Source: Calditrichota bacterium (GTDB lineage Bacteria; Zhuqueibacterota; Zhuqueibacteria; Zhuqueibacterales; Geothermadaptataceae). From it: a stretch of DNA of 64,000 nucleotides. The stretch spans positions 248,001 to 312,000 of the forward strand of contig QQUE01000007.1 in assembly GCA_008501765.1 (NCBI GenBank), read 5' to 3'. The stretch's first letter is position 1. Each line of letters opens with the position of its first letter. Below the pieces are notes generated by a model. The model had not been told where the DNA came from. It saw only the letters and a list, made by a program, of their open reading frames with translations, and did not search any database. The position numbers and the translations under genes were made by a program. This document shows, one piece after another, positions 1 to 64,000 of this stretch.

Positions 1-63
1 GGCCGGTGTGATCGCAACACGATTTTCTTCGATGCTTGTTTCTTTGATTATGGCAATTCGCAT
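1..63 (-). CDS. Alanine dehydrogenase / NAD(P) transhydrogenase alpha family, N-terminus only
   Basis: The first 21 codons of a minus-strand gene run off the left edge. They read MRIAIIKETSIEENRVAITPA (21 residues, given here as MRIAIIKETS plus IEENRVAITPA). The K-E-x(5)-E-x-R-V-A-x-T-P pattern is the hallmark N-terminus of the AlaDh/PNT_N domain, shared by alanine dehydrogenase and the PntA subunit of the proton-pumping transhydrogenase. Too little is present to choose between them. The start is the ATG at 63, transcribed leftward and divergent from the gene at 245. Confidence 0.7.
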   Translation of the reverse strand, partial: MRIAIIKETSIEENRVAITPA

Positions 64-244
64 TTCAAACCTTGTTCATTTTATGAAAATTAAAGGAAAA
101 TTTTATTCAAGGGAACCGGGAATATTTCTATGAAGAATTGGTTATAAAAACGGAGCTGTAAGTTGTTTTTATAACGGCTTACGAACTTTGAGCAGATTGC
201 ATTGAAAATAAGATTTTTCACTGAAAAGTCAAGGGTTTAAAGTA

Positions 245-895
245 ATGGAAATGAAGGATTGTCCGCAATTACTTTGCAGGATTTTTGCATCGGTAATTTT
301 GTTTCTTTTTGGCATTTTAGTTTCAAATTGCATATCCGAAAAAGTATCAGAAAATCAGAATTCCTATTTTCTTGAAATTAGTGAATACAGGCAGAAAAAG
401 GACAATTTTATTAAAACATCCAATCGCTCCCCTCTCTCTGAATCTGACCGTATTAATTTTCAGAATCTATCCTATTTTGCAATTGATGGGATGTATCGAA
501 TTTCTGTCAAACTGCGGAAATACGCGGAACTGGACACGATTCAAATGTTCACCTCAAAAGGAACTAAAAGAAGGGCATTAAAATATGGGTTTTTTAATTT
601 CACACTTCATGGAAAAAATCATAAATTAGTCGCGTACAAATCTTTAAAAAATGGTTCAGTGCAAAATGACTACTTGTTTTTACCATTCTATGATAAAACC
701 AACGGTGTGGAAACCTATGGTGGTGGTCGTTTTTTAGACCTGCATGAAAATAAAAATAATGAATATATTCTCGATTTCAACCTGGCTTACAATCCCTATT
801 GTGCTTATGGTAATGAGAATTACATTTGCCCGAAACCACCCGAAGAAAACACAATTCACGCATTAATCGAAGCCGGGGAGAAAAAATGGAAATAA
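245..895 (+). CDS. DUF1684 family exported protein (probable lipoprotein)
   Basis: A 216-aa protein with a hydrophobic segment (about residues 12-29) ending at a Cys (residue 30, VSNC), which suggests a lipoprotein or signal anchor, although Asn before Cys is unusual. The C-terminal half matches the DUF1684 pattern: FYDKTNG, TYGGGRFLD, DFNLAYNPYCAY, then CPKPPEENT and a final AGE. Members of this family are exported proteins of unknown function. The stop overlaps the start of the next gene (886), which has its Shine-Dalgarno GGGGAG inside this gene, so the two are probably co-translated. The function is unknown. Confidence 0.8.
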   Translation: MEMKDCPQLLCRIFASVILFLFGILVSNCISEKVSENQNSYFLEISEYRQKKDNFIKTSNRSPLSESDRINFQNLSYFAIDGMYRISVKLRKYAELDTIQMFTSKGTKRRALKYGFFNFTLHGKNHKLVAYKSLKNGSVQNDYLFLPFYDKTNGVETYGGGRFLDLHENKNNEYILDFNLAYNPYCAYGNENYICPKPPEENTIHALIEAGEKKWK

Positions 896-1092
896 AACTT
901 GCTTCAATTATGACCTGCCCTAATTGTGGCTATAAAAAAGAAGAAAGCATGCCAATAAATGCCTGCACGTATTTTTATATATGTGAGAATTGTTCCATAA
1001 AATTAAGCCCCAAAGATGGGGATTGCTGTGTTTTCTGCTCATATGGCTCCACACAATGCCCACCTGTTCAGGCGAGTAAAAATTGCTGTTAG
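886..1092 (+). CDS. GDCCVxC-domain small cysteine-rich protein
   Basis: A 68-aa protein with nine Cys. It has a CPNCG knuckle near residue 11, a CENC knuckle, the signature GDCCVFCSYG, and a final NCC. The signature is that of the GDCCVxC domain (seleno)protein family; here all positions are Cys, with no in-frame UGA. The start is the ATG at 886 rather than an upstream in-frame codon at 826, because GGGGAG (875-880) lies just before it and this start gives the canonical N-terminus. It overlaps the DUF1684 stop by 10 bases. The family is thought to be a metal or redox protein; the exact role is unknown. Confidence 0.8.
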   Translation: MEIKLASIMTCPNCGYKKEESMPINACTYFYICENCSIKLSPKDGDCCVFCSYGSTQCPPVQASKNCC

Positions 1093-1151
1093 ATGGCAAA
1101 AGTGCCAGCTACATTTTTACAAATTTATCAACAGTTCGAATAGAAAATATT

Positions 1152-3689
1152 TCATTTCACCGGTTTGACATCCCAAATTTCTTTGGCATATTCCATAATC
1201 GTTCTGTCACTGGAAAAGTAACCTGAGCGTGCCACATTTAATATAGATTTATTGGTCCACTGTTCCCTGTTTTTATAATCATCACTGGCCTTTTCCTGAA
1301 TATTTATATAGGAATCTAAATCGGCCAGATGAAAGTATTGGTCGATTTGGGAAACCAGTTTTTCAAATATCGGTTTAAAAAGCCCCGGTTCTTTGGTGCA
1401 AAATAAATCGGATTTGATGGCATCCATAACGCGTTTTATATTTCTGTTTGTGTTATAAATTTCTAAAGAAATATTTCGCTGTTTGCCAAGCATTTGCTGA
1501 ATTTGTTCCGAAGTATGGCCGAATATATAAATATTCTCTTCACCCACCTCATCACGGATTTCAATATTGGCTCCATCCAGAGTTCCGATTGTAACAGCCC
1601 CGTTCAATATGAATTTCATATTGCCGGTCCCTGATGCCTCTTTCCCGGCTGTCGATATTTGTTCGCTCAGTTCGGTAGCGGGAATAATGTTTTCAGCCAA
1701 AGTCACGCGATAGTCCGGGATAAATACGACCTTCAGCTGATCTCGAATCAGGGGTTCATTATTAACAACATCCGCGACAGAGTTTATGAGTTTAATGATC
1801 AGTTTTGCTATATCGTAGCCAGGTGCAGCCTTGCCGGCAAAAATGTAAGTTTTGGGCCATGGCAGGTTTTTGCCATCTTCGACTATCATAAAATACTGAT
1901 GAATTACATTAAGAATATTCAGTAATTGTCTTTTGTATTCATGAATTCTTTTAATCTGAACATCAAATAAAGAATCGGGGTCAATTATTAAATGAGACTC
2001 ATTTTCGACGAGCGTGCACAGCTTTGTTTTGTTGGCTTTTTTTACAGCATTAAATTGTTGTTGGAAAGATGAGTCTACTCCAATAGTTTCAAGTTTTTTT
2101 AAAAAACTTAAATCATGGATCCAGTCGTCCCCAATGGTTTCAGTGATGAGGTTAGCCAGCCCGGGATTGCAATTTAAAAGCCAGCGTCGTTGGGTGATGC
2201 CGTTGGTTTTATTGTTGAACTTTTCCGGCCATAAAGCATAAAAATCCGGAATGAGATTTTTCTTGATCAGCTCCGAATGCAACTTTGCGACACCATTAAC
2301 AGAATGGCTGCCCATGATAGCCAAATTAGCCATACGAACATGTTTCGGTTCCCCATCTTCAACAAGCTCCATCTTTTTAATTTTCTCTCTCTGCTGCGGC
2401 CATTTTTTTGAAAGATTAGCGACAAAGCGTTTATTGATTTCATAAATGAGTTGCAGGTGCCGGGGGATAACTTTTTCCAATAAAGGAATGGACCATTTTT
2501 CCAAGGCCTCGGGCAGAAGAGTATGATTGGTATATCCGAAAGTTTCAACTGTCATTTTCCAGGCGATGTCCCAAACAATTTCATATTCGTCAACCAGGAT
2601 CCGCATAAGCTCAACCACCGCAAGCGCGGGGTGGGTATCGTTGAGCTGAATCGCATTTTGTTTGGGGAAATCTTCGATTGCAAAACCATGTTTTTCGTGC
2701 TGCCGCAAAATATCCCGCAAGGAGCAGGCGACAAGAAAATATTCCTGAATGAGGCGTAATTCGCGTCCTCGCTCGAATGAATCGGACGGATAAAGGATTT
2801 TTGAGACTGTTTCCGTGGTAATTTTTTGGTTTACGGCCTTAAAATAATCACCCTGATTGAATATTTTCATATTAAATTCGGAGGATGATCGAGCTGAAAA
2901 CAAACGCAAATAATTTACCGAGTTCCCGGTGTAACCGACGATTGGCATGTCGTTGGGCACTCCGATGATTAGTTGCCAATCCAGCCACATCGGATTGTAC
3001 TCTCCCTGCCTGTCCGATTCATGTTGAATCGAACCATAGACCGGCACTAAAATCATTTCATCGCAGCGTTCAATTTGCCACGGTGTTTTTTCTCGCTGCC
3101 AATTATCGGGCATTTCCTGCTGATAGCCGTTGTCCAACTTTTGTTTAAAAAGCCCGAATTCATAATTAATGCCGTATCCAAAACCAGGAATTGACAGGGA
3201 TGCCATTGAATCGAGAAAACAGGCTGCCAAACGCCCCAGTCCACCGTTTCCCAGGGCCGCATCCGGCTCCTCATTTTCGATATCTTCGAGCTTAAAACCA
3301 AGCTGATCGATGGCTTTCTCGTACACGTGATGCAAGTTTAAATTGTATAAATTGTTTATCAAAGATCGGCCGACAAGAAACTCCATTGATAAGTAGTGAA
3401 TTCTTTTTGCCCGGGCAACTTGATAACGTTTTTCTGTGGCCAAAAGGCGATCAATCATTCCTTCCCGAACCGAAAGCGCGACAGCCTGGAAGACATGTTT
3501 TGGTTTTACAGAATCTGTGTCTAATCCAAGCGAATATTTCAAATGATATCGAATGGAATCAATGGCCATTTCGATCGAAATTTCAGTATCTGGATTTTTT
3601 ATTACTGAGTGAGATTTGTCAATTAATTCTTGGGGTGTCTGCTGGCCCCGGTCTTCAATCAGGGAAGATTTTCTCGTGTGTTTACTCAT
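1152..3689 (-). CDS. glgP: Glycogen/alpha-glucan phosphorylase
   Basis: An 845-aa protein, full length for the GT35 phosphorylase family. It degrades glycogen or maltodextrin with phosphate to glucose-1-phosphate, in the cytoplasm, using PLP. Visible motifs are SMEFLVGRSL near residue 101, NGGLGRLAACFLDS near 148, LNDTHPALAV near 349, and the PLP-lysine motif EASGTGNMKF with Lys near 692, followed by LDGANIEI. The next upstream gene on the same strand (DUF4301) is 89 bases away, so co-transcription is possible. Nothing is truncated. Confidence 0.97.
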   Translation of the reverse strand: MSKHTRKSSLIEDRGQQTPQELIDKSHSVIKNPDTEISIEMAIDSIRYHLKYSLGLDTDSVKPKHVFQAVALSVREGMIDRLLATEKRYQVARAKRIHYLSMEFLVGRSLINNLYNLNLHHVYEKAIDQLGFKLEDIENEEPDAALGNGGLGRLAACFLDSMASLSIPGFGYGINYEFGLFKQKLDNGYQQEMPDNWQREKTPWQIERCDEMILVPVYGSIQHESDRQGEYNPMWLDWQLIIGVPNDMPIVGYTGNSVNYLRLFSARSSSEFNMKIFNQGDYFKAVNQKITTETVSKILYPSDSFERGRELRLIQEYFLVACSLRDILRQHEKHGFAIEDFPKQNAIQLNDTHPALAVVELMRILVDEYEIVWDIAWKMTVETFGYTNHTLLPEALEKWSIPLLEKVIPRHLQLIYEINKRFVANLSKKWPQQREKIKKMELVEDGEPKHVRMANLAIMGSHSVNGVAKLHSELIKKNLIPDFYALWPEKFNNKTNGITQRRWLLNCNPGLANLITETIGDDWIHDLSFLKKLETIGVDSSFQQQFNAVKKANKTKLCTLVENESHLIIDPDSLFDVQIKRIHEYKRQLLNILNVIHQYFMIVEDGKNLPWPKTYIFAGKAAPGYDIAKLIIKLINSVADVVNNEPLIRDQLKVVFIPDYRVTLAENIIPATELSEQISTAGKEASGTGNMKFILNGAVTIGTLDGANIEIRDEVGEENIYIFGHTSEQIQQMLGKQRNISLEIYNTNRNIKRVMDAIKSDLFCTKEPGLFKPIFEKLVSQIDQYFHLADLDSYINIQEKASDDYKNREQWTNKSILNVARSGYFSSDRTIMEYAKEIWDVKPVK

Positions 3690-3778
3690 TTTTTAACTCC
3701 AGATTTTAACTACTCAAATCTGCATTTTTTTTGAGGATTTAAAAGATACAAACTTTTGCACAACGGATTAATTTTGAA

Positions 3779-5374
3779 TTATTGTTTTGTTCCAACGGAA
3801 TGTTCCGGGCGCAATAAATCAAAAACCGTTTTCACCGGATTGAAAGTCGTGGTTGGCATTTCCACAAAAAATGTCGTCCAAAACGCCATGGCTCCGTTCC
3901 ATAATCCGGGCAACTCCAGGGCTAATAAATCGCGCCCTTCCATTGATTTCTTCGAGATGAAACCAGCTTCGTTATCAACGAATTCTTTCAAATTAAATGG
4001 ATTCCCGCGGTAATCGCGCACACTGCACACGAGGTCAACCGGATTAAAATGTGTGGATTTGTGTAACTGTTCAACTTGTGCCGGCTCGGATTTGTTTATT
4101 TGTACCTGCTCGACAATTTGTTTTGAAATAGTGCCATTTTTATGTTCCACCCAAAATGGCCCGCCACCAGGATCGCCTTCATTTTTTACCATACCACAAA
4201 CGCGAATAGGGCGATCTAAAACTGAACGGATATAGCGCTCTTTTTCCTGTAAAGCGCCCAATTTTACGGATTCAGGAATGGTTAATTGTAAAGTTTTACT
4301 TATGAATATTAGCCCATTTTCAATTGCTTGTTCCTGATATTCCTTGCCATCCAATGCTGTTAATAATGCAAAAATTTCTTTTTCTTTTTGCAGCAAAAAA
4401 CCGCCTAAGACTTTCTTGTATTTAATTTCATCCTCTTTTAGATGATCAGGCAATATATTGTCAACATTTTTAATAAATACAATATCTGCTCGCAGGTCGT
4501 TGATATTTTCGATCAAGGCTCCATGCCCACCTGGTCGGAAAACAAGCGAATTGTTTTGGCTTCTGAAGAGTTCAAATTGAAAATCGACTGCGATTGTATC
4601 TGTTTTTGGTTTTTGAAATGAATGAGAAATGTCAAATTGTATCCCATTTTTATAGGTCTCAAGGGCCTTAGATTTTTGAATCAGAAATAAGTCCTCATGC
4701 TGCGGGGAAATTGTGAAATGCAGTTTTGTTATGCCGCCCGATGAACGCACATAAGCCAGTGCTTCGATTAAATGCTCATCAAAAGGTGTTCTGATTTCTG
4801 TGGCATATTTATGAAAAGGGATCAGCAGCTTTGGTAAATTTGAGAAATTTAATCCTTTATCAGTTAATAAAAATTCAAGGATTGTTTTAATATCCTTGTT
4901 GTTGTGCAAAGTGGAAAAATTGGTCGAAGAAGTCTCTATCGCTGCGTTCAATTTATCATAAAATGCCATAATGGGAAATCGGTCGAATAACTGACCTATA
5001 TCGGAAACATTTCCCTTTTCAGGTGATTGAAAATTAGCGTCATTTGAAGTATCGTGCATTAATTCAAGCAACGCTTTAAACATCCGTGTCGCAGCTCCGG
5101 AGGCCGGGACGAATTTCTGCATCCGTCCACTCGCCTGGGCTATCTCGAAATTTTCTATGAGTTCGTCATGCAAATCATCCTGTATTTGAATTATGCCATC
5201 GCCAATCGTGCAAGGACGCGCTAAATTCAGATATTTTTTTCCATTTTTAAATTGCTCTATTTGCCCTGAAACATCATTTGCCGTCAATCCGTGTTGTTCA
5301 AAGTGTTTTCTGTCAGAATTCGTATACACACGCTGCTCCTGCTGTTCAATCAAATGAATTTTTCTCCACCTCAT
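3779..5374 (-). CDS. DUF4301 family protein
   Basis: A 531-aa cytoplasmic protein of the DUF4301 family, typical of Bacteroidota and relatives. It shows the family core FVPASGAATRMFK (about residues 87-99), FRPGGHGALIENI (about residue 280), VCGMVKNEGDPGGGPFWVE (about 393) and a C-terminal GLWNGAMAFW. The GxAT/GGHGAL motifs resemble nucleotide-sugar-binding loops, but no activity is established to my knowledge. It lies directly upstream of glgP on the same strand, so a carbohydrate-related role is a guess from context only. Confidence 0.85.
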   Translation of the reverse strand: MRWRKIHLIEQQEQRVYTNSDRKHFEQHGLTANDVSGQIEQFKNGKKYLNLARPCTIGDGIIQIQDDLHDELIENFEIAQASGRMQKFVPASGAATRMFKALLELMHDTSNDANFQSPEKGNVSDIGQLFDRFPIMAFYDKLNAAIETSSTNFSTLHNNKDIKTILEFLLTDKGLNFSNLPKLLIPFHKYATEIRTPFDEHLIEALAYVRSSGGITKLHFTISPQHEDLFLIQKSKALETYKNGIQFDISHSFQKPKTDTIAVDFQFELFRSQNNSLVFRPGGHGALIENINDLRADIVFIKNVDNILPDHLKEDEIKYKKVLGGFLLQKEKEIFALLTALDGKEYQEQAIENGLIFISKTLQLTIPESVKLGALQEKERYIRSVLDRPIRVCGMVKNEGDPGGGPFWVEHKNGTISKQIVEQVQINKSEPAQVEQLHKSTHFNPVDLVCSVRDYRGNPFNLKEFVDNEAGFISKKSMEGRDLLALELPGLWNGAMAFWTTFFVEMPTTTFNPVKTVFDLLRPEHSVGTKQ

Positions 5375-6032
5375 TGACTGTGAAGAATTCCTGTTTTATG
5401 AACCTGATTTATGGATCTGAGAATTTATTAAAATTCAAATTTTATGAGTCAATAATAAACAAAATTTTATAGCATATTCTCAAGTTAAATCAACCAATAT
5501 TTTTTCTTAAGTAATTAAATAAATATTCACAATGGCTTAAAATAATAAACCTGTAAAGTTAAAAATTATTAAGAATTTAGTCGGTCGAAATGCCTTGAAA
5601 CTGAGCATTAATTTTCAGTATATTCCCGCGTATTTGAACGAGAGTGTTCTGTTTAAAAATAATTAAATATTGTACTGACGCCAGACGGCTTATGCAGCAA
5701 AAAGCGCATCTTCTGTTAAATACTTACCAGGATGAAAAGCCGATTTTTCATAGAATCAATGTTCTTTTCAATTGCTTTCATGTGGCGGATTGGTATATTA
5801 ATAAACTTTTTAAACTAACTTTTAAACTCTATTCTATTTTGTCGACCAATCTTGTTTTAAATATAAACGATGTGGTTGTTTCATTTTAAGTTAAAACGAA
5901 CAAAATTTAATAATCAGCATTCGGAGGGCATTCTGGCGCAGTCATGATTTAAACTTTGTTTTAGCGCGATACAGCTTTAATCTGTCAATTTAATCAATCA
6001 GGTTTTAATTCATTTATTAATGGAGAATAAAG
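5375..6032. other. Intergenic region, 658 bp, divergent promoters expected
   Basis: An AT-rich gap between the divergent DUF4301 gene (minus) and the decarboxylating dehydrogenase gene (plus). It should carry promoters for both directions. I see no RNA gene, terminator or clear repeat. An 81-codon open frame at 5644-5889 has no ribosome-binding site and no recognisable motif, and I do not consider it a gene. Confidence 0.5.
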
Positions 6033-7151
6033 ATGGCAAAATATAAAATTGCCTGGCTCCCAGGTGATGGGATTGGTATTGAAGTTTTGGAAGCAACTGA
6101 AATAATTCTTGATAAATTAGGTTTTGATGCAGAGCTGATACACGGCGATATTGGCTGGGAATTCTGGTGCAAAGAGGGAGATCCCTTGCCGCAACGAACC
6201 ATCGATTTATTGAAAAATGTTGATGCTGCCATGTTTGGCGCGATCACTTCAAAACCGGCGAAAGAAGCCGTGAATGAACTCGATCCTGCCCTGCGTGATA
6301 AGGGATTTTCCTATCGCTCTCCAATTGTGAGAATGCGTCAAACTTTCGAACTTTATAATTGCATGCGACCGACCAAAGGTTATCCCGGCAATCCGCTCAA
6401 TCACAAGGAAGGGATTGATATTGTTGTTTTTCGTGAGAATACGGAAGATTTATATGCTGGTGTCGAGTATGCAAAAGTACCTCTGGAAGTACGCCAGGTT
6501 TTGTCATCAACAGCGCCGGCTTTTGCCAGATTTAAAGATGTCAGCGACGATGATCTCGCCATTTCCTGCAAAATAAACACCCGGCAAGGTTGCGAAAAAA
6601 TTATCCGGGCTGCTTTCGATTTTGCGAAGAAGTTTAATCGTAAAAAAGTAACTGTTGTGCATAAAGCCAATGTTGTTCGTGCAACCGACGGCCTTTTCCT
6701 TGAAACTGGGAAAGCCATAGCGAAAGAATATCCCGGCATCGAACTTGACGATGCCAATATTGACGCTATGTGCATGTGGTTGCTAAAAAATCCACACAAT
6801 TACGATGTACTCGTTGCCCCAAATTTATACGGTGACATCGTTTCTGATTTATGCGCACAAATGGTCGGTGGACTCGGATTTGCGTGTTCCGGCAATATCG
6901 GCAATGATCTGGCTGTTTTTGAACCAACCCATGGTTCTGCTCCAAAATATGCAGGGCAATACAAAGTAAATCCAATTGCAACACTACTCGCCGCTAAAAT
7001 GATGCTCGATTGGCTTGGCGAGACCGAAATGGGCCGCAAATTGGAAGCATCCGTCGCAAGTGTCATAAAAGAAGGAAAAGTAAAAACTTACGACATGGGT
7101 GGATCTGTTAAAACCCTCGACATGGCCAGGGCAATTGCTGAAAAACTCTAA
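6033..7151 (+). CDS. Isocitrate/isopropylmalate dehydrogenase family enzyme
   Basis: A 372-aa beta-decarboxylating dehydrogenase. It shows the nucleotide-site start WLPGDGIGIEV (residues 8-18), the substrate loop YRSPIVRMRQTFELYNCMRP with its Arg series, FRENTEDLYAGVEY, the Lys-Asn helix TVVHKANVV, and GDIVSDLCAQMVGGLGFACSGNIG. FEPTHGSAPKYAG near residue 295 is the usual cofactor-binding loop. The chain resembles NAD-type isocitrate, homoisocitrate and isopropylmalate dehydrogenases equally well, so the substrate is open. It begins a five-gene plus-strand cluster that also has LeuC- and LeuD-like subunits, which suggests it oxidises the 2-alkylmalate or isocitrate-like product they make. Confidence 0.9.
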   Translation: MAKYKIAWLPGDGIGIEVLEATEIILDKLGFDAELIHGDIGWEFWCKEGDPLPQRTIDLLKNVDAAMFGAITSKPAKEAVNELDPALRDKGFSYRSPIVRMRQTFELYNCMRPTKGYPGNPLNHKEGIDIVVFRENTEDLYAGVEYAKVPLEVRQVLSSTAPAFARFKDVSDDDLAISCKINTRQGCEKIIRAAFDFAKKFNRKKVTVVHKANVVRATDGLFLETGKAIAKEYPGIELDDANIDAMCMWLLKNPHNYDVLVAPNLYGDIVSDLCAQMVGGLGFACSGNIGNDLAVFEPTHGSAPKYAGQYKVNPIATLLAAKMMLDWLGETEMGRKLEASVASVIKEGKVKTYDMGGSVKTLDMARAIAEKL

Positions 7152-7247
7152 TTCTGATTTTAACATATTCAATGTATAAAACGAGGCGTTGTGTGAATCT
7201 TTCACCAACGCCTTCATAAATTATTGACAGATTTAATTGGTAAAATT

Positions 7248-8162
7248 ATGAAAAATATAACAATTCATGAAGTTGGATTAAGAGACGGCCTGCAGATGGA
7301 AAAAATGCACGTTCCGTTTGAAACAAAAGCCGCCTGGCTGCAGCAACTCATCGATTCAGGAGTTGATATTATTCAAATTGGTTCATTTGTCCACCCCAAA
7401 TATGTGCCACAAATGGCCGAAACCGATGCCTTGTTTCGCCAATTCGCACTCGAAAAATCAAGACCCGATGGCCTGATATATTCCGGTCTTGTATTGAATG
7501 AAAAAGGACTGGAGCGTGGGTTGGATTGCGGCGTTGATATGTTTTGCATGGGTGTTTCTGCCAGTGAAACACACAGTATGAAAAACACCAAAATGACCGT
7601 TGACGAAGCCTTGCCACGAATAATCAAAATGGCGCATCTTGCAGAAGAAGCAAATAAGTCTGTCCAAGTTTCTGTTCAATCAGCTTTTGGGTGTGGCTTT
7701 GAGGGGCCAATCGCTGTTTCCCAGATTGAACGAATCGTGCATAAATATGTGGATGCGGGTTTAAAAAACATCAGCCTCGCTGATACCGCAGGTCATGCCA
7801 GTCCGGCCCAGGTTGAACAACTTCTCGAAACTGTGCTCAAAATTGATAATTCACTGGAAATAACGTGTCATTTTCATAATACTTATGGCCTTGCACTGGC
7901 CAATTGTTTTAGCGCAATGAAAATGGGTGTGACTATTTTTGAATCGGCATTTGCCGGATTGGGTGGTTGTCCCTTTACAGCCGTTGCAGGTGGTAACGTT
8001 TGCACAGAAGACCTGGTTCATATGCTGCAGAGAACCGGTGACTGTACCCATGTTCAGTTGAATTCGCTGCTGAATCTGGCGAAAGAAACCGCACGGTTTT
8101 TCTCGCGTGAAATGGATGGCAAAATTTACCGAACGGGCGAAATTACATATCAAAATAAATAA
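7248..8162 (+). CDS. HMG-CoA-lyase-type (hydroxyacyl-CoA) lyase
   Basis: A 304-aa TIM-barrel lyase of the HMGL-like family. The substrate/metal motif EVGLRDGLQ is at residues 7-15, HFHNTYG near residue 207 gives the metal His pair, and the flexible catalytic loop GLGGCPF...GNVCTED carries the conserved Cys near residue 240. This Cys loop is typical of HMG-CoA lyase rather than isopropylmalate synthase. The enzyme should cleave or form a 3-hydroxy-3-methyl acyl-CoA; HMG-CoA or citramalyl-CoA are candidates. The ATG at 7248 is chosen because it gives the normal N-terminus; an upstream in-frame TTG at 7224 has no better ribosome-binding site. Confidence 0.88.
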   Translation: MKNITIHEVGLRDGLQMEKMHVPFETKAAWLQQLIDSGVDIIQIGSFVHPKYVPQMAETDALFRQFALEKSRPDGLIYSGLVLNEKGLERGLDCGVDMFCMGVSASETHSMKNTKMTVDEALPRIIKMAHLAEEANKSVQVSVQSAFGCGFEGPIAVSQIERIVHKYVDAGLKNISLADTAGHASPAQVEQLLETVLKIDNSLEITCHFHNTYGLALANCFSAMKMGVTIFESAFAGLGGCPFTAVAGGNVCTEDLVHMLQRTGDCTHVQLNSLLNLAKETARFFSREMDGKIYRTGEITYQNK

Positions 8163-8203
8163 ATATTATACCTTAAATCTAATATTACAGAAGTGCGGAG
8201 ATA

Positions 8204-9400
8204 ATGATGAAACTCCTCGACGGTATTCGTGTTCTCGATCTCACAAATGTTCTTTCCGGGCCTTTTTCAACTTTGCATTTAGCCCTTTGTGGCGCCGATG
8301 TGGTAAAAGTTGAAAATCCAAAAGGTGGCGATTTAGCCCGAAAACTTGGGAATGTTCCGGAATACAATCAAAAATTATTGGGTACCAGTTTTCTTGCACA
8401 AAATGCCAATAAAAAATCAATAACATTAAATTTGAAAGCTGATGAAGCTAAAAATATTTTCCGTGAATTGGTTAAAACAGCCGATGTCGTTGTCGAGAAT
8501 TTCCGCCCCGGAGTCATGGACAGATTGGGCCTCGGTTATGATGATCTGGCGAAGATTAATCCAAAAATAATCTATTGTGCTATCTCAGGATTTGGCCAGG
8601 AAGGCCCGGATTCTCTGAAGCCTGCTTATGATCAAATTATTCAAGGCCTGAGTGGTGTCATGTCCGTCAATGGGGATGAACGATTGAATCCATTGCGAGC
8701 GGGATTTCCGCTTTGTGACACTGTCGGTGGCTTAAATGCGGCGTTTGCCATCATGGCAGCTCTTTACTATCGAGAGCACACAGGTGAAGGGCAAATGATC
8801 GATATTGCACTTCTCGATTCGATAATGCCGCTCATGGGCTGGATTGCGGCTAATTTATTGATCGGTGGAAAAGAGCCGGTTTTAATGGGAAATGATAATT
8901 TCACCGCAGCCCCGTCAGGTACATTTTTAACACAAGATGGCTACATAAATATCGCTGCCAACAAACAGGAACAATGGCACGCTGTTACCGAAATTATCGG
9001 CGCACCGGAGCTCAAAACCGATCCGCGATTTGATGAACGCGACACACGAAAGAAAAATCGCAAGGAATTGACACCAATAATCGAAGCGAAATTAAAAATG
9101 AAACCAACATCTTTTTGGGTTGAGGAATTCAATAATAATAGTGTGCCTGCGGGAGCCATTCTAAATTTACCGGATGCCCTAAATTCTGAGCAGGTTCAAT
9201 TTCGCAACACCCTCGAAACGGTTGAAAAAGAAGGTATCGGTTCACTTAAGCTTTTTAATTTAACAGCCAAATTCAGCAAAACTCCGGGTACGCTTGATTC
9301 ACCCCCCCCTGATTTATCAGAACACACATTGGAAATATTATCTGAACTTGGAAAATCGAAGGAAGAAATTGACGATTTAAGGAGTAAAGGAATTATTTGA
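8204..9400 (+). CDS. CaiB/BaiF (class III) CoA transferase
   Basis: A 398-aa family III CoA transferase. It shows LDGIRVLDLTNVLSGPF at the N-terminus, GADVVKVENPKGGD (about residues 29-42), NKKSITLNLK, and YDQIIQGLSGVM, whose Asp is the covalent-intermediate residue of formyl-CoA transferase relatives. GRPGVMDRLGLGYDDL is close to the family text. The enzyme exchanges CoA between organic acids, probably using succinyl-CoA or acetyl-CoA as donor. Lying between the lyase and the LeuC/LeuD-like genes, it most likely frees or activates the hydroxyacid intermediate of that pathway, for example citramalate/citramalyl-CoA (inference). Confidence 0.92.
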   Translation: MMKLLDGIRVLDLTNVLSGPFSTLHLALCGADVVKVENPKGGDLARKLGNVPEYNQKLLGTSFLAQNANKKSITLNLKADEAKNIFRELVKTADVVVENFRPGVMDRLGLGYDDLAKINPKIIYCAISGFGQEGPDSLKPAYDQIIQGLSGVMSVNGDERLNPLRAGFPLCDTVGGLNAAFAIMAALYYREHTGEGQMIDIALLDSIMPLMGWIAANLLIGGKEPVLMGNDNFTAAPSGTFLTQDGYINIAANKQEQWHAVTEIIGAPELKTDPRFDERDTRKKNRKELTPIIEAKLKMKPTSFWVEEFNNNSVPAGAILNLPDALNSEQVQFRNTLETVEKEGIGSLKLFNLTAKFSKTPGTLDSPPPDLSEHTLEILSELGKSKEEIDDLRSKGII

Positions 9401-9581
9401 AATCCAAAAATATCTTTTTAAATTTGCTTTCAAGTTATAGATTTTATTTATATTTTACATTTGTTAGATTAATATTTATTATAATATTATCTGTCTGAGT
9501 TTCACATCTAAAATCACTTCTGTAATTAAACAGAAAATATTTTTTGATAAAGCATCCCATTAAACTAAATTGGAGGTTAAT

Positions 9582-10874
9582 ATGGGAATGACGCTGGCGG
9601 AAAAGATTCTTGCACGAGCAGCTGGCCTGGAAACCGTAAAACCAGGAGATATTATTGAACCAAAAGTTGATCTGGCCATGTCCCATGAGAATGCGGCTTT
9701 GGTTATCAATCAATTTATGGAAGTTTATAAAGGGACAGGTTTACCAGAAAATGTGTGGGATCCCGATAAAATAGCAATTATTTTTGATCACCGTGTTCCG
9801 GCTGAAAGCGCAAAAACAGCCAATAATCAGAAAAAAGTTCGTGAATTTTTGAAAGAACAAGGCATCGAAAAATTTCACGAGATTCGCGGCGATGAAGGCG
9901 GAATTTGCCACCAGATTTTACCCGAAAACGGCTATGTACGGCCGGGAACAGTTGTTGTCGGAACCGATTCGCACACAACGAGTCATGGTGCGCTGGGTGC
10001 ATTTGCTTTTGGAATCGGCGCGACTGAAATGGCGGCCGTTTGGGCGTTGGGTAAGGTATTAAATATCGAGGTGCCGGGCACAATTAAGGTGGTCGTCACC
10101 GGTGAATTTTCACCGTTGGTTCAGGCAAAAGACCTCATCTTGCATTTGATTGGGAAAATAAGTGCACAGGGTGCCAATTTTAAAGCGCTTGAATTCCACG
10201 GTCCGACTATCGATAATATGTTAACTTCCGGGCGATTAACATTAGCCAATATGGCGGTTGAAGCAGGCGCGACTGCAGGCATGATTCCCTCCGACGCTGA
10301 GACACTGAAATATCTGAGAGAAACTGCCCATGTGACGGATGAGGTCGAGTTAATGGTGCCGGATGATGATGCTATTTACGAGCAGGTCGTCGAAATAAAT
10401 GTCGATAATTTAAGTCCTCAAATTGCATGTCCAAACATGGTTGACAATGTAAAACCAATCGACGATGTTCTCGGAACAAAAGTCCATCAAATTGTTATTG
10501 GCTCGTGCACAAACGGCCGTTTGGATGACCTCGCAGCAGCCGCAGAAATTCTGCGAGGGAAAAAAGTATCGCGTGAAACCCGCATGTTAATTTTCCCGGC
10601 ATCGGGGCGTATTTACCGGGAAGCGCTGGAATTGGGCTACATTTCTGATTTTATGGCTGCCGGAGCGCTGGTAATGAACCCGGGCTGTGGTTGCTGTCTC
10701 GGAATTCACCAGGGAGCGCTTGGAAGCAATGAAGTGGCGTTATCGACAACCAACAGAAATTTTAAGGGTCGGATGGGAAATGCCGAAGCCGAAGTGTATT
10801 TATGCAGCCCGCCGGTTGCAGCAGCTTCAGCTTTAACCGGCTACATCACTGATCCAAGAAATGGAGGAAATTAG
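9582..10874 (+). CDS. 3-isopropylmalate/homoaconitate dehydratase large subunit (LeuC-like)
   Basis: A 430-aa aconitase-superfamily large subunit. Motifs seen are the substrate start MTLAEKILARAAG, the DHRVP loop, GTDSHTTSHGALGAFAFGIGATEMA (two stretches), VIGSCTNGRLDDL with the first 4Fe-4S Cys, and NPGCGCCLGIHQG with the other two. The length is that of bacterial/archaeal LeuC/HacA type, not full aconitase. The start is the ATG at 9582, preceded by GGAGG at 9572-9576; an upstream in-frame TTG at 9570 would place the Shine-Dalgarno inside the gene. The stop is one base before the small-subunit ATG, consistent with a 1:1 complex. Citraconate, isopropylmalate or homoaconitate are possible substrates. 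Confidence 0.93.
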   Translation: MGMTLAEKILARAAGLETVKPGDIIEPKVDLAMSHENAALVINQFMEVYKGTGLPENVWDPDKIAIIFDHRVPAESAKTANNQKKVREFLKEQGIEKFHEIRGDEGGICHQILPENGYVRPGTVVVGTDSHTTSHGALGAFAFGIGATEMAAVWALGKVLNIEVPGTIKVVVTGEFSPLVQAKDLILHLIGKISAQGANFKALEFHGPTIDNMLTSGRLTLANMAVEAGATAGMIPSDAETLKYLRETAHVTDEVELMVPDDDAIYEQVVEINVDNLSPQIACPNMVDNVKPIDDVLGTKVHQIVIGSCTNGRLDDLAAAAEILRGKKVSRETRMLIFPASGRIYREALELGYISDFMAAGALVMNPGCGCCLGIHQGALGSNEVALSTTNRNFKGRMGNAEAEVYLCSPPVAAASALTGYITDPRNGGN

Positions 10875-10875
10875 A

Positions 10876-11367
10876 ATGGGCAAAGTAATATATAAAGTGG
10901 AAAATGATATTTCAACCGATGTAATTTATCCCGGGCGTTTTATGGCGACAGTATTGCCGACTGAAACACCAATGTTTGCCTTTGCTGACGATAAAGATTT
11001 TAATAAAAAATTACGTACGGAAGAAATTGAACCCGAAAGTATCATTATTGGTGGCGATAATTTTGGTTGTGGCTCCTCGCGGGAACAAGCTGCATCGTGT
11101 TTGAAAGGATATGATGTTATTGTTGTCGCAAAAGGTATTGCACGAATTTTTATGCAAAATGCAATCAATCTCGGTCTTAGGACAGTTGTTTGCCCGGACA
11201 TCGAGGCCGATGAAGGCGATGAAATCGAAATTGATGACACGATGGTTCACAATCGAACTACCGGGAAATCCTATTCATACGAGCCCATCTCCCCTGCGCG
11301 TGCTTCAATTGTGGATGCAGGTGGCCTGATTGCTTACGCACGACAAAAACTTCTCGACCAAAATTAA
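10876..11367 (+). CDS. 3-isopropylmalate/homoaconitate dehydratase small subunit (LeuD-like)
   Basis: A 163-aa swivel-domain subunit. It has the motif DNFGCGSSREQA (about residues 58-69), the classic substrate-binding loop of LeuD/AcnD domains, and an N-terminal DISTDVIYPGRF that is typical of the archaeal-type small subunits (about 160-170 aa). The start is the ATG at 10876, one base after the LeuC-like stop, with GGAGG at 10863-10867; the upstream ATG at 10861 is inside the partner gene and lacks its own site. It pairs with the large subunit to isomerise a 2-hydroxyacid by dehydration and rehydration. It ends the five-gene cluster. Confidence 0.93.
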   Translation: MGKVIYKVENDISTDVIYPGRFMATVLPTETPMFAFADDKDFNKKLRTEEIEPESIIIGGDNFGCGSSREQAASCLKGYDVIVVAKGIARIFMQNAINLGLRTVVCPDIEADEGDEIEIDDTMVHNRTTGKSYSYEPISPARASIVDAGGLIAYARQKLLDQN

Positions 11368-11378
11368 AAAGTAAAAAA

Positions 11379-11416
11379 ATGTGTGGCCGGATATTCAGGC
11401 TGCACATTAATTTTTG
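11379..11416 (+). terminator. Rho-independent terminator after LeuD-like gene
   Basis: ATGTG-tg-GCC pairs with GGC-tg-CACAT around a nine-base loop, followed by TTAATTTTT. It lies 12 bases after the stop of the LeuD-like gene, so it probably ends the five-gene transcript. The stem has a 2x2 mismatch, hence moderate confidence. Confidence 0.55.
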
Positions 11417-11598
11417 CATCAAATTTCTTCTCCCGACTGAAAAATTTCATATCCACCATCCGCTATAATCATCCGCCACAATCTTTAATTATTTTCTACT
11501 TTTGGGAAACCTTTTCAAATACAAAACGTTATTAGTCACAAGTCAATTACGATAGTTCACGCTATTAATTAAATATTTTTTCGATAAAAGGAACCGAA

Positions 11599-12360
11599 AT
11601 GAGAGCCCTCAAAGAATTCAATCCGTTCGGGATTGAACTTGGGAAAACCAAGGATACACCCGAGGAGTTGGCTTTTTGGCAAAATATAAAAACATCAGGC
11701 CTTCCACGTACTAAAAATCCAGAAATTGATATTAAAAAGTCTTACAAAAAAACGATAGAAATGTCCTATGCCATATCCATTTTATTTACAATAGTGTGTT
11801 TTCTGTATTTAAGAAATTTTGCAACGCAAAGTAATATTCAAATTCCTGATAACATAACGCTCGAAGTTGAGCAGATTCCGGTAACGAAACAATTTCTCAG
11901 GCCACCGGCCCCACCGCGACCGGCTGTTCCGATCGCTTCCGCTGACGAGGATATTCCGGATGATGAAACAATTGATGATACGGAAGTTGATTTTTCAGAT
12001 ATACCAGCGCCACCGGACAAACCTGTCGTTAGCGATTTGGAAGAAATATTCGTTGTTTACGATACGCCTCCACAACCCATTGGTGGATTTGGCGAAATTT
12101 ATAAATATGTAGTTTATCCTGAAGTAGCGATTAAAGCCGGGCTTGAAGGAACTGTTTATTTGAAATGCCTGATAAACACAAAGGGTGAAGTTGAACGTAC
12201 CGAAATCTTGAAATCGTCTGGAACTGATATCGGATTCGAAGAAGCGGCTCAATTGGCACTTGCAAAAGTTCAGTGGAAACCGGCACAACAACGGGACAGA
12301 TCTGTAAAAGTTTGGGTCAGCGTCCCCGTACGTTTTTCTCTGACACAACTTAAAAGTTAA
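11599..12360 (+). CDS. TonB family energy transducer
   Basis: A 253-aa protein with a cytoplasmic N-terminus, one membrane helix (about residues 55-74, YAISILFTIVCFLYL), a periplasmic Pro-rich stretch (RPPAPPRPAVP, about 97-108), an acidic linker, and a C-terminal TonB fold. The fold shows YPEVAIKAGLEGTVYLKCLIN and VKVWVSVPVRFSL. It would couple inner-membrane proton motive force to outer-membrane receptors. No exbB or exbD gene is next to it. The start ATG has AAAGGAACC upstream. It is followed by a strong terminator, so it is probably a single-gene unit. Confidence 0.93.
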   Translation: MRALKEFNPFGIELGKTKDTPEELAFWQNIKTSGLPRTKNPEIDIKKSYKKTIEMSYAISILFTIVCFLYLRNFATQSNIQIPDNITLEVEQIPVTKQFLRPPAPPRPAVPIASADEDIPDDETIDDTEVDFSDIPAPPDKPVVSDLEEIFVVYDTPPQPIGGFGEIYKYVVYPEVAIKAGLEGTVYLKCLINTKGEVERTEILKSSGTDIGFEEAAQLALAKVQWKPAQQRDRSVKVWVSVPVRFSLTQLKS

Positions 12361-12380
12361 GACCATGTTTTTATCCTCTT

Positions 12381-12413
12381 AAAGCCCATCTCACACGGAT
12401 GGGCTTTTTTTTT
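12381..12413 (+). terminator. Rho-independent terminator after tonB
   Basis: AAAGCCCATC pairs with GATGGGCTTT around the loop TCACACG, followed by a run of nine T. It is a strong canonical terminator 20 bases after the TonB gene. Confidence 0.9.
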
Positions 12414-12499
12414 GCATTTCGTTGTCGCCTCCTTGTATATCATTTTTTTGTTTTTTATATTCAACGCCAAATTATGATTAAAATATAAAAACAGGTTCG

Positions 12500-13162
12500 A
12501 TGGAAAATAAAATTAAAACACAGCTTATCGTTGTTCGCCACGGACAGACGGAATGGAATGCTGTTGACCGGTTTCAGGGCCATCTTGATACCAATTTAAG
12601 TGATCTTGGGGAAAAACAAGCCAAAGCACTTGCAAGCAGAATTAAGGATTTTCAGGTCGAGGCAATTTACAGCAGTGACCTGAAAAGAGCACACAGTACG
12701 GCTAAACCAATCGCTGAGAAACTGGAATTGTCTATTACAACCGATGAACGACTTCGTGAGCGCCACATGGGAATTTTCCAGGGCCTCACTTTTGCTGAGA
12801 TTGCACAAAAATTCCCGAGTGATTATAAAAAATTCATGACATGGGATCCAGATTATATCATTCCGCAAGGGGAAAGCGCGCGCCAGAAGCATGACCGAAC
12901 AATGGCCTGTTTTAATGAAATTGCGGACGACAATTTGGGGAAAGAAATACTCGTCGTATCACACGGAGGAACGATAGATGCTTTATTTCGGCATGCGCTG
13001 GAACTTAAACTCTCTCAGCCTCGAAAATATAAAAATTTTAATGCGAGTATCAACCGTTTCTTCCGGCTGGATGATACCTGGATGCTTGCAACCTGGGGCG
13101 AAATATCCCACATGTTAGATCATGGATTGCCGATTAGCCAATCGAAAAACGCCTCATTATAA
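12500..13162 (+). CDS. Histidine phosphatase family protein (phosphoglycerate-mutase-like)
   Basis: A 220-aa member of the RHG histidine phosphatase superfamily. The catalytic motif VVRHGQTEWN is at residues 11-20, SDLKRAHSTA follows with the second phosphate-binding Arg, LRERHMGIFQG holds the acidic partner region, and VVSHGGTIDAL (about residue 153) supplies the second catalytic His. It may be a cofactor-dependent phosphoglycerate mutase, alpha-ribazole phosphatase or a broad phosphatase; this cannot be settled from sequence. It is flanked by a terminator and a 246-bp gap, so it is likely monocistronic. Confidence 0.9.
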   Translation: MENKIKTQLIVVRHGQTEWNAVDRFQGHLDTNLSDLGEKQAKALASRIKDFQVEAIYSSDLKRAHSTAKPIAEKLELSITTDERLRERHMGIFQGLTFAEIAQKFPSDYKKFMTWDPDYIIPQGESARQKHDRTMACFNEIADDNLGKEILVVSHGGTIDALFRHALELKLSQPRKYKNFNASINRFFRLDDTWMLATWGEISHMLDHGLPISQSKNASL

Positions 13163-13408
13163 ATGATTAATATTTTTGTAACTCACTTTTCATAAATGAT
13201 TGATTTTATGTTTCAACTTCATTCACCGATATTAGTCAAAGATTTTTTCCAATTCAATGGCGAAATTATAAGCGGAATAACATTTTGATATTCGATCTTT
13301 TTATTTGCATAGAAGGAAAATCTGCATTATCTTCAGCGCTATTGTGCTTAAGTATTTAATAATTAATAAACATGAATCCTGTAGAAGTAATAAAAATGAA
13401 GGTTAGTT

Positions 13409-14617
13409 ATGCTTAAGAAGGGTCTTGATTTTCTGTTAGAGAATTCGATAATTCTCATCGCCGGTGCGTTTGCTGGTCTGCTCTGGGCCAATATTAATCA
13501 TGAAAGCTACGAGCACCTGTTACACTTCGAAATTTTTAAAAACACACTCATTGGTTATCCATTACACGATGCCGCAGATGCAGCTCACGGTATGCGTGTA
13601 ATCAATTTTCATTATTTAGTTAATGATATTTTAATGGCTTTTTTCTTTGCCATCGCTGGTAAGGAAGTTTGGGAAGCAACGCTTCCCGGCGGGCCTTTAT
13701 CCAACGCCAAAAAAGCGGCAGTACCATTGATTTCTGCTGTTGGTGGCATGATTGGCCCTGCTGCGATCTATTTATACGGCGCTCATCTGATCGGTCAGTA
13801 CGCAGAAATTAGTAACGGTTGGGCCATCCCCTGTGCAACTGATATTGCTTTTAGCTACCTCGTCGCACGGTTAATTTTTGGTGCTGGACACCCCGCAGTA
13901 CCATTTTTATTGTTGCTCGCCATTGCTGACGATGCGCTCGGATTGCTGATAATTGCTGTATTCTACCCACAGGAAGAAGTCAAAATATTGTGGATGTTGT
14001 TGCCGGTAATTGCAGTCATCATTGGTATCATTATGCAAAAACGCGGTATTCACAGTTTTTGGCCGTATTTGATCATTCCGGGTACACTTTCCTGGTTTGG
14101 ATTTGCACTTGCTGGCCTCCACCCTTCTTTGGGACTTTTGCCAATTATTCCAACTCTGCCGCATGCCCATGCTGACAAAGGATTGTTTAACTGGGCAGAT
14201 ATGGAAAAACACGATACACTTAACGAATTCGAGCACTTTTGGAAAAACCCCGTTGAAGTGATTTTGGGGTTGTTTGGTTTGCTGAATGCCGGTGTCGTGG
14301 TGGGCGCGATCGGGGAGCCTACATACCTTGTTCTAATCGGCCTTCTTCTGGGCAAGCCAATCGGGATATGGCTAACAGGAATGTTTACCGCAAAAACATT
14401 GAAATTTGGTCTTCCAGACGGCCTTTCAAGCAAAGACCTGTTTGTTCTCGGAAATGCTGCAGCCATCGGGTTTACTGTTGCCCTCTTTGTTTCGACTGTG
14501 GCGTTTAAACCCGGACAGATTCAAGATGCGGCGAAAATGGGGGCGCTGTTGTCTTTTGGTGCTGTGCTTACAACATTTATTGCAGCCAAAATCATGAGAA
14601 CAAAAAAAGCTAAATAG
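13409..14617 (+). CDS. nhaA: Na+/H+ antiporter NhaA
   Basis: A 402-aa polytopic membrane protein with the NhaA features: FFAIAGKEVWEATLPGGPL, the pair of membrane aspartates in ATDIAFS and LAIADDALGLLIIAVFY, and HPSLGLLPIIP in the middle. The paired Asp in ADDALG corresponds to the ion-binding aspartates of the family. It exports Na+ (or Li+) in exchange for protons at the inner membrane. An inserted segment DAADAAHGMRVINFHYLVNDI-like (about residues 52-72) extends the first periplasmic loop, as in many NhaA of this clade. It is followed by a strong terminator. Confidence 0.95.
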   Translation: MLKKGLDFLLENSIILIAGAFAGLLWANINHESYEHLLHFEIFKNTLIGYPLHDAADAAHGMRVINFHYLVNDILMAFFFAIAGKEVWEATLPGGPLSNAKKAAVPLISAVGGMIGPAAIYLYGAHLIGQYAEISNGWAIPCATDIAFSYLVARLIFGAGHPAVPFLLLLAIADDALGLLIIAVFYPQEEVKILWMLLPVIAVIIGIIMQKRGIHSFWPYLIIPGTLSWFGFALAGLHPSLGLLPIIPTLPHAHADKGLFNWADMEKHDTLNEFEHFWKNPVEVILGLFGLLNAGVVVGAIGEPTYLVLIGLLLGKPIGIWLTGMFTAKTLKFGLPDGLSSKDLFVLGNAAAIGFTVALFVSTVAFKPGQIQDAAKMGALLSFGAVLTTFIAAKIMRTKKAK

Positions 14618-14647
14618 CGTTCTGGCAGATAATTAATTTGATTTTTT

Positions 14648-14690
14648 AATCAGGGCTCTGAAAATTGTGTTTTTCAGGGCCCTGATTTTT
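14648..14690 (+). terminator. Rho-independent terminator after nhaA
   Basis: AATCAGGGC-t-CTGAAAA pairs with TTTTCAG-g-GCCCTGATT, followed by TTTTT. It lies 30 bases after the nhaA stop. Confidence 0.88.
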
Positions 14691-14728
14691 CAAAAATCAG
14701 ATGTAGAATCAAAAATGAGAACAGAAGA

Positions 14729-14902
14729 ATGATTCCCGAAGGGCAAAATATTAGAAAAGCTGTGCAGTGGATATCTGATGAATTATTACAGGATTCCACA
14801 AAAAATAAACTGCGGCTTGTAAATGAAGCCAGCATAAAGTTTGCCCTTACGCCAAAAGAATCCAATCAGCTACTTCAGTTTTACTTGAACTCACCCGAAT
14901 AA
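14729..14902 (+). CDS. Small conserved-type protein upstream of heptose kinase
   Basis: A 57-aa gene beginning MIPEGQNIRKAVQWISDELL and ending FYLNSPE. It has no membrane segment. The pattern KAVxWISDELL...LVNEASIKFALTPKESNxLLxF resembles the short cytoplasmic proteins annotated as hypothetical in many delta-proteobacterial and related genomes (KAxxWISEExx...LIExASxxFDLSPxExxFL). AGAAGA precedes the ATG closely. It lies 42 bases before the heptose-7-phosphate kinase gene on the same strand, so it is probably co-transcribed. The function is unknown. Confidence 0.6.
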   Translation: MIPEGQNIRKAVQWISDELLQDSTKNKLRLVNEASIKFALTPKESNQLLQFYLNSPE

Positions 14903-14944
14903 CTACATTTAAACAGAATCATCCAACTTTCTCCCGAGTTTTTA

Positions 14945-15940
14945 ATGGCAGCCATCGACTTTCACCGCTTATCAAAATATATTCCTCAGTTTAAAAATAA
15001 GAAGATTGCCGTTTTAGGCGATTTAATGATTGACCAGTATACCTGGGGCACAATTCAGCGAATTTCCCCGGAAGCCCCTGTGCCGATTGTTGAAGTTCAA
15101 AATCAGAGTAATTCCCTCGGTGGTGCTGCAAATGTCGCCAATAATTTGCAGAGCCTGGGTGTTGAAGTCATTCCAACAGGTGTTATCGGTGACGACGACG
15201 AAGGCCAGGAATTGATAAATATGATCACAGATGCCGGTTTTACAAAAGATGGAATATTCATAGATGGCACTCGGAGGACAACGATCAAAACCCGGATTAT
15301 TGCCCACAATCAACATGTCGTGCGCATCGATCGTGAATCCAAAAACAATATTTCACCAAAAACAGCCCGACTAATTTTAGAATTTCTTGAATCTGAAATG
15401 CCAAAGCTGGATGCGTTGATTTTGGAGGATTATAATAAAGGACTTTTGACCCGAAATCTGATCCGGGAGGTTATTGCATTAGCGCATAAAAATGATGTGA
15501 TAACTACCGTTGACCCAAAATTTAACCATTTTCTTGATTACAAAGGTGTCACTCTTTTTAAACCGAACCGAAAAGAAACGGAAGAAGCAACCGCCCAAAT
15601 AATTCACAACATCGACGATTGTGTGACCGCGGCTATCAGTTTACGAAACAAGCTTCAATGTGAAAATATTCTCATTACTTTAGGGGAAGAAGGCATGGTA
15701 TTAGTCGATAAAAATGATCAGTTTACTCAAATCCCCACCCAGGCAAAAAAAGTGCACGACGTTTCCGGTGCTGGTGACACAGTTATTAGTACATTAACGG
15801 CCTGTCTAACGGCTGGTGCCTCAATTTTTGAAGCGGCTCATATGGCAAATTTTGCTGCCAGTATCGTCATTGCTGAAATTGGGGCCGTTCCAATCGATCC
15901 TCAAAAATTACAGCACGTCATCCTCGAACAAAAATCTTAA
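14945..15940 (+). CDS. rfaE1: D-glycero-beta-D-manno-heptose-7-phosphate kinase (RfaE1 domain)
   Basis: A 331-aa PfkB/ribokinase-family kinase. Motifs are GDLMIDQYTWGTI, RISPEAPVPIVEV, SLGGAANVANNL (PfkB signature 1, about residues 57-68) and VHDVSGAGDTVISTL (signature 2, with the catalytic Asp, about residue 275). The RISPEAPVP motif is specific for the HldE/RfaE kinase domain. It phosphorylates heptose-7-phosphate to the 1,7-bisphosphate for LPS inner-core ADP-heptose. It has only the kinase part; the nucleotidyltransferase domain of fused HldE is absent, so that step must be encoded elsewhere. Confidence 0.93.
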   Translation: MAAIDFHRLSKYIPQFKNKKIAVLGDLMIDQYTWGTIQRISPEAPVPIVEVQNQSNSLGGAANVANNLQSLGVEVIPTGVIGDDDEGQELINMITDAGFTKDGIFIDGTRRTTIKTRIIAHNQHVVRIDRESKNNISPKTARLILEFLESEMPKLDALILEDYNKGLLTRNLIREVIALAHKNDVITTVDPKFNHFLDYKGVTLFKPNRKETEEATAQIIHNIDDCVTAAISLRNKLQCENILITLGEEGMVLVDKNDQFTQIPTQAKKVHDVSGAGDTVISTLTACLTAGASIFEAAHMANFAASIVIAEIGAVPIDPQKLQHVILEQKS

Positions 15941-16248
15941 ATTTTCATTGCCTTTTCTCCCCCGCTATAAAATTAATTTACAAAACAATTCCTATTTCAT
16001 GAATGGGACTCAAGACTCAATTTCTATATTTTGGGATTAGATGATTATTTTGCTGATACACAAATATCTGCAATTCAAGAATTCGAAAAAAATAACGGTG
16101 AATACGCATATTTGCCCCTATTTTAGTTTTTTTTACGCAAACACGGCATGTTGGCTTTTATATAATATTTGATTCAACGGGTCAGATTTGCCACTTTCCA
16201 GAATGAGAGTGTGCGTCAAAATTTTTATTATCATTTCGGAGATCTCCA
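15941..16248. other. Intergenic region, 308 bp
   Basis: An AT-rich gap between the heptose kinase and the outer-membrane protein gene. It ends with a Shine-Dalgarno-like CGGAGA before 16249. I see no terminator, repeat or RNA gene in it. Confidence 0.4.
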
Positions 16249-16746
16249 ATGAAAAAACATTTAATTCTTGTTTTATCAATATTTTTTCTCACTTCAGTGA
16301 TGTTCAGTACCGCGAGTGCACAAAAGAAACGGATGCCCGAACCTAAAGTTGGTTTTTCATCAAACGTAGGTGGCACTTCCGTGATATCAGTTCCATTTTG
16401 GATATCAAAAACTGTCGCCATAGCACCGATGTTTGCTTTTTATAAACAAGACCAGTGGGGTTCACGATTTTCTCCGGGAGTCGCTGTACGAGTACACACC
16501 AAACCGGGTAGAATCCGACCCTATTTTGGCGGTCAACTGATGGCAAGTATTCTATCACCTACCGGTGGATCAGGATCAACGTCACTTAACGTGGGCGGCC
16601 TTTTCGGGGCTGATTATTATTTGCATCCCCTCTTTTCTGTGGGTGTTGAAAGCCAACTCAATGCAGCTTTAGAAAATAAAGATGTTGGCCAGCCTTTAAC
16701 CTTGAGCACGGTCACGGTTGTGCGTGCAACGGTCTACATAAAATAA
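16249..16746 (+). CDS. Small outer-membrane beta-barrel-type exported protein
   Basis: A 165-aa protein with a clear Sec signal peptide (residues 1-24, ending TASA|QKK). The rest alternates short amphipathic strands with aromatic ends, for example PFWISKTVAIAPMFAFYK, RPYFGGQLMASIL and NVGGLFGADYYLHPLFSVGVESQL, and finishes VTVVRATVYIK. This is the pattern of small OmpA-barrel/porin-like proteins, which usually have an aromatic C-terminal residue; here it is Lys. No known family was recognised with confidence, and the function is unknown. Confidence 0.7.
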   Translation: MKKHLILVLSIFFLTSVMFSTASAQKKRMPEPKVGFSSNVGGTSVISVPFWISKTVAIAPMFAFYKQDQWGSRFSPGVAVRVHTKPGRIRPYFGGQLMASILSPTGGSGSTSLNVGGLFGADYYLHPLFSVGVESQLNAALENKDVGQPLTLSTVTVVRATVYIK

Positions 16747-16795
16747 GCATTACAATTCAATTTTAGTCATATTTATACTGTTGTTACAAATTTAT

Positions 16796-16833
16796 ATCCG
16801 GGTTGCTTTAGGTAAAGTAGTCCGGATTTTTTT
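16796..16833 (+). terminator. Rho-independent terminator after outer-membrane protein gene
   Basis: ATCCGG pairs with CCGGAT, with an inner CTTTA/TAAAG stem, followed by seven T. It lies 50 bases after the stop at 16746. Confidence 0.8.
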
Positions 16834-17060
16834 ATTGTTTAATTTCAGGTTTTTTAGATGTGCCATCGAAAATCTGATAATTTTGCCTTCCCATTTTATC
16901 ACTGACGCATAAATAAATCTACAAATCATCTTTGTAATTAATTTGCAATTCATTGTATTTTTTTATTGCATGAGCAACAAAAGTTTAATAAACTCTCCTG
17001 CTAATATAGATCGTTCTAAAAATTAAACGATAATCTATTTATATTAAAGGAGATCACAGG

Positions 17061-17567
17061 ATGAAGTTTTTTTCGACGCTATTAACCGTTTTACTGTTGC
17101 TGCTGTTTATTGCTTGTGGTGGTGAAAAATCTGGAGAACAAGCTGCTGAGAAACCTGCCAATCCAAATAATCTTACTGATTTTGAAATGGAAAACGGCAT
17201 CGGTCCGGTAAAAGAAAAAATCCAGTTGGGCGAGATAAATATGGAATTGGCGAAAAAAGGTGAAGAAACATATGTTGGTAAGTGTGCCCCGTGCCATAAA
17301 TTGGACAAGCGTCTCGTTGGACCAGCGCAAAGATACACGGTTGACCGTCGCACCCCGGAATATATTTTAAACATGATAATGAATCCAGATGAAATGACTA
17401 AGAAACACCCGACCGGCCAAGAGATGTTGGCTGAATACCTGGCTCCGATGACAAATATGAACTTGACATTGGACCAGGCAAAAGAAGTTCTTGAGTATTT
17501 ACGAGTCGTCGCCAAAGAAGGCCACGAGAAAAATATTGTTGCTGATCCGGTTTTTAAAAATAAATAA
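17061..17567 (+). CDS. c-type cytochrome lipoprotein (nos-cluster electron carrier, probable)
   Basis: A 168-aa exported protein with a lipoprotein signal (FIAC, Cys at about residue 19). It has one CxxCH haem site, CAPCH (about residues 75-79), followed by KLDKRLVGPA, and MTNMNLTLDQAKEVLEYLR near the C-terminus, where a Met can act as the distal haem ligand. It would be a monohaem cytochrome c anchored in the periplasm. It sits upstream of a fasciclin lipoprotein and nosZ, and could pass electrons to N2O reductase (inference). A terminator-like hairpin follows, so it may be transcribed separately. AAGGAGAT precedes the ATG. Confidence 0.9.
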   Translation: MKFFSTLLTVLLLLLFIACGGEKSGEQAAEKPANPNNLTDFEMENGIGPVKEKIQLGEINMELAKKGEETYVGKCAPCHKLDKRLVGPAQRYTVDRRTPEYILNMIMNPDEMTKKHPTGQEMLAEYLAPMTNMNLTLDQAKEVLEYLRVVAKEGHEKNIVADPVFKNK

Positions 17568-17589
17568 GAAGAGAGTCGTATATTGATTG

Positions 17590-17620
17590 AACCTCAGGCT
17601 GAAACCTGGGGTTTTTTTTT
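17590..17620 (+). terminator. Rho-independent terminator after cytochrome c gene
   Basis: AACCtCAGG pairs with CCTGgGGTT around a short loop, followed by nine T. It lies 22 bases after the cytochrome stop. Confidence 0.8.
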
Positions 17621-17853
17621 GGCTCCCATTTAAAAGTTTTTTTCGTCTTTATTAAAATCAAAAAAATGAATCTTATTAAACAGAATGTCGCTTGCGCTAA
17701 TAATAAATATATCTTATATTAGCGCTACAGATTTCAACATAATAAATATTTTTGCAGAATTCTTACTTTTTCAATCTAAAATTATAGCACTACTATTCAT
17801 ATATAAGTGAATTACTTAATTCTTACAATCGATTACAAATGAGGAGGCTATTG

Positions 17854-17913
17854 ATGGATGGTTATGTTAAACCCAAAAGTTATTTTTGGGTTGTATCTTT
17901 GAGTATTGGATAG
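17854..17913 (+). other. 19-codon open frame with strong Shine-Dalgarno
   Basis: GAGGAGG (17841-17847) precedes an ATG that starts a 19-residue frame, MDGYVKPKSYFWVVSLSIG, followed by TAG. It could be a leader peptide, a very small membrane peptide, or the 5' remnant of a decayed gene; the sequence after the TAG shows no continuation in any frame. It lies in the 414-bp gap 17568-17981, which otherwise holds only a terminator and AT-rich DNA where the promoter of the fasciclin/nosZ unit is expected. Confidence 0.3.
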
Positions 17914-17981
17914 ATGCATAAAAACACAATGAAATGAGATGAATTAAAACCTAACGCAACACTAATTTTGGAGAAACTATA

Positions 17982-18536
17982 TTGAAGAGCCTAACTATAG
18001 TTTTTTTAGCAATTGCCTTGATTTTTAGCGCCTGTGGCCCAGGTGATCAGCAACCTGGATCCGCTGACAATTATGGAGAAAACACCCCAAAAGGGCAAGC
18101 TTCGGTTGTTGATGATGAATCGGCGAAAAACATCCTGCAAATAGCTGCAGGTTCGCCAGATCATACAACACTTGTTGCCGCCGTTCAAGCTGCAGAAATT
18201 GAACACGTTTTGGTTAACGCAGGTCCCCTCACCGTTTTTGCTCCTAATAATGCAGCGTTTACAGCATTGCCTGAAGGTACCGTGGAAACATTGCTGAAGC
18301 CAGAAAACAAAAAGCAACTGGCATTCATTTTGACGAATCATGCCGCCCCAAGCACATACAAAGGTCGATTGCTCAAAGATGGCCGAAAAATCTACATGGC
18401 GAGTGGTGAATACATCAAAATCAAACGAGATGGCGATGACATTTTTATCGGTGACGCCAAGATTCTGGGTACCATAGATGCATCAAATGGTGTGATTCAT
18501 GTGGTTGACAAAGTATTGGTCCCATCCAAAAAGTAA
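17982..18536 (+). CDS. Fasciclin-domain lipoprotein
   Basis: A 184-aa protein with a lipoprotein signal (FSAC, Cys at residue 18) and one FAS1 domain. The domain motifs are TTLVAAVQAAEIEHVL, GPLTVFAPNNAAFTALP (H1 region, about residues 81-97), LAFILTNHAAPSTY, and the closing VIHVVDKVLVP. The start codon is TTG: GGAG lies at 17970-17973 with 8-base spacing, and no in-frame ATG precedes the lipobox. FAS1 proteins mediate adhesion or binding. Its position 44 bases before nosZ on the same strand suggests co-transcription and some periplasmic role in the nos system, but the role is unknown. Confidence 0.9.
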   Translation: MKSLTIVFLAIALIFSACGPGDQQPGSADNYGENTPKGQASVVDDESAKNILQIAAGSPDHTTLVAAVQAAEIEHVLVNAGPLTVFAPNNAAFTALPEGTVETLLKPENKKQLAFILTNHAAPSTYKGRLLKDGRKIYMASGEYIKIKRDGDDIFIGDAKILGTIDASNGVIHVVDKVLVPSKK

Positions 18537-18580
18537 GATACATTTAATCGAATTAATAATTAAAAATACAGGTAGATGAG

Positions 18581-20545
18581 ATGAGAAATTCCTATAAATA
18601 TGTTGCACTGAGCCTCCTTTTGGCAGCAGCATTTATATTTTCGAGTTGCCAGCAAAGCGGCTCAAATAATTCCGGCGCTTTAAGCAGTAGCGCTGCCGAA
18701 CGGTCATTCGTGCCACCAGGGGAACACGATGAATTTTATGCTTTCGTTTCCGGTGGATTTAGCGGCCAGCTCGCGGTTTATGGTTTGCCATCTGGCCGTT
18801 TATTTAAAGTTATCCCGGTCTTTTCTGTTGACGCTGAGAAAGCCTGGGGATTCAATGAAGAAACAAAGGCGATGCTCCAAACATCCCACGGCTTTATTCC
18901 ATGGGGCGATTCTCACCACCCCGATATTTCACAAACAAAGGGCAAGCTTGATGGCAGATGGGTTTTTATCAATGAAAACAACACACCTCGAATCGCGCGG
19001 ATTAGTTTATCCACATTCGAAACTGATGAAATCATCGAAATACCGAACAGTGCAGGTAACCATAGTTCATCATTCGTAACGGAAAACACAGAATACGTTG
19101 TTGCAGGGACTCGATTTAGTGTCCCCATCCCGCAACGCGATATGTCAATTGCCGATTATAAAGGAAATTTCAAAGGGGCGCTCTCCTTCATAAAAGTGGA
19201 CCCCAAAAATGGTCATATGAATATTGAATTTCAGGTATTGATGCCCGGCTTCGATTATGACCTTTCCCATCCTGGCCGAGGAAAATCACATGGTTGGTTC
19301 TTCTTCTCGACTTATAACACAGAAGAAGCAAACACCTTAATGGAGGTGAATGCTTCTCAAAATGACAAAGATTTTATTGCCGCCGTAAATTGGAAAAAAG
19401 CTGAGGAATACATTAAAGCAGGCAAGTTCAAAACTATGCCCGCAAATTATGCGCACAATATTTATGATGAATCCACACACACAGCAACAACGACGATGAA
19501 AAAAGAAGTGCGTGTACTTGATTCTTCCGAATTGCCGGGACTGGTTTATTTTATGCCGACACCAAAATCCCCACACGGCTGCGATGTGGATCCAAGCGGT
19601 GAATATATTGTTGGAAGCGGTAAATTGGCGGCGGCTTTAACCGTACATTCATTTTCAAAAATGGAAAAAGCAATCGCGGATAAAAATTTCTCCGGAGAGG
19701 CATACGGGATTCCAATTCTCAGTTTTGATGCCACTTTGGCTGGTACTGTTGAGCAACCAGGCCTTGGCCCGCTGCACACGGAATTTGACGGCAAAGGCAA
19801 TGCATACACCACATTTTTCATTTCATCCGAAGTGGTTAAATGGAAACTTGGAACATGGGAAGTTGTGGATAGAAAACCAACGTATTACTCGGTGGGCCAC
19901 TTAATGATTCCGGGTGGGAATTCCCGTGAACCATATGGGAAATATGTAGTTGCCATGAATAAAATCACCAAAGACCGATATCTGCCGACGGGACCAGAAG
20001 TAACACAATCAGCCCAGCTGTATGACATCAGTGGCGAAAAAATGGAACTTATTTTGGATTTTCCAACGATTGGTGAGCCCCATTATGCTGCCGGCTGTCC
20101 GGCTGATTTAATCAAGCCAAACTCCAAAAAGTTTTATCGATTGGAAGATAATAATCACCCATATGCCACTAAAAGTGAGTCAAAAACTAAGGTTGTCCGG
20201 GAAGGAAGAGACGTTCATATTTACATGACGATGATTCGCAGCCATTTTGCTCCGGATAACATTGAAGGCATCAAAGTTGGTGATCGTGTCTATTTCCATG
20301 TCACAAATTTGGAGCAGGATTACGATGTGCCGCACGGTATTAGTATGATTGGCGCCAACACATCGGAATTGCTTATTATGCCCGGTCAAACGGAGACTTT
20401 TGTTTGGCAACCCACGAAAGTTGGCGTTTGGCCATTTTACTGTACCGACTTCTGTTCTGCATTGCACCAGGAAATGCAGGGATATGTCAGAGTTTCTCCA
20501 CGAAATTCAAACATAAAACTAAGTTGGACACTCGATGGTGAATAG
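18581..20545 (+). CDS. nosZ: Nitrous oxide reductase, clade II type, lipoprotein form
   Basis: A 654-aa N2O reductase, which reduces N2O to N2 in the periplasm. The N-terminal seven-bladed propeller carries the CuZ-site His residues (SHHPDIS, SPHGCDV, GPLHTEF, SVGHLMIP, GEPHYAAGCP). The C-terminal cupredoxin domain holds the CuA site: HVTNLEQDYDVPHG, then FYCTDFCSALHQEM with both Cys, His and Met. The signal is not Tat-type: no twin Arg is present, and the chain starts with a hydrophobic stretch ending FSSC (Cys near residue 23), a lipobox. This fits Sec-dependent clade II enzymes, membrane-tethered here. No nosR is in the window. Confidence 0.97.
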   Translation: MRNSYKYVALSLLLAAAFIFSSCQQSGSNNSGALSSSAAERSFVPPGEHDEFYAFVSGGFSGQLAVYGLPSGRLFKVIPVFSVDAEKAWGFNEETKAMLQTSHGFIPWGDSHHPDISQTKGKLDGRWVFINENNTPRIARISLSTFETDEIIEIPNSAGNHSSSFVTENTEYVVAGTRFSVPIPQRDMSIADYKGNFKGALSFIKVDPKNGHMNIEFQVLMPGFDYDLSHPGRGKSHGWFFFSTYNTEEANTLMEVNASQNDKDFIAAVNWKKAEEYIKAGKFKTMPANYAHNIYDESTHTATTTMKKEVRVLDSSELPGLVYFMPTPKSPHGCDVDPSGEYIVGSGKLAAALTVHSFSKMEKAIADKNFSGEAYGIPILSFDATLAGTVEQPGLGPLHTEFDGKGNAYTTFFISSEVVKWKLGTWEVVDRKPTYYSVGHLMIPGGNSREPYGKYVVAMNKITKDRYLPTGPEVTQSAQLYDISGEKMELILDFPTIGEPHYAAGCPADLIKPNSKKFYRLEDNNHPYATKSESKTKVVREGRDVHIYMTMIRSHFAPDNIEGIKVGDRVYFHVTNLEQDYDVPHGISMIGANTSELLIMPGQTETFVWQPTKVGVWPFYCTDFCSALHQEMQGYVRVSPRNSNIKLSWTLDGE

Positions 20546-20575
20546 TGCGTAAATCACTGATAAATTAAACGTGAT

Positions 20576-20630
20576 AGGGATTGTTTCATCGCCGCTGACT
20601 ATTTGAATCGCATGCGATGCTGCAATCCCT
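20576..20630 (+). other. Intercistronic hairpin between nosZ and downstream nos genes
   Basis: AGGGATTG (20576-20583) pairs with CAATCCCT (20623-20630). After a 3x3 internal loop, CATCGC (20587-20592) pairs with GCGATG (20614-20619). No T-run follows, so it is not a terminator. It may protect the nosZ 3' end or tune the ratio of nosZ to the maturation genes. It also argues that the next gene starts at 20648, not at an upstream TTG (20603) inside the hairpin. Confidence 0.6.
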
Positions 20631-20647
20631 GTTCAAATGGATGTTAT

Positions 20648-21220
20648 ATGAAAAAATCACAGATATTAATGATCGTTGGTTCCCTGTTGCTTTTGCCATT
20701 ATTTGTACTTCCTCTCTGGAATATCTCACTGGAAGCGCCACAGTATCCAACAGCATTAGGAATAGATATTTATATTACCAAGATGGCTGACCACAACGAA
20801 GGTGACATACAAAACATTAATATATTAAATCATTATGTGGGTATGCAAAAATTACCCGAAAAAATGAAAGAATTTGAGCTGTTTCCAATCGTGATTATCG
20901 TGATGACAATTCTCGGAGTAATATTCGGTTTTATAGGAAATAAGAAATTATTTCTGACCTGGTTTGTTTTGATTGGCATTCTGGGATGTATTGGCATGTA
21001 TGATTTTTATCTCTGGGAATATGACTACGGGCACAATTTGAATCCAAAAGCAGCGATTAAATTTCCAGGCACAGCCTACCAACCGCCGCTGATCGGAACA
21101 AAGGAAATATTGAATTTTAAAGCGCACTCCTATCCCATGAGTGGTGGTTACATTATGTTTATTGGCATATTCATGACTTTGGGCGCCTATTTTGTGGCGA
21201 GAAAAGAAAATTCAGGTTGA
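20648..21220 (+). CDS. nos-cluster membrane protein (NosB-like position, function unknown)
   Basis: A 190-aa protein with about four predicted membrane helices: residues 6-24 (MIVGSLLLLPLFVLPLW), about 78-98 (IVIIVMTILGVIFGFIG), about 105-125, and about 163-185 (GGYIMFIGIFMTLGAYFVA). A large loop between helices 1 and 2 holds HNEGDIQNINILNHYVGM, and a second His-containing loop follows helix 3. Clade II nos clusters often carry an uncharacterised membrane protein (named NosB in some) beside nosZ, and this gene has that position, between nosZ and nosL. The ATG at 20648 puts the first helix near the N-terminus. Confidence 0.7.
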   Translation: MKKSQILMIVGSLLLLPLFVLPLWNISLEAPQYPTALGIDIYITKMADHNEGDIQNINILNHYVGMQKLPEKMKEFELFPIVIIVMTILGVIFGFIGNKKLFLTWFVLIGILGCIGMYDFYLWEYDYGHNLNPKAAIKFPGTAYQPPLIGTKEILNFKAHSYPMSGGYIMFIGIFMTLGAYFVARKENSG

Positions 21221-21223
21221 TGC

Positions 21224-21661
21224 ATGAACTCAAATATCAAATACTATTTCTTAAATATTTTACTGCTGGCAATGCTTGTTTCCTGTGCGATCGAACCCCA
21301 ACCTATTGAGTATGGAAAAGATGCCTGTATATATTGCAAAATGAATATTGTTGATCAGCAGCACGCAGCAGAAATCGTAACAAAAAAAGGCAAAGCTTTT
21401 AAATATGATTCCATTGAATGCATGGTTCGGGATACAAATGATAAAAACGAAAACATCATTGCTCTTTTTTTAATAACAGATTACACCTCCCCGGGGAAAC
21501 TTATAGATGCCGTTAAGGCCACCTATTTGATAAGTGAAAATCTGCCGAGTCCCATGGGTGCAAACTTGACGGGTTTTTCAAACCGGACTGAAGCAGAAAA
21601 TTATCAGGTTAAAAAAGATGGGGTTCTTTTATCCTGGAAAGAACTGCAAGTCAGATTTTAG
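21224..21661 (+). CDS. nosL: NosL copper chaperone lipoprotein
   Basis: A 145-aa lipoprotein with signal ending LVSC (Cys near residue 21) and the NosL copper-binding motif CIYCKMNI (about residues 37-44), followed by DSIECMVRD. NosL binds Cu(I) in the periplasm and helps assemble the CuZ centre of NosZ. It begins three bases after the preceding membrane protein gene, so it is co-transcribed. The length is normal for the family. Confidence 0.93.
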   Translation: MNSNIKYYFLNILLLAMLVSCAIEPQPIEYGKDACIYCKMNIVDQQHAAEIVTKKGKAFKYDSIECMVRDTNDKNENIIALFLITDYTSPGKLIDAVKATYLISENLPSPMGANLTGFSNRTEAENYQVKKDGVLLSWKELQVRF

Positions 21662-21687
21662 ATGCTGTTTTTAAAATTACTAAAAGA

Positions 21688-21729
21688 AAAAGAAGTGCAA
21701 GTAGTTAAATATTGTGCTTCTTTTTTTTA
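21688..21729 (+). terminator. Weak terminator-like hairpin after nosL
   Basis: AAAGAAG pairs with CTTCTTT around a long loop, followed by eight T. The stem is AT-rich and partly mismatched. It could attenuate transcription into nosDFY or be incidental. Confidence 0.4.
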
Positions 21730-21815
21730 GGAATAGTTCTATTTTAGTTCGTTCGCTGATATCAAGTTGTTTTCATCAAGAAGCCACTGACACTTCATAT
21801 AAAAATAAAAAATAA

Positions 21816-23081
21816 ATGCCTTTAGTTAGATTATCGCAACTCTTCATTTATTCCACACTTATATTCCTGTTGTTCTCCTATTCTGACCTGATTGCTAACA
21901 CAATTAAAGTATGTCCGGATTGCGGAATCGCCTCTGTGCGGCAAGCTGTTGCTATTGCTTTGCCCGGGGATACAGTATTGGTCAAGGATGCAACTTACGC
22001 GGAACATGATATTTTAATCGATAAACCGGTTACAATTATTGGAGAAAACCATCCAACTATCGATGCACAAGGCCAGGGCTATATTTTTAAAGTTTACGCA
22101 GACAGCGTCACCATTCGTGGGTTAAAACTCAAAAATGTGGAAGTGAGTTATATCAGTGATTTTGCCGCAATTTATACTTCGAAAGTGCGTCATTTTATCT
22201 TCGAAAACAATATTCTCGAAGATATCTTTTTCGGGTTTTTAATTGAAAAATCACACAACGGGATTCTTAAAAACAATATTATCCGGGGTAATGCGGTAAA
22301 AGAACATAGCTCAGGAAATGGAATTCACCTTTGGCATTCCTCAAAAATTCAAATTCTTGACAATCGCATTGAAAAAATGCGCGATGGAATTTATCTCGAG
22401 TTTGTCAAGCATAGCGAGATTAAAGGAAATATAAGCCTCAATAATTTGCGATATGGTTTGCATTTTATGTTTTCCAATGACGATCGTTATGAAGATAATA
22501 TATTCGAAAAAAACGGCGCTGGAGTAGCGGTCATGTTCTCAAAACAAATTTTTATGCGCCATAATACTTTCCGATTGAACTGGGGTACAGCATCCTATGG
22601 CTTGCTGTTAAAGGAAATTAACGATGCAAACATAGTCAATAATACCTTCGAACAAAACACAATAGGCATTAACGCAGACGGCTCAAACCGCATCACTTAT
22701 GAAAAGAATACATTCCACAACAACGGATGGGCGGTTCGATTTTTAGGGGCATGCTATGGCAATAAACTTCTGCAAAATAACTTCTTAAACAACGCCCTGG
22801 ATATATCCTATGTAGGCAGGATGAATGGCAATATTTTTGATAAAAATTTTTGGAGTGACTACACCGGGTACGATCTCAATAAAGATAATATTGGTGATGT
22901 TCCATATCGTCCGGTAAAACTTTTTTCATATATCGTAAATCAGACACCTGAAACAATTATTTTATTACGGAGCCTTTTTGTCGACATCATCAATTTTTCC
23001 GAAAAGGTCTCCCCTATTTTTACGCCTGATAATTTACAGGATTTAAATCCAGCGATGGTACCAATAATAAATTATGATTAA
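21816..23081 (+). CDS. nosD: NosD periplasmic parallel beta-helix protein
   Basis: A 421-aa protein with a Sec signal (residues 1-27) and a right-handed beta-helix of repeated N-N-x-hydrophobic turns (FENNILED, LKNNIIRG, ILDNRIEKM, VNNTFEQN, LLQNNFLNN), typical of NosD/CASH-domain proteins. It acts with the NosFY ABC transporter in copper-sulfur cluster (CuZ) maturation of NosZ. KNFWSDYTGYDLNKDNIGDVPY near residue 345 is the conserved NosD tail motif (two stretches). Its end overlaps nosF by 8 bases. Confidence 0.94.
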   Translation: MPLVRLSQLFIYSTLIFLLFSYSDLIANTIKVCPDCGIASVRQAVAIALPGDTVLVKDATYAEHDILIDKPVTIIGENHPTIDAQGQGYIFKVYADSVTIRGLKLKNVEVSYISDFAAIYTSKVRHFIFENNILEDIFFGFLIEKSHNGILKNNIIRGNAVKEHSSGNGIHLWHSSKIQILDNRIEKMRDGIYLEFVKHSEIKGNISLNNLRYGLHFMFSNDDRYEDNIFEKNGAGVAVMFSKQIFMRHNTFRLNWGTASYGLLLKEINDANIVNNTFEQNTIGINADGSNRITYEKNTFHNNGWAVRFLGACYGNKLLQNNFLNNALDISYVGRMNGNIFDKNFWSDYTGYDLNKDNIGDVPYRPVKLFSYIVNQTPETIILLRSLFVDIINFSEKVSPIFTPDNLQDLNPAMVPIINYD

Positions 23082-23781
23082 TTTAACCAATTTACACAAA
23101 AGTTATTCGAAAGTGCATGTCTTGCAAGGGATCGATCTGTTTTTCGATCAAAACGGAATCATTGCGATTTTAGGCCCGAATGGTTCTGGAAAAACGACGC
23201 TAATTAAGAGCATTCTCGGAATGGTAATTCCACAAAAAGGCGACATTTTGTTAAATGAGTCTTCCATTCTCAATGAGTATAAATATCGTAAAGATATTTC
23301 TTATCTGCCTCAAATAGCCCATTTCCCGCAAAATTTGAAGGTTGAAGAACTCATTAAAATGATAAAAAATATTCGCCAGCAAAAGTCAAATGAGATCGAG
23401 CTCATCCGCCTATTTAATTTAAGTCCCTACCTGGATAAAAAACTTGGTACGCTTTCAGGAGGAACTCGCCAAAAAGTAAACATCGTATTAACTTTTATGT
23501 TCGATTCACCACTAATAATCCTGGATGAACCCACCACCGGATTGGATCCGGTCGCGTTGATTTCTTTAAAAAAGATACTGGATGAAGAAAAAGCAAAGGG
23601 GAAAATGATTCTAATTACAACCCATATCATGAATCTGGTCGATGAAATTGCGGACCAGGTCATTTTCCTTTTAGACGGAAATATCTATTTTAATGGAACG
23701 GTGAGCCAGTTAAAAAAGCAAACAAATCACTCGAACCTTGAACATGCGATTGCAGAAATATTAAAAGAAACCTATGTTTAA
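23074..23781 (+). CDS. nosF: NosF ABC transporter ATP-binding protein
   Basis: A 235-aa ABC ATPase. Walker A is GPNGSGKTT (about residues 34-42), the signature is LSGGTRQK (about 127), Walker B is LIILDEPTTGLDP (about 148), and the switch His follows in TTHIMN. Together with NosY and NosD it powers transport of a sulfur species or other factor needed to build CuZ. It overlaps nosD and nosY by 8 bases on each side, which shows tight translational coupling. Confidence 0.95.
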   Translation: MINLTNLHKSYSKVHVLQGIDLFFDQNGIIAILGPNGSGKTTLIKSILGMVIPQKGDILLNESSILNEYKYRKDISYLPQIAHFPQNLKVEELIKMIKNIRQQKSNEIELIRLFNLSPYLDKKLGTLSGGTRQKVNIVLTFMFDSPLIILDEPTTGLDPVALISLKKILDEEKAKGKMILITTHIMNLVDEIADQVIFLLDGNIYFNGTVSQLKKQTNHSNLEHAIAEILKETYV

Positions 23782-24556
23782 AATACTCAATTACAGCTTT
23801 TTTGACCTGATGCGCAGCCGGTGGAGTTATGTGTATTTTTTATTCTACCTTGGGCTTGGTTTTATTTTGTTTTTCCTTAATAACGATATCACGAAAGCTG
23901 TGATCACTCTGCTCAATATAATTATAGTACTAACACCCTTAATAGGTACCGTTTTCGGCGTGATGTACTATTACAGCTCGCGGGAATTTACTGAGCTGCT
24001 TTTATCGCAACCGATCAAGCGGAGCACGATTTTTATAGGTCAATACGTTGGTTTGAGCCTTTCCCTTGCGCTGAGCCTGGTCCTCGGATTGGGGATTCCA
24101 TTTGTACTATATGGCGTATTTCAGTCGGCCGCAATTTGGGATTTTGCAACTCTCCTGCTAATTGGCGCCTATTTAACGTTCATATTTGTTGGTTTAGCCT
24201 ACAATATTGCTTTATCATTCAATGACAAAATTAAAGGATTCGGATTTGCTATCTTATTATGGCTTTTTCTGGCTGTGATTTACGATGGCCTGTTTCTTTT
24301 AGCTATGGTATTTTTTCATGATTATCCGCTCGACAAGTTTGCGCTCAGTGTTACCATGTTTAATCCTATAGATTTGTCCCGGATACTCATCTTGTTAAAA
24401 CTGGATATTTCAGCCTTGCTCGGTTACACAGGCGCTGTTTTCCAGAAGTTTTTTGGGACTGCGCTCGGATCCGTTCTTTCGCTTTTAGTATTAACGGTCT
24501 GGATAATAGTTCCAACGTATTTCATGGTATTGCAAGCCAGGAAAAAGGATTTTTAA
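23774..24556 (+). CDS. nosY: NosY ABC transporter permease
   Basis: A 260-aa polytopic protein with about six membrane helices (for example about residues 18-34, 40-60, 96-118, 132-150, 160-182, 232-252). It is of the ABC-2 permease type, with YYSSREFTELLLSQPIKRS in the first cytoplasmic segment, a sequence typical of NosY. It forms the channel for NosF in the inner membrane. It is the last gene of the nos block; a 289-bp gap with a promoter and structured RNA follows. Confidence 0.93.
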   Translation: MFKILNYSFFDLMRSRWSYVYFLFYLGLGFILFFLNNDITKAVITLLNIIIVLTPLIGTVFGVMYYYSSREFTELLLSQPIKRSTIFIGQYVGLSLSLALSLVLGLGIPFVLYGVFQSAAIWDFATLLLIGAYLTFIFVGLAYNIALSFNDKIKGFGFAILLWLFLAVIYDGLFLLAMVFFHDYPLDKFALSVTMFNPIDLSRILILLKLDISALLGYTGAVFQKFFGTALGSVLSLLVLTVWIIVPTYFMVLQARKKDF

Positions 24557-24608
24557 AAAAATTTTGAACACAAATTGCTCCGTTTTCAAAATATGTTGAC
24601 AATTTATC

Positions 24609-24637
24609 TTGACTTTTAGCGATCACCTGAATAATTT
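24609..24637 (+). promoter_or_regulatory. Sigma-70-type promoter of the structured RNA
   Basis: TTGACT (24609-24614), a 17-base spacer, then TAATTT (24632-24637). Transcription would begin near 24643-24645, right before the structured segment. Confidence 0.6.
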
Positions 24638-24642
24638 AAGCA

Positions 24643-24827
24643 CACCAATTTAAGCTGCACCGGGATTATGACCAGGGATTTTTCTGGTGCGAATATGGTC
24701 CCCTGAGAAAGAGAGGTGGTCCTATTCATAGTCGAATATTAATAGGAGCCTCTGGCCGAGCTTGCTAGCACCAAGCCCCGGAGACTCCAAAGAGTTCAGG
24801 CCCCGCAATTTGCGGGGCCTTTTTTTT
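24643..24827 (+). ncRNA. ssrS: Structured RNA, candidate 6S RNA
   Basis: A promoter, about 185 nt of GC-richer sequence and a strong terminator form a stand-alone small RNA gene. It folds as one long interrupted rod: CCGGG (24660-24664) with CCCGG (24777-24781); GGTGC (24686-24690) with GCACC (24768-24772); GGTC (24697-24700) with GGCC (24754-24757); AGAGG with CCTCT; and TCCTATT with AATAGGA closing the apical loop. Size, rod shape with large internal bubbles, and a GGTCCCCTGAG segment like the GUCCCCUGAG of E. coli 6S RNA all fit 6S, which binds RNA polymerase. An alternative is a leader or riboswitch for the downstream (p)ppGpp-hydrolase-like gene. Confidence 0.55.
24799..24827 (+). terminator. 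Terminator of the structured RNA
   Basis: GGCCCCGCA pairs with TGCGGGGCC around a three-base loop, followed by eight T. It lies 18 bases before the GTG start of the HD gene, so it either ends the small RNA or acts as an attenuator. Confidence 0.9.
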
Positions 24828-24845
24828 ATCACAAAGGAAATTCCT

Positions 24846-25406
24846 GTGTCTTACTCTCCTATCTTTGAAAAAGCCCTGCGATTTGCTGCCATTGCACACA
24901 AGAATCAAAGCCGTAAAAACAGTGATCTACCCTATATATATCACCCTTTTGCCGTCTCAACAATACTCCACCATTTTAAATATCCACTCGAATGGCGTGT
25001 AGCTGCACTTTTACATGATACAATTGAAGATACGGATAAGACTGCTACTGACATTGAACAAAATTTTGGCAGGCATATTATGGATTTGGTCATCGGTTGT
25101 TCGGAGCCAGAGCATAATAATGCGAGCTGGGAAGATCGTAAAAAGCACACGATTAATTTCTTGACGACCGCAGATTTACCCGTCAAAATTATCGCCTGCG
25201 CTGATAAAATCCATAATCTGCATTCAATTCTTTATGACCATAATATCGCCGGTGATAAAGTTTGGCTGCGATTTAATCGTGGAAAACAGGCGCAGAAATG
25301 GTATCATGAAAATCTACTGACAAGCCTTTTCCTCAATGTAAAAAATCCGCAAAATCATAAAATCTTCACGGAATATGAAACTCTCATTTCACAGATATTT
25401 AAATAG
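24846..25406 (+). CDS. HD-domain hydrolase, RelA/SpoT (MESH1-like) type
   Basis: A 186-aa stand-alone HD domain. It shows ALRFAAIAHKNQSRKNSDLPYIYHP (metal His in AAIAH), ALLHDTIEDTD (HD pair and the ED that follows in SpoT), and CADKIHNL with the last metal Asp. These match the hydrolase half of RelA/SpoT, so it may degrade (p)ppGpp or a related nucleotide. The start is the GTG at 24846 with AAAGGA upstream; an open frame extending to 24762 would run through the terminator and is rejected. The N-terminus SYSPIFEKAL fits the family. Synthetase and TGS/ACT domains are absent. Confidence 0.85.
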   Translation: MSYSPIFEKALRFAAIAHKNQSRKNSDLPYIYHPFAVSTILHHFKYPLEWRVAALLHDTIEDTDKTATDIEQNFGRHIMDLVIGCSEPEHNNASWEDRKKHTINFLTTADLPVKIIACADKIHNLHSILYDHNIAGDKVWLRFNRGKQAQKWYHENLLTSLFLNVKNPQNHKIFTEYETLISQIFK

Positions 25407-25500
25407 ATGGCCATTGTGGATATCCCCTAATCCATCAAATGGATACATCTATATTTTCACATCACAAATACAATTAACTAATTTAATATCCGATCTAACA

Positions 25501-25530
25501 AATTGATCTGCTTACGGATCAATTTTACTT
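25501..25530 (+). terminator. Possible terminator after HD hydrolase gene
   Basis: AATTGATC pairs with GATCAATT around TGCTTACG, followed by TTTACTT. The 8-bp stem is AT-rich and the T-run is broken, so this is tentative. Confidence 0.35.
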
Positions 25531-25634
25531 GTCTCGGAACTCATTTTATCTTATTATTCGTTTATTGGATAGTGTATCGATTTTATATTCGTGGAAAATC
25601 ATATTACCCCCACTTATAACGATAGAAGGAAAAA

Positions 25635-27491
25635 ATGAATTTCTCTGGATTAGAACAAATAATTCTCTCCCTGTTGTTGATTCTTTCTCTCACCAAGTTT
25701 CTTCGTGATTTTTTTTCGCACATTCGGCCGATTTTCAAAGGCCAAGCAGACCGCATTCGTACAGATCATTTTTTTAGACGAGCATTAGTTTCAATCAAAG
25801 AAGTCCTGTTTCAATCGAGAGTTATAAGTGGTCGACCGGTTGCCGGCGCCATGCATGCGGCAATTTTCGGAGGATTTATTTTCTTTGGTTTGGAGACTGC
25901 CGATCATTTCGGTAAAATATATGGATTTCATCTCCTGATTTCCATCTTCGGTGACTGGACCGGTTTTTATAAAAATCTCGTCTCATTTTGGGCAATTGCC
26001 GTTTCTGTTGGAATAATTGGATTGATTTTACGGCGATTCGTATTTGTTAAATACTCTCCCGACCCAAAATCTTATAGCTCTGGCTATGTGGGGCTGTTTA
26101 TCTTTTTGCTGATGGCAACCTATCTTTATACTCAATTCCCCCATGATCCAGCCTCCTTAACTGCAAAAAGTGTTTGGTGGAGCCACGCACTAATTATTTT
26201 GATTTTCCCGCATTTGGTGCTGAGGTCAAAACACTTCCACCTCATTATTGCGCCTGTGAATATTTTCATGCGAACTCTGCGAATGGCAGAGCTAATGCCA
26301 ATGGATCTAAATCTTGAAGAAATGGAATCAGATGATGCAGAACCTGTTTTTGGCTTGGAAACAATGGCAAATTTGAGTCAGAAACATCGCATGGATTTTC
26401 TTAGTTGTGTGGAATGCAGACGATGCACGGACAATTGCCCGGCAAATATCTCAGGGCAAGTTTTGGATCCCCGAGGATTTATACTCGCCGGCAGAAAAGC
26501 GTTGTTTGATCTGCCTGATACGGATTCAGTAATTGGAAATATTATCTCAGAGGAAGCGCTCGGGCAATGCACAAGCTGTGGCGCCTGCGAATATATGTGT
26601 CCTGTCGGCATCGAGCACTTGCAATTACTCACTGGCGCAAAACGTGCGCAAGCAATGTCGCTGGGAACAGGCATGGTCGCATCCGAATTCTTTGAAACCG
26701 TGGAACGGACTGGCAATGCATTCGGGGGCAATAAAAAGGAGCGCAAAGCCCTGCTTGAAGAGCTTGAAATTCCTGTCTATGTGCCCGGCGAAACTGAATT
26801 TTTACTATGGATGGGTTGTGTTTGGAACTATAATGTCGATTCCCGGGATGCTTTGGAATCATTCATCAAAATCCTGAAAAAATCAAATACCAGCTTTGGT
26901 GTTCTTAAAAAAGAAACCTGTTGCGGCCACCACCAGCGGCGTCAGGGAGAAGAAATGCAGTTTCAGGACTTGGCTGAAAAAAACATTTCTTCAATGGATG
27001 GCATAAAAAAAATAATTACTCCGTGCCCCCACTGCATGCACACAATTGGTAAAGAATACACCGATTTCAACAATGAACATAATGTTGAGATTATTCACCA
27101 TGCTCAATTCATCCAAAAACTTGTTGCTAAGGATGCTTTGAACCTGAAAAAACAGGATAAAGAAGTCAACACGACATTTCATGACCCTTGTTATTTGGGT
27201 AGATACGAAGGAGATTTTAACACCTCGAGAAAGCTGATAAACTCAATTGGATACAATGTTGTTGAGATGCAGCGCTCTCACGATAAAGCCGTTTGCTGCG
27301 GGGGTGGCAACGCCGGGTTCGTTCGGGAGCAGAAAGTAGATAAAAGAGTTGATCAAACGCGGAAAGAACATGTTCGGGAGAGTGGCGCTCAACTCCTCGT
27401 AACGGCCTGTCCGGAATGTAAAATGATGCTCAATGCGGCTGTGGAGGAAACAAAGGACATTGCCCAAGTCGTCGCTGAAGCCATTGAATAA
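25635..27491 (+). CDS. Membrane-bound HdrDE-like iron-sulfur oxidoreductase
   Basis: A 618-aa fusion. Residues 1-230 hold about five membrane helices like the haem b subunit of nitrate reductase gamma/HdrE, with His residues inside helices. Two 4Fe-4S motifs follow: CVECRRCTDNCP (258-269) and CTSCGACEYMCP (312-323). The C-terminal third has two CCG domains (CCGHHQRRQGEE near 430 and CCGGGNAGF near 550), as in HdrD/GlcF. Such proteins exchange electrons between menaquinone and an unknown cytoplasmic donor, and are widespread in sulfate reducers and FCB bacteria. No etfAB or acyl-CoA dehydrogenase gene is adjacent, so the partner is unknown. Confidence 0.9.
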   Translation: MNFSGLEQIILSLLLILSLTKFLRDFFSHIRPIFKGQADRIRTDHFFRRALVSIKEVLFQSRVISGRPVAGAMHAAIFGGFIFFGLETADHFGKIYGFHLLISIFGDWTGFYKNLVSFWAIAVSVGIIGLILRRFVFVKYSPDPKSYSSGYVGLFIFLLMATYLYTQFPHDPASLTAKSVWWSHALIILIFPHLVLRSKHFHLIIAPVNIFMRTLRMAELMPMDLNLEEMESDDAEPVFGLETMANLSQKHRMDFLSCVECRRCTDNCPANISGQVLDPRGFILAGRKALFDLPDTDSVIGNIISEEALGQCTSCGACEYMCPVGIEHLQLLTGAKRAQAMSLGTGMVASEFFETVERTGNAFGGNKKERKALLEELEIPVYVPGETEFLLWMGCVWNYNVDSRDALESFIKILKKSNTSFGVLKKETCCGHHQRRQGEEMQFQDLAEKNISSMDGIKKIITPCPHCMHTIGKEYTDFNNEHNVEIIHHAQFIQKLVAKDALNLKKQDKEVNTTFHDPCYLGRYEGDFNTSRKLINSIGYNVVEMQRSHDKAVCCGGGNAGFVREQKVDKRVDQTRKEHVRESGAQLLVTACPECKMMLNAAVEETKDIAQVVAEAIE

Positions 27492-27891
27492 AAATACCGC
27501 GTTTTCAGATTTTTTATAAATATCCCATAACCGGTACTTTTTAAATAATTGATGAATTTGAAGTTAAACGCATCTATTTGTTTGTTAGAATTCGTGAAAA
27601 TATTTGTGTTTCTCGCATAAAAACTCAAATATTTTCTTAATTAAACATTTTTTCTTTGCTCGTTTCCTTTTTTTATATATTTTATAAGAAGATTTGAATA
27701 TCTATTCAACGTGAATCCCTTTCACTTTGCGCGGATTTTTAAAAACGATAGCAAATCTGGCACTATCAGCAAAACCTACCCAAAAGGACAAAAGGGTGTC
27801 CCGCTCCATTCGAATGGGAGTCAGCTAAACGAATCAGACGATTGCAGGACAGCAAGCGATCTACTCTTTTGAATCAATTCCAGGGAAGTCC
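27492..27891. other. Intergenic region, 400 bp, with structured leader before HD-GYP gene
   Basis: The first 230 bases are AT-rich and featureless. From about 27745 to 27865 the DNA is less AT-rich and can form several hairpins: GATAG/CTATC (about 27748-27769), ACCC/GGGT (about 27777-27798), and CTCCATTC/GAATGGGAG (about 27803-27820). This suggests a structured 5' leader for the HD-GYP gene. I compared it by eye with c-di-GMP riboswitch consensus elements and could not match them, so no RNA family is assigned. Confidence 0.3.
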
Positions 27892-28533
27892 ATGTTTAAG
27901 GAAGAGCAGAAATCGATTGATCATATCAATCAACTAATCACCGCAATACCGGCAAAATTTGAAATCATCGAACTTTTTTTACAACTCGATAGCTATACAC
28001 GCTTTCATAGCTACCGTGTAAAAGAAATTGTTGTTGCAATGGCATCTCTTCACGGAATGAATCAAGATCAAACGGAAGAATTGACGCTTGCAGCCTATTT
28101 GCATGATTTGGGTAAAACAGCCATCCCGGCTGAACTTTTAAACAAAAGTACGCGGCTCAATGCGCAGGAATTAAAACATGTTCGAATGCATGCAAAAATT
28201 GGCGCTGATATGTGCAAAATCTTCAAACTCTCCCAAACACTCATCGAAGCTGTTCGCTGTCACCATGAATATTTTAATGGCGCGGGTTATCCGTTTGGCT
28301 TGGCAGCAAGTTCCATCCCGCTGGCAAGCCGTATAATCTCAATTGCCGATGCACTCGATGTGATGCTGTCCGGACGAAAATATTCAAAGCCACGCTCATT
28401 GTCAGATGCTGTAAAGATCATGATTCACAACAGTGGTTCTCAATTTGATCCGGCACTTGTAAGTACACTCCTGCAAAAGATTGAGCACAAGGATTCGGCA
28501 GACTGGGTAAAAAATGCTGCATCTTTTCATTAA
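27892..28533 (+). CDS. HD-GYP domain protein (cyclic dinucleotide phosphodiesterase type)
   Basis: A 213-aa protein that is almost only the HD-GYP domain. It has FHSYRVKEIVVAMA (first His), AAYLHDLGKTAIP (HD pair, about residues 72-84), HVRMHAKIGADM, the GYP signature HHEYFNGAGYPFGL (about 123-136) and SIADALDVMLSGRKY. HD-GYP enzymes hydrolyse c-di-GMP or cGAMP. The usual Arg/Asp of HHERxDGxGYP is replaced by Tyr-Phe-Asn, but the metal ligands are kept, so it should be active. It has no sensory or receiver domain, so control is probably at expression level. Confidence 0.88.
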   Translation: MFKEEQKSIDHINQLITAIPAKFEIIELFLQLDSYTRFHSYRVKEIVVAMASLHGMNQDQTEELTLAAYLHDLGKTAIPAELLNKSTRLNAQELKHVRMHAKIGADMCKIFKLSQTLIEAVRCHHEYFNGAGYPFGLAASSIPLASRIISIADALDVMLSGRKYSKPRSLSDAVKIMIHNSGSQFDPALVSTLLQKIEHKDSADWVKNAASFH

Positions 28534-28717
28534 ATTTCGAGTAAAAGTGCAGCAACCGGTGACTAAAAATCACGGACTTTAATCTATTTTTATTTTGACA
28601 CTCCCCTCCCGTAATCACTTACAACTCATATTCGACTTTTTATTTAAAAATAATTTAATTGGAAATTTTTCTATATTCAAATAATTGTATGCTGGTATTC
28701 ATCTACTGGAGTTAATT

Positions 28718-29059
28718 ATGCCAAACAAAACCAATACCGAATCGGGAAGAAGCGGTAATCTCATGGTTGGACTCGTGCTCGTGCTTATGGGTTTGTTTTT
28801 TTTATCCAACAATTTTTTTGATTTTTATTTGGATAATTGGTGGGCGTTGTTTATACTCATCCCTGCTTTTATGGCTTTTAATGAAGCCTGGAAATTGTAT
28901 AAAAATAATGATAGTAAAATGACCCGTGCTGTAAAAAATCGTATAGTGGGTGGCGTTTTCCCGCTCACTGTTGCGCTAATTTTTCTACTCGATTTCAATT
29001 GGGCAACAGTCTGGCCTATTTTTATAATTATAATTGGTGTTTCAATGCTGTTTGATTAA
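28718..29059 (+). CDS. LiaI/LiaF-like small membrane protein
   Basis: A 113-aa protein with about four hydrophobic segments (about residues 16-32, 40-54, 74-90, 92-112), containing the recurring pattern GLVLVLMGLFFLSNNF and W-x-hydrophobic-P-I/L. This matches the LiaI-LiaF-like/DUF5668 transmembrane region found in envelope-stress systems. The ATG at 28718 is chosen because TGGAG stands 6 bases before it. It is followed 48 bases later by serine dehydratase on the same strand, without a terminator. The function is unknown. Confidence 0.7.
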   Translation: MPNKTNTESGRSGNLMVGLVLVLMGLFFLSNNFFDFYLDNWWALFILIPAFMAFNEAWKLYKNNDSKMTRAVKNRIVGGVFPLTVALIFLLDFNWATVWPIFIIIIGVSMLFD

Positions 29060-29107
29060 CCACAGGATTGGGGCATTTCAAAACCGTTCTCAGGATTGTG
29101 GTATAAA

Positions 29108-30484
29108 ATGATCAGTATTTTTGAACTTTTTAAAATTGGCATTGGTCCCTCAAGTTCGCATACGGTGGGCCCAATGCATGCAGCCGGATTATTTGTTAAA
29201 GAATTAAAGCTGAGCGATAGGCTCACGCGAACAAATGAAATCACTATTAATCTTTATGGCTCGCTGGCATTAACCGGCAAAGGCCATGGAACAGACAAAG
29301 CCATTTTGCTGGGGCTCGAAGGCAACAAACCAGATAGTATTATCCCGGATGAAATCGATTCGATAATTAATCATATTCGCGAAAACGAATGTATCCGGTT
29401 ATCTCCTCATAAGTCTATTCAATTTATCGAAAAAAAACATCTTAATTTTCTGCAGCAAGAATCACTGCAATACCACCCCAACGGTTTAATATTTACTGCC
29501 CTCGATGCACATGGCAGAGAAATTTTGCAGAAAACTTATTATTCTGTCGGGGGTGGTTTCGTCGTCAGTGACGAGGATGCAGCCAGGGATCAGATAGATC
29601 ATAACAAAATAAAATTCCCGTTTCAATTTAGCTCCGCAGCCGAATTGCAGAAAATCTGCCGTAAAGAATCTCTTTCGATCTACGAAATAGTGATGAAAAA
29701 TGAAACTATCTCCGCGACGATGGATGAGGTTTTTCAACATACACTTAAAATTTGGGATGTCATGCAGGATTGCGTGAAGCGCGGATTTAGACAAGAGGGT
29801 ATTCTACCCGGTGGATTGAATGTAAAAAGACGCGCACCACGATTGTATCGTGAATATACCGGTTCACCGGAAAAAGGATTGCAGGACCCACTTAGTGTGA
29901 TTGACTGGATTAATTTATACGCTCTCGCGGTGAATGAAGAAAATGCTGCCGGAGGCCGTGTTGTTACGGCTCCCACAAACGGGGCTGCAGGTATTATTCC
30001 ATCGGTGATGCATTATTATGCTCGCTTTGTTCCTGCTGCCAATGATGATGGGATCGTTCGCTTTTTGCTGACGGCCGGCGCTATTGGCATCCTCTACAAG
30101 TTAAATGCTTCAATTTCCGGCGCCGAAGTTGGGTGCCAGGGAGAAGTCGGCGTTGCCTGCTCGATGGCTGCCGCAGGCCTGGTAGCTGCACTCAATGGCT
30201 CCAACGAGCAGATTGAACAGGCAGCTGAAATTGGGATGGAACATAATTTAGGTCTCACCTGTGATCCGGTACAAGGGCTTGTGCAAATTCCCTGCATTGA
30301 ACGCAACGCAATGGCTTCTGTAAAAGCCATAAATGCCGCCCGAATGGCCATGCAAAGTGATGGCAGTCACAAGGTCTCCCTTGATCAGGTTATCGAAACT
30401 ATGCGCCAAACCGGGGAAGATATGAAATCCCATTACAAAGAAACATCCCAGGGTGGTTTAGCGGTAAACGTTATCGAATGTTAA
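29108..30484 (+). CDS. sdaA: L-serine ammonia-lyase (iron-sulfur type, single chain)
   Basis: A 458-aa enzyme that deaminates L-serine to pyruvate and ammonia with a 4Fe-4S cluster. The N-terminal SDH-beta domain starts MISIFELFKIGIGPSSSHTVGPM; the C-terminal alpha domain has APTNGAAGIIPSVMHYY, GAEVGCQGEVGVACSMAAAG and GLTCDPVQGLVQIPCIERN, giving the cluster Cys residues. The fused length matches E. coli SdaA. The ATG at 29108 gives the normal N-terminus; an upstream TTG at 29096 is unnecessary. It faces the tryptophanase gene tail-to-tail with 11 bases between stops. Confidence 0.96.
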   Translation: MISIFELFKIGIGPSSSHTVGPMHAAGLFVKELKLSDRLTRTNEITINLYGSLALTGKGHGTDKAILLGLEGNKPDSIIPDEIDSIINHIRENECIRLSPHKSIQFIEKKHLNFLQQESLQYHPNGLIFTALDAHGREILQKTYYSVGGGFVVSDEDAARDQIDHNKIKFPFQFSSAAELQKICRKESLSIYEIVMKNETISATMDEVFQHTLKIWDVMQDCVKRGFRQEGILPGGLNVKRRAPRLYREYTGSPEKGLQDPLSVIDWINLYALAVNEENAAGGRVVTAPTNGAAGIIPSVMHYYARFVPAANDDGIVRFLLTAGAIGILYKLNASISGAEVGCQGEVGVACSMAAAGLVAALNGSNEQIEQAAEIGMEHNLGLTCDPVQGLVQIPCIERNAMASVKAINAARMAMQSDGSHKVSLDQVIETMRQTGEDMKSHYKETSQGGLAVNVIEC

Positions 30485-30495
30485 AGTTACACCAA

Positions 30496-31866
30496 TTATA
30501 TTTTTGCAAAATGGCAGGTAAAATGTCTTAAAAAATCCGGTTGCGAGGTTATTCGGTGACCACCGATTTTGGTTCTATTTTGCCAGACATTTTCGATAAC
30601 TTCAAGCATGTAATCAAAATGACTTTGTGTGTAGACCCGTCTTGGAAATGCAAGCCGGACAAGCTCGATCGGTGAAGGTATTTCTTTTCCATTCGTATCA
30701 AAGTGGCCAAACATCACACTACCAAGCTCCACACTACGAATTCCTCCTTCGATGTATAACGCGTTCACCAGACCAATTCCGGGGTATTCTAATTGTGGAA
30801 TGTGCGGTAAGAATTCTTTCGCATCGAGAAAAACAGCATGTCCCCCAACCGGTTTTACATAGGGTATGCCTTTGCTTTGAAGAAATTTTCCCATATAACT
30901 GATCGTAGCGTGGCGGTAAACCTGATAATCGTAATCAAGGGCTTCCATTAAACCAACTGAGAGAATTTCCAAATCCCTCCCTGCAAGTCCACCATAAGTT
31001 GGGAATCCCTCACGGAGAATGAGCATGTTACGAAAATTTTCTGCCCATTCATCATTTTGACAGACAAAAAATCCCCCGATATTTGCCAACCCATCTTTTT
31101 TTGCACTCATCGTTGCTGCATCAGCATAGGAAAACATTTCCTGGGCTATTTCCAATAATGATTTGTCGGCGTAGCCATCCTCGAGTTCGTGAATAAAATA
31201 AGCGTTCTCGGCAAAGCGACAACTATCGATTATAAGCGGAATTTTATATTTGATTAACAGCTTTTTTACGGCTTTAATATTGGCCATAGAAACGGGTTGG
31301 CCACCACCGGTATTGTTGGTGACGGTTATCATGCAAAAAGGAATTCGCTCGACACCATATTTTTCTATGACAGCAGCTAATTTCTCCACATCCATATCCC
31401 CTTTAAATGGAATATCTGATTTCAGATCCATTCCTTTATCGCAGAGCAAGTTTAACGCATTTCCACCAGAAAACTCAATATTGGCGCGTGTGGTATCGAA
31501 ATGGCTGTTATTGGGGATAACATCGTTTTCTTTTACGAGGATATGCGCCATGAGTGACTCAGCGGCACGGCCCTGGTGGGTTGGAAATATATGCTTCATC
31601 CCCGTTATTTGACGGACACTTGCTTCAAATTTTTTCCAGGAGCGACTTCCGGCATAGCTTTCATCCCCAAGCATCAGGGCTGCCCACTGTTGGGCCGACA
31701 TGGCACCAGTGCCGCTATCGGTAAGCAGGTCGATGCAACAATCATCTGCATCCAGCAAAAAAACATTATTATGTGCCTTGGCAAGTGCTTTCTCACGATC
31801 GGCTTTTGAAATAAGATGAATTGGCTCCGTCATTTTGATTCGAAAAGGCTCAATAATCGTTCGCAT
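30496..31866 (-). CDS. tnaA: Tryptophanase
   Basis: A 456-aa PLP enzyme of the tryptophanase/tyrosine phenol-lyase family, which cleaves tryptophan to indole, pyruvate and ammonia. The PLP lysine lies in ATMSAKKDGL (Lys near 257). Two family markers favour tryptophanase: Asp124 in HFDTTR (Thr in tyrosine phenol-lyase), and RSVELGS where the phenol-lyase has its substrate Arg. PRRVYTQSHFDYML and RHFTCHF close the C-terminus as in E. coli TnaA. The start at 31866 is supported by AAAGGAT just upstream. There is no tna leader peptide with Trp visible. A 22-bp palindrome lies 52 bases upstream. Confidence 0.92.
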   Translation of the reverse strand: MRTIIEPFRIKMTEPIHLISKADREKALAKAHNNVFLLDADDCCIDLLTDSGTGAMSAQQWAALMLGDESYAGSRSWKKFEASVRQITGMKHIFPTHQGRAAESLMAHILVKENDVIPNNSHFDTTRANIEFSGGNALNLLCDKGMDLKSDIPFKGDMDVEKLAAVIEKYGVERIPFCMITVTNNTGGGQPVSMANIKAVKKLLIKYKIPLIIDSCRFAENAYFIHELEDGYADKSLLEIAQEMFSYADAATMSAKKDGLANIGGFFVCQNDEWAENFRNMLILREGFPTYGGLAGRDLEILSVGLMEALDYDYQVYRHATISYMGKFLQSKGIPYVKPVGGHAVFLDAKEFLPHIPQLEYPGIGLVNALYIEGGIRSVELGSVMFGHFDTNGKEIPSPIELVRLAFPRRVYTQSHFDYMLEVIENVWQNRTKIGGHRITSQPDFLRHFTCHFAKI

Positions 31867-31917
31867 AACAACATCCTTTTAAAATTTATATTCAATAAAT
31901 CGCAAGTTGATAATTTG

Positions 31918-31939
31918 TCAGATAATTCGAATTATCTGA
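31918..31939. promoter_or_regulatory. Perfect 22-bp palindrome, candidate operator of tnaA
   Basis: TCAGATAATTC is followed at once by its exact complement GAATTATCTGA. It lies 52 bases before the tnaA start codon and 250 before the FapA-family start, where a repressor or activator of tnaA could bind. The 323-bp gap 31867-32189 shows nothing else clear. Confidence 0.5.
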
Positions 31940-32189
31940 TAGGTGAAATTATAATAAAGTTGCAGCAAAAAACAAATGCGGAATATATTTATTTCTTAGA
32001 TCTGCAGCCCGGGAGTAAATTAATTTAGATTGTTTTAATTGTTCAATAACAGCTAAATAACCAGATATATGTGACGAAAATAAATAATAAAATATGTACC
32101 GGACATTATCATATGCGCTAATCCAAGCACTTGGTCTCGCTGTTCTTTTTGTAGTTATTTATAGTCTCAATCCACTGTGGAGGTTTCTT

Positions 32190-33575
32190 TTGAAGCTAAA
32201 AATATCAGATGATAAAATGAATGCATTTCTAATTTTTGATAAAAATGACCTGGATGCCGCACCAGAAAATGCGCTTGTTGAAAAATTACTCGCTGATAAT
32301 GGTATCGTCGAAGGAGTGATCAAAAACGCATGGAATGATGGTTACCATAAATTTCGCGACGAAGAATTGGAGGATAATCAATGCTTAATTGCCGCAGGAA
32401 AGAATCCTGAGGATGGTAAAGATGGCTGGCTGGAATATTTTTTTGATCCGGACCCAAAACAACATCTCAAAAAGGACAATCACGGCAAAGTTGACTTTTA
32501 TGATCTCGAATTTGTTCAAAATGTAGAAAAAGGAACCAAACTGGTTCAATTGCATGCGCCAACACCTGGGATACCGGGGAAGAATTTGTTCGGAGAAACC
32601 AAAGATGCCGGTGACGGGAAATCCATCGAGCTTCCGAATTGTCAAAATGCTGAAATATCCCCGGATGAGCCTACCGTCATAATCTCAAAAATAGCCGGCC
32701 ATGTGCACGTAAAACGAGGCAAAGAGATAATTGTGGAAGACGTGCTTAAAGTTTCCGGAAATATAGATTTTGATACGGGTAATATTAACGCAATTGGCAC
32801 AGTTATAATCAATGGTGACGTCAAATCAGGGTTCAAAGTGACCGCAAGCGGAGACATCACGATTAATGGGCTTGTTGAAGACGCAACGATTGTATCCGAT
32901 TCCAATGTTCTCATTAAAAAAGGCTTTATAGGCCATGGTAAAGGTTTGGTCAAGTCTGGTGGTTGTGTTGTACTTAGCCATGTAAGTAACCAAAAAATAG
33001 TTGCAGATGGCAGTATTATGATAAATGGCGAGGTAATTCAGGCTGAATTGATAGCGGGAGAATCGGTTGAAGTTCGTGGTCAAAATGGGAACATTATTGG
33101 TGGGTCTATAACCGCAGGCACATTTGTCACTGCGCAGGAAATCGGCAATGACCAGAATATCAAAACCAGTGTTACGATGGGTGGCAATGGCCAGGTTATG
33201 GAAATGATCAAAACACAGAAAGAAGAAATCGAGAAAACCAAGGCGCAGCATGAGCGTGTAAAACAGGGTATTGTTGCTCTGGTACGATTGCAAATTAAAA
33301 TGGGGAAATTGCCGCCGGAAAAGGACAATTTATTGGCCGAACTAAAAAAAGCGCGCGTTTCACTTGAAGCTCAGGAGATTGACAACGAGGCATATTTACA
33401 AGAATTAATTGCTCAAAAGAATTCGTGCAGCGAAAATTCGAAAATTCATGCTCGAGAATCAATATATCCGGGAGTTCGATTGCATTTTCAATCGCATCAT
33501 TTTCCGGTAAAATCACAAATAGTAAATCAGATTATTACGCCGGAAAATTTCTATGAAATTTTAGAACGGCAGTGA
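32190..33575 (+). CDS. FapA/DUF342 family protein
   Basis: A 461-aa protein. An N-terminal region KISDDKMNAFLIF is followed by the conserved FapA core (HAPTPGIPGKNLFG, about residues 120-133), then a central right-handed beta-helix of repeated G-x-hydrophobic turns (KVSGNIDFDTGNI, INGDVKSGFKVTA, SGDITINGLVEDA), then a coiled coil (about 330-400). FapA-family proteins are cytoplasmic and linked to polar localisation or cell-surface signalling. The start is the TTG at 32190, with GGAGG (32179-32183) at good spacing; the ATG at 32094 has no ribosome-binding site, though the 32 codons between encode a hydrophobic stretch. Confidence 0.8.
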   Translation: MKLKISDDKMNAFLIFDKNDLDAAPENALVEKLLADNGIVEGVIKNAWNDGYHKFRDEELEDNQCLIAAGKNPEDGKDGWLEYFFDPDPKQHLKKDNHGKVDFYDLEFVQNVEKGTKLVQLHAPTPGIPGKNLFGETKDAGDGKSIELPNCQNAEISPDEPTVIISKIAGHVHVKRGKEIIVEDVLKVSGNIDFDTGNINAIGTVIINGDVKSGFKVTASGDITINGLVEDATIVSDSNVLIKKGFIGHGKGLVKSGGCVVLSHVSNQKIVADGSIMINGEVIQAELIAGESVEVRGQNGNIIGGSITAGTFVTAQEIGNDQNIKTSVTMGGNGQVMEMIKTQKEEIEKTKAQHERVKQGIVALVRLQIKMGKLPPEKDNLLAELKKARVSLEAQEIDNEAYLQELIAQKNSCSENSKIHARESIYPGVRLHFQSHHFPVKSQIVNQIITPENFYEILERQ

Positions 33576-33802
33576 CACATTATTTGGAAAAAAGAGAATT
33601 CAGGTATAATTTTTCAAACCTTCTTATTTATCCAAAGCGGTGATGTGCAGAACCATAAAATTGTGCCTAAAATCATCAACTGTTTATGTGATTCTATTTC
33701 GATAATGTTGAGAAACACTAAAATTGACGGTACAATCGTTAAAATTAAACCGGTAAATGAAATATATTTTAATAGGAGCTGCATCGTTCATTCTCCAGAT
33801 TT

Positions 33803-35203
33803 TTATGCAATCAACTCATGTTTTTTCTGAAATAACTTACTAAAAATGACAAATAAAAGTGCCGCGATAAACCACCCTGGCAATCCAAGAAAGAATATCT
33901 CAATATTAAAAATGATATTCATTGCAAAACAAGCGGCCAGGGAAATCACCCAGGTTAATGCCGCCCCCAAATTGAAAGATGATTGAACGACCTCAGCATA
34001 GTTACTTCTAAGACCCAGGCGCGGCAACAAATAAACGTCCATTAAAATAATGGCGCCCATCGGCATGAGAATGAGACCGTAGAGAGCAACAAAATTCAAA
34101 AGCTTCATCACCAGGGCTGGAAAACAGGATGCCAGCGTAGTAATCATGCCAACTACAAAAGTTACTTTCCAGGTTTTCCATTTCGGACGAATCGCCTGAA
34201 AGGCCAAACCAGCGCGATAAATTGTTGGATTAGCCGTTGTCCACCCTGCTATGATTACACAAATGGCCCCTGCAACCCCGGCTGCACGAAAAGCAACCTG
34301 CCCCGGTGCAAATTCCTGGCTAAAATTGGATTCCTGCAAAAACAAGGCGTAAAGAATGCCGGATGCCAACCAGGCGATATAATGCCCAACGTACATGCCG
34401 GTTGCCGAGGCGAAGCCGTATTGCCACTTTTTTGCATAACGTAAAATTGATAAATCAGCCATACCAATATGCATCGCCATATTACAAAACCAGGCGAAAA
34501 ACATAATATGCCAAAAAGTAAACTTTGACTGCCCCACAAGCGGAACTCCTGTCCAGATTTTCTCCTGTGCAACAGTCCAAAAATCAGATAAAGAATGCAC
34601 ACCCAGTTCAGGCAAGACAGCGATGGCGGCGGCGATAAATACCAAAATCATCCATGGTGCGGCTATGTTGGCGAAACTGGACACTTTATCGTAACCGAAA
34701 ATCGTCACAACTGTGGTTACGGAACCAACAGCCAGTACCGCGATTATCCAGCCGATGCTATTGGGATAAAAATCAGTGAGTGAAGGCATATCCATGTTGA
34801 ACGGAATGCCAATAGCGGTTGCGGAAACGGCAATCATCGAGCCGGCCAGAAAACAGAACATCAGGGCATTTACCAGATTGTAGATCATCGTTAATTTTGA
34901 GCCGGCAATTTTTTCAAGTTGAAAATACAACGTAATACGGTTTTTTACTGCAATTGGCGCACAAAGAAATGCCCAACTTAATACGGCAAGCAAATTACCC
35001 AGCAGCAATCCAAAAACCAGATCACCTGCCGATACCCCGTGGGCGACAAACAGAGGTCCAATTACAAATTCGGTCCCGGCTGTGTGCTCTCCTGTGTACA
35101 TCCCTAAAAATCGGCCCCAGCTCTTCCAATTGCTTTTGGGAACAGGCACCCTTTCAAATTCATCAACATGGTCGAGATGGGCGACAATGCCTTTCGTTTT
35201 CAT
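33803..35203 (-). CDS. NCS1 family (purine-cytosine permease-like) transporter
   Basis: A 466-aa membrane protein with about 12 helices. It has the NCS1 N-terminal pattern SWGRFLGMYTGEHTAGTEF, a GLLLGNLLAVLSWAF helix and the sodium/substrate-site helix near GWTTANPTIYRAGLAF. The family moves nucleobases, hydantoins, allantoin or thiamine precursors with a cation. The ATG at 35203 is preferred (GAGG upstream); an in-frame TTG at 35218 is the alternative. It is divergent from the DeoR regulator and the BMC operon across a shared 195-bp region, so it may be under the same regulator. Its substrate is unknown; no sugar permease is nearby. Confidence 0.85.
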   Translation of the reverse strand: MKTKGIVAHLDHVDEFERVPVPKSNWKSWGRFLGMYTGEHTAGTEFVIGPLFVAHGVSAGDLVFGLLLGNLLAVLSWAFLCAPIAVKNRITLYFQLEKIAGSKLTMIYNLVNALMFCFLAGSMIAVSATAIGIPFNMDMPSLTDFYPNSIGWIIAVLAVGSVTTVVTIFGYDKVSSFANIAAPWMILVFIAAAIAVLPELGVHSLSDFWTVAQEKIWTGVPLVGQSKFTFWHIMFFAWFCNMAMHIGMADLSILRYAKKWQYGFASATGMYVGHYIAWLASGILYALFLQESNFSQEFAPGQVAFRAAGVAGAICVIIAGWTTANPTIYRAGLAFQAIRPKWKTWKVTFVVGMITTLASCFPALVMKLLNFVALYGLILMPMGAIILMDVYLLPRLGLRSNYAEVVQSSFNLGAALTWVISLAACFAMNIIFNIEIFFLGLPGWFIAALLFVIFSKLFQKKHELIA

Positions 35204-35263
35204 ATTTGGTATCCTCAACCCTCAATTTAAAATACGTGATTTATTTAAGGAAATAAGTTAATA

Positions 35264-35331
35264 GCATTAATGCAAATATAATTTTCGTTTAATTGTTATT
35301 TTTTTTCATTTACCTGAATTTTATTTGCATT
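35264..35331. promoter_or_regulatory. Inverted AATGCAAATA boxes in the divergent BMC control region
   Basis: AATGCAAATA (35269-35278) and its exact complement TATTTGCATT (35322-35331) lie 43 bases apart between the NCS1 gene and the DeoR gene; the left box overlaps the palindrome GCATTAATGC (35264-35273). DeoR repressors often bind separated boxes. The region is AT-rich, so chance is possible. Confidence 0.35.
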
Positions 35332-35398
35332 CAATTTATTTTTATACTACTTTTGCAAAAATTACTGTTAACAATCCCAATTATTGTGAATCAAAAGT

Positions 35399-36211
35399 AT
35401 GTTGACGCACGCCCGACATCAACAAATCATAGAAATACTTGCTGTGAAAAAATCCGCTACCGTTAGCGAATTAAGTGAGCAATTGACCGTTTCTTCCGCA
35501 ACAATTCGAACGGATTTAAATCAATTGGCAAAATATGGCCATGTTATTCGCATCCATGGTGGAGCCCGGATTGGAAAAGAGCGTGTACGCCAGGAATTCA
35601 GTTTTGCGACACGGCAGAATATCAATGCTGATAAAAAACAAGCCATTGCACACGCAGCGGCATCGTTGATTCAACCGATGGATTCCATATTATTGGATGC
35701 AAGCTCTACCTCGGTTGCACTGGTAAGTGCCATTAAGAAAAGAACGGATTTACATGATCTAACCGTCGTTACCACAGGTATCTGGACAACGCTTGAACTG
35801 CTTGGTTCGCCCGAAATTAATGTTGTTCTTGCGGGGGGATATGTTCGCAACACATCTGGTTCGATTTCCGGCCAAATCACCGTCGAAATTCTAAACAAAT
35901 TTAATTTTCAGAAAGTTTTTCTCGGCGCGGCTGGAATTTCAGAGATCGCAGGCGCCACGGATGTGCACTTAATCGAAGTCGAATTAAAACAGACCATAAT
36001 TGATCGCTCCGCCAATGTCATTCTCATGATCGACAGCAGTAAATGGGGAAAGCTTAGTTTAGCTACATTTGCAGAACTCGATAAAATTACAATGATCATC
36101 ACGGATGATGATGCTCCCAGGGAAATGGTCGATCAATTTCGACAGCAAAATATTGAAATTATTTGTGCTCCTTTGATTAAAAATTCTGCAGGTGTTATGA
36201 AAAATGGCTGA
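35399..36211 (+). CDS. DeoR family transcriptional regulator (BMC operon)
   Basis: A 270-aa regulator. The N-terminal winged helix shows HARHQQIIEILAVKKSATVSELSEQL then SSATIRTDLNQLAKYGHVIRIHGGA, the DeoR HTH signature. The C-terminal DeoRC sensor domain (about residues 75-255) has LDASSTSVALVSAI and VFLGAAGISEIAGATD and binds sugar phosphates. It is the first gene of the plus-strand BMC operon and overlaps the kinase gene by 8 bases. It probably represses the operon until a phosphorylated intermediate such as rhamnulose- or fuculose-1-phosphate appears (inference from family and context). Confidence 0.93.
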   Translation: MLTHARHQQIIEILAVKKSATVSELSEQLTVSSATIRTDLNQLAKYGHVIRIHGGARIGKERVRQEFSFATRQNINADKKQAIAHAAASLIQPMDSILLDASSTSVALVSAIKKRTDLHDLTVVTTGIWTTLELLGSPEINVVLAGGYVRNTSGSISGQITVEILNKFNFQKVFLGAAGISEIAGATDVHLIEVELKQTIIDRSANVILMIDSSKWGKLSLATFAELDKITMIITDDDAPREMVDQFRQQNIEIICAPLIKNSAGVMKNG

Positions 36212-37634
36212 CAGAACAGTTATTTCCATCGACCTAGGCGCAGAATCCGGCCGGGTGATGGCTGTAAAATTTAATGGACGTAAACTCGCAATCGAAGAAT
36301 TGCATCGATTTTCCAACACGCCAGTATTGATTCACAATACTTTATACTGGGATTTTTTGAGGCTCTGGCATGAAATTCAGGTTGGATTGTCGAAAGCAAA
36401 ACGATTGAAACCAGCAAGTATTGGTGTCGACACCTGGGGTGTTGACTTTGGCTTGTTGAACGCACAAGGCCATTTAATCGGGAATCCAGTTCATTACCGG
36501 GATAAGCGTACAATTGATGTTATGGAAAGCTGTTTTTTAAAGCTCTCCAAATCGGAGATATATTCCAGAACGGGGATCCAATTTCTGCCGTTCAATACTT
36601 TCTACCAACTTGTGAGTTTGATAGAAAATCAACCCCAGGAAATAGCCATTGCAGACACATTTTTAATGGCGCCGGATCTTATAAATTATTGGTTGACCGG
36701 CGCTAAAAAATGTGAATATACAATTGCGTCAACCACACAACTCCTGAATGCCAAAAGTGGTAATTGGGATTTTGACCTTTTAGATCAATTTTCGATCCCC
36801 AAAGAAATTTTTCCGGAAATAGTGCAACCTGGGACAAAATTGGGTTTATGGGAAAGTATCCCGGTTATCGCCTCAGCTTGCCACGACACGGCAAGCGCTG
36901 TTGCAGCCGTGCCCGCCGCTGATTTCGAATATGCTTATATTAGCAGCGGAACCTGGAGCCTGGTAGGATTAGAAACGCCGGAACCTGTGATAAATTCTGA
37001 ATCGCTGCGACTCAATCTCACCAATGAAGGCGGTGTATTTAATACTTACAGGCTATTAAGCAACGTCATGGGGCTTTGGATTCTGCAGCAGGCACGAAAT
37101 CAGTGGAAAACTCAAGGCAATGATTTTACATATGCTGAATTAGCATCACAGGCATCGCAGGCCGCACCGCTTCGTTCGTTAATAAAACCAGATGATCCTG
37201 TATTTTTGCCACCGGGTGACCATGCGCAAACAGTGGTTGATTTCTGCAAAAATAGCAATCAAATTCTGCCTGAATCGCAGGGTGAGATTGTTCGCAGTAT
37301 TCTTGAAAGTTTAGCTCTAGCTTATAAAGATGTGATTGCGCGATTGATCAGATTAACCACGAGAAAGGTCGAGCGCATTCATATCGTCGGTGGTGGCTCG
37401 CAAAATGCGTTATTAAATCAAATGACGGCTGATGCGACAGGTAAAGATGTTGTTGCGGGACCTGCTGAAGCAACGGTAATCGGCAATGCACTGGTGCAAC
37501 TGATCACACTCGGGGATTTGAAAGATTTAAAAGAAGCCAGAAATGTGGTGGCAAAGATGGATGAGTTAAAACATTATTATCCACAAAATAACGCTGCTTG
37601 GGAAGATGCCTTTTCCCGTTATAAACAGCTCTAA
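36204..37634 (+). CDS. rhaB: FGGY carbohydrate kinase, rhamnulokinase-like
   Basis: A 476-aa FGGY kinase. Rhamnulokinase hallmarks are IDLGAESGRVMAVKF (residues 8-22), WGVDFGLLNAQGHLIGNPVHYRD (about 80-102, two stretches), PFNTFYQL, ISSGTWSLVGLE and the ATP-site HIVGGGSQNALLNQMTADATG. It would phosphorylate L-rhamnulose (or L-fuculose) at C1, feeding the aldolase at 44074. There is no rhamnose or fucose isomerase gene in the window, so the ketose must be made or imported elsewhere. It overlaps the DeoR gene by 8 bases and precedes the first shell gene by 34 bases. Confidence 0.88.
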   Translation: MADRTVISIDLGAESGRVMAVKFNGRKLAIEELHRFSNTPVLIHNTLYWDFLRLWHEIQVGLSKAKRLKPASIGVDTWGVDFGLLNAQGHLIGNPVHYRDKRTIDVMESCFLKLSKSEIYSRTGIQFLPFNTFYQLVSLIENQPQEIAIADTFLMAPDLINYWLTGAKKCEYTIASTTQLLNAKSGNWDFDLLDQFSIPKEIFPEIVQPGTKLGLWESIPVIASACHDTASAVAAVPAADFEYAYISSGTWSLVGLETPEPVINSESLRLNLTNEGGVFNTYRLLSNVMGLWILQQARNQWKTQGNDFTYAELASQASQAAPLRSLIKPDDPVFLPPGDHAQTVVDFCKNSNQILPESQGEIVRSILESLALAYKDVIARLIRLTTRKVERIHIVGGGSQNALLNQMTADATGKDVVAGPAEATVIGNALVQLITLGDLKDLKEARNVVAKMDELKHYYPQNNAAWEDAFSRYKQL

Positions 37635-37668
37635 ATTTTAAATATCACTCAAATTAAGAAGAAAAAAA

Positions 37669-37965
37669 ATGGAATTAGCACGTGTGCAAGGCACTGTAGT
37701 TTCGACGATAAAAGCAGAAAAATTATCAGGCTGCACGCTTTTGGTAGTCAATATTTTGAATTCTGATGCCACACCGAGTGAAAAGCATCTCATCGCAATA
37801 GATTCGGTTGGAGCAGGGACAGGCGAAGTTGTACTGGTCGTGCGAGGCAGTTCAGCACGACAAACACAAGATTTAAAGGATGTGCCAACCGACTGCAGTA
37901 TCGTTGCAATCGTTGATTCAGTGGAGTTGCAGGGAAAGATTGTTTATGCTAAAAATAAAAATTAA
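37669..37965 (+). CDS. BMC-P shell vertex protein (EutN/CcmL), copy 1
   Basis: A 98-aa pentamer-forming shell protein. It starts MELARVQGTVVSTIKAEKL and has the family core LIAIDSVGAGTGEVVLVVRGSSAR (about residues 45-68, two stretches) and IVAIVDSVEL. Five copies make each vertex of the icosahedral compartment. Its C-terminus is slightly longer than copy 2. AGAAG precedes the ATG. It is the first of three different BMC-P genes in this operon. Confidence 0.95.
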   Translation: MELARVQGTVVSTIKAEKLSGCTLLVVNILNSDATPSEKHLIAIDSVGAGTGEVVLVVRGSSARQTQDLKDVPTDCSIVAIVDSVELQGKIVYAKNKN

Positions 37966-37976
37966 AGATTGAAATC

Positions 37977-38240
37977 ATGAAACTTGGCTTAATCATCGGT
38001 AAAATTTGGTCAGCGAAAAAAGATAAACAGCTTGATGCGCTAAAAATGTATTTACTCCAGCCGGTTGATGAAAACAAAAAATCCTGTGGACAGGCTCTGG
38101 TAGCTATCGACAGTATTGGTTCAGGTGCGGGCGATCTGGTTTACTGGGTTAGCGGCGCAGAAGCCATGTTTCCTTTTAAAAACAGAATAATACCATCGGA
38201 TGCAACTATCGTTGGAATTGTTGACCGTGTTAATTTATAG
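37977..38240 (+). CDS. BMC-P shell vertex protein (EutN/CcmL), copy 2
   Basis: An 87-aa vertex protein beginning MKLGLIIGKIWSAKKDKQLDALKM, with VAIDSIGSGAGDLVYWVSGAEA in the core and TIVGIVDRVNL at the end. It is the shortest copy. It starts 11 bases after copy 1 stops and is followed by the repeat element at 38340-38510. It diverges clearly from copies 1 and 3, so the three are not recent duplicates. Confidence 0.95.
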   Translation: MKLGLIIGKIWSAKKDKQLDALKMYLLQPVDENKKSCGQALVAIDSIGSGAGDLVYWVSGAEAMFPFKNRIIPSDATIVGIVDRVNL

Positions 38241-38339
38241 TATTCTGGTTGTCCAGTTAACTCAGCATTTTCAACTTCTTGTAAAAGTATAATGTTACCT
38301 ATATTGCAAAAATTAGCCTTTTCAAAAAGTCTACAAAAC

Positions 38340-38510
38340 TATGCCACCCCTCCGGGGTTTAAATATTTGGATTTTCAGTGTTATAATCATGTCATCCCTC
38401 CGGGATTAAAAAAATAAATCTGTTTTGTTATGCTGCAAAACCCCGGAGGGGTGCAATGATTATAACTCGGTGAACTCAAAAAAACCGGAGAACCCCGGAG
38501 GGGTGGCATA
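38340..38510. repeat. Nested inverted-repeat element inside the BMC operon
   Basis: Perfect 20-bp ends TATGCCACCCCTCCGGGGTT (38340-38359) and its complement (38491-38510) enclose a second inverted pair: 38380-38407 and 38439-38466, matching at 24 of 28 positions and starting GTTATAATCAT. Four copies of the CCTCCGGG core occur in alternating orientation. No protein is encoded. It fits a REP/BIME- or MITE-like mobile palindrome inserted in the 330-bp gap between BMC-P copies 2 and 3. As RNA it would fold into a strong double hairpin without a T-run. Confidence 0.9.
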
Positions 38511-38570
38511 TTCACCGCTTGCTGAATTAATTGGATAGCCAGATTATAGTTTACTTAACTAATTAAAAAC

Positions 38571-38861
38571 ATGATACTTGGCAAAGTTATTGGCTCGATT
38601 ACTTCAACAGTAAAACATGATTGCTATAAAAACAAGAAACTCCTTTTGGTGAAACCAATCACATCAAAACTGGAGGAAAAACCTGGAGTTCTTGTCGCGG
38701 TTGACGTGGTTGGGGCGGGAAAAAATGACATAGTTCTCGTGGCATCAGAAGGAAAAGCGGCATCAGAGCTTTTGGAGTTTAACTGTCTCATGCCGTTACG
38801 AAGTATTGTTATAGCCATTGTTGACAATGTGCAAATAAACACGCCTGCTATAAATTCGTAA
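38571..38861 (+). CDS. BMC-P shell vertex protein (EutN/CcmL), copy 3
   Basis: A 96-aa vertex protein starting MILGKVIGSITSTVKHDCYKN, with VAVDVVGAGKNDIVLVASEGKAA (about residues 43-65, two stretches) and VIAIVDNVQI. It is the third distinct pentamer protein in the operon and is separated from copy 2 by the inverted-repeat element. It is followed by the RpiB-like gene after 36 bases. Confidence 0.95.
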   Translation: MILGKVIGSITSTVKHDCYKNKKLLLVKPITSKLEEKPGVLVAVDVVGAGKNDIVLVASEGKAASELLEFNCLMPLRSIVIAIVDNVQINTPAINS

Positions 38862-38897
38862 TTGCATTATTCAACATCACATTTTTAAAAGTAGCAT

Positions 38898-39611
38898 ATG
38901 GAAATGCAACCTGACGAGATCGAACAACTCATCACCTCGATAACCGAAAAAGTGGTAAAAAATATTTTTCAGAAGCTCTCCCCTGCCATCGTTGAGACTG
39001 GAACGGAGGCGATTAGAAGGCAGATAATAAATCAAAATTTAATCACTGAAGCCAATGCTATAAACGCTTTTAAAAATAAGGCTACCCATATTCGAATCGG
39101 AAAGAACGCACTCATCACCCCGTTGGCCAAAGATTATTTACAGATGAAAAATATCCAAATTGAACAACAGGTTATAGAGTCCTGCCCAAAAAACTCAAAT
39201 TCAATTGTTCAGAACTCTGTAAACAAAATCGCAATCCTGGCGCCGAACTGCAGCCGAAGTGAAATTGATATTATTGCAGGTGAGATCAAGAAATACAATT
39301 ATTCATCGCACCATCTGCAAAAGATTCGTGGATTTGGAATTGATTTGAAGATGTCGGTAAAACTGATCGCTGAACATATTATAGCCGGCCAATTTCGAGC
39401 GGCTATCGTATTGGATGAATCAGCTTTTTCACTAAAAAATACCATTCGGCACCGCAACGGAATTCAAACCACCATGTGTTGGGATGTGGCTTGCACCAGT
39501 TCTTGTCAGGAAAGTTGTGAAACGAATATGCTATTTATAAACAATCGATTACTTGGATTCAAAAAGCTTGCATCGGTCACTGAAAACTGGTTAAAAACTT
39601 TTAAAACATGA
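38898..39611 (+). CDS. RpiB/LacAB-like BMC-associated protein, degenerate active site
   Basis: A 237-aa protein. Residues 6-27 form an amphipathic helix (IEQLITSITEKVVKNIFQKL) like a BMC encapsulation peptide, joined by a linker to a domain (about residues 110-237) with the layout of ribose-5-phosphate isomerase B. It has KIAILAPNCS at the start, a middle helix-strand AGQFRAAIVLDESAF, and the end NMLFINNRLLGFKKLASVTENWL like the VLALGARVIG...WL end of RpiB. The catalytic Cys-Gly-Thr-Gly loop and the phosphate-binding Arg/His residues are replaced, and a Cys cluster CWDVACTSSCQESC appears. It is therefore probably not a normal isomerase. It overlaps the PduS-like gene by 4 bases (ATGA). Confidence 0.7.
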   Translation: MEMQPDEIEQLITSITEKVVKNIFQKLSPAIVETGTEAIRRQIINQNLITEANAINAFKNKATHIRIGKNALITPLAKDYLQMKNIQIEQQVIESCPKNSNSIVQNSVNKIAILAPNCSRSEIDIIAGEIKKYNYSSHHLQKIRGFGIDLKMSVKLIAEHIIAGQFRAAIVLDESAFSLKNTIRHRNGIQTTMCWDVACTSSCQESCETNMLFINNRLLGFKKLASVTENWLKTFKT

Positions 39612-40930
39612 AATTTGTTGACAAAATAAAAATGAACGGCGTTGTAGGTGCAGGCGGCGCGGGTTTTCCGACACATATTAAAATGGCGGCAGAAGTTGAT
39701 TGGCTCCTTGCCAACGGTGCTGAATGCGAACCGTTAATGTGTAAAGATAACGAATTAATGATTCATTTTGCCGACGAAATCATTCGGGGTATGCAGTACG
39801 CAGCAGAATCTGTTCAGGCTAAGCAATGTGTGATCGGCATTAAATCTAAAAACAAAGAAGCAATTCACTCACTGCGCTGTGCAATAAAAAAGTCGAATTT
39901 GTCGATAATTATCCATGAATTTGAGGACTACTACCCTGCCGGTGATGAATACGAGATTGTCGCCACGATAACTGGAAAACCCATACCGGCCGCAGGAATT
40001 CCGTTGGATGTTGGTGCGGTTGTCTGCAATGTCGAATCGCTTTATAATATTTCAAATGCGATGAAAAACAAACCGGTAATCGATAAATTTCTAACGATCG
40101 CCGGCGAGGTAAAAAACCCTATAACAGTTTCTGTTCCAATTGGCACATCTTACGAAGACCTGCTTGCTCTCGCCGGGGGAACAAATTTGAACACACTTGC
40201 AATCTGCGAAAATGGTCTTATGATGGGTAGCTTCACCAAAGATTTGCAAAAATATGTGACAAAACAAACCGGCGGAATTGTAATCCTTCCGGAGACCAGT
40301 CAGTTGGTTAAGCGATCCCAAAAAACACTTCCTGAAATGCACAGGATCGGCCAATCGGCCTGCGACCAATGTAACTATTGTACCGAGCTTTGCCCACGCT
40401 ATCTTTTAGGGTACGATATTCAGCCACACTTAGTGATGCGCAGCCTCGGATTCACGGCCATGGGAACAGATTATTGGAGTGAATACGCCTCATTATGCTG
40501 CAAATGTGGTTTGTGCACGCTCTACGCCTGTCCGGAAAACCTATTTCCGCGTGAAGCTTGCATTCAATCCATTAAAAATTTATCACCGCAGGCACACACT
40601 GATTCTAAGAAAGCACAAGTCATAAAATTGCATCCGATGCGATCCTCACGACACGTATCGAGCCAAATGTTAATGCAACGACTTGGGGTGACCAAATATG
40701 ATATCGCAGCAAAGTATAAATCGACATCCTTCCACCCTGGTACGGTAAAGATTCCGCTTCTTCAACATACTGGGGTTCCTGCAAAACCAATCGTAAACAT
40801 TGGAGATAAGATTAAAAGAGGGCAACTGATAGGCTCAATCCCCGAAGATGAACTGGGGAGTCCAATTCACGCAAGTATTGACGGAACAGTCCGTGAAATT
40901 GGCGCCGAGTTTATTGCTATAACAAGGTAG
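39608..40930 (+). CDS. PduS-like (RnfC-type) flavin and iron-sulfur electron carrier
   Basis: A 440-aa protein. The NADH/FMN-binding domain begins GVVGAGGAGFPTHIK (about residues 11-25) and has LLANGAECEP and YPAGDEYEIV. An SLBB domain lies around residues 155-215 (ITVSVPIGTSYEDLLALAGG). Two 4Fe-4S motifs follow: CDQCNYCTELCP (about 252-263) and CCKCGLCTLYACP (about 300-312). A lipoyl-like C-terminal hairpin ends the chain. PduS in propanediol compartments moves electrons across the shell. Since no alcohol dehydrogenase is encoded here, this protein may reoxidise the NADH made by the aldehyde dehydrogenase (inference). Confidence 0.9.
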   Translation: MKFVDKIKMNGVVGAGGAGFPTHIKMAAEVDWLLANGAECEPLMCKDNELMIHFADEIIRGMQYAAESVQAKQCVIGIKSKNKEAIHSLRCAIKKSNLSIIIHEFEDYYPAGDEYEIVATITGKPIPAAGIPLDVGAVVCNVESLYNISNAMKNKPVIDKFLTIAGEVKNPITVSVPIGTSYEDLLALAGGTNLNTLAICENGLMMGSFTKDLQKYVTKQTGGIVILPETSQLVKRSQKTLPEMHRIGQSACDQCNYCTELCPRYLLGYDIQPHLVMRSLGFTAMGTDYWSEYASLCCKCGLCTLYACPENLFPREACIQSIKNLSPQAHTDSKKAQVIKLHPMRSSRHVSSQMLMQRLGVTKYDIAAKYKSTSFHPGTVKIPLLQHTGVPAKPIVNIGDKIKRGQLIGSIPEDELGSPIHASIDGTVREIGAEFIAITR

Positions 40931-40956
40931 AAAGATTTTGATGAGATAATAAGTTT

Positions 40957-41520
40957 ATGAAAGCACAAAAAAAGCACACAGCTATAGGGCTCATTGAAGT
41001 TTCCAGCATTGCCGCAGGAAAACTTGTTACGGATACCCTGCTAAAAACATCGAATGTGCAGTTACTCCTTTCAAGATCCATTTGTTCTGGCAAATATATG
41101 GTTATGATATCAGGCGCTGTTGCCGAAGTTAAGGCCAGTGTTGATGCTGGTGTTGAAAAGATGGATGGTTTTGTCATTGACTCAACTGTGATTGCCAATA
41201 TTCACCCGGATGTTTTAAATGCTATTTCCGGAACAACACCGAAGAATGAATTAATATCGCTTGGAATCATTGAATCATTTTCTGTGGCGTCCCTGATTAA
41301 AGCTGCAGATGAGGCGGCTAAATCTGCGAATGTTGAATTGTTGGAAATACGTCTGGCTATGGCGTTAGGCGGCAAAGCATTTGTCACCTTAACAGGGCAT
41401 GTTTCCGACGTTCAGTTGGCCGTTGACCGCGGAGCGGATGTGGTAGCCAAAAAGGGTTTGCTCGTCAATAAAGTTGTCATTCCTGCACCGAGACCGGAGT
41501 TGTTCAACGATTTTATATAA
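40957..41520 (+). CDS. BMC-T shell protein (tandem BMC domain trimer)
   Basis: A 187-aa protein with two BMC domains. The first (about residues 8-90) has AIGLIEVSSIAAGKLVTDTLLK and GAVAEVKASVDAG; the second (about 97-180) has LGIIESFSVASLIKAADEAAKSANVELLEIRLA and GHVSDVQLAVDRGADV. Three copies make a pseudohexamer facet tile. No Cys is placed at a central pore, so an Fe-S pore as in PduT is unlikely. It is 26 bases after the PduS-like gene, which matches the PduS-PduT pairing of known systems. Confidence 0.95.
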   Translation: MKAQKKHTAIGLIEVSSIAAGKLVTDTLLKTSNVQLLLSRSICSGKYMVMISGAVAEVKASVDAGVEKMDGFVIDSTVIANIHPDVLNAISGTTPKNELISLGIIESFSVASLIKAADEAAKSANVELLEIRLAMALGGKAFVTLTGHVSDVQLAVDRGADVVAKKGLLVNKVVIPAPRPELFNDFI

Positions 41521-41574
41521 ATTTTGTGATTAAAATATCTACCTGGAATTTTTTAATTTTATAGGTAATTCATC

Positions 41575-42255
41575 GTGAAAGATTCGACTGTAGAATCCAA
41601 AATTGATACATACCAACTACGCCAAGCCGTAGAAAATATTGTCCGGCAAGTTGTGCAATCCGCACTCGCAGATGAAACTAAACTCTATGTCCCGATAGAA
41701 GTTTCAGCCAGACATGTGCATATATCTAAAAATGATCTTGAGATTCTTTTTGGTCCTGGCTCAAAGCTGACAAAATACAAAGATTTGAAACAACCGGGTG
41801 AATTTGCGGCAAACGAAACCGTTACGGTTGTCGGGCCTAAAAACAGAATTGTCGAAAATATTCGCATTCTTGGCCCCATCCGTCAAAAAACACAAGTCGA
41901 ATTATCCTATTCTGACGGCATTCATCTGGGCATCGACTTACCGCACAGATTGTCGGGGGACTTGCAAAAATCTGCCCCGGTAAATCTTATCGGTCCCCGG
42001 GGAATTCTGCAGCTCCGTGAGGGCGCTATTCGTGCCATGCGACACATACATATGAGCACGGAATTAGCCCGGCAATGGAATTTATTCCAGGGACAGAAAG
42101 TCAAAGTCCGTACGCATGGGCCAATGCAAGTCACCTTCAATAATTCAGTAATACGCATCGGCGAAGGATTGAAATTAGCTATGCACATTGATACAGATGA
42201 AGCGAACGCCGCTGGAATTCAGTCAGGTGAATTCGGCGAAATTATAGTCGAGTAA
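41575..42255 (+). CDS. pduL: PduL-type phosphate acyltransferase
   Basis: A 226-aa phosphotransacylase. After an N-terminal amphipathic helix (LRQAVENIVRQVVQSAL, residues 15-31) likely to be an encapsulation peptide, it shows the zinc motif VSARHVHIS, the core QPGEFAANETV, LGPIRQKTQVELS, the second zinc motif MRHIHMS and HIDTDEANAA. It turns acyl-CoA and phosphate into acyl-phosphate, here probably lactyl-CoA to lactyl-phosphate. The start is GTG at 41575, the only start that keeps the helix. It lies between BMC-T and the aldehyde dehydrogenase. Confidence 0.95.
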   Translation: MKDSTVESKIDTYQLRQAVENIVRQVVQSALADETKLYVPIEVSARHVHISKNDLEILFGPGSKLTKYKDLKQPGEFAANETVTVVGPKNRIVENIRILGPIRQKTQVELSYSDGIHLGIDLPHRLSGDLQKSAPVNLIGPRGILQLREGAIRAMRHIHMSTELARQWNLFQGQKVKVRTHGPMQVTFNNSVIRIGEGLKLAMHIDTDEANAAGIQSGEFGEIIVE

Positions 42256-42297
42256 TAAAGGACCCTTCTCGAAGAAGTTGTTTTTGGGAGTTTGACA

Positions 42298-43725
42298 ATG
42301 CAAGTAGATAATCAACTGATTGATAAAATAGTCAGCGATGTTTTAATTAAACTCGATGAAAATCCAGAGATAAATGCTGGCAGGATTCTTTCCAGCACGA
42401 CGCAAAGTGCAGTTTTCGAAAATGTTGAGGATGCTATAAATGCAGCCGCTTTAGCTCAGAAAAAGTGGGTAAATACCCCAAAAAGTATTAAAATAAAAGT
42501 GATCGAAGCGCTGCGCCAATCCATGCATGAAAATGCAGAGGAATTTGCACGCCGTTCGTTGAGTGAAACAGGCATGGGCAGACTCGAGGACAAAATTGCA
42601 AAACACCGTAATGCCGCAGATGCAACACCGGGACTTGAAGATTTGGAAACGCGTTCCTGGGTTGGCGATCATGGAACGACGTTCGAGCAGCTCGCGCCTT
42701 ATGGAATTATTGCTGCAATTACACCATCGACACACCCAATTCCGGTAATGTTGAACAGTACGATAATAATGATCGCTCCGGGAAATGCTGTGGTATTCAG
42801 TGTGCATCCAGCCGCGAAGAGTACATCTGCCTATGCCATAGAAATTTTTAATAACGTTATAGTGGAGAATGGCGGTCCCCCCCACCTCATTTCTATGTTA
42901 AAAGAACCTTCAATGGACAATGTAAATGAATTATTCCACCATAAAAAAATCGATCTGATAGCGGCAACCGGCGGCCCGGCGTTAGTCAAAGCCGCTTTCG
43001 CAGTCGGTAAAAAAGTAATAGCTGCCGGGCCAGGTAATCCCCCGGTTTTGGTGGACTCTACGGCTTGCTTATGTTCGGCAGCACGGCATGTGATTGATGG
43101 CGCCTCGTTCGATAATAACATCTTGTGTATTGCCGAAAAAGTAACTTTCGTTTTAAATGAAGTATTTGATCAATTTATGGAGGAAATGGAACAACAGGGT
43201 GCATATCGCCTCAATAAAATTCAAATTGCACAACTCACAGAAAAAGCACTAACGAATGATGCAAAAGGGACGATATTTGGACATCCTGACTTTATCGGTA
43301 AAGATGCGCATGTATTAGCGAAAGCCTGTAAATTGGAAATATCGAATCAAGTCCGTCTGCTTTACGGTGAAGTTTCAGCGAAGCATCCCTTTGTAATTGC
43401 AGAACAAATGATGCCATTTATGCCGGTTGTCCGGGTGAATTCCTTTGCCGAAGGAATCGAAGAAAGCCTAAAAGCTGAGCACGGTTTCGGACACACAGCC
43501 ATGATTCACTCTAATAATCTTGAAAATATCACAAACTTTACCAAAGCAATTGATACAGATATTGTGGTTGTAAACGGGCCCTGTGTCTCTGGAAATGGGC
43601 CAAATGCTGGCGAAGGTTATTTTTCACATACGATTGCCAGCCCGACCGGAGAAGGTGTTTGCACGCCGCGGGATTTTGCGCGCGTACGCAGACTTGCAAT
43701 TTACGATGCATTGCAAATAGTTTAA
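42298..43725 (+). CDS. CoA-acylating aldehyde dehydrogenase (PduP/EutE-like, BMC lumen)
   Basis: A 475-aa enzyme. The N-terminus NQLIDKIVSDVLIKL (residues 5-19) is an encapsulation-peptide-like helix. The catalytic domain has IIAAITPSTHPIP, GPGNPPVLVD, and the catalytic Cys in SFDNNILCIAEK (about residue 275). It oxidises an aldehyde to acyl-CoA with NAD+ and CoA; with the aldolase here the substrate should be L-lactaldehyde. The ATG at 42298 follows GGGAG at good spacing; an in-frame TTG two codons earlier is less likely. It belongs to the PduP/EutE branch, not the hydrolytic ALDH branch. Confidence 0.95.
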   Translation: MQVDNQLIDKIVSDVLIKLDENPEINAGRILSSTTQSAVFENVEDAINAAALAQKKWVNTPKSIKIKVIEALRQSMHENAEEFARRSLSETGMGRLEDKIAKHRNAADATPGLEDLETRSWVGDHGTTFEQLAPYGIIAAITPSTHPIPVMLNSTIIMIAPGNAVVFSVHPAAKSTSAYAIEIFNNVIVENGGPPHLISMLKEPSMDNVNELFHHKKIDLIAATGGPALVKAAFAVGKKVIAAGPGNPPVLVDSTACLCSAARHVIDGASFDNNILCIAEKVTFVLNEVFDQFMEEMEQQGAYRLNKIQIAQLTEKALTNDAKGTIFGHPDFIGKDAHVLAKACKLEISNQVRLLYGEVSAKHPFVIAEQMMPFMPVVRVNSFAEGIEESLKAEHGFGHTAMIHSNNLENITNFTKAIDTDIVVVNGPCVSGNGPNAGEGYFSHTIASPTGEGVCTPRDFARVRRLAIYDALQIV

Positions 43726-43770
43726 AATTAACACAATTATCATAAAAACATTTATCTGGAGATTTAAACC

Positions 43771-44058
43771 ATGACACAAGAAGCCTTGGGAATGATAGAA
43801 ACACGTGGATTTGTTGGTGCCATCGAAGCTGCCGATGCAATGGTCAAAGCCGCACACGTAACACTTGTTGGAAAAGAGACAATCGGTGGGGGCCTGGTAA
43901 CGGTGATCGTACGTGGCGATGTTGGCGCAGTAAAAGCCGCCACTGACGCCGGGGCGGCCGCTGCAGAAAAAGTGGGTGAACTGGTTGCGATTCATGTTAT
44001 TCCACGTCCGCATGTTGATGTTGAAGCTGTATTGCTGGGCAAACCTGTCAAAAAATAA
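43771..44058 (+). CDS. BMC-H shell protein (hexamer)
   Basis: A 95-aa single BMC domain, [24 protein letters not shown] at the start (two stretches), with the hexamer edge Lys region [45 protein letters not shown] and the tail [16 protein letters not shown] in ETIGGGLV lines the central pore. It is the only BMC-H gene in the operon and would make most of the facets. GGAG precedes the ATG. Confidence 0.97.
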
Positions 44059-44073
44059 GAGGACAGGCCTGTT

Positions 44074-44847
44074 ATGAAAAATATTTACACCCTTAAAAAA
44101 GACATTCTTGCTGTCGGCCGCCGTGTTTATGAGCGGGGTTATGTTGCTTCAAATGACGGCAATATTAGCGCTAAAATCGATGAGAACAGGATATTGATAA
44201 CGCCAACCGGCGTCAGCAAGGGATTTATGGAAGCCGATGATCTTGTAATCATCGATTATAATGGCAAAGTATTGAACGGGGCAAAAAAGCCATCTTCAGA
44301 ATATTCAATGCATGTAAAAATGTATCAGGAACGAGCGGATGTGAACGGCGTATGCCACGCACATCCGCCCTATGCTACAGGTTTTGCAGTCGCCGGAATT
44401 CCGCTGGATCAATGTGTTTTACCGGAAGTTATTGTAGCATTGGGAGGAATACCAATTGCCGAATATGGTCTGCCCGGAACAGATAAACTCTTCGAACCAG
44501 TCTTGAAATATGTGCAGACCCATGACGCATTCCTCCTGGAAAACCATGGTGCGCTGACAATTGGCAAAGATGTACTCAATGCCTACCACAAAATGGAAAC
44601 AATGGAGCATTTTGCGCATATTCTTTTTGTATCCCGGATGCTTGGTAATGTCAACACTTTGAGTCGTGAACATGTTGGTGATCTTGTCGGCTTGCGAGAA
44701 AAGTTTGGTATCACGACAGGCGGTAGCTGTGCTATCGATTCAGATCCAAAAGATGATGGCCCAAGCAGTCCACTTAATAACCAAATTGATGAAGATGCAC
44801 TTGTCGAACAAATCACCAATTCCGTATTAAAACATTTAAAAACATAG
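44074..44847 (+). CDS. Class II aldolase, L-fuculose/rhamnulose-1-phosphate type
   Basis: A 257-aa aldolase/adducin-family enzyme. It shows SNDGNISAKIDENRILITPTGVSKG (phosphate site, about residues 27-51, two stretches), SSEYSMH, and zinc ligands in CHAHPPYATGFA (about 91-102) and LENHGALTIG (about 149). It would split a deoxyketose-1-phosphate to DHAP and L-lactaldehyde. About 40 residues are added beyond the usual 215-aa length: a hydrophilic linker and a terminal helix DALVEQITNSVLKHLKT that looks like an encapsulation peptide. Rhamnulose versus fuculose phosphate cannot be told from sequence; the adjacent RhaB-like kinase favours rhamnulose. Confidence 0.92.
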   Translation: MKNIYTLKKDILAVGRRVYERGYVASNDGNISAKIDENRILITPTGVSKGFMEADDLVIIDYNGKVLNGAKKPSSEYSMHVKMYQERADVNGVCHAHPPYATGFAVAGIPLDQCVLPEVIVALGGIPIAEYGLPGTDKLFEPVLKYVQTHDAFLLENHGALTIGKDVLNAYHKMETMEHFAHILFVSRMLGNVNTLSREHVGDLVGLREKFGITTGGSCAIDSDPKDDGPSSPLNNQIDEDALVEQITNSVLKHLKT

Positions 44848-44848
44848 C

Positions 44849-46042
44849 ATGAAAATCCTTGTTTGCAATGTCGGTTCCAGCAGTTTAAAAATGAAATTGC
44901 TTGATATGCGTACCGAGACAGTTCTGGCGAATTGTATAATTGAAAGAGTTGGACATGAAAACGCGGTGACTCGTATTTTTATTGGCACCAGGAAAGTCAT
45001 TAATAAGGAATCTTCGATTAAAAATTATTCTTCCGGGATAAAAACTGTTCTGGAATATTTACTCGATTCCCGATTTTCAATTATAAACAATCTGAATGAA
45101 ATTTCCGCAGTTGGATTTAAAACAGTTCAGGCAGGTGATAAAAACGGCACTGTTTTGGTCACGGATGAAATAATTCAGGCAATGGAAAACTTCACCGGGC
45201 TGGCCCCGGCACACAATCCCCCGTATTTACAAGCCATCGATGTATTCCGCAATTTATTGCCACAAATCCCGCTCGTTGGTGTTTTTGAGCCCGGCTTTCA
45301 CATAAATGCACCAACTTATGCAAAAGTATATGGCACTCCGATCGATTGGTTGGAAAATCATGGTGTGAAAAAATATGGTTATCACGGCGCTTCGCACCAG
45401 TATATTTGGGATAAAACACGTGAATTATTGAACCAGCCAAAGAAACACAAAATCATTTCCTGTCACCTGGGTGGCTCAACATCATTATGTGCGATTCACG
45501 ATGGAATTGCCATCGATACATCCATGGGATTTTCACCGCAATCCGGAATTATTCAAGGCACACGAATTGGCGATTTCGATCCCTACATCTTACCCTATAT
45601 TATGAAAAGAAAAGGATTAACCCTGGAAGAAGCGCTTGCAAACTGTTCAGAAAATGCCGGATTGGCAGGCTTGTCCGGGACATCCGGAGATATGCGTGAT
45701 ATCAACGCTGAAATTAAAAATGGGAGCAAGCGCGCAAAATTAGCACGAGAAAAATATATTTATGATATAAAACGCTATATCGGCGAATACCTGGTTTTGA
45801 TGCAAGGATTGGATGCACTTACGTTCACGGGTGGGATTGGGCTGAAGGATTCAGATTTACGCCAGACGATCACTGCAAGTCTCGCCTTTTTGGGATGTAA
45901 ATTGGATTTAAGCCAAAACAGAAATCACGATCAAAAAATATCAGCATCTGACTCGAAAATCTCTGTTTTTGTTTTAGAAACAAATGAAGAACTCATTGTT
46001 GCACGTGAGACACAAAAACTCTTGTTTGGGAAATCAGCATGA
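44849..46042 (+). CDS. Acetate-kinase-family enzyme, divergent (probable lactate/propionate-type kinase)
   Basis: A 397-aa ASKHA-fold kinase of the AckA family. Conserved are NVGSSSLK (residues 6-13), LAPAHNPP, KKYGYHGASH, SCHLGGSTSLCAI, GTRIGDFDP and TNEEL. Two usual active-site positions differ: the GHRVVHGG segment with substrate Arg reads GFKTVQAG (Lys), and FDTAFH with the catalytic Asp reads FEPGFH (Glu). This suggests a changed acyl substrate, consistent with lactyl-phosphate in this pathway. It makes ATP by substrate-level phosphorylation. It starts one base after the aldolase stop and overlaps the next gene by 4. Confidence 0.88.
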   Translation: MKILVCNVGSSSLKMKLLDMRTETVLANCIIERVGHENAVTRIFIGTRKVINKESSIKNYSSGIKTVLEYLLDSRFSIINNLNEISAVGFKTVQAGDKNGTVLVTDEIIQAMENFTGLAPAHNPPYLQAIDVFRNLLPQIPLVGVFEPGFHINAPTYAKVYGTPIDWLENHGVKKYGYHGASHQYIWDKTRELLNQPKKHKIISCHLGGSTSLCAIHDGIAIDTSMGFSPQSGIIQGTRIGDFDPYILPYIMKRKGLTLEEALANCSENAGLAGLSGTSGDMRDINAEIKNGSKRAKLAREKYIYDIKRYIGEYLVLMQGLDALTFTGGIGLKDSDLRQTITASLAFLGCKLDLSQNRNHDQKISASDSKISVFVLETNEELIVARETQKLLFGKSA

Positions 46043-46806
46043 AATCTCTTGAGCGACCAAGTCCAAAAGGCAAAAAAGTATCCCTTTTTGTGACTTGTCT
46101 CATCAATCGCATTTTCCCGGAAACCGGATTTTCTGTTGTAAAAATACTCGAGCACTGTGGAGTTGAAGTTGAATTTTTAACTCGGCAGACTTGTTGCGGC
46201 CAGCCGGCATACAATGGAGGCTACCACAAAGAAGCAAAGAGTGTGGCACGCGAGTTTTTAAAATTGTTTAAAGATGCTGAAGTAATCGTCACCCCATCCG
46301 GATCCTGTGCAGCCATGCTGCGTCACGAATATCTCAATTTGTTCGAAAAAGATTCCCGCTGGTCTCCCCTGGCACGACAAATTTCCCAGCGCACCTGGGA
46401 GCTGAGTGAATATCTTGTCGATGGACTCGGTGTCCAGGATTTAAATTCGGAACTTGCATCCCCCCAAAATTTTGCCATTCACGATAGTTGCCATGGTTTA
46501 CGATTGTTGAACCTGGGTTCGCAAGTGAGAAGCCTTATTTCCAATATTAAAAATGCAACCTTGGTGGATTTAATGGAAAGCGACCATTGCTGTGGGTTTG
46601 GTGGATTGTTCAGCATTAAAATGGCAGATGTGAGTGGTGCGATTCTCCGTAAAAAAATTGCATCGATTAATGAAACTGAAGCTGATACCATTCTCGTTGG
46701 CGATTCAAGTTGTTTAATGCACATAAACGGTGGACTTGAAAAACACGGTCTATCAAAACGAGTATGCCATTTTGCGGATGTATTAGCAGAAAGCTTGCCG
46801 GTTTAA
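46039..46806 (+). CDS. lutA: LutA/LldE-like (Fe-S)-binding lactate oxidation subunit
   Basis: A 255-aa protein with two CCG domains: TCCGQPAYNGGY (about residues 53-64) with the earlier CLINRIFPETG, and HDSCHGLRLL plus CCGFGGLFSIKM (about 180-195). This is the LutA/LldE pattern. With LutB and LutC it oxidises L-lactate to pyruvate. ATGA overlap with the kinase gene shows that it is part of the BMC operon, so lactate produced by the pathway can be taken on to pyruvate. Confidence 0.93.
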   Translation: MKSLERPSPKGKKVSLFVTCLINRIFPETGFSVVKILEHCGVEVEFLTRQTCCGQPAYNGGYHKEAKSVAREFLKLFKDAEVIVTPSGSCAAMLRHEYLNLFEKDSRWSPLARQISQRTWELSEYLVDGLGVQDLNSELASPQNFAIHDSCHGLRLLNLGSQVRSLISNIKNATLVDLMESDHCCGFGGLFSIKMADVSGAILRKKIASINETEADTILVGDSSCLMHINGGLEKHGLSKRVCHFADVLAESLPV

Positions 46807-46807
46807 A

Positions 46808-48244
46808 ATGAAGCTGCACGCACATAAATTTATCGATACCGCCCAAAAAGCTATCAACAATCCCAACTTACAGTCTGCGGTTGATATTGGGACTAAACTT
46901 GCATCGGACAAACGAGATAAATCCCTGTTTGCTGATGGAATCGAGCACGGTGAGAAAATGCGAGATCAGGCTGCGGCCATTAAAAAACGCTGTTTAAACC
47001 AGTTGCCCGGTCTCCTTGAAAAAGCGGAAGCCAATATGATCGCCAATGGCATTAAGGTTCTTTGGGCCAGCGAGGCGGCTGAAGCCAATGAGCAGGTTTT
47101 GGAAATTGCACGAAATCACCGGTGCTATTTGGCTGCCAAAAGCAAAAGTATGGCGACCGAAGAAACCGGGCTAAACGAATACTTGGAAAGCGCCGGGATT
47201 GAAGTCGTTGAAACCGATCTCGGAGAATTCATCGTCCAGCTCTGTGAAGAAACGCCAAGCCATATCGTCGTTCCAATTGTCCACAAAACAAAAGCCAGTA
47301 TTCGCGATACCCTCATAAAAAAAACCGGCATGCCCTATACAGACAGTACAGATGAAATGACTCGCTTTGCCAGGACTTATCTTCGTGAAAAATTTTTGCA
47401 GGCTGATCTGGGGATTTCCGGAGGGAACTTCATTATTGCGGAGACAGGCTCATTGGCATTGGTGACAAACGAAGGCAATGGCAGGATGGTAACCAGTTTG
47501 CCCAATGTGCATGTGGCGCTTGTTGGCATCGAAAAAATAATCGAAACCGTCGAAGATTACGCAACGCTGACACAAATTCTTCCTCGAAGCGCAACGGGTC
47601 AAAGTTTGACCACCTACACGCAAATGATCAATGGACCACGGCATCCGGAAGAAACAGATGGGCCAAAACATGTTTATGTCATTTTCCTTGATAATGGACG
47701 TAGTTCGATTTATACGAGCAAATTTGCCGATTCACTGCCATGTATTCGGTGTGGCGCTTGTTTAAATGCCTGCCCGGTGTATCAGGTAACAGGGGGGCAT
47801 GCTTACGGCTGGGTGTATCCGGGGCCAATTGGCTCAATTTTAACGCCATTATTTAATGGCTTACAAAACGCAAAAGTTTTGCCCGATGCGTGTAGTTTAT
47901 GCGGGAAATGCAAAGAAGTTTGCCCAGTAAAAATTGATCTTCCACGCATGCTTCTCGAATTACGACACGAGACCGTCGATAGAAAATTGAGCAATAAATT
48001 GTGGGATATAGGGATAAAACTATGGGCTGCAATAAACAAATCTCCCAAAATGTATCAGATTTCCGGGAGAATCGGAGCATCAATGTGCCGTGTCTGGCCT
48101 TTTCAAAATTATCCCTGGCCAATTAATCGATGGACAAAATACCGGTCGATCCCACAATTAAAAAATAAATCTTTTACTAATTTGTGGATGGAAAGACAAT
48201 TAAAGCAGGAAAAAAATGACAGACAGCCGTACAAAGATTCTTAA
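46808..48244 (+). CDS. lutB: LutB/LldF-like iron-sulfur lactate oxidation subunit
   Basis: A 478-aa protein. The LutB/LUD domain holds LGISGGNFIIAETGSLALVTNEGNGR (about residues 200-225, two stretches), LPNVHVALVGIEKI, and LPRSATGQ. Two 4Fe-4S motifs follow: CIRCGACLNACPVY (about 312-325) and CSLCGKCKEVCPVK (about 360-373). It carries electrons between LutA and LutC during lactate oxidation. It starts one base after lutA, and its end overlaps lutC by 29 bases. Confidence 0.95.
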   Translation: MKLHAHKFIDTAQKAINNPNLQSAVDIGTKLASDKRDKSLFADGIEHGEKMRDQAAAIKKRCLNQLPGLLEKAEANMIANGIKVLWASEAAEANEQVLEIARNHRCYLAAKSKSMATEETGLNEYLESAGIEVVETDLGEFIVQLCEETPSHIVVPIVHKTKASIRDTLIKKTGMPYTDSTDEMTRFARTYLREKFLQADLGISGGNFIIAETGSLALVTNEGNGRMVTSLPNVHVALVGIEKIIETVEDYATLTQILPRSATGQSLTTYTQMINGPRHPEETDGPKHVYVIFLDNGRSSIYTSKFADSLPCIRCGACLNACPVYQVTGGHAYGWVYPGPIGSILTPLFNGLQNAKVLPDACSLCGKCKEVCPVKIDLPRMLLELRHETVDRKLSNKLWDIGIKLWAAINKSPKMYQISGRIGASMCRVWPFQNYPWPINRWTKYRSIPQLKNKSFTNLWMERQLKQEKNDRQPYKDS

Positions 48245-48860
48245 TAAATTACGTTCGGCAGCAACGAACCAAAGTCAAGTTGAGCACAATATAAAACACG
48301 CAGCGATGGTGCCACCGGAATCTTTGGGAAATTCGCTCACCGATAAATTTATTACAGAAGCCAAAAAACTGTCCTGTATTGTTCATCTGATTTCAAGTGA
48401 AAGACATGCAAAAGAAACAATTTTAAGCATAATTGCCCCGGACGCCGAAGTTCTGGCATGGCAGGATGATCGATTGCCATTGAAAAATTTAAGAAAATTC
48501 TTGGCTGAGAATGGAGTTGTGGTGACCGCATCGGGGAATCCGCATGTCCGGGTAGGAGTTACCGGTGTTGATGCAGCGCTCGCAGCAACAGGGAGTCTTG
48601 CGTTCTGCAGCGAAACTGGAAAAGATCGCCTCACTTCCCTGCTGCCTGAAGTTCATATTGCGCTTGTCTGCAAGAATCAAATCATCCCGGATTTGGAAAG
48701 TTGGTTTGCCCAGAAAAAGAAATCCGGTTTAGAAAATATACGTAAATCTGGTAATATTGTATTTATTTCTGGACCGAGCCGCACTGCAGATATCGCCATG
48801 GAGCTTATTCTCGGAATGCACGGTCCACGGGAAGTGCATATTTTGTTGTTTGAATTTTGA
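48216..48860 (+). CDS. lutC: LutC/LldG-like lactate oxidation subunit
   Basis: A 214-aa LUD-domain protein. TGVDAALAATGSLAFCSETGKDRLTSLLPEVHIALV (about residues 108-143, several stretches) and ISGPSRTADIAMELILGMHGPREVHILLF are the LutC signatures. It completes the LutABC complex. It is the last gene of the BMC operon; it converges on pcm with only 5 bases between stops and no clear terminator. The overlap of 29 bases with lutB suggests translational coupling. Confidence 0.94.
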   Translation: MTDSRTKILNKLRSAATNQSQVEHNIKHAAMVPPESLGNSLTDKFITEAKKLSCIVHLISSERHAKETILSIIAPDAEVLAWQDDRLPLKNLRKFLAENGVVVTASGNPHVRVGVTGVDAALAATGSLAFCSETGKDRLTSLLPEVHIALVCKNQIIPDLESWFAQKKKSGLENIRKSGNIVFISGPSRTADIAMELILGMHGPREVHILLFEF

Positions 48861-48865
48861 ACAAT

Positions 48866-49537
48866 CTAACCTGTTATCGACTTTTCAAAATTTTGGCCGG
48901 TGATGGGGACAAATCGAACTCCGGGGCCGTTAAATATTTCGATACGGCTGCCACTGCGAACAACCATTTTTAACTGTTGATTGTTCTTGCCGATCGGGAT
49001 GACCAATTTGCCGTTGTTTTTCAGACGATTTATGAGGTTTCTGGGAATACTCTCAGCTGCGGCAGTAACGATGATGCGATCGTAGATGGTATCATCAACA
49101 AGGGTTTCGCAGGCGTCCCCACAGAGCAAATTTATATTTTTTAATTGCAAAATTTTTAATATTTGTCTTGCTTTTTCATGCAACTCGGGGATGATTTCTA
49201 CGCTCGTAACCGACCGCGCAAGCAAAGCTAAAACAGAGGTCTGGTACCCGGATCCGGTGCCTATTTCCAGCACAGAATGATGGTTTTCGAGGCTGAGCGT
49301 TTCAGTCATCAAAGCGACGATATACGGTTGGGAAATCGTCTGTTTGAAGCCAATCGGCAAAGGGCAGTCGTCATAGCTTTCTTCGCGCAACTTTGGGGGT
49401 ACAAATTTCTGACGCGGGATAATCGAAAGCGCTTTTATAACTCGCTTTGACTTAATACCGCGTCGAACTACCTGCTCTTCAACCATCTGTTGTCGTAATT
49501 TTCGATAATCGACATCAGATTGATTTTTTTTCGCCAT
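48866..49537 (-). CDS. pcm: Protein-L-isoaspartate O-methyltransferase
   Basis: A 223-aa SAM-dependent enzyme that repairs isoaspartyl residues in aged proteins. It has MVEEQVVRRGIKSKRVIKALSIIPRQKFVP at the N-terminus, PIGFKQTISQPYIVALMTE, the SAM loop EIGTGSGYQTSVLA (about residues 85-98), and DRIIVTAAAESIP and LVIPIG near the end. All are normal for Pcm type I. It starts at 49537 on the minus strand. Confidence 0.95.
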   Translation of the reverse strand: MAKKNQSDVDYRKLRQQMVEEQVVRRGIKSKRVIKALSIIPRQKFVPPKLREESYDDCPLPIGFKQTISQPYIVALMTETLSLENHHSVLEIGTGSGYQTSVLALLARSVTSVEIIPELHEKARQILKILQLKNINLLCGDACETLVDDTIYDRIIVTAAAESIPRNLINRLKNNGKLVIPIGKNNQQLKMVVRSGSRIEIFNGPGVRFVPITGQNFEKSITG

Positions 49538-49643
49538 TTTATCGCAGCTTTTCTTTTTGAATTTATTATTTCGCCATCATATCAGGCAAAATACATTTTT
49601 TCTACCGAGATAAATTTGAAAGAGTACGAATGCAAAACCGGCG

Positions 49644-50564
49644 TCACTCTTTATTCGTTGTTTCTATTGCTTGAATTGAGCGCACCAGAGTGTTTATTTT
49701 GCTCGCCCACTGGTTTAGATCAAAGTTCTGCGGGTCGTCATGTGCATCCGGAATCCCGGCATCAAGCGCACAGTGAAATGCTGGAATCATCCATTGTCCA
49801 CCGCGAATACTGGCTGCAATATAAACAAGGGCCAATCGTTCCAACTGGGCATCTGGAAATCCAGGTTTAGGGGCGATCGCATCATTTTTCGAGCCTCCTT
49901 TGGGATCTCTGCTTCTGGGCTGAATGAGCTCAATATGCAAGAACAATCCTCGTGCCTTCTTTTCAGGGACACTCATCTCGAATTTTGTTGCACGCCACGG
50001 CGTCTTAAAATCATGATTGGTGATGGATTCTCCAACCCGGTTTATGAATAGATGTGCATTTTTGTTAGCAGCCCATCTTTTTTGCAAATCATTCCATTTC
50101 CACGTTTTGTCATTAATATTGGCTGGGAACGGCTGATCCTCCTCAAATCGTTTATCTCCATAGTAAGGTGTGCTGGTATCATGTATGACCAAATATTTGG
50201 CATAATCGGTGTGCGTATTATTATGTGCCCGTGACAGTGGTTCCGAGATAGAGCCGCCAATGTCAGATTCGCTGATGTTGTTGTTTAGCAAATATTGCCT
50301 GAATTGAGACTTTTCTATGGAGACAGCCTGCCCGATTATCGCTTCGAGCGGTGGTGGTAATTCATCAAGTTGAACACCAAGATGTGCATACATTTTAACA
50401 GGGCGTAGCAAGCATTTCGCTTGATCCAAAGGAGAGCCCGTAAAACTTAATGACGACTCGTTAAACACACATGCTTTTTCTTGCGCCCGGGTAATTGTAT
50501 GCAAAGAAAACATACATAAAACCGCGATCAACCAGGCAACATAATTTAATGGAATTCTTTTCAT
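49644..50564 (-). CDS. Exported amidase-like protein (Amidase_2 type)
   Basis: A 306-aa exported protein. The ATG at 50564 is preferred because GGAAGGA stands before it and it starts a clean signal peptide (MKRIPLNYVAWLIAVLC...ITRA|QEK). The mature part has YLVIHDTSTPYYGD (a candidate metal His), AHLFINRVGESI, GLFLHIELIQPR and IPAFHCALDAGIPDAHDDPQNFDL, an arrangement reminiscent of zinc-dependent N-acetylmuramoyl-L-alanine amidases of the PGRP/Amidase_2 fold. The family assignment is moderate; catalytic activity is not proven. Confidence 0.6.
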   Translation of the reverse strand: MKRIPLNYVAWLIAVLCMFSLHTITRAQEKACVFNESSLSFTGSPLDQAKCLLRPVKMYAHLGVQLDELPPPLEAIIGQAVSIEKSQFRQYLLNNNISESDIGGSISEPLSRAHNNTHTDYAKYLVIHDTSTPYYGDKRFEEDQPFPANINDKTWKWNDLQKRWAANKNAHLFINRVGESITNHDFKTPWRATKFEMSVPEKKARGLFLHIELIQPRSRDPKGGSKNDAIAPKPGFPDAQLERLALVYIAASIRGGQWMIPAFHCALDAGIPDAHDDPQNFDLNQWASKINTLVRSIQAIETTNKE

Positions 50565-50660
50565 TACACGCCATCCTTCCAGGATTAATGAATAGTCCTT
50601 CAAATATTGAAATGAAATAAAAATTCGATATGCTTTAATCTAACCGGACTGGCACGCATT

Positions 50661-51599
50661 TTAAGCGGAGTTAAGGGCTCGAATATGAGCTTCTACGCTA
50701 TCGGCAAGGGCGGTTAATGCATAGCCACCTTCTAAAAATGAGACAACTCTGCCCTTTGCCGAACCGCCTGCCATTTCACAGACAAATTGAGTCATTTCAT
50801 AGAAATCGTGATCTTGCAAAGATAAATCGGCCAGAGGATCGTTAACATGGGCATCAAATCCCGCTGAAATCAAAACAAATTCAGGCTGATAGTAATTGAA
50901 ACTTTTTTCGATCTCCAATTTGAATTTGTCGAGATAATCTTCAGCAGAAGTCCCGGCTTGAATTGGTATATTTTTATTGGCACCAATTCCGGCTTCCACT
51001 CCCACCTCTTCAAGTTTGCCGGTTTGCGGATACAGCGGCCACTGATGAATGCTCAAGTAATAGACATGGGGATTATCGTAAAACACATTTTGCGTCCCAT
51101 TGCCGTGGTGTACATCCCAATCGATAATCATAACACGGTTTAATTCATATACTTGTAGGAGTTCCCTTGCTGCAATTGCGACATTATTAAATAAACAAAA
51201 TCCCATTGCTTTGTTGTGCTCAGCATGATGCCCCGGTGGGCGGACGATACAGAATGCGTTTTTAAATTTACCATTCATCACAGCACTTACAGCCTGCAGT
51301 CCTGCACCGGCAGCTAATGCTGCCGCTTCATAAGATTTCTCGCAAATCCAGGTATCGGCATCCAATTGTTTTAACCCACTTTGGCAAGCGCGTTCAATCT
51401 GATCCACATAGGCCGCAGAATGAATTCGACGCAACTCATCCTTTGTTGCGCGTCGGGTTATTTCTTGTAAATACGGGTGCCACATTTTTTGATACCGTAA
51501 ATGATGGACAATTTTTTCCAGGCGGGCCGGAGCTTCTGGATGTGAATCACCGGTGTCGTGTTCAACGAAAAGTTCATCAAAATATAATGCTGTATTCAT
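50661..51599 (-). CDS. Histone-deacetylase-family amidohydrolase
   Basis: A 312-aa protein of the arginase/HDAC fold. It has the substrate start YFDELFVEHDTGDSHPEAPARL, the catalytic His pair VRPPGHHAEHNKAMGFCLFNNVAIAA (about residues 115-140, two stretches), the zinc motif IDWDVHHGNGTQ (about 155-166), and SAGFDAHVNDPLADL (about 245-259) with another ligand Asp. Bacterial members deacetylate acetylpolyamines or acetyl-lysine (AcuC-type). The true substrate is unknown. It is followed by a small lipoprotein gene 16 bases upstream on the same strand. Confidence 0.92.
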   Translation of the reverse strand: MNTALYFDELFVEHDTGDSHPEAPARLEKIVHHLRYQKMWHPYLQEITRRATKDELRRIHSAAYVDQIERACQSGLKQLDADTWICEKSYEAAALAAGAGLQAVSAVMNGKFKNAFCIVRPPGHHAEHNKAMGFCLFNNVAIAARELLQVYELNRVMIIDWDVHHGNGTQNVFYDNPHVYYLSIHQWPLYPQTGKLEEVGVEAGIGANKNIPIQAGTSAEDYLDKFKLEIEKSFNYYQPEFVLISAGFDAHVNDPLADLSLQDHDFYEMTQFVCEMAGGSAKGRVVSFLEGGYALTALADSVEAHIRALNSA

Positions 51600-51615
51600 C
51601 TATTGTATCTAATTT

Positions 51616-52029
51616 TTAATTACTAAAAAGATAGTGCAATTCTAAAGTTTCTTTACGCCCGAAGAGGAAAACTTTGTATTCACCGCGGGATTTTAGAGTA
51701 ATAACCACAGAAGTTTGAAAGGGAATGAGTACCTGTATCACAGAAGATTTGGTATTAGAAACAACATATGGCGTGAGGAATATATTTCTACCTTCAACGA
51801 CTATATCGATTTCATCGAGTTTAAAGGCAGGACTTGGAAGTTGGCCTTTTATGATAATCTTTATTTCGTTCTCAACAGCATGCTCGTGGTCAATTTCAAT
51901 TGAATTCACATAAGCCTTTTGCATGTATTTATCCATTGGTATTTCAGATTTTTCTTCCTTTAATTGTTTTTGTTGCGCCGAACAGGCAGTTAAAATCAAA
52001 AAAAACAAAATACCAAGCGAATTTAGCAT
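51616..52029 (-). CDS. Small lipoprotein, unknown function
   Basis: A 137-aa protein with a lipoprotein signal: hydrophobic MLNSLGILFFLILTAC, Cys at residue 16. The ATG at 52029 is chosen because CTGGAG precedes it with 9-base spacing and an upstream in-frame start would place that site too close. The mature part is a predicted beta-rich domain (IKIIIKGQLPSPAFKLDEIDIV, VIQVLIPFQTSVVITL). No family was recognised. It is probably co-transcribed with the HDAC-family gene downstream. Confidence 0.7.
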   Translation of the reverse strand: MLNSLGILFFLILTACSAQQKQLKEEKSEIPMDKYMQKAYVNSIEIDHEHAVENEIKIIIKGQLPSPAFKLDEIDIVVEGRNIFLTPYVVSNTKSSVIQVLIPFQTSVVITLKSRGEYKVFLFGRKETLELHYLFSN

Positions 52030-52175
52030 GCAATTCATCTCCAGGGGCAACAATTGAGAAAAAAGCGTTTGTTAATAGTAAAACGAATGTTAAAGAAAGG
52101 CAAGAGAAATATTAGTGGCCAAAATCATTAATCAACGTGAGTTCGATGTAAGCTGTAACATTCTTTACTAAGCAT

Positions 52176-52257
52176 AATTATAATAGAGCGAAGGCGTCTC
52201 GCCGAGCGTTTCGTGCGTTATCCTCGGCGGGACGCCTTCGGACTATATCCTATAATT
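52176..52257. repeat. Long imperfect hairpin repeat (REP/MITE-like)
   Basis: CGAAGGCGTC-TCGCCGAG (52189-52206) pairs with CTCGGCGG-GACGCCTTCG (52223-52240) with a single wobble in 18 positions, flanked by AATTATA/TATAATT (52176-52182, 52251-52257). The GC-rich stem stands out in AT-rich intergenic DNA (52054-52319). There is no coding sequence and no T-run on either side that would make a normal terminator. Confidence 0.8.
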
Positions 52258-52319
52258 AATTCGTTTTGTCCCAATTCTTCTTATATCGAACACACGTTAA
52301 ATAAAATTTCGAGTGTATT

Positions 52320-54164
52320 TTATCTGTGTGCTTTGATAAAGTCTTCAATTCCGGCCGCAATTCCACGACAGACTTTCTCCTGAAAAACCGGGTCTATTAT
52401 TTTAGTTTCCTCGAAAGGCTGCATTATAAAAGCAGGCTCTACCAAAATTGATGGCATGCTTGTTATCCTGCACACAGCCAGATTTTTTGCGTGGAAACCT
52501 TTGTCGGGAAGGCCAGTTTGTTTTAGCATCCGCTTGTGAACGGCTTCTGCTAATGGTCGACTGTGTGGATGATAGTAAAACGTGCTCGTCCCCCTGACTT
52601 TTATCGGATTAACTCCATCGGGCAATGCATTAAAATGAATGCTGATAAACATATCGCTATTATTTGCCTCAGCAAAAAGAGGACGCTGGTGCAGGCTTAA
52701 TTCGGTTTCTTCTGTGCGCGTTAAAATTATATCCGCCCCCCGCTCCTCAAGCATCTTTTTTAACAAGCGGGCATAGGGAACGGTCATTATTTTTTCGTTG
52801 ATTCCGGTCAGGCCAAAAGCACCATCATCGGGGCCGTGGCCAGGATCGATACAAATTTTCATTCCCTCCAATGGTCGAGCACTATCAAGATCGAGAATGG
52901 GTGCTTTATTGAATCGGAAGACGATGTTTCTATCACGCTTTTGGACTTCATATCCCCAGACCATTTTTTTAGAAAACGACAGTCTAACTTGATAGGCATT
53001 ATCCCTGTCCATTTTTCCTGCAATTTTACTCAAAAGTGGATCATTATAGTCATTTCGTAACAAGCCAGGTGTGGTTGCAATATTCCAGAACATCACCGTA
53101 TAGTTCTTCAAATTGGAACTGTGCTGAATTTGAAATGGGATGGTATTCTCAGATATAAACTCAATAAAAACATGATCGCTATCACTTCGACTTCTATTAA
53201 TATATAACGGGGATGTTGGAACAGCTTTCATCTGTAAGTTTTCAAATGCTGTTGTTAAATTATCATGATTAACCCAAAAGGCTTGATTTTTATCAAACCG
53301 AATGCGCCTGTATTCACCATAGCCACCGTCATCGAAGACCAATGTACCTTCAAAAAAGGAAGTTAATAAAGTCCGCCCCCTGGACTTTTTGAATAATAAG
53401 ATATCCTGGTTGATTGCTTTAATATTCACGTCTTCATCATTTAGTACATGAATTGAATTTGGATTAATTGAAGTAGCGACCTGTTCATCGTGAGCAATTA
53501 ATGTATAATTCACCTGAATTACTTTGCCGATATCTTCATTATTTGGAGTAAAATAACCAACATACACACCGCGAACACGCGGCAAGCTCCATGGCGTATC
53601 GAAGCCAAAAGATGTATTTTTCCATCTATACCGTCGTCTATGATTGGCTTCCCGCATACGCTGCATTTTGCCACCATCTAAGCTGAAATACATACGGCTT
53701 CCGGGTGTCCCCTTCGCGATAACAGCTATTTGCTCCCCTTGCTTTATTGAAATATTTCGGTCCGGATAAATAAAACTATCATCAATTTTTGTGAATTTGC
53801 TCGAAGTTTCGAAAAGGTAGGTTGGCATATAAATTTCGCGTGAATCCGTAAAGGAACTGGTATCAGAAATAAATTGGGTTTCGATGCGCAGAGAACCGGC
53901 AGAGACGGGTATCATGCATAAAAATGTTTGATTTGGAAAAAGCATGGCGTTGAAACCATTTACAGAAACACGCATATCGCGAGACGGATAATTGCCGAAT
54001 ACAAACGTAGAATCAGTTGCATTTATAACATCACCGTGCTTCGGATAGACTACGTTAAAACCATTTTGGGGGAAAATAACTTCGGGTGCAGAAAGTTCTA
54101 AAAATATGAGAATTTGTAAAAATGCTAAAATACGAAGTAAAAAAGACTTTGTCATCTGCGCCAT
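52320..54164 (-). CDS. N-acetylmuramoyl-L-alanine amidase (Amidase_3) with large N-terminal region
   Basis: A 614-aa exported protein with signal peptide (about residues 1-28). Residues 30-420 form a beta-rich region of unknown fold (with SH3-like parts such as ISIKQGEQIAVIAKGTPGS). The catalytic domain (about 425-614) has ICIDPGHGPDDGAFGLTGINEK with zinc His and Glu, SIHFNALPDG with the second His, and SILVEPAFIM. It hydrolyses the amide bond between MurNAc and the stem peptide, in cell-wall turnover or division. The length is larger than typical AmiC. It is followed by moeA on the minus strand upstream after 50 bases. Confidence 0.9.
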   Translation of the reverse strand: MAQMTKSFLLRILAFLQILIFLELSAPEVIFPQNGFNVVYPKHGDVINATDSTFVFGNYPSRDMRVSVNGFNAMLFPNQTFLCMIPVSAGSLRIETQFISDTSSFTDSREIYMPTYLFETSSKFTKIDDSFIYPDRNISIKQGEQIAVIAKGTPGSRMYFSLDGGKMQRMREANHRRRYRWKNTSFGFDTPWSLPRVRGVYVGYFTPNNEDIGKVIQVNYTLIAHDEQVATSINPNSIHVLNDEDVNIKAINQDILLFKKSRGRTLLTSFFEGTLVFDDGGYGEYRRIRFDKNQAFWVNHDNLTTAFENLQMKAVPTSPLYINRSRSDSDHVFIEFISENTIPFQIQHSSNLKNYTVMFWNIATTPGLLRNDYNDPLLSKIAGKMDRDNAYQVRLSFSKKMVWGYEVQKRDRNIVFRFNKAPILDLDSARPLEGMKICIDPGHGPDDGAFGLTGINEKIMTVPYARLLKKMLEERGADIILTRTEETELSLHQRPLFAEANNSDMFISIHFNALPDGVNPIKVRGTSTFYYHPHSRPLAEAVHKRMLKQTGLPDKGFHAKNLAVCRITSMPSILVEPAFIMQPFEETKIIDPVFQEKVCRGIAAGIEDFIKAHR

Positions 54165-54214
54165 ATATTTTGAATATTCTACCTTATTTACGGATCAAAA
54201 AAAGTGATGAACAA

Positions 54215-55429
54215 TTATATTAAATCATAAAAACTACAAAGTTGCACTTCACATTGGCTACCTTTGCTGAGTTTTATATTTTCCCGAGGGCAAATCAAAA
54301 ATGAATTATGCGCGGAAAAACCGGTAATATCTCCACTACCTTTTGTCATTAACGGGCGCGTAAAATATTGACCGTTTTTGTAAAAAGTAATAGCAGGATG
54401 ATAAACCTCCCTTTGGGATTTATTCACAAACGATTCGGTGATTTCCGCAAGAATCAATTTATGCCGGAAGTTCGAAAAACCCATCATTTTCCGAATTGCC
54501 GGGCGAACAAATACTTCGAAAACTGTCGAACTCGAAACAGGGTTGCCCGGCAGCCCGAATACCAAACCATTCTGATGTTTGGCAAAAACAGTAGGTTTGC
54601 CTGGCTTGATCGCAACTTTTTCAAAATATACTTCCAATTTCAGGTCATTGAATACATCCGTAACAAAATCTAAATCACCCATCGATACGCCACCGGAAAT
54701 CAGGAGCACATCTGAACTAAGCCCGGCTTCTATTTTTTGTTTTATCGTATCGCGCTCATCTTTCGCTACCCCGAGCATTTGACTTTCGACGCCCAAATTT
54801 TGGCACAAAGCATGAAGCGTATAACTATTTGAATTTCGAATTTGCCCCATACCGGGTTTTTCAGATGGTGCGACCAGTTCATCGCCCGTAGATAAAATTG
54901 AGACTTTTGGTGTTCGAAAGACGGCAATTCGCGGTTTCCCGGCAGTCGCAAGTACACCCACTACAGATGGATTGATAAACGTTCCCTTCGCCAGCACCCG
55001 GCTGCCCTTCTGCATTTCTGTACCTTTGAATACAATATGCTGTCCAGCTTGTGTGGGCTCTAAAATTTGAACAGTACTAGTAGTATCGCTCCGACGTGTC
55101 AATTCAACTTCCCGAACACTATCCGCTCCTGCCGGCATCGGCGCCCCGGTCATGATTTTAGCCGCTTCCCCCCTCTTGATCGAGAATTGCGGGAACTCTC
55201 CTGCCGGGATAAATCCAACAATTTTAAGCTCTGTTGGCGTGCTATGCACATCAACTGATCGTACAGCATAGCCATCCATCATACTTCTGTCAAATGGAGG
55301 CATATCGATATCCGTTGTGATATTTTCCGCCAGAACTCGGCCAGTTGCATTTTCTAAAGTTGTAATTTCTTCGCCCAGTTGCCGGGTCTCGTTGATAATT
55401 ACATTGAACGCTTCTTTAACGGTGAGCAT
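54215..55429 (-). CDS. moeA: Molybdopterin molybdenumtransferase MoeA
   Basis: A 404-aa MoeA/gephyrin-family enzyme that inserts molybdate into molybdopterin-AMP. It has DMPPFDRSMMDGYAVRS (about residues 43-59), MTGAPMPAGADSV, ILSTGDELV, RNSNSYTLHA, LISGGVSMGDLDFV and FGLPGNPVSS. The family length is normal. The ATG at 55429 is chosen over a TTG two codons earlier; it overlaps the stop of the upstream SPOR gene, suggesting coupling. It provides molybdenum cofactor for enzymes not in this window. Confidence 0.95.
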   Translation of the reverse strand: MLTVKEAFNVIINETRQLGEEITTLENATGRVLAENITTDIDMPPFDRSMMDGYAVRSVDVHSTPTELKIVGFIPAGEFPQFSIKRGEAAKIMTGAPMPAGADSVREVELTRRSDTTSTVQILEPTQAGQHIVFKGTEMQKGSRVLAKGTFINPSVVGVLATAGKPRIAVFRTPKVSILSTGDELVAPSEKPGMGQIRNSNSYTLHALCQNLGVESQMLGVAKDERDTIKQKIEAGLSSDVLLISGGVSMGDLDFVTDVFNDLKLEVYFEKVAIKPGKPTVFAKHQNGLVFGLPGNPVSSSTVFEVFVRPAIRKMMGFSNFRHKLILAEITESFVNKSQREVYHPAITFYKNGQYFTRPLMTKGSGDITGFSAHNSFLICPRENIKLSKGSQCEVQLCSFYDLI

Positions 55430-55431
55430 AA

Positions 55432-56268
55432 TCAATCTGTGGTTAGTTTTGCTAGTCTATAATTAATTTTATGAAGTTTTTTAATTTTATTTCCAAAGTC
55501 CCGGGCGCTCTTCTCGGAATCAAATCGCCCAAGGATAACACGGTATAGACTGCCCGTCCGGGTTTTGTAAGGAACAATTTCGCTTTTATAGCCAAGTTTA
55601 CCGTAATATTGCCGCTGACTTGCAGCGTTGGAATAATTACTGAAAGCACCAATCTGCACAGCAAAAATAATTTGGGGAGCATTGGGACGCGCAACATGCG
55701 TCTCTTTCTTCTCCCGTTTTGTTGCGTTTCGCAGCGTCTCAATATATTTTAGATCCTCATCCGCAAGTATAATAACATCGACATCTTTTGACTTTTTAAT
55801 GACTGCTTTCAATTCCGATTCAGCCGCATCAAGTTTAGATTGTGCGAGTAACATCCTTGCAGCAAAATATTGGCAAAGTGGCCGGTTCCCGGAGTTGGGA
55901 TAATCTGTGACGACATATAAAAAGAAAATCCTCGCACGCTCGTAATCGCCTTTGGCATAATTATATTGCGCGATTTTGAACAAAGCATCCGGTGCGTATC
56001 GTGATGCTTTATTTTTGAAATAAATATCAGAATAAAGTTTAAAGGCCTCCTGTCCATTTTCGACCAGGATTGTCTGTAGGAATAGAATTTCCGGAGAGGC
56101 TGGGTAGCGTTTCGCCACTTTTTCAAGCCTTTCCTGTGCTGTTTGTAAATCGTGTTCGGCAATAATTTGCAGTATTTGTTTTTCCGAGAGTTGAGCCTGT
56201 GCGGAGTTATGAAACGGGGAAAAGCAAAGTATGATCCAAAAATATTTATAAAAATTCCGAAAGTACAT
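55432..56268 (-). CDS. TPR/SPOR-domain exported protein
   Basis: A 278-aa exported protein with a signal peptide (residues 1-25, ending SAQA|QLS), followed by tetratricopeptide-like repeats (about residues 30-180, including PDALFKIAQYNYAKGDYERARIFF), and a C-terminal SPOR domain (about 200-275) starting IIFAVQIGAFSNYSNA. SPOR domains bind denuded peptidoglycan strands at division sites. This fits the amidase gene two places downstream in the same direction. The end overlaps moeA. Confidence 0.88.
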   Translation of the reverse strand: MYFRNFYKYFWIILCFSPFHNSAQAQLSEKQILQIIAEHDLQTAQERLEKVAKRYPASPEILFLQTILVENGQEAFKLYSDIYFKNKASRYAPDALFKIAQYNYAKGDYERARIFFLYVVTDYPNSGNRPLCQYFAARMLLAQSKLDAAESELKAVIKKSKDVDVIILADEDLKYIETLRNATKREKKETHVARPNAPQIIFAVQIGAFSNYSNAASQRQYYGKLGYKSEIVPYKTRTGSLYRVILGRFDSEKSARDFGNKIKKLHKINYRLAKLTTD

Positions 56269-56297
56269 AAAAAGAAATCACATCCATCTCTAAAAAA

Positions 56298-57347
56298 TCA
56301 GGACTCACGATTATTAATTAAAGCGATGGCTTGTTCAACAGCTAACAAATCTTTACCACTTCGATGGTAATAGCGAATTAAATGTTCCCGGGCTGGCGCG
56401 TATTCAGGGTTTAACTGCAACACATTTTGGCAAATGTCGATAGCCTGATCCAAATGGCCTTTTTTCACTTTCAGCCGGGCTAAATGCATGTATGCTTCCC
56501 AGTTTTCCGGGCTTTGCGTAATTACCTGATTATATATATTTTCGATTTCACCGAATTCACCCAATTGATAGAGCAAATCTTTGATCGGCTGAAAAGCTGC
56601 GGATGCCTGGTCGGGCGCATTTTGAACAAACTTTTTCAATGTATTCAGCGCATCTTGCGGTCTTTTCTCCCGCATATAACTATCGCTTAATCCAATGTAT
56701 GCGTCAGCCGATTGTTTGTCGATCTTGAAAGCTTCACGAAAAGCGAGCCGGGCATCTTTTTCTTTGTTATTAGCAGCGAATTTTTTGCCCATATTTATTT
56801 TATAAGTGGCCAATTTCGCCTTATTCAAATTTCCTTTAATTTTCGCTAAACTTTTGTAGGCTCCTGCAGCGTCTTCCCACTGGCCAAGATTTTCAAAAAT
56901 TTGCAGTTGCTTCTCTTTTGCCCAGAGATCATCCGGTTTGATTTCCCAGATTTTACTAATCATTTTGAGCGCCAGATCCAGTCTTTCCAGCTTTTCATAA
57001 TCGGCAACAAGGCTGCGAAATACTTGCATTCGTTGGACTTCAGAAAGAGTCGTCCGTGCTGTCAGGTCGCGATGAATCTTAATTCCTTGTTCAGAATTAC
57101 CATTTTCCCGCAAAATATCGCCAATTTTTATGTAAGCATCAATATTGGTTGTATCTTTCTGAACAGTGTCCCGAAGTTTGCGTAACGCCATCGTGACATC
57201 ATCTTCTAATAAATAATTCAATCCAGCTGCATAATCTGCTGCCGCATCATTCTCTTTTTTGGGTTTGCGCTTCCATGAAATAAATGAAAGACCGGCAAGT
57301 ACGATTACGCCCAAAAGGGTAAAAATCAGTATTTTAAGTTCTTCCAT
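56298..57347 (-). CDS. lapB: TPR-repeat membrane protein, LapB-like
   Basis: A 349-aa protein with one N-terminal membrane helix (residues 5-24, ILIFTLLGVIVLAGLSFISW), followed by about eight TPR units spanning residues 40-345 (for example NIDAYIKIGDILRENGNSEQ, NWEAYMHLARLKVKKGHLDQ). Its position after lapA and the cmk-rpsA pair copies the E. coli order cmk-rpsA-ihfB-lapA-lapB, which supports the LapB role in LPS synthesis control. The C-terminal rubredoxin CxxC pairs of E. coli LapB are absent here, so the function may differ. Confidence 0.7.
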   Translation of the reverse strand: MEELKILIFTLLGVIVLAGLSFISWKRKPKKENDAAADYAAGLNYLLEDDVTMALRKLRDTVQKDTTNIDAYIKIGDILRENGNSEQGIKIHRDLTARTTLSEVQRMQVFRSLVADYEKLERLDLALKMISKIWEIKPDDLWAKEKQLQIFENLGQWEDAAGAYKSLAKIKGNLNKAKLATYKINMGKKFAANNKEKDARLAFREAFKIDKQSADAYIGLSDSYMREKRPQDALNTLKKFVQNAPDQASAAFQPIKDLLYQLGEFGEIENIYNQVITQSPENWEAYMHLARLKVKKGHLDQAIDICQNVLQLNPEYAPAREHLIRYYHRSGKDLLAVEQAIALINNRES

Positions 57348-57382
57348 AGGTTTTTATTTAAATTAAGTACAATAAATGAGAA

Positions 57383-57736
57383 TTATTTTTCTGGCTTGGC
57401 AGAATCGGGTTTATTTTCCGGAGCGGGTAACAACTCAATGTCGGACTCGATCGATAGGTTGCGTAAATTATCCAATTCCTTGCGCAGTTTGGAATTGCGA
57501 AGATTTGCTTTCCGGATATCAGTTTTTAGAGCAAATACCTGGAAAATTGACATAAAAAGCCAGAACACAACACCAAGAGCAAATGAGATATAAACCACGA
57601 TCCAAATCGGCAACGGGCCTGTTTCGAAACTCCCTTTTATAAGTACCACAGATACTTGTTCAGCTGTATTTTGTAAAGCAAATCCCAAAATAAACAAAAC
57701 AATTATTGCAGTAAATACCCAGCGTACGATCCACAT
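57383..57736 (-). CDS. lapA: LapA family (DUF1049) membrane protein
   Basis: A 117-aa inner-membrane protein with two helices (about residues 5-22, VFTAIIVLFILGFALQN, and about 42-65, WIVVYISFALGVVFWLFMSIF), then a cytoplasmic coiled coil (LRNSKLRKELDNLRNLS) and a hydrophilic Pro-rich tail. This is the LipopolysaccharideA assembly domain protein layout, with the F-A-x-Q-N-x-x-x-V-x-V signature after helix 1. It is adjacent to the LapB-like gene. Confidence 0.88.
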   Translation of the reverse strand: MWIVRWVFTAIIVLFILGFALQNTAEQVSVVLIKGSFETGPLPIWIVVYISFALGVVFWLFMSIFQVFALKTDIRKANLRNSKLRKELDNLRNLSIESDIELLPAPENKPDSAKPEK

Positions 57737-57804
57737 GGATAGCTCCTTATGATGTCAGGTGAAAACAGGCTGTATGCCGAAAACAGCATACAGCCATAAA
57801 AATA

Positions 57805-59784
57805 TTATTTCTTTGCGTCGTCAACCTCAGCTTCTTCAGATGTGGAATCATCTTCCACAGTATCAGTTTTAGCTGCTTCAGATTCATCTGCGACTACTTC
57901 AGTTTTCACTTCTTCCGCAGCGGGTTCAGCGACAACTTCAACAGGTGGTGCAGCTTCAACTTTTGCCGTCTCATCGGTTGATGGTTCGGTTTCGGCCGCT
58001 GCTTCGGCAACCGGCTCCTCTTCGGCAGCAGTGTTCACAGGTGTTTCTGATTCAGTCTCAGTAACTGCTTTTGGCGCCGCTTCCTTCTCAGCATCTTCAG
58101 CAACTGAAGGTTTTGCATCGTCTGGCATGCCTTCAACAGCGACTTTTTCAGAAAGGATGATTTTCTTATTCTCAGCATTGAATTCGATCACCGACAGTTC
58201 CAAATCATCACCAACAGCATATGCATCAGATGGTTTGCCCAAATTATCTTTTACAAGATGACTGATCGGGACAAAACCGTCAACTTCATCCGGCAATTCA
58301 ACGATAACGCCTTTGTCAATCATCCGGACAATTTTACCACTTGTCTTGGTGCTGACTTTGTAGGCGTTCTCGAAATTATCCCACGGATTTTGTTTTGTCT
58401 GCTTATAGCCGAGAGAAATTCGACGATTGCCCTTATCCACATTCAGAACAACGACATCAATTTCTTCTGCTTTCTTCAGAACTTCTCCAGGGTGGCGAAT
58501 TTTCTTCGTCCATGAAAGATCGGATATGTGGACGAGACCATCAATTCCTTCTTCCAGTTCGACAAAAGCGCCAAAATTAGTCAAATTGCGCACGATTCCG
58601 TGCTGGGCTGAACCGATAGGATAGCGGTCTTCAATTTGATCCCATGGATCTGGCTCAAGTTGTTTCAAGCCAAGCGATATCTTCCTGTCTTCGGCATCGA
58701 GGCTTAATACCTTGCATTCGATAACTTCACCGATGGTAACAAGTTTCGAAGGATGGCGAATATGCTGTGTCCAACTCATTTCTGAAATGTGGATCAGGCC
58801 TTCAACGCCTTTTTCCAGTTCAATAAATGCGCCATAATCAGAGATACTGACAACTTTACCTTCAATGATTGCTCCAACCGGGTATTTCTCGTCAACATCA
58901 ATCCACGGATGGGGTTGCAGTTGTTTCAAACCAAGAGAAATTCTGTCTTTCTCATCATTGAAATCGAGGACCTGAACGGTAATCGTTTCGTCGAGCGAAA
59001 CAATCTCTGATGGATGGCTGACACGGCCCCATGAGAGGTCGTTAATGTGTAACAAGCCGTCCACACCACCGAGGTCGATAAAGACACCGAAATCGGTAAT
59101 ATTCTTAACTGTACCTTCGAGTTCTTGTTCTTTTTCAAGATTTTCGAGGATTTTACCGCGCTGTTCCTTGAGTGTTTCTTCCACAAGAACTCTATGCGAA
59201 ACTACGATATTCTTGCGAAGCTCATTCACTTTAACGATTTTAAAATCGAGATCTTTGCCAATAAATGCATCGAAATCGCGAATTGGCCGAACATCGATTT
59301 GTGATCCAGGCAGAAAGGCATCGACACCCATGATATCGACAACAATACCGCCTTTGATGCGACGAACGCATCTGCCTGTAAGGACATCACCGCGGTCAAA
59401 CGAGTCCGTGATTTTTGCCCATACACGCATAAAATCAGCTTTGCGTTTTGAAAGAACAAGTTCACCATCAACATTTTCTACATTATCGAGAAAAACTTCG
59501 ATTTCGTCACCGATTTTCAATTCATCAGGCTCGGTAAATTCCTCAATAGAAACGATGCCTTCAGATTTAAAGCCGATATCAATCGAGACGTCTTTGTGGG
59601 AGATCGCAATTACACGACCAACGACAAGTTCGCCTTCAACGAAATCCTCGATAGTGTTGTCATACAGTTGTAAGAAATTTTCATATTCCTCCTCACCGTA
59701 TTCCTGTTCTTCTTTGAGATCGCTAAAACTAACGACCTTTTCTTCATCAGCAAAGAGCTGATTTTGGGTTTGTGGTTTAGACAT
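57805..59784 (-). CDS. rpsA: 30S ribosomal protein S1
   Basis: A 659-aa protein with six S1 (OB-fold) domains, at about residues 50-120, 135-200, 210-280, 295-370, 380-455 and 465-545; the repeated text is EGTVKNITDFGVFIDLGGVDGLLH...RISLGLKQL. It recruits mRNA to the 30S subunit. After residue 545 comes an unusual tail of about 110 residues, very rich in Glu, Ala, Val and Pro (for example EAAPKAVTETESETPVNTAA), likely disordered. AGGAGG stands before the ATG. It lies between cmk and lapA. Confidence 0.96.
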   Translation of the reverse strand: MSKPQTQNQLFADEEKVVSFSDLKEEQEYGEEEYENFLQLYDNTIEDFVEGELVVGRVIAISHKDVSIDIGFKSEGIVSIEEFTEPDELKIGDEIEVFLDNVENVDGELVLSKRKADFMRVWAKITDSFDRGDVLTGRCVRRIKGGIVVDIMGVDAFLPGSQIDVRPIRDFDAFIGKDLDFKIVKVNELRKNIVVSHRVLVEETLKEQRGKILENLEKEQELEGTVKNITDFGVFIDLGGVDGLLHINDLSWGRVSHPSEIVSLDETITVQVLDFNDEKDRISLGLKQLQPHPWIDVDEKYPVGAIIEGKVVSISDYGAFIELEKGVEGLIHISEMSWTQHIRHPSKLVTIGEVIECKVLSLDAEDRKISLGLKQLEPDPWDQIEDRYPIGSAQHGIVRNLTNFGAFVELEEGIDGLVHISDLSWTKKIRHPGEVLKKAEEIDVVVLNVDKGNRRISLGYKQTKQNPWDNFENAYKVSTKTSGKIVRMIDKGVIVELPDEVDGFVPISHLVKDNLGKPSDAYAVGDDLELSVIEFNAENKKIILSEKVAVEGMPDDAKPSVAEDAEKEAAPKAVTETESETPVNTAAEEEPVAEAAAETEPSTDETAKVEAAPPVEVVAEPAAEEVKTEVVADESEAAKTDTVEDDSTSEEAEVDDAKK

Positions 59785-59873
59785 TTAAAAAAGCCTCCTT
59801 TTATTTTTTTCTACGCCCGTGAGCATAGATTTTTTACATGTAAAACTACTATCCGGAAATATCTTCGCCGATA

Positions 59874-60572
59874 TCAGTGGACAGTTTGTTGATACATCCC
59901 GACAATTTTATCAACTTGTTGCTCAATTGTCAATTCGGTTGTATCAAGCACAAAAGCATCAACCGCTTTTTTTAGTGGTGCAACAGCTCGCTCGGAATCG
60001 AATTTATCACGCGCAACGATTTCATCGCGCAATTTTGTGAACGATACCATCGTTCCCTTTTTTTCCAGCTCGAGTTTTCTTCTTGTTGTTCGCGCTTTTA
60101 GAGAAGCCTGTAAAAAAACTTTCAATTGTGCATGTGGGAAAACGACTGTCCCAATGTCTCGTCCTTCAACGACATAATTTCCGGCCGAGGCAATTTTACG
60201 CTGCAGGGTAACCATGGCGTGTCGTACTTTTGCATGCTTTGAGACAAGACTCACATTGTTCGTCACTTCCAATGAACGAATTTCTTCCGTGATCTCTTTA
60301 GAATTTGACCACACCCGGGTCATATTTCCAGCGGCTTGCAATTTAAATTCAGTTGAAGAAATCAGTAGATCCAGGGTTTCTTCGTCCTCAAGATCGAGGC
60401 GTTTTTCTAATGCTTCAAGTGTGACTGCACGGTACAATGCACCGGTATCTAAAAAAGTAAAGCCGAGCTTGGTTGCAACCAGCTTGGCTGTCGTACTTTT
60501 CCCTGAACCTGCAGGGCCATCGATAGCAATGATTTCGTTTGTCTTATCATGCTTTGGCTGCTGAATTTTCAT
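59874..60572 (-). CDS. cmk: Cytidylate kinase
   Basis: A 232-aa kinase that phosphorylates CMP and dCMP. The P-loop is IDGPAGSGKSTTAK (about residues 17-30), then LDTGALYRAVTLEAL, VVEGRDIGTVVFPHAQLKVFLQAS (about 135-158, two stretches), RTTRRKLELEKKG and RDKFDSERAVAPLKKA. The arrangement is normal. It stands upstream of rpsA with about 90 bases between them, the same order as in many bacteria. Confidence 0.96.
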   Translation of the reverse strand: MKIQQPKHDKTNEIIAIDGPAGSGKSTTAKLVATKLGFTFLDTGALYRAVTLEALEKRLDLEDEETLDLLISSTEFKLQAAGNMTRVWSNSKEITEEIRSLEVTNNVSLVSKHAKVRHAMVTLQRKIASAGNYVVEGRDIGTVVFPHAQLKVFLQASLKARTTRRKLELEKKGTMVSFTKLRDEIVARDKFDSERAVAPLKKAVDAFVLDTTELTIEQQVDKIVGMYQQTVH

Positions 60573-60783
60573 CAGCTTTAATTATACGATGCTTTTTCTT
60601 AAAAAACAATCAAAGAATTGGTTATTAAACTATAAAATCAAATATTTCTGAAATATTTAACTTCATAATATTCACCGTCACGAGATATTGTAAAATTATT
60701 TTAAATATATGAAATTCAGCCACTATTTTTTTTAGTGATTTCATTGTCAATATCAACTGAATTGAAGGAGAAAAAAGTGGGTT

Positions 60784-60825
60784 TAAAAAAAGCATGACCT
60801 CGAAAATAATTCAAGACCATGCTTC
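60784..60825 (-). terminator. Rho-independent terminator after the 569-aa Rossmann protein gene
   Basis: On the minus strand AAGCATG-g-TCTTGAA pairs with TTCGAGG-t-CATGCTT, followed by TTTTTT. It lies 25 bases after the stop at 60850 and separates this upstream group from cmk. The rest of the gap 60573-60849 is AT-rich. Confidence 0.85.
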
Positions 60826-60849
60826 TATTTGAGCTAATTCTCCATATAA

Positions 60850-62559
60850 TTAATCTTTCATTCGAGCACCCTGCTCTTCATTGGCTAAAATCCATCCGGC
60901 AACTTTGCCTGTGTTGATGGTATCATCTTCCAGCCAATACGAGACATCGCGGTCGTATTCCGAGCTTGTGTTGTCATCGGCAAGCAAATACATTTCCTCG
61001 TATATGCCATCAAAACGTTTTTTCCAAAGCAGCATATTTTCCTCGCGCAGGTCGACCCAGCCATCGTAAGACCATTTTCTTATGTTATCCGGCGTCACCT
61101 CAAATTCGGGTTCACCACGATAAGGAGGAATTTTCATCGTTGGTCCGCGCAGCAATTGCTTGCCATTTGGCATCAGAATCGGGATGCCAATCGAAATGAT
61201 TTCGGAGCGTAATTTTTTATCCTCAGAAATAATTTTTTCCAGTTTTTTACTCATTTCAGTTACAGTCGCATTTCGCACGTTCGCCATTGTTTTAAATGCA
61301 AGCTTAAATAAATGCCCCTCAAAGAGCAATTTACTCAACCGTGGCGGTCCGAGCAGTTCAAATGCAACGCTGGGACAGTTATTTTCCTCCATCAAATCTT
61401 GCATCCGTTTTAGCGCACGCTGCCGTAAAATACCGGCTCGATACGTCGGCCCCATCGTAGCATTATCGAGGGCATTGATAATATCGTGGCCTGTATTGCC
61501 GCCTTTTAGTTCAAAAATAACGCTGCGGGCAATTTCCTCAGGTGTGATGAATTCCATCTGTCCAGAAGATGTAATCGCTTCAAACTCAGCATTAGAGAAT
61601 ATCCCATTTTCACCCGTATCGATAAATACCGATTCAAGCACTTTTTTACCAAGCGGTTTAGCACCAGATTCATCCTTAATTTTAAGGATTGAACCGAGTT
61701 TTAACGCATTTTCCACCGGGCAGTCATACAATTGCACCGGCTTTTTGCCTTTATGAATTTCTCCGTAAATTATTCTTTTCCAGGCGATGGCTGCCGTGGG
61801 TTTAATCTCTTTGGTTATTGGTGCGTCGGGTGTGCGTGCCATCAGAAATAGCAACAAACTATGTGCTCCAGCAACCGAAGATTTACTCAAAAGTACCCGG
61901 CTTGGTTTTTCCTCAGAGTGCGTGTATGGAATATTGAGCCCCATGCCACCGGTTCCACTGGTTCCAATTTTAAAGTAAAATTCGGATTTGACCCGGCGCA
62001 TCCCCTCATACAAAAGTTGTACATGACGAATAAGTTGCGGAATATAAAGTGTACACAAAAGTTTCTCGACTTCGGATATGAGCTCAGCGGAATTAGGCTT
62101 ACCTGATTTAGCATGACTCAGTTGTTTTGCAACTTCGCGGTAACTCGTGAAAACATCTTGATAAGCTAACGCGGTGGCCGAATTGATGCAGTCGATTACT
62201 ACGTGCGGCCTATAGCGCATCAAAATTTGATATAAATAGCTTGATTTCAGGACTTTATCACTTAATTCGCCAAGAACATCATCCATCATCAATAATCGGT
62301 TTTCTGAGTTTTCAATTAATTCGTTTCGTGGCAAGTTTTGCAAACTATCCCGGACGAAAATATTTCCCCATTCTGCTGTTACAATCGTTTTCCCCTGTAA
62401 TTCCCGCTTAAGCGCTTCGCACGCTTCATTCGATTCGTCTTCAGTCAGGCTGGCCACGATAATCTCATCCGGCGACTCTTTCAGCATCCTGCGGCAAATA
62501 GCCATTCCAACCAAACCGGCACCACCAAGAACCAAAACACGTTTATTTGTTATCTCCAT
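60850..62559 (-). CDS. Large Rossmann-fold (NAD-dependent epimerase/SDR-like) protein
   Basis: A 569-aa protein with an N-terminal dinucleotide-binding motif RVLVLGGAGLVGMAICRRML (residues 7-26) and an extended region with PHVVIDCINSATALAY (about 117-132) and FYFKIGTSGTGGMGLNIPYTH (about 196-215), where the GTSGTGGMG loop replaces the usual Ser/Tyr-Lys site. The C-terminal half has no recognised domain. Proteins like this are annotated only as short-chain dehydrogenases in FCB genomes. The function is unknown. Its start overlaps the end of rluB by 17 bases. Confidence 0.65.
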   Translation of the reverse strand: MEITNKRVLVLGGAGLVGMAICRRMLKESPDEIIVASLTEDESNEACEALKRELQGKTIVTAEWGNIFVRDSLQNLPRNELIENSENRLLMMDDVLGELSDKVLKSSYLYQILMRYRPHVVIDCINSATALAYQDVFTSYREVAKQLSHAKSGKPNSAELISEVEKLLCTLYIPQLIRHVQLLYEGMRRVKSEFYFKIGTSGTGGMGLNIPYTHSEEKPSRVLLSKSSVAGAHSLLLFLMARTPDAPITKEIKPTAAIAWKRIIYGEIHKGKKPVQLYDCPVENALKLGSILKIKDESGAKPLGKKVLESVFIDTGENGIFSNAEFEAITSSGQMEFITPEEIARSVIFELKGGNTGHDIINALDNATMGPTYRAGILRQRALKRMQDLMEENNCPSVAFELLGPPRLSKLLFEGHLFKLAFKTMANVRNATVTEMSKKLEKIISEDKKLRSEIISIGIPILMPNGKQLLRGPTMKIPPYRGEPEFEVTPDNIRKWSYDGWVDLREENMLLWKKRFDGIYEEMYLLADDNTSSEYDRDVSYWLEDDTINTGKVAGWILANEEQGARMKD

Positions 62560-63304
62560 GGTCCAACTCCACAGCTTTTTTAAGAGATAATAACTCTCTT
62601 TTCGTTAAATAACGCCATGCCCCAGGGGCAAGCGAGCCAAGTTTAAGTGTATCTATTTGAAAACGCTGCAAGTATTTCACTCGGGCCCCAACCACGGCAA
62701 ACATTTTACGAATTTGCCGATTTCGACCCTCTGTGATAGTTACAACGCATACTTTGCGATTTTTTGTATTTGGAAAGTGGATGTGTGCTTTAGCGCGCAC
62801 TGATCGGTCAATCATCACCCCTCTTGTAAACATTTCCCGAATTTGCGGTGGTGCCGGCTTCTTTAAAATTACGTTGTATTTTTTTTCTACTTTATATTTT
62901 GGGTGGATCAGGCTATTGGCAAATTCACCATGGTTGGTAAACAAAAGTAATCCTTCAGATTCTTTATCCAATCGACCGATTGAGAAAATTCTCTGCGGTG
63001 TTCGCACCAAATTATAAACAGTTTTTCTATTTTTCTCATCGCTTTTGGAGCAGATATAACCGACAGGTTTATTATGAATGATATAGGTAGGTTCAACATC
63101 TTGTTTGATTATGTTGCCATCGTAAACAACAGTATCCGATTCGGGATCGATTTGGTGGCCGGGAGAGGTGATTGTTTCGCCGTTAACTTTTATCCACCCG
63201 GATAAAATCAGTTTTTCAACAGACCGGCGTGAGCCCAATTCTGCCTGGGCAAGAAACTTATTCAGCCTGATTTTTGTTTGTTGCATCATCTCCTGCTTGT
63301 TCAT
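62543..63304 (-). CDS. rluB: 23S rRNA pseudouridine synthase RluB-like
   Basis: A 253-aa RsuA/RluB/E/F-family enzyme. An S4 RNA-binding domain (about residues 12-60: IRLNKFLAQAELGSRRSVEKL) is followed by the catalytic domain with FSIGRLDKESEGLLLFTN (catalytic Asp near residue 108) and EGRNRQIRKMF (about 180). It modifies U2605-type uridine of 23S rRNA by analogy with RluB. The ATG at 63304 has AGAAGAAA before it; the in-frame ATGs 15-18 bases later are alternatives. It overlaps scpB by 47 bases and the next gene by 17. Confidence 0.92.
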   Translation of the reverse strand: MNKQEMMQQTKIRLNKFLAQAELGSRRSVEKLILSGWIKVNGETITSPGHQIDPESDTVVYDGNIIKQDVEPTYIIHNKPVGYICSKSDEKNRKTVYNLVRTPQRIFSIGRLDKESEGLLLFTNHGEFANSLIHPKYKVEKKYNVILKKPAPPQIREMFTRGVMIDRSVRAKAHIHFPNTKNRKVCVVTITEGRNRQIRKMFAVVGARVKYLQRFQIDTLKLGSLAPGAWRYLTKRELLSLKKAVELDHGDNK

Positions 63305-63935
63305 TTTCTTCTAAAACATCACCCGAATCGTCGGACTCTTCCAAACCAGCAAGCGTTTCAACAATTTGATCAGAGTAATTACCTTCCTTGAAGAGTTCCT
63401 CTATTTCACGTGGTTTGGGCAATTCGTTGATATTATTAATACCAAAATATTCCAGAAATTCAGGGGTTGTCGAGTATAGAAGCGGACGTCCAATTCCTTC
63501 CCCGCGTCCCGAAATTGTAACAAGGCGTCTCTCGAGCAAGTTTTTAACGACGCCATCGGAATTTGCACCGCGTACAGCGGAAATATCGGCTTTGCTGATA
63601 GGTTGTTTAAACGAAACCACGGCCAGGACTTCCAGGGCTGCCTGCGATAATTTATTTCGAATACGCCCTGTGTACATTTTTTTGATATACCCGGCATATT
63701 CTGGTAATGTTATCATCTGATATCCGCCGGCTACCGTTACAATATTAAAAGCGCGACCAGATTCTATATATTCGCCGTTTAAAATATCCACAGTTTCCTG
63801 AATTGAGTAGCCATTTATTTCATCACTTAAATAGGATTTCAGGTTTTTTTCGCTCACAGGTGTGTCTGCGGCAAAAATTATAGCCTCAAGCATTTTCATA
63901 AACTGCCTGAATTCTACTTTTTCATTTTTATCCAT
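63258..63935 (-). CDS. scpB: Segregation and condensation protein B
   Basis: A 225-aa ScpB. Motifs are MKMLEAIIFAADTPVSEKNL (residues 9-28), FNIVTVAGGYQMITLPEYAGYI, RNKLSQAALEVLAVVSFKQPISKADISAVRGANSDGVVKNLLERRLV (about 90-137, several stretches) and LYSTTPEFLEYFGI. It works with ScpA and SMC in chromosome condensation. An acidic tail of about 30 residues follows. The start overlaps scpA by 22 bases. Confidence 0.95.
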   Translation of the reverse strand: MDKNEKVEFRQFMKMLEAIIFAADTPVSEKNLKSYLSDEINGYSIQETVDILNGEYIESGRAFNIVTVAGGYQMITLPEYAGYIKKMYTGRIRNKLSQAALEVLAVVSFKQPISKADISAVRGANSDGVVKNLLERRLVTISGRGEGIGRPLLYSTTPEFLEYFGINNINELPKPREIEELFKEGNYSDQIVETLAGLEESDDSGDVLEENEQAGDDATNKNQAE

Positions 63936-64000
63936 ATTTCACCGAAAGTCGACGATTGTGTGATCACTATTTTTCCATCTCTTATAAGTTCCAACATAGC
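63914..64000 (-). CDS. scpA: Segregation and condensation protein A, C-terminal end (partial)
   Basis: The last 28 codons of a gene that enters from the right edge. They read AMLELIRDGKIVITQ then SSTFGEIWIKMKK and stop at 63914. The pattern L-E-L-I-R-x-G-x-x-x-x-x-Q-x-x-x-F-G-E-I is the ScpA C-terminus. It overlaps the scpB start by 22 bases, the usual scpA-scpB coupling. Confidence 0.88.
   Translation of the reverse strand, partial: AMLELIRDGKIVITQSSTFGEIWIKMKK

Follow-up and report, generated by a model that had tools for sequence, protein, structure and literature searches.

Why should a BMC locus keep an RpiB-like gene when its pathway has no need of an isomerase? The question is raised by a 237-residue protein encoded at 38898-39611 on the forward strand of the window, the 64,000-nucleotide stretch of a Calditrichota bacterium contig (QQUE01000007.1) that was analysed. 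Also on the forward strand, the gene is preceded by a DeoR-family regulator (35399-36211), a rhamnulokinase-like sugar kinase (36204-37634; TIGR02627 E 3e-157, just below cut-off) and three BMC-P (EutN/CcmL) pentamer genes (37669-37965, 37977-38240 and 38571-38861), the third lying immediately upstream of it. Downstream, again on the forward strand, follow a PduS-like FMN/4Fe-4S oxidoreductase (39608-40930), a double-BMC shell protein (BMC-T, 40957-41520), a PduL phosphotransacylase (41575-42255) and an aldehyde dehydrogenase (AldDH, 42292-43725), the latter two with N-terminal EP-like (encapsulation-peptide) helices, a BMC-H shell protein (43771-44058), a class II aldolase (PF00596, 44074-44847) with a C-terminal EP-like helix, an acetate kinase (44849-46042) and LutA/LutB/LutC-like lactate oxidation genes (46039-48860; LutC by position and a partial match). 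The BMC-T is PduT-like, and electrons are probably passed through the shell at its ICSGK pore Cys motif together with PduS. All three BMC-P genes of the genome lie in this locus, which is single-copy. Adjoining it on the reverse strand (33803-35218) is a 471-residue protein that is transporter-like by eye and has no NCBIfam match.

The locus is best explained as a class II aldolase (rhamnose/fucose-type) metabolosome. It has AldDH, PduL, PduS, an RpiB-like protein, class II aldolase and acetate kinase in common with the 'SPU-like' loci of two Latescibacteria (Axen et al., 2014; PMC4207490), whereas it lies in a probable KSB1 genome and adds rhamnulokinase and the lut genes; in the portion of that paper on which we draw, catalytic loss, EP and TP modules are not discussed for SPU-like loci. 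The SPU BMC itself (Sutter, 2021; PMC8217296) is defined by a DeoC aldolase (PF01791) together with PF02502, and the PF00596 aldolase places the focal locus outside that definition. With the PVM BMC of Planctomycetes and Verrucomicrobia it shares the class II aldolase, DeoR regulator, acetate kinase and several BMC-P genes, but the PVM type is described with a lactate/malate dehydrogenase, whereas the focal locus has PduS and a PduT-like BMC-T.

The open reading frame is real, and its product is arranged as EP helix, linker, TP module and pseudo-RpiB domain. For comparison we used eight syntenic orthologues (G000, G002, G032, G033, G046, G052, G056 and G057), aligned with active relatives. Orthologous contigs carry the labels Calditrichaeota CLD5 and candidate division KSB1, and the window is accordingly assigned to KSB1 by inference; in the contig search for orthologues a three-row alignment gave matches, a single-protein scan gave none and an eight-row alignment was too diverse. 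The N-terminal targeting helix proposed in the earlier note is borne out by prediction: residues 5-27 (EIEQLITSITEKVVKNIF...; 38910-38978, +) form an EP-like amphipathic helix in the AlphaFold2 model, with a helical moment z of 2.2, conserved in the eight orthologues and in short homologues and similar by eye to PduM 1-20. The TP module, about 45 residues long (46-90, QNLITEANAI...IRIGKNALITPLAKDYLQMKNIQIEQ; 39033-39167, +), matches EutQ 1-45 and the C-termini of PduM and of TIGR02536, the last covering focal residues 35-89 in NCBIfam (E 7.9e-8). Residues 108-235 (39219-39602, +) make up the pseudo-RpiB domain, recognised by PF02502, Foldseek and residue losses. Its RpiB layout, proposed from the sequence in the earlier note, is supported by Pfam, where PF02502 passes its cut-off of 24.7 with 27.2 bits, the match being confined to residues 153-234. 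In the AlphaFold2 model (mean pLDDT 82.7) helix 5-27 stands free, residues 41-90 form a compact segment of strands and helices (pLDDT about 90) and residues 110-235 an alpha/beta domain; the alignment used contained active RpiBs and so may favour the RpiB fold. A Foldseek search of this model against the PDB placed RpiB first (E 4.5e-6, TM by target 0.73), and matches 1-32 all belong to the RpiB or LacAB family. The gene does overlap the start of the PduS gene as ATGA (39608-39611); relatives keep the adjacency of the two genes, but not the overlap. Used as a profile against the PDB, the EP-TP alignment yielded chance matches only. A distant similarity to TM0875/DUF3855 (E 0.02 against Pfam, 0.34 against the PDB) was set aside, since it appeared neither in the Pfam scan of TP-bearing relatives nor in the PDB profile search.

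The neighbourhood of the gene indicates which part of the protein is constant. The family profile also matched proteins that cover focal residues 2-94 only. The slot between the third BMC-P gene and PduS, followed by BMC-T and PduL, holds an EP-TP-pseudo-RpiB protein in eight genomes; five genomes from a single sister family (G023, G047, G053, G058 and G081) have in it a protein of about 105-125 residues that ends after the TP module and has no RpiB domain. Since the slot is filled with or without the RpiB domain, its constant part is EP plus TP. TP was found in 52 of 61 KSB1 genomes with BMC-P and in 1 of 21 without (Fisher p 3e-11, uncorrected for relatedness). It also stands N-terminally on active RpiBs whose genes lie apart from BMC genes, and a planctomycete (L116) encodes an EP-TP-RpiB protein with intact catalytic motifs, so that all three parts do occur together in what looks like an active enzyme. 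The planctomycete protein and the isomerases of EP-TP-RpiB or EP-RpiB type in BMC loci of Actinobacteria (L119, L121-L126) share the same domains and a CWD motif with the focal protein, but retain the catalytic residues that it has lost.

The TP module links the focal protein to two known assembly factors. TP profiles were built from KSB1 sequences only and searched against the proteins of the operons to which EutQ and PduM belong, together with 200 shuffles of each protein (Z=4300). Among the E. coli Eut proteins, the full profile placed EutQ 1-45 first (E 3e-7 at Z=4300; hhalign E 2e-8), and among the Salmonella Pdu operon proteins the C-terminus of PduM (126-162; E 1e-5, hhalign E 4.6e-6). 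Sub-profiles restricted to the short proteins, to the RpiB-like set or to RpiBs whose genes lie outside BMC loci all put EutQ 1-45 (E 7e-5 to 8e-7) and the PduM C-terminus (E 1e-5 to 1.6e-3) at the top. With some TP profiles a single PduA shuffle scored E 8e-4 to 7e-3, and the weakest PduM values of the sub-profiles (1.6e-3 and 2e-4) are therefore unconvincing alone; the N-terminus of EutT, though similar, was not significant with TP profiles (E 0.47). Reciprocally, the NCBIfam EutQ and PduM models match short EP-TP proteins, and one short homologue (L073) reaches 23.9 bits with PF15953, just under the cut-off of 27. The focal protein itself has no match to PF15953 in Pfam or to TIGR04493 (PduM) in NCBIfam, and none to the cupin PF06249 in Pfam, and it is because of the missing cupin that it is not filed as EutQ.

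Both factors act between shell and core. In Salmonella EutQ, residues 9-41 bind the shell and 62-99 bind cargo EPs, the C-terminal cupin is dispensable for assembly and the protein is dimeric through its C-terminal domain (PMC12487888). EutQ of the Salmonella and E. coli EUT1 BMC thus has in common with the focal protein the TP (EutQ 1-45), a further amphipathic helix of cargo type and an enzyme-like C-terminal domain, in EutQ one that assembly does not require; the order there is TP, helix, cupin, whereas the focal protein runs EP, TP, pseudo-RpiB and lacks the cupin. For PduM, residues 1-23 are a signal sequence targeting the core, core and shell come partly apart when the protein is lost, and according to the authors no homology outside Pdu is known for it (PMC12108088, PMC9132943). 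PduM of the Salmonella Pdu BMC (PF15953, TIGR04493) likewise combines an N-terminal EP, similar by alignment only, with a C-terminal TP; its gene adjoins a pentamer gene, and its structural role in core-shell linkage is the one proposed here for the focal protein, but its middle segment is different and it ends after TP.

By analogy with these two linkers, the focal protein is probably a shell-cargo assembly adaptor and not an enzyme or a metal protein. PduL, AldDH and the aldolase bear helices similar to the EP (5-27), and by way of these the EP would attach to the enzyme core. The TP module (46-90), a homologue of the EutQ H1/H2 segment, would dock on the shell interior. The adaptor would thereby hold core and shell together, a task performed by EutQ in Eut compartments and assisted by PduM in Pdu compartments; these binding steps are modelled on EutQ and PduM. 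The C-terminal RpiB domain would be a passenger without catalytic activity, which may serve for oligomerisation or as a spacer. The earlier note had offered a scaffold as one of two roles, and that suggestion pointed in the right direction, the conserved part being the targeting helix and a module common to the shell-core linkers EutQ and PduM. To our knowledge, class II aldolase chemistry (the route to lactaldehyde) needs no RpiB-type aldose-ketose phosphate isomerase, and constraint on the RpiB domain would thus be relaxed; the isomerase domain may have decayed or been dropped when the BMC switched to the class II aldolase pathway. An adaptor role would explain the retention of an RpiB-like gene by BMC loci whose pathway needs no isomerase. 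Several points count against it. The order EP-TP is unlike that of EutQ, where TP precedes the cargo helix, though it is the same as in PduM. TP also occurs C-terminally on PduL and N-terminally on active RpiBs encoded outside BMC loci, and so may be a general encapsulation tag and not a linker. Finally, the Pdu shell link runs mainly through PduB 1-37, and direct contact between PduM and PduB has been doubted (PMC12108088).

With more reserve, we suggest that TP could be a common shell-docking module, and that EutQ, PduM, TIGR02536, the EP-TP mini-proteins and the pseudo-isomerase might form one class of EP+TP adaptors on which enzyme domains (cupin, flavoprotein-like, RpiB) were repeatedly hung, some then decaying. 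If this is true, PduM, reported to lack homologues outside Pdu, has relatives across many BMC types. Core-shell tethering of metabolosomes is known in two enterobacterial systems, through EutQ and PduM, and in the titles and abstracts of papers naming both proteins none presents them as linked. A shared module of about 45 residues, natural minimal forms of about 105 residues and a dead-enzyme version together suggest a general linker class, and the EP-TP parts are directly testable for BMC engineering. The module shared with EutQ and PduM and the pseudo-isomerase appear to be new; the SPU-like locus type was already described in 2014.

Judged by its residues, the C-terminal domain is almost certainly a pseudo-isomerase, because catalytic and phosphate-binding residues are lost in all eight orthologues. 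The DH pair, YPD, the His of SREHN and the C-terminal GRHxxR are absent from every one, the C-terminal phosphate-binding segment is deleted, and the glycines of the anion loop are gone save one position in one sequence; the active RpiBs compared have the same motifs, with minor variation in standalone RpiB. The earlier note had a CGTG-type loop replaced by VLDESAF (39408-39428, +). The catalytic loop is indeed lost family-wide, but the nearest active relatives are BMC-type RpiBs, in which this decayed anion-hole loop reads IIDGAGVGS; because the ancestral form is DGAGVGS and not CGTG, the D of VLDESAF is ancestral and it is the glycines that were lost. Likewise, the phosphate-binding Arg/His series, said to be gone, has lost GRHxxR and His in 8/8 orthologues, but R217 of NxR (ancestral GxR) is kept in 7/8 and the series is therefore not wholly gone. 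The eight orthologues form one clade (100/99) with branches roughly ten times as long as in active relatives, several end branches measuring 1.7-5.6 against mostly 0.1-0.5 in active enzymes, and these long branches make the placement of the clade among active RpiBs unsure. The focal protein is the one PF02502 protein found in the genome, which also encodes RpiA, so the housekeeping isomerase reaction is covered; that the protein is not an isomerase, as the earlier note had suggested, agrees with all of this.

The protein might also be plain encapsulated cargo, with EP and TP as mere targeting tags and the RpiB domain in a new ligand-binding or catalytic role. E174 is derived and is E or D in 7/8 orthologues, N215 is derived from an ancestral Gly and kept in 7/8, and they are found alongside the ancestral N210 and R217; since these derived residues are mostly kept, the domain is not simply junk and some constraint remains, which also counts against reading it as a dead passenger. 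TP, moreover, tags real enzymes such as PduL and active RpiB. We nevertheless hold this role to be unlikely, given that the slot protein lacks the RpiB domain altogether in five sister genomes and that, with the anion loop, His, YPD and C-terminal GRHxxR all lost, no catalytic motif is left. Less probable again is an oligomerisation core, in which a pseudo-RpiB dimer would make the EP-TP adaptor divalent, comparable to the dimeric EutQ cupin. RpiB folds are dimeric, and EutQ dimerises through its C-terminal domain, but short EP-TP forms manage without any such domain; as a refinement, this role is compatible with the adaptor.

The earlier note's other role, a metal or Fe-S binding partner of PduS in electron transfer, is very improbable. 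It drew on the gene overlap with PduS and on four Cys within 14 residues, and the spacing C-x4-C-x3-C-x3-C is present as noted (C194, C199, C203 and C207; CWDVACTSSCQESC, 39477-39518, +). Such a cluster arises in 0.7% of shuffles of the focal protein, which is weak for a feature picked post hoc. Across the orthologues the Cys are not conserved: C194 is found in 4/8, C199 in 2/8, C203 in 1/8 and C207 in 3/8, all four occur in the focal protein only, and even the congeneric orthologue, the nearest relative, lacks C203 and C207; on this ground the cluster was rejected, as the earlier note itself had foreseen for Cys that vary among close relatives. In active BMC-type RpiBs the aligned stretch reads CWDVSSARNSREHN, and C194 aligns with a Cys found in every active RpiB compared, so that it is an ordinary residue ancestral to active RpiBs. 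The short slot proteins lack the Cys region altogether. The redox role of the locus is already filled by PduS, with its 4Fe-4S dicluster and FMN-binding domains, and by the PduT-like BMC-T, whose ICSGK pore motif is shared by the KSB1 BMC-Ts that were set against Salmonella PduT; both already bear Cys motifs for Fe-S clusters. Weakest of all is an active isomerase with relocated catalytic residues, which the retained RpiB fold and a PF02502 score just over cut-off might favour but which we rejected as hardly credible, with every motif position lost in eight orthologues, the C-terminal phosphate-binding segment deleted and no pathway need.

TP-bearing proteins were also seen elsewhere. A second KSB1 BMC locus type (L129, L130, L131 and L136), with a class II aldolase, PduS, three BMC-H and four BMC-P genes, has its own EP-TP protein of about 105 residues beside a pentamer gene. 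Many KSB1 genomes encode a PduL paralogue with a C-terminal TP (L127:1162-1932, L132, L133, L128, L134 and L135); one of them (G042, L135; 93% complete) is the only KSB1 genome with a TP protein, this PduL-TP, in which no BMC pentamer gene was detected. In TIGR02536, an uncharacterised ethanolamine-utilisation family of NCBIfam, the TP module lies at the C-terminus, and this family might provide a linker for Gram-positive EUT, where EutQ reportedly lacks the first three helices. A 'flavoprotein' on an Ilyobacter polytropus plasmid (L138:24280-24987), in the pduM position between pduL and an EutN gene, consists of an EP helix, a flavoprotein domain and a C-terminal TP, and matches both the TIGR02536 and PduM models. 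The TP stretch TPAARDLAKEHGI of L127 and L022 is weakly like the E3-binding domain (PF02817; E 8.5e-4 and 0.07), which may hint at a docking fold.
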